DNA from: Patescibacteria group bacterium | GTDB taxonomy: Bacteria; Patescibacteriota; Minisyncoccia; Phycocordibacterales; UBA12088 | Assembly: GCA_015491145.1 (NCBI GenBank) | Contig: WFWM01000068.1 | Location: 1-17,462, forward strand | Length of the DNA: 17,462 nt | Reading direction: 5' to 3' | In this document: one piece after another, positions 1 to 17,462 of the stretch | Layout of the letters: every line of letters begins with the position of its first letter | Numbering within the stretch: position 1 is the stretch's first letter | Translations under genes and position numbers: made by a program | The notes under the pieces: model-generated | Databases searched by the model: none | What the model saw: only the letters and a program-made list of their open reading frames with translations | What the model was told of the DNA's origin: nothing

Positions 1-92
1 ATCAACAAAGGCGAGGGTCGGAGCGTTTCCATACCACCTGTCAGCTTACCGTTCCCCTTCTCCCCATCCCCGAACCGCCAACCTCCTTCCTG
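1..92. other. No gene seen at left edge
   Basis: Stretch downstream of tRNA-Arg (in tRNA direction). I see no convincing reading frame, terminator hairpin or promoter here. A gene could begin outside the window. Confidence 0.4.
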
Positions 93-164
93 CCCGCCCG
101 GGAGGACTCGAACCTCCATTAAGGGCTTAGAAGGCCCCCGTTCTATCCATTGAACTACGGGCGG
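93..164 (-). tRNA. tRNA-Arg (anticodon UCU)
   Basis: A full cloverleaf reads on the minus strand. The 7-bp acceptor stem is CCGCCCG/CGGGCGG, the D arm GTTC/GAAC, and the anticodon stem GGGGC/GCCCT encloses the loop CTTCTAA with anticodon UCU, which reads AGA (and AGG by wobble). The variable loop is 4 nt and the T arm is GGAGG-TTCGAGT-CCTCC. The discriminator is G and is followed by CA, not CCA, so the 3' CCA must be added by the nucleotidyltransferase. An extended -10 box lies a few bases upstream (175-183). Confidence 0.95.
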
Positions 165-174
165 CGTCGGCACC

Positions 175-183
175 ACTCTACCA
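175..183 (-). promoter_or_regulatory. Extended -10 promoter of tRNA-Arg
   Basis: The minus strand reads TGGTAGAGT inside GATGTGGTAGAGTG. The TG lies one base before the hexamer TAGAGT, as in extended -10 promoters. With the usual 7-nt step, transcription would start near 168, giving a 5' leader of about 4 nt before the mature tRNA end at 164. The same 14-mer GATGTGGTAGAGTG recurs before the MetG-like gene at 3932-3945. No clear -35 box is seen. Confidence 0.55.
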
Positions 184-185
184 CA

Positions 186-521
186 TCAACGCGGTTCTGT
201 GGTTCGCCCTTCAAATGAATCGGAGGGACGGCGAAGTGCCTTGACGGTCGATTGTAATTCCCGCTCGAGCGTGCGAAGGCGCCGCTCCATCACCTCCTTG
301 TCGAGCTCCATCTCAAAGGTTGGGTCAACAAAAGTGTCCTGCTTCCCCGCATCGTCATGGCTGAGGGAGAGCCACACCCACAGCGCGCTTACCACGAAGA
401 CGGCAGCGAGGCCCACACCAAGCAGGAGGAGGCTGCTCCACCATCGTGCAACAGAGGCGAGGTCGCGGCGCACATCGACCGAAGGGAGCGAGGGGGGTCT
501 CTGCAAGAATTGCCTCCACAT
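186..521 (-). CDS. Unnamed single-span membrane protein, last gene of pilMNO operon
   Basis: 111 residues, not recognised. A hydrophobic segment at about residues 29-52 follows an N-terminal stretch with several Arg (VRRDLASVARWW). A charged region with coiled-coil character follows (about residues 72-95, MELDKEVMERRLRTLERELQ), and the tail is basic. This topology (short cytoplasmic N-terminus, one helix, coiled coil outside) resembles PilN and PilO, and the gene sits where pilP lies in proteobacterial pilMNOPQ operons. No lipobox is seen, so it is not a typical PilP lipoprotein. It begins 8 nt after the pilO stop, without a Shine-Dalgarno sequence, so it is probably co-transcribed. A role in the type IV pilus inner-membrane platform is inferred from position only. 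Confidence 0.75.
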   Translation of the reverse strand: MWRQFLQRPPSLPSVDVRRDLASVARWWSSLLLLGVGLAAVFVVSALWVWLSLSHDDAGKQDTFVDPTFEMELDKEVMERRLRTLERELQSTVKALRRPSDSFEGRTTEPR

Positions 522-529
522 ACTGCGCT

Positions 530-1168
530 CTACGGATGCAAGCGTGGGTCGCCCAGCTCTTCTGCTGCCGAGGATTGGGGTCCTTCCTGTTCTCCCTTGC
601 GCGGCACCCGAAACGCTTCTAGTTTGAGCGAACCACGCCAGCGGGCTTCCTCATCCTTCCTATCCAACGCGACGGCAACAAGGTGCGGTTCCCCCTCAAG
701 CCCCTCTATTCCGCGGAGGAACCGCAGGATTTCCTGCAGCGACCCTTCCACAGCACCAGTGAATATGATTCGAGGCGGCTCTCGATCGGTCTGTTTTTGT
801 TCCTCGGCTGATTTTGTTTCCCACTGGAGCCCCGCTTCATTGGCGGTCTGCTCGATGGCCTCCAGAAGCAGCACCGCGCTCTCTGTTTCATCTAACCATT
901 GCGCAGCCCGCGAATCAACGGCGGCATTGAGCTTCTTTGCCAATCGCTGCACCCGCCGCAAGCTGGAGGCATACGCTTCCTGCTGCGCAAGCTGTCGCTG
1001 CTCACGAACTGTCTGCATGTGTGTTGTGAGAACCCACCAGGCCCCGCCTCCCCACACCACTCCAAAGAGGAGTGCGAGGCTGCTCCACGCCACTCCGCGC
1101 AGGAGGAGGGGATTGAGCATCCTGCCCCGCTGCAACGAAGGTGTTCCTCGCAGCCTCACCATACTCAC
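530..1168 (-). CDS. pilO: Type IV pilus PilO-like inner-membrane protein
   Basis: 212 residues. One transmembrane helix at about residues 26-49, a long charged coiled-coil region at about 52-105 (QTVREQRQLAQQEAYASSLR onward), then a small alpha/beta domain containing IIFTGAVEGSLQEILRFLRGIEGL and ending in a strand-rich stretch (GSLKLEAFRV). This is the PilO plan; with PilN it forms a dimer that links cytoplasmic PilM to the outer parts of the pilus machine. The start is GTG at 1168, overlapping the pilN TGA (GTGA), or ATG at 1162; the two differ by two residues. Sequence identity to PilO is diffuse, so the name rests on architecture and on its place after pilM and pilN. Confidence 0.75.
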   Translation of the reverse strand: MSMVRLRGTPSLQRGRMLNPLLLRGVAWSSLALLFGVVWGGGAWWVLTTHMQTVREQRQLAQQEAYASSLRRVQRLAKKLNAAVDSRAAQWLDETESAVLLLEAIEQTANEAGLQWETKSAEEQKQTDREPPRIIFTGAVEGSLQEILRFLRGIEGLEGEPHLVAVALDRKDEEARWRGSLKLEAFRVPRKGEQEGPQSSAAEELGDPRLHP

Positions 1169-1725
1169 GACGCATCAGGAGAAGAGGGCAGACGGTAGCG
1201 GAACCGTAGGGAAAATCGCAAGTCAGTTCGGGGAGCGTATGCCTCAAGCGGCACCACCACCTCTTCCATACCGTCGTACGAGCGCACCTGCTCTTCAAAA
1301 GACCGGAGCGCTTCCCGTGATGCCGCCACCCCCGTGAGGGATCCAGAGAGGTACCATCCCTCCTTCTTCACCGGCGTTATCGTCACCCCTTTGAGCTGCA
1401 CTGACGCTGAGCTGAGCGCGAGGAGGTCTGCAAGGAGCTTCCTTGCCACTTTCCCAAGCTGCACGCGCCCTGCTGCATTGACGAATCGACGCGCCTGCTG
1501 CAGCACCTTTTGTGCTTCAGTGAGTGCCTCTCGTTCCGATCCCTGCTGTAATCGCAGCTGCGAAGTCTCTCTTTCCATTGCTACCTGCACCACCGAAGGG
1601 AGGAGTGCCCCAACACCAATCGCTGCTGCAAGCGCCACGACCCGAGCAACCGCTGTGGCAAGCCGGATTTTCCGTTCCCGTTGGAGTGGAGCAAACGCAG
1701 CGTGGGAAAGGAGGTTGTGCCACAT
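1165..1725 (-). CDS. pilN: Type IV pilus PilN-like inner-membrane protein
   Basis: 186 residues from ATG at 1725. The open frame continues upstream to 1881, but that part lies inside pilM; the chosen start is 20 nt after the pilM stop and puts the transmembrane helix (about residues 21-43) after a short basic N-terminus (FAPLQRERKIRLATAVAR). PilN proteins bind PilM through this cytoplasmic N-terminus. A helical region (about 46-72) and a small alpha/beta domain follow, with VQLKGVTITPVKKEGWYLSGSLTG and a final beta strand DLRFSLRFRYRL, typical of the PilN fold. The stop overlaps the pilO start. No Shine-Dalgarno sequence is seen. Confidence 0.8.
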   Translation of the reverse strand: MWHNLLSHAAFAPLQRERKIRLATAVARVVALAAAIGVGALLPSVVQVAMERETSQLRLQQGSEREALTEAQKVLQQARRFVNAAGRVQLGKVARKLLADLLALSSASVQLKGVTITPVKKEGWYLSGSLTGVAASREALRSFEEQVRSYDGMEEVVVPLEAYAPRTDLRFSLRFRYRLPSSPDAS

Positions 1726-1745
1726 AGCAAGTGTCGTCCCGTATG

Positions 1746-2909
1746 TTAGTGCCACAGTCGCGGGGGAGCAAGCGCCGGCAACGCGTCCCGCAGTGCCAAC
1801 CCCAACGCCGTGGCATACTGGAGCGCCTCGTTTCGTGGGATAGGGGGAATGTAATGGGAATACGGAGGGAAGTTCGTCCACACATCACCAAGCGCAACCG
1901 GCATTGCGAGCGCCTTGCTGAGAAAGGTAGCAAGTCCCGGCATTTGCGCGGTCCCTCCCACGAGCAGCACCTGCTCGAGCGGAGCATGGGAATAGCCTGC
2001 GGTAGGTTGGTGCTCCCGCCAGAACAGGAGGTGTCGTTGCAGGGCCTGCACGAGCGTGTTGGCAACCTCCAACACCGCTGTATGTGCTGGAGCGAGGGAA
2101 GAGGAAGAGGGGGTGTGCAGCAGAAGCTCCGTCTGCTTGAAATGTTCCGCCTCCTCCTCCCCAACACCGAGTGTGGTGCGTATTGCTTCCGTGAAGTGTG
2201 CCCCACCAACCGGGAGCTTGGCACTGAAGAGGAGGTGGCCGTCTTCAACGACGTACACCGCTGCCTCTGTATTGCCGATGTCAGTGAGGAAAAATGCCCC
2301 CTTCGTGCCGAGCGGGAGGACGGATCGTGCAATTGCCGCCCCTTCAATTTCAAGAGAGGCCAAGGTCAGCCCCGCCTCCGTAAAGAGGGAGGTGAGCGTT
2401 GTGATAAGCTTTTTCGGGTAGGCGGCAACATCGACGAGGAGCGAACCCTCGTGGTACACTGCCGGGACCGCATCGAATACCACCTCCGACGGCTGGAGCG
2501 GAATATTCTCCGACAATTGGAACTCCACCTGTGCCCGTAATTCCTCGAAAGAACGCGGAGGAGCAACGGCAACGCGGAAGAGGTAACCCGCCTCCTCCGC
2601 GAGTGAGGCTCGGGCGACACGGCAACCAGTCCTCGCTGCAATTTTCCGCAGATGAGCCACAAACGCTTCCGGATTCCCGATGGTAGCACCGGACAGGAGC
2701 GCATCGGCACACGAGCGCTTGCCCCAACGGCATACCACTGGCTTTCCCCCTTCCACCGAAACGACAGCAAACTTCACCGTCTGCTCGGAAATATCAATAC
2801 CAACGGTGGTAAGACGAAGCTCCGGCGGCGGTGGCGCCGCGCGCCATACCCACCGCTGCCAGCGGTCTGCCACGGCATTCCATCGACTTGTGAGCGAACC
2901 AAGGTGCAT
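1746..2909 (-). CDS. pilM: Type IV pilus assembly protein PilM
   Basis: 387 residues from ATG at 2909. Actin-like ATPase fold protein that sits on the cytoplasmic face and binds PilN. The first nucleotide-binding motif is GIDISEQTVKFAVVS at residues 37-51, the second phosphate region is FFLTDIGNTEAAVYVV, and the C-terminal motif is LLVGGTAQMPGL at about 315-326. The family stretch FRVAVAPPRSFEELRAQVEFQLSENIPLQPSEVVFDA is also present. The open frame extends upstream, but that part overlaps yqaA and has no PilM character. A -10 box TATACT (2916-2921) places the predicted transcript start at the ATG itself. The N-terminus before the ATPase fold is about 35 residues, longer than in many PilM proteins. 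Confidence 0.93.
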   Translation of the reverse strand: MHLGSLTSRWNAVADRWQRWVWRAAPPPPELRLTTVGIDISEQTVKFAVVSVEGGKPVVCRWGKRSCADALLSGATIGNPEAFVAHLRKIAARTGCRVARASLAEEAGYLFRVAVAPPRSFEELRAQVEFQLSENIPLQPSEVVFDAVPAVYHEGSLLVDVAAYPKKLITTLTSLFTEAGLTLASLEIEGAAIARSVLPLGTKGAFFLTDIGNTEAAVYVVEDGHLLFSAKLPVGGAHFTEAIRTTLGVGEEEAEHFKQTELLLHTPSSSSLAPAHTAVLEVANTLVQALQRHLLFWREHQPTAGYSHAPLEQVLLVGGTAQMPGLATFLSKALAMPVALGDVWTNFPPYSHYIPPIPRNEALQYATALGLALRDALPALAPPRLWH

Positions 2910-2915
2910 ACCTTC

Positions 2916-2921
2916 AGTATA
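2916..2921 (-). promoter_or_regulatory. -10 box of pilM operon
   Basis: TATACT on the minus strand, with 6 nt (GAAGGT) before the pilM ATG. A 7-nt step from the hexamer puts +1 at 2909, the A of the ATG, so the mRNA would be leaderless. It lies in the 26-nt gap after the yqaA stop, so pilMNO can be transcribed apart from the upstream operon. No TG extension or good -35 is visible. Confidence 0.5.
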
Positions 2922-2935
2922 CCGGAGGCTTCTCC

Positions 2936-3571
2936 CTACCACTGCAGTGCCCGCCACACCAGCACGAGCACAATCCCCACCGCTCCAAGCGCGAGGAGGA
3001 GGTTGATGCGCGGCAAGAGCAGGCGCACCACCCGTTCCCCATAGCGCGCAGAAAGCCACGCCACGAAAAAGAACCGCACCCCCCTCCCGATGAGCGAAGC
3101 GAGGAAGAACGGGAGGAGGGGAGCAGCGAGCGCTCCCCCGGTGAGGGTAAACGCCTTGTAGGGAATGGGAGTGAAGGCGGCAAGCAACAGGAGGAGGAAG
3201 GTGTGCGCAGCAAACCACGCTTGCACCGTCGGCACCGCAGAAGCCGCGCCGGTGGCTGCAAGGATCGGCTTTCCCACCGTCTCAAACGCGACAAATCCGA
3301 CTGCGTACCCAGCAAGCCCTCCCATTACGGAGGCGACGGTCGTGATGAGTGCGAACCGCCACCTCGCTTCCGGGTGTGCTGCAGCAAGCGCAGCGAGAAG
3401 GGCATCTGGAGGAATTGGAAAGAAGACCGCCTCCATTGCCGCAAGCGCAGCGAGCGACCAAGCGGACCCTCGCCGAGATGCGACTTGCCGAAAAGATTCC
3501 CACCATCGCGCCCCCCACGAGGGTGCTTCCACTTCCTCGTGTGACGCGCCAGCCCAGATTTTTCTCCCCAT
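2936..3571 (-). CDS. YqaA/DedA-like (SNARE-associated/VTT) membrane protein
   Basis: 211 residues with several membrane segments (about 38-62, 73-98, 122-160, 189-207). Motifs typical of the YqaA branch of the DedA/VTT family are present: FPIPPDALL (51-59), GGLAGYAVG (84-92), FTPIPYKAFTLTGG (133-146) and the arginine-bearing GRGVRFF (162-168). DedA-family proteins act in membrane homeostasis, and some flip phospholipids or undecaprenyl phosphate; the substrate of this one cannot be read from sequence. The ATG lies 2 nt after the stop of the preceding gene, so translation is probably coupled. The N-terminal 30 residues are hydrophilic and Trp/Arg-rich. Confidence 0.85.
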   Translation of the reverse strand: MGRKIWAGASHEEVEAPSWGARWWESFRQVASRRGSAWSLAALAAMEAVFFPIPPDALLAALAAAHPEARWRFALITTVASVMGGLAGYAVGFVAFETVGKPILAATGAASAVPTVQAWFAAHTFLLLLLAAFTPIPYKAFTLTGGALAAPLLPFFLASLIGRGVRFFFVAWLSARYGERVVRLLLPRINLLLALGAVGIVLVLVWRALQW

Positions 3572-3573
3572 AA

Positions 3574-3924
3574 TCAGTTGATGCGTGTGCCGGCTGGCAC
3601 ATTGGTGGGGACTTCAAGGAGCGCAAATGCACCGGTTTCCTCATTGTGAGCGGCAAGGATCATTCCCTGACTCTCCAAACCACGAATCACGCGTGGCGCG
3701 AGGTTCGTCGCAAAGACACAGTGCCGACCAACGAGCACCGACGGATCAGGAAAATACGGACGGATACCAGAAACGATTTGCCTCGTGTCTCCCGAACCAA
3801 ACGACACCACTAACCGCAGCAGCTTATCAGCCTCTGGCACCACTTCTGCCGCCTCAATCCGCCCCACCCGAAATTCGAGTGCGGCAAACTGCTCGTACGG
3901 CACGACACCGCCTTCCTCTCCCAT
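3574..3924 (-). CDS. Stand-alone MetG C-terminal-like tRNA-binding (OB-fold) protein
   Basis: 116 residues forming a single OB-fold of the MetG C-terminal/Trbp111/CsaA family: EFRVGRIEAAEVVPEADKLLRLVVSFG near residues 17-43, then RQIVSGIRPYFPDPSVLVGRHCVFATNLAPRVIRGLESQGMILAA. Related domains bind the outer corner of tRNA, often as dimers, and raise the tRNA affinity of methionyl-tRNA synthetase. Here it is a separate gene with no synthetase domain; databases often label this form 'methionine--tRNA ligase subunit beta'. It could be a general tRNA-binding or CsaA-like protein instead. It starts 6 nt after the ruvX stop and has its own extended -10 element inside the end of ruvX. Confidence 0.88.
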   Translation of the reverse strand: MGEEGGVVPYEQFAALEFRVGRIEAAEVVPEADKLLRLVVSFGSGDTRQIVSGIRPYFPDPSVLVGRHCVFATNLAPRVIRGLESQGMILAAHNEETGAFALLEVPTNVPAGTRIN

Positions 3925-3930
3925 AGGCCC

Positions 3931-4347
3931 TCACTCTACCACATCGTACGACTCCAGCGTGCCCCCTCGCTTGCGAGCAAGGTATGCCTCGAGAATGATT
4001 GCCGCGGCCACCACATCCACCCCCCGTCTGCCCGGAACGAGGCGGCGTGCCTGCTGCGTGGAGAGCACCTCCGGCTCAAACACCACGCGTACTCCACATT
4101 GGTGGGCAACCGCCTCCGCAAACTCCCGCGCACGAGGCGCTATGGGATTGTCTTGCATCGCAAAACTCTTTGATTCCCCCACCACCACCTCCTCTACCCC
4201 CTCCTCTTTACACAATGAGCAAATACGATCGATGAGGCGCTCGTCGTTAGGCCAGAGGGTTTTGGGGAACGCAAATTGCTGCAACGCATCAGAGATAGCG
4301 ACACCGACACGCTTCGCGCCATAATCAATCCCTAGCACCTTCCCCAT
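3931..4347 (-). CDS. ruvX: RuvX/YqgF putative Holliday-junction resolvase, pre-16S rRNA nuclease family
   Basis: 138 residues, the normal length of the family, from ATG at 4347. The RNase H-like motif is LGIDYGAKRVGVAISD (residues 5-20, with Asp8 and Asp20). VVVGES in the middle follows the usual VVGLP strand position, and VFEPEVLSTQQAR matches the conserved DERLST region. The C-terminal helix has the third acidic position in GVDVVAAAIILEAYL. In E. coli YqgF processes the 5' end of 16S rRNA; the Holliday-junction role is mainly from structural similarity to RuvC. The open frame extends upstream to 4419, but the start at 4347 gives the family-standard N-terminus. It follows the small membrane ORF by 22 nt. 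Confidence 0.92.
   Translation of the reverse strand: MGKVLGIDYGAKRVGVAISDALQQFAFPKTLWPNDERLIDRICSLCKEEGVEEVVVGESKSFAMQDNPIAPRAREFAEAVAHQCGVRVVFEPEVLSTQQARRLVPGRRGVDVVAAAIILEAYLARKRGGTLESYDVVE
3933..3941 (-). promoter_or_regulatory. Extended -10 promoter before MetG-like gene
   Basis: TGGTAGAGT on the minus strand, inside GATGTGGTAGAGTG, identical over 14 bases to the tRNA-Arg promoter. It lies in the last codons of ruvX. There are 8 nt between the hexamer and the ATG at 3924, so +1 is predicted near 3926 with a leader of about 2 nt. Because it overlaps coding sequence, the match could partly reflect codons, but the 14-base identity makes chance less likely. Confidence 0.5.
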
Positions 4348-4369
4348 AGAGTGGGTGCGAGGAAGCCGC

Positions 4370-4468
4370 TCAAGAAAGCGCCGCGGCAAAAAGCGGCATC
4401 CCGAGCACCACCACCCCAAGGAGGAATGAACCAGTCACCACGAGGACCGCAAGCGCCACCTCCTTCAT
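4370..4468 (-). CDS. 32-residue predicted single-span membrane peptide
   Basis: MKEVALAVLVVTGSFLLGVV begins a peptide that is nearly all one transmembrane helix. No family is recognised. A start at 4477 (MRWMKEV) would add three residues, but the -10 hexamer TACGAT at 4476-4481 overlaps that codon and fits the ATG at 4468 instead, with 7 nt between. It is followed after 22 nt by ruvX, so it may be the first gene of the ruvX operon. It may instead be a transcribed leader with no stable product. Confidence 0.4.
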   Translation of the reverse strand: MKEVALAVLVVTGSFLLGVVVLGMPLFAAALS

Positions 4469-4475
4469 CCACCGC

Positions 4476-4484
4476 ATCGTACCA
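4476..4484 (-). promoter_or_regulatory. Extended -10 promoter of the small ORF-ruvX operon
   Basis: TGGTACGAT on the minus strand, within CTGTGGTACGATG. +1 is predicted at about 4469, one base before the ATG at 4468. No -35 consensus is seen 17 nt upstream. It belongs to the same TGTGGTANNAT group as the promoters at 175, 3933, 11115 and 13592. Confidence 0.55.
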
Positions 4485-4514
4485 CAGTTTTTCCAGAGCC
4501 TATCCACTCGCACC

Positions 4515-4523
4515 TGTGGATAA
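4515..4523 (-). other. Perfect DnaA-box match (TTATCCACA)
   Basis: The plus strand reads TGTGGATAA, the reverse complement of the consensus DnaA box. It lies between the divergent promoters of the small ORF-ruvX operon and tRNA-Ser. A second exact match is at 13258-13266. A partial copy (TATCCAC) is at 4501-4507. Binding is not shown by sequence alone. Confidence 0.35.
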
Positions 4524-4529
4524 ACTCTG

Positions 4530-4536
4530 CTAGGAT
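4530..4536 (+). promoter_or_regulatory. Extended -10 promoter of tRNA-Ser
   Basis: The sequence TGCTAGGAT ends at 4536, with TG one base before TAGGAT. The 7-nt step gives +1 at 4543, one base before the mature tRNA 5' end at 4544. If right, the tRNA is made with almost no 5' leader for RNase P to remove. Confidence 0.55.
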
Positions 4537-4543
4537 AGCCCCG

Positions 4544-4635
4544 GGAGGGGTGGCTGAGTGGTTGAAGGCGCCCGCCTGGAGCGCGGGTAGGGGTGTTGCA
4601 GCCCCTCGAGGGTTCGAATCCCTCCCCCTCCGCCA
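4544..4635 (+). tRNA. tRNA-Ser (anticodon GGA)
   Basis: The acceptor stem GGAGGGG pairs with CCCCTCC at 4625-4631. The anticodon stem CCCGC/GCGGG encloses the loop CTGGAGC with anticodon GGA (4578-4580), which reads UCC and UCU. The long variable arm of class II tRNAs follows (about 4588-4607), then the T arm GAGGG-TTCGAAT-CCCTC (4608-4624). The discriminator is G at 4632, and CCA (4633-4635) is encoded, unlike in the tRNA-Arg of this window. Confidence 0.96.
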
Positions 4636-4679
4636 CGAGAAAGAAGAGGGTGCGAAACAACGATGGACTGCTTAACGGT

Positions 4680-4937
4680 ATGAGGCGCTTGGAAGATGTT
4701 GTCTTCAGAAAGCGTATCCCAAACCTTATCGGCGGTTTACTCTTCCAAGTGGCGAGCTACGCTGTGCCCTCCAAAATTTGGTCGCTCCTGTTCCAAATCG
4801 TTAGCGTTCTCCTATTCCTTCATGCAGACCTAGTTGTCAAACGATTTGCTCTCGTCCTGCAAGAAAAAATTAAGCTCCGAGATTCATTCCACATAGTTGT
4901 TGTTGACCACAAAGGCAATATAAAAAGCAAATATTAA
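4680..4937 (+). CDS. Possible small membrane protein in a low-G+C patch
   Basis: 85 residues from ATG at 4680; not recognised. Residues about 16-58 are hydrophobic (LIGGLLFQVASYAVPSKIWS, then LLFQIVSVLLFLHADLVV), followed by a basic segment and a strand-like tail (FHIVVVDHKGNIKSKY). I counted 112 G or C in 258 bases (43 %), far below the clearly G+C-rich neighbours, and codon choice is correspondingly A/T-rich. The patch lies directly 3' of tRNA-Ser, a common integration site, so transfer is plausible. I find no copy of the tRNA 3' end on its far side, no promoter and no Shine-Dalgarno sequence. It may be a remnant or non-coding; the rest of the 4636-4972 gap holds nothing else I can name. 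Confidence 0.35.
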   Translation: MRRLEDVVFRKRIPNLIGGLLFQVASYAVPSKIWSLLFQIVSVLLFLHADLVVKRFALVLQEKIKLRDSFHIVVVDHKGNIKSKY

Positions 4938-4972
4938 ATGAGTCGTGGTTCCTTTTTGTTCTCCCTCACCTC

Positions 4973-5521
4973 TCACAACCTCTTTCCTTCGCTGTATTCC
5001 TTCACACTCTTCAAAAATTTCCGGAGCGGGGCGAAGACTTTGCGATGAGCTTCGGGGAGAGAGAACCAGCCGGCGCGATCCACTTCAGGCCACTGCACCT
5101 TCCTTCCCTTGAGCGACAGCTGCACCGTATTGCTCTGAAGGCGCTTCGGGTCGAGCGTCGGCATCTCCGCAGCCCACGCCACCACCCGCTTGCCGGTTGT
5201 CGGGTATCGTACCTCCCCCAAGAAGTGGCAGGGGATTTTCCTGCAGTCCGGCGGAGGAAAGCCGGTTTCCTCTTGAAACTCTCGCTGCGCCGTCTGCCAG
5301 AGATCTTCTCCCTTCTCCACTCGCCCCTTCGGTATCGTCCACACTCCCGCATCGAGCTTCCGAAAGAAGGGGCCCCCGGGGTGAACGAGGAACACCTCGA
5401 TGGTGCCATCGCTTAAGCGCCGGTACGGGAGGATACCGGCGCTCACCTTCCCCTTTCCGTACCACCTCCCTCTCTGAGGAAGCTGGGAGCGGCGGTCGAT
5501 GTTGTGGCTCCCTTTCCTCAT
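4973..5521 (-). CDS. NUDIX hydrolase of the COG4119 type
   Basis: 182 residues from ATG at 5521, overlapping the holA stop as ATGA. The NUDIX box GX5EX7REUXEEXGU is complete: GRVEKGEDLWQTAQREFQEETGF at residues 66-88, with the metal-binding REFQEE. Flanking text matches the COG4119 predicted NTP pyrophosphohydrolases: VSAGILPYRR at 26-35, VFLVHPGGPFF at 43-53, WTIPKG at 61-66, and later FPEVD-like WPEVDRAGWF. These enzymes cleave nucleoside diphosphates linked to other groups; the substrate is unknown here. The upstream part of the open frame (to 5809) lies inside holA and is excluded. It is the last gene of the tsaE-polA-holA operon. The N-terminal 22 residues are basic and poorly conserved in appearance. 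Confidence 0.92.
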   Translation of the reverse strand: MRKGSHNIDRRSQLPQRGRWYGKGKVSAGILPYRRLSDGTIEVFLVHPGGPFFRKLDAGVWTIPKGRVEKGEDLWQTAQREFQEETGFPPPDCRKIPCHFLGEVRYPTTGKRVVAWAAEMPTLDPKRLQSNTVQLSLKGRKVQWPEVDRAGWFSLPEAHRKVFAPLRKFLKSVKEYSEGKRL

Positions 5522-6237
5522 AGCGTCGTCGGATGTTCCAGTATGATGAGCTCGAGTGCAAGGTCGAGGGGATCTCCCTCCTCTGTTCGGCTCTTGTGGT
5601 ATGCCGCAAGGAGTGCGCGGTAGCGCTCCAACACCCCTTCCTTTCCCCACCGGGCGAGGGCAGCACGGGCAGGAACAAGCGCGTGGCGTGGCACCTCCCT
5701 GCGCTCTCCGTCGCTGAAGGCGAGCGCGGCGCGAAGCTGCCAGAGGAGCGCGCCTACGACCTGCTCTGCCGCTTCTCCCTGCTGGTAGGCACGCCGGAGT
5801 GCCGCCCACGCTTCCGATCGTCTCCCCTCACACCACGCACGCGCCACCGAAAAGGCGTGCACCGGGGGGCGCTCCTCCTCTTCCTGCCCACAGGCAATCG
5901 CACGCTTCGCGTGTTGGAGGAGGAGCGACTTGAGTGGCTCTGCGGGTTCCGCCTCGCTCCAAAGGAGAAACCAGTTCGCATCTCCTGCGAGTGTGGGGAG
6001 ATGCTGGCTGAGCCATTCCTGCCACTCCCGAATAGCCCATGCCCCCATCACCCGCACGAGGGACCGCTCGTGGAAGAGGCCTTGCGCGCCAATGTATGCC
6101 TCAAGGGAGGAAGGTGGTGCTTCTTCCGCGTCAATGACGCGCACGGGCGCCTCCGGCGCCCGTGCGCGTGCCGCCGCCTCGAGCTTACGGATATGCCTGA
6201 GCGCCTTCCGTCGATCTCCCCAAAAGGCAAAAATCAT
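5518..6237 (-). CDS. holA: DNA polymerase III delta-like subunit (HolA family)
   Basis: 239 residues. The beginning (MIFAFWGDRRKALRHIRKLE) matches the start of HolA proteins, where the first strand leads into a Walker-like loop that is not a working ATP site. AQGLFHERSLVRVMGA fits the 'sLF...rLvvv' region, and NWFLLWSE the next strand. The helical C-terminus (QVVGALLWQLRAALAF and LDLALELIILE) matches the collar domain, where HolA usually has LL..LaRQ.r.L and lE.lll. HolA opens the DnaN clamp. Canonical HolA is about 340 residues, so this one lacks roughly 100 residues, mainly from the middle. ATG overlaps the polA stop (ATGA), and the codons just before it read GGAGG, one of few Shine-Dalgarno-like motifs here. 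A 14-bp perfect hairpin lies in codons 23-33. Confidence 0.72.
   Translation of the reverse strand: MIFAFWGDRRKALRHIRKLEAAARARAPEAPVRVIDAEEAPPSSLEAYIGAQGLFHERSLVRVMGAWAIREWQEWLSQHLPTLAGDANWFLLWSEAEPAEPLKSLLLQHAKRAIACGQEEEERPPVHAFSVARAWCEGRRSEAWAALRRAYQQGEAAEQVVGALLWQLRAALAFSDGERREVPRHALVPARAALARWGKEGVLERYRALLAAYHKSRTEEGDPLDLALELIILEHPTTL
6138..6168. repeat. Perfect 14-bp inverted repeat within holA
   Basis: CGCGCACGGGCGCC, a 3-base loop TCC, then GGCGCCCGTGCGCG. It lies in the coding sequence for residues about 23-33 of HolA (ARARAPEAPVR). All 14 pairs are Watson-Crick. No T-run follows on either strand, so it is not a terminator. Confidence 0.85.
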
Positions 6238-8681
6238 ACCTCCTCCAGCTTGAGCGGCTGCATATCCCCCAGCGTAGGACCCATTTTCGCCTCAACCTTG
6301 ATCGGCACCTCGCCGCGCATTTCCTTCGGGAGCGCTTCCCGCATCTGCCGCGCTACCTCTGTCGCGAGCGCTTCTGCTCGTGCCGCGCTCACCTCGTAGA
6401 CGAGCTCATCGTGGATTTGGAGAATGAGGAACGCTTCCCCGGCAAAGCGTGGGAGCACCTCCTCGTAGACCCGACGCATAGCAATCTTGATGAGATCAGC
6501 CTGCGATCCTTGGATAGGCGCATTGATCGCCATCCGCTCCGCCTGTGCAACGACGTACGGCAGCGGAGAGCGTAAACCGGGGAACCACCGCTTCCTGCCA
6601 AAGAGCGTTTGCGTGTAGCCGTGCGTCCGTGCAAATTGCTTCGTTGCCTCTACGTATCGGGCGATGCCGGGAAAGGCAGCGAAGTATGCCTCGTGGAACG
6701 CCGCAGCTTCCGATCGCGACATCTCCGCTGTCGCCGCGAGAGCGTTCACCCCCATTCCGTAGAGAATGCCGAAGTTAATCGCCTTAGCACGGCGCCGCAT
6801 CGCAGGGGTTACCTCATCGGGAGCAACCCGGAACACCTCTGCTGCAACTGCCCGATGGATGTCCTCACCCCGCACGAACGCTTCAATGAGCTTCTCTTCC
6901 TGTGCGAGAATGGCAGCAATGCGCAACTCTATTTGCGAGTAGTCCAGCGCAACGAGCACAAACCCCTCCGGAGGACGAACCGCCTGCCGTATCACCTTCC
7001 CTTCCTCGCTCGTGGGCAGATTCTGCACATTGGGGTTTTGGCTCGCCAGCCGTCCTGTTGCCGTCCCCATCTGGAGGAAGGTGGGGTGGAGCCGACCGTC
7101 CTCACCACGAAGCGCCATCAGGGGTTCGATGTAGGTGCTGATGAGCTTCGTCAACTCCCGATATCGCAGGATATGGCGGATGATAGGGTGCTCGTCCACA
7201 TACTGGAGGAGGGCGCTCTCACGGGTGGAGAGCCTCCCCGTTGCTGTCTTCTTCTTTCTTCGCGACGCTCCAATCCCGAGATCTTCAAAGAGCACCTTCC
7301 CGAGCTGTTGGGGGGAACGAATGTTGAATTGAACCCCTGCCAGCGCGAAGATGTGTGCCTCTTCCTCTGCAGCCGCCTGCCGCAGAGTTTCCCCTGCTTG
7401 CGCAAGGAGCGACGCGTCGACTGGCACCCCTCGCTCCTCCATAGCACGCAGCACGGGGACGAGTGGGAGCTCTATCTCCGCATACACCCGGTCGAGCCGC
7501 TCCTGCCTGAGCCGCTCTTCGAGCCTCATGAGCGCATCCTCGCTGGAGGAGGTCTTCACCGCAGCAACCACATCTTCCCACGAGGGGTTCGTATGGTCCG
7601 GCCCGAGCAACCAGAGGGCAAGCCGGGCCCGGTAGCGGCGTGCTTCCTCTTCAGGAGAAGAGGGTGTGGCGTTCTCTGACTCCCGCTGCAACGCAGGATC
7701 GGTTTGCCCATCTGATTCTCCCCACGCAATTCCGTAGGCGGAAGCGAGCGCTTCTCGGAGGCGGGAAGCGGGAGTCCGAAAAGCCCACCGCCGCATAAGC
7801 GCGTCGACCGCGTTTTGGTCAATGTGGGCAGGGAATCGACTCTGTGTCTCCGAAAAGCGAACAGGGGCATCCGTGCGCACTACCGCCAGCTCCCGCGAAA
7901 ACCGTGCCTCCTCCTCGTGCTGTGCGACAAGGCGCACGATCCGCTCTGCAACACCCGCTCGTTGTGCCACAGCGGCTGCTCCCTCGCGGTCGATTGCACG
8001 CAAGAGCGTATCGATGGTGTGGTAGGTGCGGATGAGCGCCTTCGCGCTCTTGTCCCCCACGCCGGGAACGCCGGGAATGTTGTCAGAGGGGTCCCCCGCA
8101 AGCCCTTTGTACTCCGGCAGGTACCGCGGCGCAAAGCCGTAGCGTTCCCGTACCGCCTGCTCATCAAACCATCCCGTCTCCTTCACCCCCTTCCGGAGCG
8201 TGAACACCCGAACCTTTTTCCCCTCCACAAGCTGGAGCGTATCGAGGTCGCCAGAGACAATCGCGATGCGCGCTTCAGGGAACTCCTCCCGTATCTGCCG
8301 GACGAGCGTTGCAATCACATCATCAGCTTCGAACCCCGGCACCGCCATAATGGGAATGCCGAGCGCTGCAAGAAGCGCCTTCGAGGCTTCTATCTGCTGA
8401 GCGAGCGCTTCGTCCATCTCCTTCCTTCCCGCTTTGTAGTCGGTGTAGGCAGCGTGCCGGTGGGTCCCGCCGGGGAGATCGTAGGCCGCCACAACGTGGG
8501 ACGGATGCGCCTCCTTGAGGAAGGCGCTCACCATACTCACGAGGCCAAAGAGCGCGCCGGTGGGTTCCCCGCTGGGTGATGTGAATGAGGGGAGGGCGTG
8601 GTAGGCGCGGTGGAGGATGGCGTGCATATCGAGCAACGCCACCACCATCGATGAGGGTGTGTGTGAATGCCGCTTCCCCAT
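6234..8681 (-). CDS. polA: DNA polymerase I (5' nuclease plus polymerase, no proofreading domain)
   Basis: 815 residues. Residues about 10-290 form the 5'-3' nuclease domain with the acidic sites LLDMH (Asp18), AAYD (Asp68), FEADD (118-121), SGDLD (144-147) and GDPSDNIPGVPGVG (196-209). Residues about 395-815 form the family A polymerase: motif A DYSQIELR (580-587), motif B RRRAKAINFGILYG (629-642), motif C QIHDELVYE (755-763), and TATGRLASQNPNVQNLP (540-556). The 290-395 stretch is too short and has none of the DxE-type exonuclease motifs, so proofreading activity is predicted absent, as in Taq polymerase. The start at 8681 follows the tsaE stop by 6 nt; ATG at 8648 (MVVALLDMHA) is an alternative that would remove 11 hydrophilic residues. 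The polymerase fills gaps and removes RNA primers. Confidence 0.96.
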   Translation of the reverse strand: MGKRHSHTPSSMVVALLDMHAILHRAYHALPSFTSPSGEPTGALFGLVSMVSAFLKEAHPSHVVAAYDLPGGTHRHAAYTDYKAGRKEMDEALAQQIEASKALLAALGIPIMAVPGFEADDVIATLVRQIREEFPEARIAIVSGDLDTLQLVEGKKVRVFTLRKGVKETGWFDEQAVRERYGFAPRYLPEYKGLAGDPSDNIPGVPGVGDKSAKALIRTYHTIDTLLRAIDREGAAAVAQRAGVAERIVRLVAQHEEEARFSRELAVVRTDAPVRFSETQSRFPAHIDQNAVDALMRRWAFRTPASRLREALASAYGIAWGESDGQTDPALQRESENATPSSPEEEARRYRARLALWLLGPDHTNPSWEDVVAAVKTSSSEDALMRLEERLRQERLDRVYAEIELPLVPVLRAMEERGVPVDASLLAQAGETLRQAAAEEEAHIFALAGVQFNIRSPQQLGKVLFEDLGIGASRRKKKTATGRLSTRESALLQYVDEHPIIRHILRYRELTKLISTYIEPLMALRGEDGRLHPTFLQMGTATGRLASQNPNVQNLPTSEEGKVIRQAVRPPEGFVLVALDYSQIELRIAAILAQEEKLIEAFVRGEDIHRAVAAEVFRVAPDEVTPAMRRRAKAINFGILYGMGVNALAATAEMSRSEAAAFHEAYFAAFPGIARYVEATKQFARTHGYTQTLFGRKRWFPGLRSPLPYVVAQAERMAINAPIQGSQADLIKIAMRRVYEEVLPRFAGEAFLILQIHDELVYEVSAARAEALATEVARQMREALPKEMRGEVPIKVEAKMGPTLGDMQPLKLEEV

Positions 8682-8687
8682 AGCCCA

Positions 8688-9158
8688 CTACTCGTGTTGG
8701 TGCTGGTTTGGAAAGCCTCGCTGCGCGGTAAGCGCTCTCGCCTCCTGCTCCTCCCCCGCCTCCTGCAGCGTCACCCAAACGAACGGCTCCTGCAGCGCTT
8801 GCCACTCATCGAGCGCCCGTTCCGGCCACTCCACACACACCACGCACCGCTGCCTGATCCGCTCTTGCCACGGCAACCGCCGCACCTCCTCCTCGTTCAG
8901 GCGATACCAATCCCAATGGGAAAGCTCCGCAAAAGGGTGCGTCCCCGCCAGTGGGTAGCGCCGCTCCAGCACAAAGGTGGGGCTTTGCACCTGCCCCGCA
9001 TCCCCTCCCAGTGCCGCCACCATACCACGCACGAGACTCGTTTTACCGGCACCAAGCGGTCCAGAGAGCGCAAACACCGCCGCTTCCGGAAATGCGTTGA
9101 GAAGCGCTTGTGCGGCTTGCCGCCACTCAGACGGGGCAATAGGAGCAAGCCGCAGCAT
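8688..9158 (-). CDS. tsaE: tRNA threonylcarbamoyladenosine biosynthesis ATPase TsaE
   Basis: 156 residues. P-loop GPLGAGKTSLVRGM at residues 33-46, then QSPTFVLERRYPL (58-70), the conserved HWDWYRL (81-87, usually HxDxYRL) and VVCVEWPER (106-114, usually xxxIEWPER). TsaE is the small ATPase that resets the TsaBD complex making t6A at position 37 of ANN-decoding tRNAs. The start ATG at 9158 coincides with the +1 predicted from the extended -10 TGGTAGCAT, so the mRNA would be leaderless. First gene of the tsaE-polA-holA-NUDIX operon. The last 25 residues are Glu/Gln-rich and not family-like. Confidence 0.94.
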   Translation of the reverse strand: MLRLAPIAPSEWRQAAQALLNAFPEAAVFALSGPLGAGKTSLVRGMVAALGGDAGQVQSPTFVLERRYPLAGTHPFAELSHWDWYRLNEEEVRRLPWQERIRQRCVVCVEWPERALDEWQALQEPFVWVTLQEAGEEQEARALTAQRGFPNQHQHE

Positions 9159-9164
9159 AGCCGT

Positions 9165-9174
9165 ATGCTACCAT
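9165..9174. promoter_or_regulatory. Overlapping divergent promoters of tsaE and pilB
   Basis: One short stretch serves both directions. On the minus strand TGGTAGCAT (9165-9173) lies 6 nt before the tsaE ATG; +1 falls on the A of that ATG. On the plus strand TGCTACCAT (9166-9174) lies 7 nt before the pilB ATG; +1 falls at 9181, one base before it. The only spacer between the two start codons is 23 bases, so both genes must be read from this element, and RNA polymerase could probably bind only one way at a time. Confidence 0.6.
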
Positions 9175-9181
9175 ACCCGCG

Positions 9182-10912
9182 ATGTCTCATTTTCAAGAGC
9201 AGGACCAAGAGAAACGCCTCGAAACTGTCCGACGAAAGGAAGAGGAAGACCTCGCCCGCATCCTCTCGGAAAAGTATGGTGTTGGCTACGTCGACCTGAC
9301 TCGTCTCCCTATCGACACGGAAGCGCTCCGCCTCGTCCCTGAGGAAAGGGCACGGGAAGCGCTTGCCGTTCCCTTTAAGGTGGCCCGCCGAAAGGTGTGG
9401 CTCGCAGTCCATTCCCCCGGAAATCTGAAAACGAAGGAACTCATCGATACCCTCGAACGGCAGGGGTTTCAGGTGCTCGTCTTTATGGCTTCCCGCCACA
9501 GCCTCGAGCATGCTTGGGAACGCTACAAAGACCTCTCGCTCGCCATCGCCACGAGTGCCGGCATTATCGATGTGTCGCAAGAGGAGATTGCCGAGCTGCA
9601 GGCGCAGCTCACCTCGCTCGAATCGATCCAAGCCACCATCCGCGAGGTGGTGCAATCACGGCAGACGCTCCGCATCTCCCGACTCCTTGAGGTAATCCTC
9701 GCCGGTGCCCTCGCTTTGAAGGCGTCCGACATCCACATTGAGCCGGAGGAGGAAGTGGTGCGTATTCGTTTCCGCCTCGACGGGGTGCTCACCCCCGTGG
9801 CAACCCTTCCCCACAGTTTGAGCAAGTCGCTCATCACGCGCCTCAAGCTCGTTTCCGGAATGAAACTCAACATCACCAACGCTGCGCAGGACGGGAGGTT
9901 CACCATTCGAATTGAAGAGAGAGAAATCGAGGTTCGCGCCTCTGCCGTCCCGGGCAACTACGGAGAATCGATCGTGATGCGTATTCTCGATCCAAACTCG
10001 CTCCGCATTCCCCTAGAACGACTCGGAATGCATCCTGTGCTCCTCGAGCGAATGGAGGCGGAAATTCTCCGACCAAACGGAATGATCCTCAACACCGGCC
10101 CTACCGGATCAGGAAAGACGACGACTCTCTATGCCATTCTCTCGCGCATCAAGCGGCCGGAAATCAAAATCATCACCATCGAGGATCCCATCGAGTACCA
10201 CCTTGAGGGAATCGTGCAGACACAAATTGACCACAAGAAGTACACCTTTGCCCAAGCGCTCCGAGCAGCGCTCCGGCAGGATCCCGATGTCATTATGGTC
10301 GGGGAGATCCGTGACCCTGAGGTGGCAGACACCGCCGTGCAGGCAGCGCTCACCGGCCACCTCGTGCTCTCTACCCTCCACACGAACACCGCTGCCGGCG
10401 CCTTCCCCCGCCTCATCGGCCTCAAGGTGAACCCGCAGGTCATCGGTTCGGCGGTGAATGTGGTAATGGCGCAGCGGCTCGTTCGGGTGCTCCGGCCGGA
10501 ATGCCGCATCGAGATCCCACTCACGGGACCGGTGCGCGACTTTGTGCTGCGGGTTGTCGATTCCCTTCCCCCGCATCCGGCGTACCAGCCGAAGCAAACG
10601 GAGGTGCACTACCTCCCCAAGCCAGGCGGCAGCTGCGTCACCGGCTTTCAGGGGCGCATCGCGGTATTCGAAACCATCTTTATGGATGAGGAAATAGAGG
10701 CACTCGTCACACGGGGAGCGAGCGAGCGCGACATCCAACAGGCAGCGCGGAAACAGGGGTTCCTCGATATGGTGCAGGATGGCGTCCTCAAGGTGCTCAA
10801 CGGCACCACCTCTCTCTCGGAGCTCGCCCGCGTCGTTGAGATAGATCCAGCCGTCGCCGCTGCGCTCGCGCAGCACGAGCAGCACCTCACTGAGCACGCA
10901 ACCTCTGAATAA
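9182..10912 (+). CDS. pilB: Type IV pilus assembly ATPase PilB (GspE/PilB family)
   Basis: 576 residues. The N-terminal GspE/PilB domain (about 20-115) contains YGVGYVDLTRLPIDTEALRL. The ATPase core has LKASDIHIEPEEEVVRIRFRLDG (179-201), Walker A GPTGSGKTT (306-314), Asp box ITIEDPIEY (331-339), Walker B DPDVIMVGEIRDPE (367-380) and His box GHLVLSTLHTN (392-402). It powers pilin polymerisation on the cytoplasmic face. The zinc-binding four-cysteine motif of most PilB/GspE proteins is reduced to Cys441 and Cys485, the latter in GSCVTGFQGR, whose usual form is CxxCxxTGYxGR. The gene reads away from tsaE and is unlinked to pilMNO. It ends facing the candidate minus-strand RNA. Confidence 0.95.
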   Translation: MSHFQEQDQEKRLETVRRKEEEDLARILSEKYGVGYVDLTRLPIDTEALRLVPEERAREALAVPFKVARRKVWLAVHSPGNLKTKELIDTLERQGFQVLVFMASRHSLEHAWERYKDLSLAIATSAGIIDVSQEEIAELQAQLTSLESIQATIREVVQSRQTLRISRLLEVILAGALALKASDIHIEPEEEVVRIRFRLDGVLTPVATLPHSLSKSLITRLKLVSGMKLNITNAAQDGRFTIRIEEREIEVRASAVPGNYGESIVMRILDPNSLRIPLERLGMHPVLLERMEAEILRPNGMILNTGPTGSGKTTTLYAILSRIKRPEIKIITIEDPIEYHLEGIVQTQIDHKKYTFAQALRAALRQDPDVIMVGEIRDPEVADTAVQAALTGHLVLSTLHTNTAAGAFPRLIGLKVNPQVIGSAVNVVMAQRLVRVLRPECRIEIPLTGPVRDFVLRVVDSLPPHPAYQPKQTEVHYLPKPGGSCVTGFQGRIAVFETIFMDEEIEALVTRGASERDIQQAARKQGFLDMVQDGVLKVLNGTTSLSELARVVEIDPAVAAALAQHEQHLTEHATSE

Positions 10913-10922
10913 ACAGTAGGGG

Positions 10923-10940
10923 AAACAAAAACCCCTCCAC
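10923..10940 (-). terminator. Terminator-like end of the candidate minus-strand RNA
   Basis: On the minus strand the 3' arm GTGGAGGG of the long closing stem (10933-10940) is followed by G and then UUUUUGUUU (10931-10923). A long G+C-rich helix followed directly by a U-tract is the form of an intrinsic terminator. On the plus strand there is no U-tract, only a 5-bp hairpin AGGGG/CCCCT, so pilB gains no clear terminator from it. Confidence 0.55.
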
Positions 10941-11107
10941 CCCCTTACCCTTCGGACGACTTGCTTGAGAGCAAGGAAAGGCGACCTGCCTTCCTGAGGA
11001 GTTGCCCAGTCTCTCCGCACTCGGCGGCAACCAGGCAGTCCTTGCGAAGGAGGCCTCTTACGCCATGCGCGGCGTTGCCGTCCGAAGGGTAAGAATGTGG
11101 AGGGCGC
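10923..11107 (-). ncRNA. Candidate structured non-coding RNA, about 185 nt
   Basis: The 250-base gap between pilB and ruvB has no credible reading frame but a very strong fold. Bases 10944-10958 are the exact reverse complement of 11079-11093 (15 bp). Outside them 10933-10940 pairs with 11097-11104 (8 bp); between and inside these, bases 10942, 10943 and 10959 form G-U pairs only if the minus strand is transcribed. The closing helix then has about 27 pairs with one mismatch and ends in a U-tract. Inside are ACGCC/GGCGT (11060-11075), TCCTT/AAGGA (about 11039-11051), CTGCCT/AGGCAG enclosing GTTGCC/GGCAAC (about 10986-11038), and CTTGCT/AGCAAG (about 10960-10975). I do not recognise tmRNA, RNase P or SRP RNA signatures. 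Length and long closing stem recall 6S RNA, but the multibranched interior does not. Unassigned. Confidence 0.6.
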
Positions 11108-11113
11108 CCTGCT

Positions 11114-11124
11114 GTGGTAGCATA
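11114..11124. promoter_or_regulatory. Divergent promoter element of ruvB and the candidate RNA
   Basis: On the plus strand TGGTAGCAT (11115-11123), within CTGTGGTAGCATACG, would start a transcript near 11130, giving ruvB a leader of about 41 nt. On the minus strand the same bases read GTATGCTACCAC; either TATGCT (11119-11124) or TACCAC (11114-11119) could serve as -10, starting the RNA near 11112 or 11107. The 12-mer CGTATGCTACCA is shared with the tsaE/pilB promoter. A further GGTAGCAT abuts the ruvB ATG at 11163-11170 but would start transcription after the ATG. Confidence 0.45.
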
Positions 11125-11170
11125 CGCTTGCCACTGCAAGGCGTGGTGTGTCCTGCTGCAACGGTAGCAT

Positions 11171-12178
11171 ATGAACCAAGCACCGTCAACCCCTTCCGAG
11201 CCTCATCTCGACCGGGCTCTCCGCCCCACCTCGTGGGACGAGTACATAGGGCAGGAAGTTGTGAAGCAGAATGTTCGCATCCTCATTGAGGCAGCCCGCA
11301 GCCGACAGCAACCTCCGGAACACCTCCTCTTCTACGGCCCGCCGGGACTCGGGAAGACGACGCTCGCCCACCTCATTGCCCGTGAGCTCGGGGCTGCAAT
11401 CCGTATCACCTCCGGCCCGGCAATTGAGCGCGTCGGCGATCTCGCTGCCATCCTCTCCAATCTCGAGGAGGGGGATATCCTCTTCATCGATGAGATCCAC
11501 CGCCTCCCGCGCGCTGTGGAAGAGGTGCTCTACCCCGCGCTCGAGTCGGGCACGCTCGACCTCATCATCGGCAAGGGACCGTCTGCACGCACGGTGCAAC
11601 TTCCCCTCCCCCCTTTTACCCTCATTGCCGCAACGACCCGCTACGCCGGGCTCTCTGCCCCGCTGCGATCTCGATTCTCCGGAGGGGTGCACCGGCTCGA
11701 CTTCTACACAGAGGATGAAATTGTCCGTATCCTCGAGCGATCAGCGAAACTCCTCTCGATGGAAGTATCACACGGGACACTCCGCCTCATCGCCCAACGC
11801 GCACGGGGCACGCCGCGCACTGCCAATTTTCTCCTCAAACGCGTGCGCGACTTCGCACAGGTGCACCAACGCCCGTGCGATGAGGAGACCGCCTCTGAAG
11901 CGCTCACACTTCTTGGTATTGATTCCGCAGGCCTCACCGCGGAGGATCGGGCGCTCCTGCTTGCTCTCATTGACCGCTTCCAAGGCGGGCCAGTTGGGCT
12001 TGCAACGCTCGCTGCGTCACTTGGAGAAGAGGAGGACACGATTGCCTCTGTCCATGAACCCTACCTCCTGCAGCTCGGATTCCTCGAGCGGACGCCGCGC
12101 GGGAGGCGCGCCACCCGCCTCGCCTACGAGCATCTCCGTCGCACGCCGCCATCGCAACCACCGCTCACTGCACTCTAA
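11171..12178 (+). CDS. ruvB: Holliday junction branch-migration helicase RuvB
   Basis: 335 residues, family-normal length. [19 protein letters not shown] at the start, Walker [14 protein letters not shown] (54-66), Walker [11 protein letters not shown] (103-112), [12 protein letters not shown] (129-140), sensor 1 AATTR (153-157) and PLRSRF (164-169) with the arginine finger region. The C-terminal winged helix carries [20 protein letters not shown] and [15 protein letters not shown], both typical. RuvB hexamers drive branch migration of RuvA-bound junctions. ruvA is not in the window. One oddity is [13 protein letters not shown] where most RuvB proteins have DRFGxxxRLEFY. No Shine-Dalgarno sequence is seen before the ATG. 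Confidence 0.97.
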
Positions 12179-12207
12179 CAGCGCTTGCACCGGACGAGGC
12201 AGCAGAG

Positions 12208-12213
12208 TAAGGT
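12208..12213 (+). promoter_or_regulatory. Possible -10 box of yebC-ruvC
   Basis: TAAGGT, 9 nt before the yebC ATG; the 7-nt step gives +1 at 12220 and a 3-nt leader. There is no TG extension, and the 44-nt gap after ruvB would also allow read-through, so this is weaker than the other promoters listed. Confidence 0.3.
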
Positions 12214-12222
12214 ATCACCACT

Positions 12223-12759
12223 ATGGCGGGGCACAACAAGTGGTCAAAAATCAAGCACAAGAAGGCGGTTGCTGATGCACGCAAGAGCCGCGAATTCTCC
12301 AAGCTCGCCCGCCTCATTACTGTTGCAGCACGCGAGGCGGGGAGCGCAGACGCACCGTCCGTGCGCGCAGCTATTGAAAAAGCTCGCGCAGCGAATATGC
12401 CGAAGGAAAATATTGAGCGGGCGCTTGCTCGTGCGTTGGATACCGATGCCCAGTCACTTGAGCCGGTGCTCTATGAGGCGTACGGTCCAGGAGGAGTCGC
12501 CATCCTCATTGATACACTCACCGACAATCGCAACCGCACGGTTCAGGAGATCAAGCATATTCTCGCAACCCATGGAGGGTCTCTCGGTGCTCCCGGCAGC
12601 GCTCAATGGGCGTTCCGCAAAACCGAGGAAGGATGGGAACCCGCCACAACGGTTCCCCTCTCAGGAGAAGACGCGGAACGACTGAAGAAGCTTATTACCT
12701 CACTCGAGGAACATGACGATGTGGAAGCGGTGTTCTCCAACGAGACAACCGAGGCATGA
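12223..12759 (+). CDS. yebC: Short YebC/PmpR-family protein (TACO1-like)
   Basis: 178 residues. The N-terminus is unmistakable: MAGHNKWSKIKHKKAVADARKS, then AAIEKARAANMPKENIERAL, YEAYGPGGVAIL and TDNRNRTVQEIKHILATHGGSLG. YebC proteins are usually about 240-250 residues in three domains. Here GSAQWAFRK (near residue 127) is followed after a short linker by LSGEDAERLKKLITSLEEHDDVEAVFSN, which matches the extreme C-terminus of full-length YebC. So the inserted third domain, about 60-70 residues, is missing while both ends are kept. The reading frame is intact, so this looks like a natural short form. Members of the family act as transcription regulators or aid translation of difficult motifs on the ribosome. 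The stop overlaps the ruvC ATG. Confidence 0.93.
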   Translation: MAGHNKWSKIKHKKAVADARKSREFSKLARLITVAAREAGSADAPSVRAAIEKARAANMPKENIERALARALDTDAQSLEPVLYEAYGPGGVAILIDTLTDNRNRTVQEIKHILATHGGSLGAPGSAQWAFRKTEEGWEPATTVPLSGEDAERLKKLITSLEEHDDVEAVFSNETTEA

Positions 12760-13256
12760 CGCGACAGGAGCGGTGCGTGATGGCGTTTGATCCGGGCTAC
12801 GATCGGCTCGGAGTAGCGGTGGTCGCAGGAACCATCCAACAACCAAACCTCCTTTTCGCCGACACCCTCCGTACTCCTAAAACGACGCCGCACGATGCCC
12901 GGCTCTGTTCCCTTGGGGAACGAGTGGCGGCTTTGCTCGCCTCCTACCGCCCCACCTGTTGTGCAGTAGAGACACTCTTCTTCCAAAAGAATCGAAAAAC
13001 CGCGCTCGCCGTTGCGGAAATGCGCGGCATTATTCGATACGAGATCGCCCGTGCCGGCATTCCCTTGCGCGAGCTCTCCCCCCAAGCGGTGAAAATTGCG
13101 GTTACCTCCTACGGGAACGCCTCCAAGGATGCAGTGGCGCGTATGGTGCTACGATTTTTTCCTAACGCCGTTTCGCTGGGAGATGATGCAATTGATGCTG
13201 TTGCGCTTGCTGTCGCTGCGCTCGCCTCGCCGTTGTCAGCATATCCGCATCTCTAA
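12756..13256 (+). CDS. ruvC: Holliday junction resolvase RuvC
   Basis: 166 residues, family-normal. The RNase H-like fold carries the acidic catalytic positions in MAFDPGYDRLG (Asp12), CAVETLFFQKN (Glu72) and GDDAIDAVALA (Asp143, Asp144 and Asp147). LSPQAVKIAVTSYGNASKDAV (108-126) matches the conserved PxxVKxxVtGxGxAsKxqV region; here Thr-Ser-Tyr replaces the usual Thr-Gly-Tyr/Asn. RuvC cuts four-way junctions symmetrically. ATG overlaps the yebC TGA (ATGA), so translation is coupled. An internal ATG eight codons in (MAFDPGYD) is a possible alternative start. Confidence 0.95.
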   Translation: MTRQERCVMAFDPGYDRLGVAVVAGTIQQPNLLFADTLRTPKTTPHDARLCSLGERVAALLASYRPTCCAVETLFFQKNRKTALAVAEMRGIIRYEIARAGIPLRELSPQAVKIAVTSYGNASKDAVARMVLRFFPNAVSLGDDAIDAVALAVAALASPLSAYPHL

Positions 13257-13257
13257 A

Positions 13258-13266
13258 TTATCCACA
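13258..13266 (+). other. Perfect DnaA-box match (TTATCCACA)
   Basis: Two bases after the ruvC stop, in the intergenic region before the small acidic ORF. Second of two exact matches in the window (the other is at 4515-4523). Confidence 0.35.
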
Positions 13267-13290
13267 CACACCCCTTGCGAAGCGCCGAGT

Positions 13291-13348
13291 CGTTATGCTA
13301 CTTCTCGGGGAAGCCCCTTTCGGGGTGGTTAGCAGCGTAACGAGAAGT
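13291..13348 (+). other. Permuted inverted repeat: pseudoknot or alternative stems
   Basis: Two stems interleave. Stem A pairs 13291-13299 (CGTTATGCT) with 13334-13342 (AGCGTAACG): 9 pairs, one a G-T wobble. Stem B pairs 13300-13307 (ACTTCTCG) with 13341-13348 (CGAGAAGT): 8 pairs. They share only two bases, so the order A-B-A'-B' is that of a pseudoknot or of two competing folds. The loop holds CCCC-TTTC-GGGG (13314-13325), and CGGGGAAGCCCC (13306-13317) offers another competing hairpin. It lies 12 bases upstream of the acidic ORF. TATGCT at 13294-13299 could also be a -10 box, in which case the 5' strands would not be in the RNA. Confidence 0.4.
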
Positions 13349-13359
13349 GTACCCACGCT

Positions 13360-13575
13360 ATGCATACGTACCCCGCGGTACTTCTCGATGTGTTCGGTCG
13401 ATTACTCCGCCTCCCCTTCCTCCTCACAACCGACGAAGAAGCAGAGGAACTCTTCGGCGACGAGGAAGAGGATTTTGACGGGTCGTTTGCGGAAGACGAG
13501 GAGGACGAACCGTTTCCCTTTGAGGACGAAGAAGACGACGATCCTTTTGCAGCGTTCGAGGAAGAGGAAGAGTAG
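13360..13575 (+). CDS. Small acidic protein of unknown function
   Basis: 71 residues. The N-terminal half is hydrophobic and amphipathic (TYPAVLLDVFGRLLRLPFLL at residues 3-22). From residue 25 the chain is a run of Glu and Asp broken only by Phe, Pro, Gly and Ala (FGDEEEDFDGSFAEDEEDEP and onward), ending EEEEE. No family is recognised. Codon use matches the G+C-rich neighbours, and the frame fills the space between ruvC and the PBP gene without overlap. The tail could bind basic proteins or metal ions, or could simply be disordered; that is speculation. No Shine-Dalgarno sequence is seen. GTG or internal starts are possible. Confidence 0.6.
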   Translation: MHTYPAVLLDVFGRLLRLPFLLTTDEEAEELFGDEEEDFDGSFAEDEEDEPFPFEDEEDDDPFAAFEEEEE

Positions 13576-13591
13576 CAACCACGCTTCCCTG

Positions 13592-13600
13592 TGGTAGGAT
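13592..13600 (+). promoter_or_regulatory. Extended -10 promoter of the PBP gene
   Basis: TGGTAGGAT within CCTGTGGTAGGATGG, in the 34-nt gap after the acidic ORF. +1 is predicted at 13607, three bases before ATG 13610. If translation instead starts at ATG 13670, the leader would be 63 nt and would contain the 40-base palindrome. No -35 match is visible. Confidence 0.6.
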
Positions 13601-13609
13601 GGACCTGCT

Positions 13610-16213
13610 ATGCTCCTGCCGAGGGGAGTACCCATCACTCGCCGCGCGCGACCTCGCGCGCGGCGAGTGATGCTTTCTACCTTCCTCATCCTTGCCTCTG
13701 GCGCATTTATCGCCGGGGGGGTAGGGATTCTTTGGATTGCCTCACTCCCCTTGCCGGACCTCACGGCGTTTCAGGCACGAAAAGTGCCGCAATCGGTAAA
13801 ATTGTACGACCGAACCGGGAAGGTGCTCCTCTACGAGCTCTACCAAGCTACCAGACGCACCGTGGTGCCGTCTGACCAAATCTCCCCCTACCTCAAGCAA
13901 GCTATCATCGCGATAGAGGATAGCGCTTTCTATGAGCACCATGGTATCCGACCGCTTGCCATTCTCCGCGCCGCCCTCGCCAATCTTTTTTCCCTCTCAT
14001 TCGAGCAGGGTGGATCCACCATTACGCAACAAGTTATTAAGAACACAGTGCTCGTCTCCGACAAATCTATCGTCCGAAAGGTGAAGGAGTGGGTGCTCGC
14101 ACTCAAACTCGAGCGGCGGTACACCAAGGATCAGATCCTCACTTTCTACCTCAACGAGGTGCCGTTTGGGGGAACCATCTATGGGGCAGAAGAGGCGTCG
14201 CAAGCTTTCTTCGGCAAGTCGGCACGCGACCTCTCACTCGCAGAAGCCGCCTACCTCGCTGCACTCCCTCGCGCCCCTTCCTACTACTCCCCCTATGGAG
14301 CCCATCGGGATGCACTCGAGGCCCGGAAGAACCTCGTCCTGAAACGAATGCGAGAGCTTGGGTTCATCTCCGAGGCAGAGTATGAGCAAGCCCGTTCAGC
14401 GAAGGTGGTGTTCCTCCCCCGTGGGAACGATCGTATCAAAGCCCCCCACTTCGTGTTCTATACCCAGCAGTGGCTCGAGGAACGCTACGGGAGGGACACG
14501 CTCCAGGAGGGCGGGTGGCGCGTCATCACCTCGCTCGACTGGAATCTCCAGCAGCAGTTTGAATCAATGGCGAAAGCGTACGCGCTCCGCAACGAACGAG
14601 AGAATGACGCCCGAAATGTTGCGCTGCTCGCGCTCGACCCCAAAAGTGGCGTCATCCTCGCAATGGTGGGATCACGCGACTACTATGATACTGCCATCGA
14701 TGGCGCCTTCAATGTTACAACCGCGCGACGACAGCCGGGTTCGGCTATCAAACCGTTCGTCTACGCCCAAGCATTCCTCAAAGGCTACACCCCGGAGACA
14801 GTTGTGTTCGATGTGCCGACACAGTTTTCTACCGCTTGCAAGCCAGACGAGCTCACGAAAAAAGAGGCCCCCTGCTACGCCCCAGAGAACTTCGATGGGA
14901 AATTCCACGGTCCGGTAACCTTCCGCGCCGCCCTCGCCCAGTCGCTCAATGTCCCCTCCGTGAAGGTGCTCTACCTTGCAGGGGTTCGTGAAGCACTCGC
15001 CCTCGCCCACACCATGGGCCTCACCTCCCTCGATCCAACCGACGCCCGCTACGGGCTCACCTTCGTGCTCGGCGGAGGAGAGGTGACTCCCCTTGAGCTT
15101 GCCGGGGCTTACGCAGTGTTTGCAAACGGAGGGTTTCGTGTCGACCCAACGCCGGTGCTTCGGATCGAGACCCCTACCGGGAAAGTGGTGTGGCAATCCT
15201 CACCGGAACCAAGGCAGGTGCTTCCTCCCCACATCGCCGCAATCGTGACCGACATTCTCTCTGACAACGAAGCGAGGGCACCGGCGTTTGGGCGCACGTC
15301 CCCCCTTGCATTTCCCGGCCGGATTGTTGCAGCAAAAACAGGCACCACGAATGAGTTTCGCGACGCGTGGACGGTCGGCTACAGCACCTCCGTTGTAGTG
15401 GTGGCGTGGGCCGGGAATAACGACAATACTCCAATGAAAAAGCGCGTCGCCTCCTACCTCATTGCTCCACTCTGGCGCAAGGCGATGGAGGCGGCGCTCG
15501 ATCGCTACCCGGGAGATCCGCTTCCCGAGCCGCCCCCTCCCCCTACAGAGGTGAAACCGGTGCTCCGCGGCATCTGGTGGGGCAACGAGAGTTACTTCAT
15601 CGACACAGTTTCCGGAAAACTCGCCACACCCGCTACCCCACCGGAGACGAGAGAAGAACGCGTAGTGCCGGCAATCCACTCCCTCCTCCACTGGGTCAGG
15701 AAAGACGATCCTCTCGGCCCACCTCCTGATGACCCATCCCGCGACCCACAGTACCCCTACTGGGAAGCGGGGGTGCAGCGATGGAAAAAGGAACACAGGA
15801 TTACCGAAGCGACATTCCCGCAAAAGCCTGTAGCGTACGACGATGTTCATACTCCTGCGAACAAGCCGCGGGTCGTCGTTCTCTCCCCACAGAACACATC
15901 GTACGCCCCCCTCTCCGAGCCGCTCACCGTCGCTGTAGCAGCCTCCAGCACCTACCCACTCAAGGAGATGGAGGTGTACCTCAACGACATCTTTGTTGGG
16001 AAGGACACCACACCCCCCTTCTCCCTCTCATTCACCCCGTGTGACATTCTCCCTGCCACCGTATGCCAATCCGCAACCGCAACAGGAGAAGATGTTCCCG
16101 CAACGATCCGCATTCGGGTTGTCGACCGTGTGTGGAACAAAACAGAGCGCACCGTTTCTCTCACGCTTTCGTCAGCGCAGAGGATATACAACCTCCTCGA
16201 GCTGACACCATAA
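13610..16213 (+). CDS. Class A penicillin-binding protein (PBP1A type) with C-terminal Ig-like domain
   Basis: 867 residues. Short basic N-terminus, one transmembrane helix (about 21-45), then a GT51 glycosyltransferase with IEDSAFYEHHG (102-112, catalytic Glu103) and GGSTITQQ (134-141), plus LNEVPFGGTIYG and AEAAYLAALPRAPS. The transpeptidase has SAIK (Ser378, Lys381), SLN (445-447) and KTGTT (576-580). It polymerises and cross-links peptidoglycan outside the membrane. After a proline-rich linker (about 639-646), residues about 752-845 look like a Big_7-type Ig-like domain (VVVLSPQNTSYAPLSEPLTV, then EVYLNDIFVG). The start at 13610 fits the promoter; ATG at 13670 (MLSTFLILAS) is a real alternative, since it would leave a perfect 19-bp hairpin untranslated. 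Confidence 0.95.
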   Translation: MLLPRGVPITRRARPRARRVMLSTFLILASGAFIAGGVGILWIASLPLPDLTAFQARKVPQSVKLYDRTGKVLLYELYQATRRTVVPSDQISPYLKQAIIAIEDSAFYEHHGIRPLAILRAALANLFSLSFEQGGSTITQQVIKNTVLVSDKSIVRKVKEWVLALKLERRYTKDQILTFYLNEVPFGGTIYGAEEASQAFFGKSARDLSLAEAAYLAALPRAPSYYSPYGAHRDALEARKNLVLKRMRELGFISEAEYEQARSAKVVFLPRGNDRIKAPHFVFYTQQWLEERYGRDTLQEGGWRVITSLDWNLQQQFESMAKAYALRNERENDARNVALLALDPKSGVILAMVGSRDYYDTAIDGAFNVTTARRQPGSAIKPFVYAQAFLKGYTPETVVFDVPTQFSTACKPDELTKKEAPCYAPENFDGKFHGPVTFRAALAQSLNVPSVKVLYLAGVREALALAHTMGLTSLDPTDARYGLTFVLGGGEVTPLELAGAYAVFANGGFRVDPTPVLRIETPTGKVVWQSSPEPRQVLPPHIAAIVTDILSDNEARAPAFGRTSPLAFPGRIVAAKTGTTNEFRDAWTVGYSTSVVVVAWAGNNDNTPMKKRVASYLIAPLWRKAMEAALDRYPGDPLPEPPPPPTEVKPVLRGIWWGNESYFIDTVSGKLATPATPPETREERVVPAIHSLLHWVRKDDPLGPPPDDPSRDPQYPYWEAGVQRWKKEHRITEATFPQKPVAYDDVHTPANKPRVVVLSPQNTSYAPLSEPLTVAVAASSTYPLKEMEVYLNDIFVGKDTTPPFSLSFTPCDILPATVCQSATATGEDVPATIRIRVVDRVWNKTERTVSLTLSSAQRIYNLLELTP
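13633..13672. repeat. Perfect 19-bp inverted repeat at the start of the PBP gene
   Basis: Left arm CATCACTCGCCGCGCGCGA (13633-13651), two-base centre CC, right arm TCGCGCGCGGCGAGTGATG (13654-13672). Every base pairs. With the upstream start it encodes residues 8-21 (PITRRARPRARRVM); with the downstream start the ATG at 13670-13672 is the last three bases of the right arm and would be held in the stem. No T-run follows on the plus strand. Confidence 0.9.
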
Positions 16214-16219
16214 AAGCCC

Positions 16220-16483
16220 TTACGCAATATCGCGTAGCGACCCGTCAGGAAGACGTTGCCGGACCCATTGGAGAATCTCTCGTTTTGCAAGCGTAATCTC
16301 TGACCGTTCGATTGGTGACACTGATAATCGTGCGACCCCTCGCACGATACGAATCGCCTCAATTGGAACCGCGATACCACACACCGCCGCAATCGCGTTC
16401 CGCACCACACGGCGAACACTCTCATCTGGAGGGGTGAGGTTGGAAAACTTTGTGAGGTATTGGTAAATCGGTTGGTAGCCCAT
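16220..16483 (-). CDS. DciA/DUF721-like small protein downstream of dnaN
   Basis: 87 residues from ATG at 16483, 4 nt after the dnaN stop, so translated from the same mRNA. The order is a helical N-terminus (about residues 20-38, ESVRRVVRNAIAAVCGI), two strands (IEAIRIVRGVARLSVSP, 42-58) and a helix (IERSEITLAKREILQWVRQRL, 58-79). That resembles the KH-like core of DUF721/DciA proteins, where 'v.ng.L.v.v.s.....el...k..il..l' is typical. DciA is the helicase loader of most bacteria lacking DnaC or DnaI, and a place beside dnaN would suit it. The match is by eye and short, so the name is tentative. Its stop is 6 nt from that of the converging PBP gene. Confidence 0.6.
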   Translation of the reverse strand: MGYQPIYQYLTKFSNLTPPDESVRRVVRNAIAAVCGIAVPIEAIRIVRGVARLSVSPIERSEITLAKREILQWVRQRLPDGSLRDIA

Positions 16484-16487
16484 AGGG

Positions 16488-17462
16488 CTAACGGTTCATC
16501 GGCATCACAAGGTAGCGGTAGGAAGTATCCTCACTCCCAGTAATGACGAGTGGTTTACTCCCCCCCACAAACCGAAGAAGCACCTTCTCTCCCGCAACGG
16601 GAGTAAGCCCCTCTTGCAGATAGCGGAGATTGAACCCAACCTCCTGTGGTTCTCCTTCCCCTTTCTCAACAGGGAGGGTTTCCTCCACCTCTCCCACCTG
16701 CTGGTTCGATGCAGAAAGTTGCATCGTGCGTTCCTCGGGTTGCACCCTCACCCGAATGTAGGAAAACTGATCAGTGAAAATATTCACCCGCCTCAAAAGA
16801 AAGAGGAACTCCTCCTTCGGGACCACCACGGTAGTAGCAAACGAAGTGGGAATAATTCGCTCGTAATCTGGGAATGATCCCTCAATGAGGCGTGTGGTGT
16901 ACACAAACCCATCAACACTCAAACGACACAGTTTTCCATCGTGGGAGAGGGAGACCTGCTTCCGTTGCTCCACAAGACGAAGGAGGCTCGCCACCGAACG
17001 GCGGGGAAGAATGAATGACTCCATCACCTCCCCCCGCTCCACTGCGGCGCGCTTTTCAGCAAGACGGAACGAATCGGTTGCCGCAACCACAAACTCCTCT
17101 TCCCCCAATAGGCAATACACTCCAGTGAGCTCCGGTTTGATGGTGGAAGTTGCCACAGAGGGGAGCACCGCTTCAAAAAGATCACTCACCACTCCTCCTT
17201 CCAATACCCGCTCCTTCGTTTGAGTGAGTGAGGGAGGGGAGGGAAACTCCTCCGTGTGAAGCGAACGAAGCCGTGCCTTTCCTACTGAAAGGATATTGTT
17301 TTCGCCAAGGGTAAGGGTGATGTGTTCTTCCCGACTCGTTCCAATTACTTGCGCCAACACCGACCCCGGCACCACCACCTCACCCTCTCCCTCCACCTTC
17401 GCTGGAAGGCTCGCCTCAATAAATTCCTCGAGGTTGGTGGCTCGCACCACCACCTTACCCCC
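16488..17462 (-). CDS. dnaN: DNA polymerase III beta sliding clamp, 5' end cut off by window
   Basis: 324 residues to the window edge; the frame stays open through 17462 (GGKVVVRATNLEEFIEAS at the edge), so the gene continues outside. Full DnaN is about 365-380 residues, so roughly 45-50 are missing. Typical marks are RATNLEEFIEASLPAKVEGEGEVVVPGSVLAQVI (domain 1), TGVYCLLGEEEFVVAATDSFRLAEKR (domain 2; usually GvlfE..g..l..vATDGhRLa), SFILPRRSVASLLRL, IEGSFPDYERIIPTSF, and the C-terminal LVITGSEDTSYRYLVMPMNR (usually p..i......y.yvvMPmrl). The protein forms the ring that tethers DNA polymerase. dnaA may lie beyond the right edge, as in many bacteria, but this cannot be seen. Confidence 0.96.
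   Translation of the reverse strand, partial: GGKVVVRATNLEEFIEASLPAKVEGEGEVVVPGSVLAQVIGTSREEHITLTLGENNILSVGKARLRSLHTEEFPSPPSLTQTKERVLEGGVVSDLFEAVLPSVATSTIKPELTGVYCLLGEEEFVVAATDSFRLAEKRAAVERGEVMESFILPRRSVASLLRLVEQRKQVSLSHDGKLCRLSVDGFVYTTRLIEGSFPDYERIIPTSFATTVVVPKEEFLFLLRRVNIFTDQFSYIRVRVQPEERTMQLSASNQQVGEVEETLPVEKGEGEPQEVGFNLRYLQEGLTPVAGEKVLLRFVGGSKPLVITGSEDTSYRYLVMPMNR

Follow-up and report, generated by a model that had tools for sequence, protein, structure and literature searches.

A probable new class of structured RNA between pilB and ruvB in one order of Paceibacteria

The pilB–ruvB gap and the fold of its minus strand

The window, i.e., the whole stretch of DNA that was analysed (17,462 nucleotides), carries pilB and ruvB on the plus strand, and the gap between them holds an element that we assign to the minus strand (Table 1). 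Within this gap lies a 26-nt inverted repeat (10933-10958 / 11079-11104), whose arms are 88% complementary and are separated by 120 nt. The 15 exact complementary bases, 120 nt apart, that had been noticed in the sequence-only reading of this DNA are contained in this repeat. A mobile or repeated element was considered and rejected: a second copy was absent from the genome, and the other matches were the repeat's own two arms (26 bases) and matches of 14-21 bases.

Table 1. Features of the window. The start of the RNA gene was placed approximately 7 nt after the -10 box and its end in the U-tract.
Feature	Position	Strand	Basis or remark
tRNA gene (RF00005)	93-164	minus	Rfam scan
tRNA gene (RF00005)	4544-4632	plus	Rfam scan
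pilB	9182-10912	plus	convergent with the RNA
Putative RNA gene, both ends inferred	10923-11154	minus	promoter and U-tract positions; R1 match at 10942-11095
U-tract UUUUUGUUU, terminator-like	10923-10931	minus	directly after P1
P1 outer helix, 3' strand	10933-10940	minus	folding
P1 inner helix, 3' strand	10942-10960	minus	folding
P4 hairpin, 5 bp, abutting the P1 3' strand	10961-10974	minus	folding; P4 covaries in relatives
P3, long irregular arm with conserved core	10978-11059	minus	folding; comparison of relatives
P2 hairpin, 5 bp, after P1	11060-11075	minus	folding
P1 inner helix, 5' strand	11077-11095	minus	folding; 19 bp with 10942-10960; P1 covaries in relatives; A-U changed to G-U in the other genome of the genus
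P1 outer helix, 5' strand	11097-11104	minus	folding; 8 bp with 10933-10940
Promoter-like TATGCTACCACAG, possible second start	11112-11124	minus	part of a 16-nt repeat
-10 box TACCGT of upstream RNA promoter	11161-11166	minus	17-nt spacer to TTGACG
ruvB	11171-12178	plus	divergent from the RNA
-35 box TTGACG of upstream RNA promoter, just inside ruvB	11184-11189	minus	pattern common to 48/52 loci

Upon folding, the minus strand of region 10900-11120 reached -111.9 kcal/mol, versus -81.7 ± 5.0 kcal/mol in 200 shuffled sequences (z-score of -6.07), and none of the 200 folded as well. The plus strand of the same region gave a z-score of -6.13; it also folds well, so energy alone cannot settle the strand, which is settled by comparison with relatives. 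The predicted architecture of the minus-strand RNA is a four-way junction of helices P1 to P4, with a near-invariant motif in P3. The outer and inner parts of P1 give 8 + 19 = 27 pairs, i.e., the closing helix with an 8-bp outer arm that had been proposed from the sequence, and the fold has three inner arms in addition. The U-tract described after the helix also lies where it had been placed, at 10931-10923 of the minus strand, directly following P1. In constrained folding of 50 relatives, P2 had at least 4 bp in 46 and the lower P3 pairs were present in 49.

Covariation, strand and distribution

Only one other genome of the same genus was found. Its element is 80% identical to that of the window and lies between the same genes; 3 of 63 pairs have changed on both sides with pairing kept, and one A-U pair has become G-U, which is a pair on the minus strand only. 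In other genera, a diverged version was found upstream of ruvB. We built a covariance model (R1) from 16 relatives, with the window excluded. Among these 16 sequences, double changes were present in 21 of the 39 pairs, and 90.9% of the cells paired, versus 82.2% in shuffled alignments and at most 48.0% with slid structures; none of the 500 shuffles reached any of the five measures. When 50 sequences were fitted to the model, double changes appeared in 31 of the 39 pairs (193 cells) with 93.6% of the cells paired, and the 34 sequences from outside the model gave double changes in 31/39 pairs with 94.6% paired (1244 of 1315 cells); alignments fitted to the model, including A7, lean towards its structure, and the compensations are nonetheless present in the letters. 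Within the window's own family, the P1 sequences were quite different and their pairing was retained. The element therefore has a conserved secondary structure.

The core of P3 reads AGGAC..CUGG / CUGG..UCCU and includes tandem U.G/G.U pairs and an internal loop; the apical loop of P3 is variable among relatives. The two sides of the internal loop (C / UA), located between AGGA/UCCU and the tandem wobbles, were 94% and 88% conserved, and the wobbles were found as U.G in 45/50 and as G.U in 45/50 sequences. On the other strand, these conserved pairs would be A.C mismatches, which places the RNA on the minus strand. The claim that the G-U pairs fit only this strand is borne out by the P3 wobbles and by the pair that became G-U in the other genome of the genus. 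Fold z-score, covariation and strand evidence agree with the structured minus-strand RNA that the sequence-only reading had proposed at 10923-11107. As a check, that reading had suggested comparing the pilB–ruvB gap of related genomes and examining covariation; the helices covary, and the element is kept across the order.

R1 matched the window at 10942-11095 of the minus strand with 34.8 bits (E 5.8e-7), a modest score that falls within the 23-46 bits obtained for true members on their antisense strand; the plus strand of the window gave no match at E 10. Most of the relatives used for training have a lower GC content, and the GC-rich genus of the window obtains weak R1 scores. In the window's order, R1 matched 239 of 297 genomes (E 0.01), of which at least 11 had supplied model sequences; the genomes in this search ranged from 0.4 to 1.4 Mb. 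The window's genome was not among the 239, as it was missed under stricter filters. Divergence and strict filters explain some of the 58 genomes that had no R1 match at E 0.01, not necessarily all of them; the RNA is present in the window's genome and in several others of its family that were missed in this search. Five ruvB loci of this family (L120, L122, L124, L128 and L130) escaped R1 at E 0.01 and were identified through the P3 core, four of them by their folds and L124 by sequence only.

In an even draw from the phylum, R1 matched 15 of 379 genomes (E 1e-4), 13 from the same order and two from other orders of the class, and the window's genome was missed again. Since R1 misses known members, a missing match is not the same as absence, and 15/379 is a lower bound. 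R1 also found nothing at E 0.01 in a further 24 ruvB loci, most of which belong to more distant lineages (L088, one of the 24, came without upstream sequence); this is not proof of absence, because the five true members recognised by P3 likewise have no R1 match. In five weak members (L041, L042, L058, L214 and L215; E 2e-9 to 6e-4), the RNA is likewise upstream of ruvB and on the other strand from it. The carriers are very small uncultured bacteria of the Parcubacteria, and those with names include Kaiserbacteria (L028), Zambryskibacteria (L033) and Nomurabacteria (L036). We take the host class to be Paceibacteria (L029 and L038 are labelled Paceibacterota).

Comparison with known RNA families

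The Rfam 15 scan of the window revealed two tRNAs only, and at E 10 the region 10880-11180 gave one chance-level match (E 4.9). Scans of the relatives revealed no family match, and the sub-threshold matches were to unrelated families (E 3-9). The sequence-only reading had judged that tmRNA, RNase P RNA and SRP RNA do not fit and had pointed to Rfam as a check; none of the three matched in the window, and no family matched the RNA. Like the pilB–ruvB RNA, tmRNA and RNase P RNA are conserved stand-alone structured RNAs, and both were identified elsewhere in most relatives. Specifically, tmRNA (RF00023) was over the cut-off in 34 of 39 genomes, with the window's genome giving sub-threshold matches only (the best of 76 nt), and RNase P RNA (RF00010) was found in 37 of 39 genomes at E 0.01, 15 of them over the cut-off. 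In the window's genome, RNase P RNA lies on another contig (C3:7849-8231), below the cut-off. Both were rejected as identities of the element. OLE, GOLLD, ROOL and raiA are large orphan bacterial RNA classes with no function or a late-assigned one; they resemble the pilB–ruvB RNA in being supported by covariation and, compared through the Rfam 15 scan only, gave no match.

SRP RNA shares with the pilB–ruvB RNA ends that are paired in a long helix and a wide distribution in the lineage. A conserved GNRA-capped helix 8 is a feature of SRP RNA; the pilB–ruvB RNA, by contrast, gave no match and has no conserved helix of this type, as its P3 apical loop is variable. SRP RNA (RF00169) was found in none of 39 genomes (G000-G038) or in the window, and the Ffh M domain (PF02978) in none of the same 39, while the controls were positive in 11/14 and 14/14 genomes, respectively. 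This agrees with the SRP loss published for Parcubacteria (PMC4508563). The loss would leave room for the pilB–ruvB RNA to have replaced SRP RNA; we consider this highly improbable, as the protein partner Ffh was also not found and the apical loop of P3 varies.

A divergent 6S RNA of this lineage was one identity offered tentatively by the sequence-only reading; such an RNA would act as an open-promoter mimic that binds RNA polymerase. 6S RNA (RF00013) resembles the pilB–ruvB RNA in its size class, its own promoter and its long closing stem with a 3' hairpin. RF00013 found nothing over the cut-off in 61 relatives and was found in only 5 of 14 control genomes, so a 6S RNA could have been hidden from this model. 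Two of the 61 relatives matched RF00013 below the cut-off (E 0.004), and we take their RNAs to fold with the 6S layout (closing stem, 5' bubble, GGGAGC..GGGCACCC terminal stem and 3' hairpin). A model made from these two RNAs matched 61 of 148 genomes of the order at E 0.1, of which 53 also carry the pilB–ruvB RNA. An improved model (R3) identified the 6S-like RNA in 32 of 40 relatives, with a best E < 0.001 in each; seven of the 32 genomes supplied R3 sequences, and 31 of the 32 also carry the pilB–ruvB RNA, the exception being G010. In the window's genome, the 6S-like RNA is located at G000:C38:7523-7657 of the plus strand (= L221:1524-1658) with an E of 8.5e-7. R3 gave no match to the window at E 10, and RF00013 gave none at the gathering cut-off and none within 10880-11180 at E 10. 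The pilB–ruvB RNA is therefore separate from an RNA of 6S layout that is present in the same genomes, the window's included, and the 6S identity did not survive this comparison. The two RNAs also differ in architecture: 6S RNA has an open bubble, whereas folding predictions place P2 and the lower P3 pairs in the four-way junction of the pilB–ruvB RNA, which would leave no open central bubble. Together, these results make a divergent 6S RNA very unlikely.

The 6S-like RNA of the order was also observed at L137, L138 and L171-L200, with a conserved 5' bubble and the same terminal stem; it falls below the cut-off of the Rfam 6S model.

The other alternative left by the sequence-only reading, a new RNA class, gained support from covariation and order-wide conservation. 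Among the entries of the PMC full-text listings, none reported a class of structured RNA in Patescibacteria, and the main text of two RNA-discovery papers (PMC8632094 and PMC11109978) contains no mention of ruvB, Patescibacteria, Parcubacteria, candidate phyla, Saccharimonas or OD1. The novelty lies in an RNA class outside every family tested, while the kind of gene, a promoter-driven small RNA, is familiar. The superphylum Patescibacteria has been put at a third of microbial diversity (PMC9868632).

Promoter, gene neighbourhood and proposed role

Of 52 loci, 48 (the window included) have the pattern TTGA(C/A)N-N16-18-TAnnnT on the RNA strand in the 150 nt upstream of the RNA, versus one locus for the opposite strand and 2.4 expected in shuffled sequences. 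This bias again identifies the RNA strand. In the window, TTGACG-17-TACCGT is a weak promoter match and was also unreported by a stricter consensus scan, which found no promoter on either strand of the region. At the other end, a U-rich tail followed P1 in 32 of 52 loci, versus 26% of random stretches. Given the promoter, the U-tract and the strand-specific conservation, we infer that the RNA is transcribed, with the start and end positions listed in Table 1.

P1 with the U-tract resembles a terminator, and the element could be read as a mere transcription terminator or a chance inverted repeat. A terminator, however, would account neither for the covariation of P3 and P4 and the near-invariant nucleotides of P3 nor for the promoter in 48/52 loci, and a chance repeat would not be expected to recur in 239/297 genomes. 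We regard both readings as extremely improbable.

As for the neighbouring genes, ruvB is on the strand opposite the RNA in 51/51 loci and a pilB homologue in 49/51. Among the 51 loci, 18 were fetched by the RNA alone and the others mostly by ruvB, and 30 came from the order-wide R1 search; ruvB was opposite in 18/18 of those fetched by the RNA alone. In one set of relatives, all 28 with ruvB carry the RNA upstream of this gene and on the other strand; of these 28, 23 were identified by R1 at E 0.01 (11 being model sequences) and five by the P3 core. The downstream open frame, by mechanical gene calls, was convergent with the RNA in all 50 testable loci of the 52, which gives a third indication of the RNA strand. 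A cis-regulatory leader or riboswitch was rejected, as the downstream gene was never co-directional in the 50 testable loci.

The main rival is control of ruvB in cis, by the RNA or by the firing of its promoter, as an antisense leader or through promoter interference. In the window, the -35 box is located 13 nt past the start codon of ruvB. Of the 48 loci with the promoter, 32 have a -35 box that overlaps an ATG/GTG/TTG codon in the frame of ruvB at the start of this gene, mostly as ATGTCAA. Such an arrangement, the constantly divergent ruvB and pilB–ruvB read-through, which would presumably be antisense to the RNA, are all in keeping with a cis role. A cis role, however, does not call for a four-way junction, a conserved P3 core or strand-specific wobbles, and vertical inheritance of pilB, the RNA and ruvB as a block would also give the constant position. 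We consider cis control unlikely, although it may coexist with another role.

The presence of a candidate promoter of its own in 48/52 loci and of a covarying structure is what marks a stand-alone gene at the level of sequence. We therefore consider it likely that the element is a non-coding RNA gene that stands alone and represents a new RNA class, distributed in one order of Paceibacteria and found more weakly in a few genomes of other orders of the class. The small genomes, the SRP not found in close relatives and the retention of the RNA in 239/297 genomes suggest that it has a useful job. In this reading, leftward transcription would be driven by a sigma70-type promoter located at the start of ruvB, or by the promoter-like element approximately 40 nt downstream of it; the RNA of approximately 185-232 nt is closed by the 27-pair P1 and arranged as the four-way junction of P1, P2, P3 and P4; and P1 and the following U-tract would terminate transcription. 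The most likely mechanism, which we put forward tentatively and at somewhat below an even chance, is that the RNA acts in trans as an RNA–protein particle, with the conserved P3 motif as the putative protein site. More speculatively, and with the odds leaning against it, the RNA could serve all of the class Paceibacteria as a housekeeping RNA that has gone unrecognised and lies outside the RNA families catalogued so far; it would form the core of a lineage-specific RNA–protein particle and have stayed next to ruvB while the lineage gave up SRP. The model, strand, promoter and P3 motif render the RNA directly testable.

Four of the 52 loci lack the promoter pattern, and the copy in the other genome of the window's genus (L109) is one of these four; the TATGCTA element pointed out in the sequence-only reading is kept in both the window and L109; the RNA may therefore start from either promoter in this genus. 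The promoter-like GTATGCTACCA of that reading stood in part: it is present within TATGCTACCACAG at 11124-11112 and is kept in L109, but no -35 box lies 16-18 nt upstream of it. We also observed a 16-nt sequence in two copies (11109-11124 and 11156-11171) that are 81% alike at a spacing of 47 and contain the TATGCTAC element, possibly reflecting a tandem promoter duplication.
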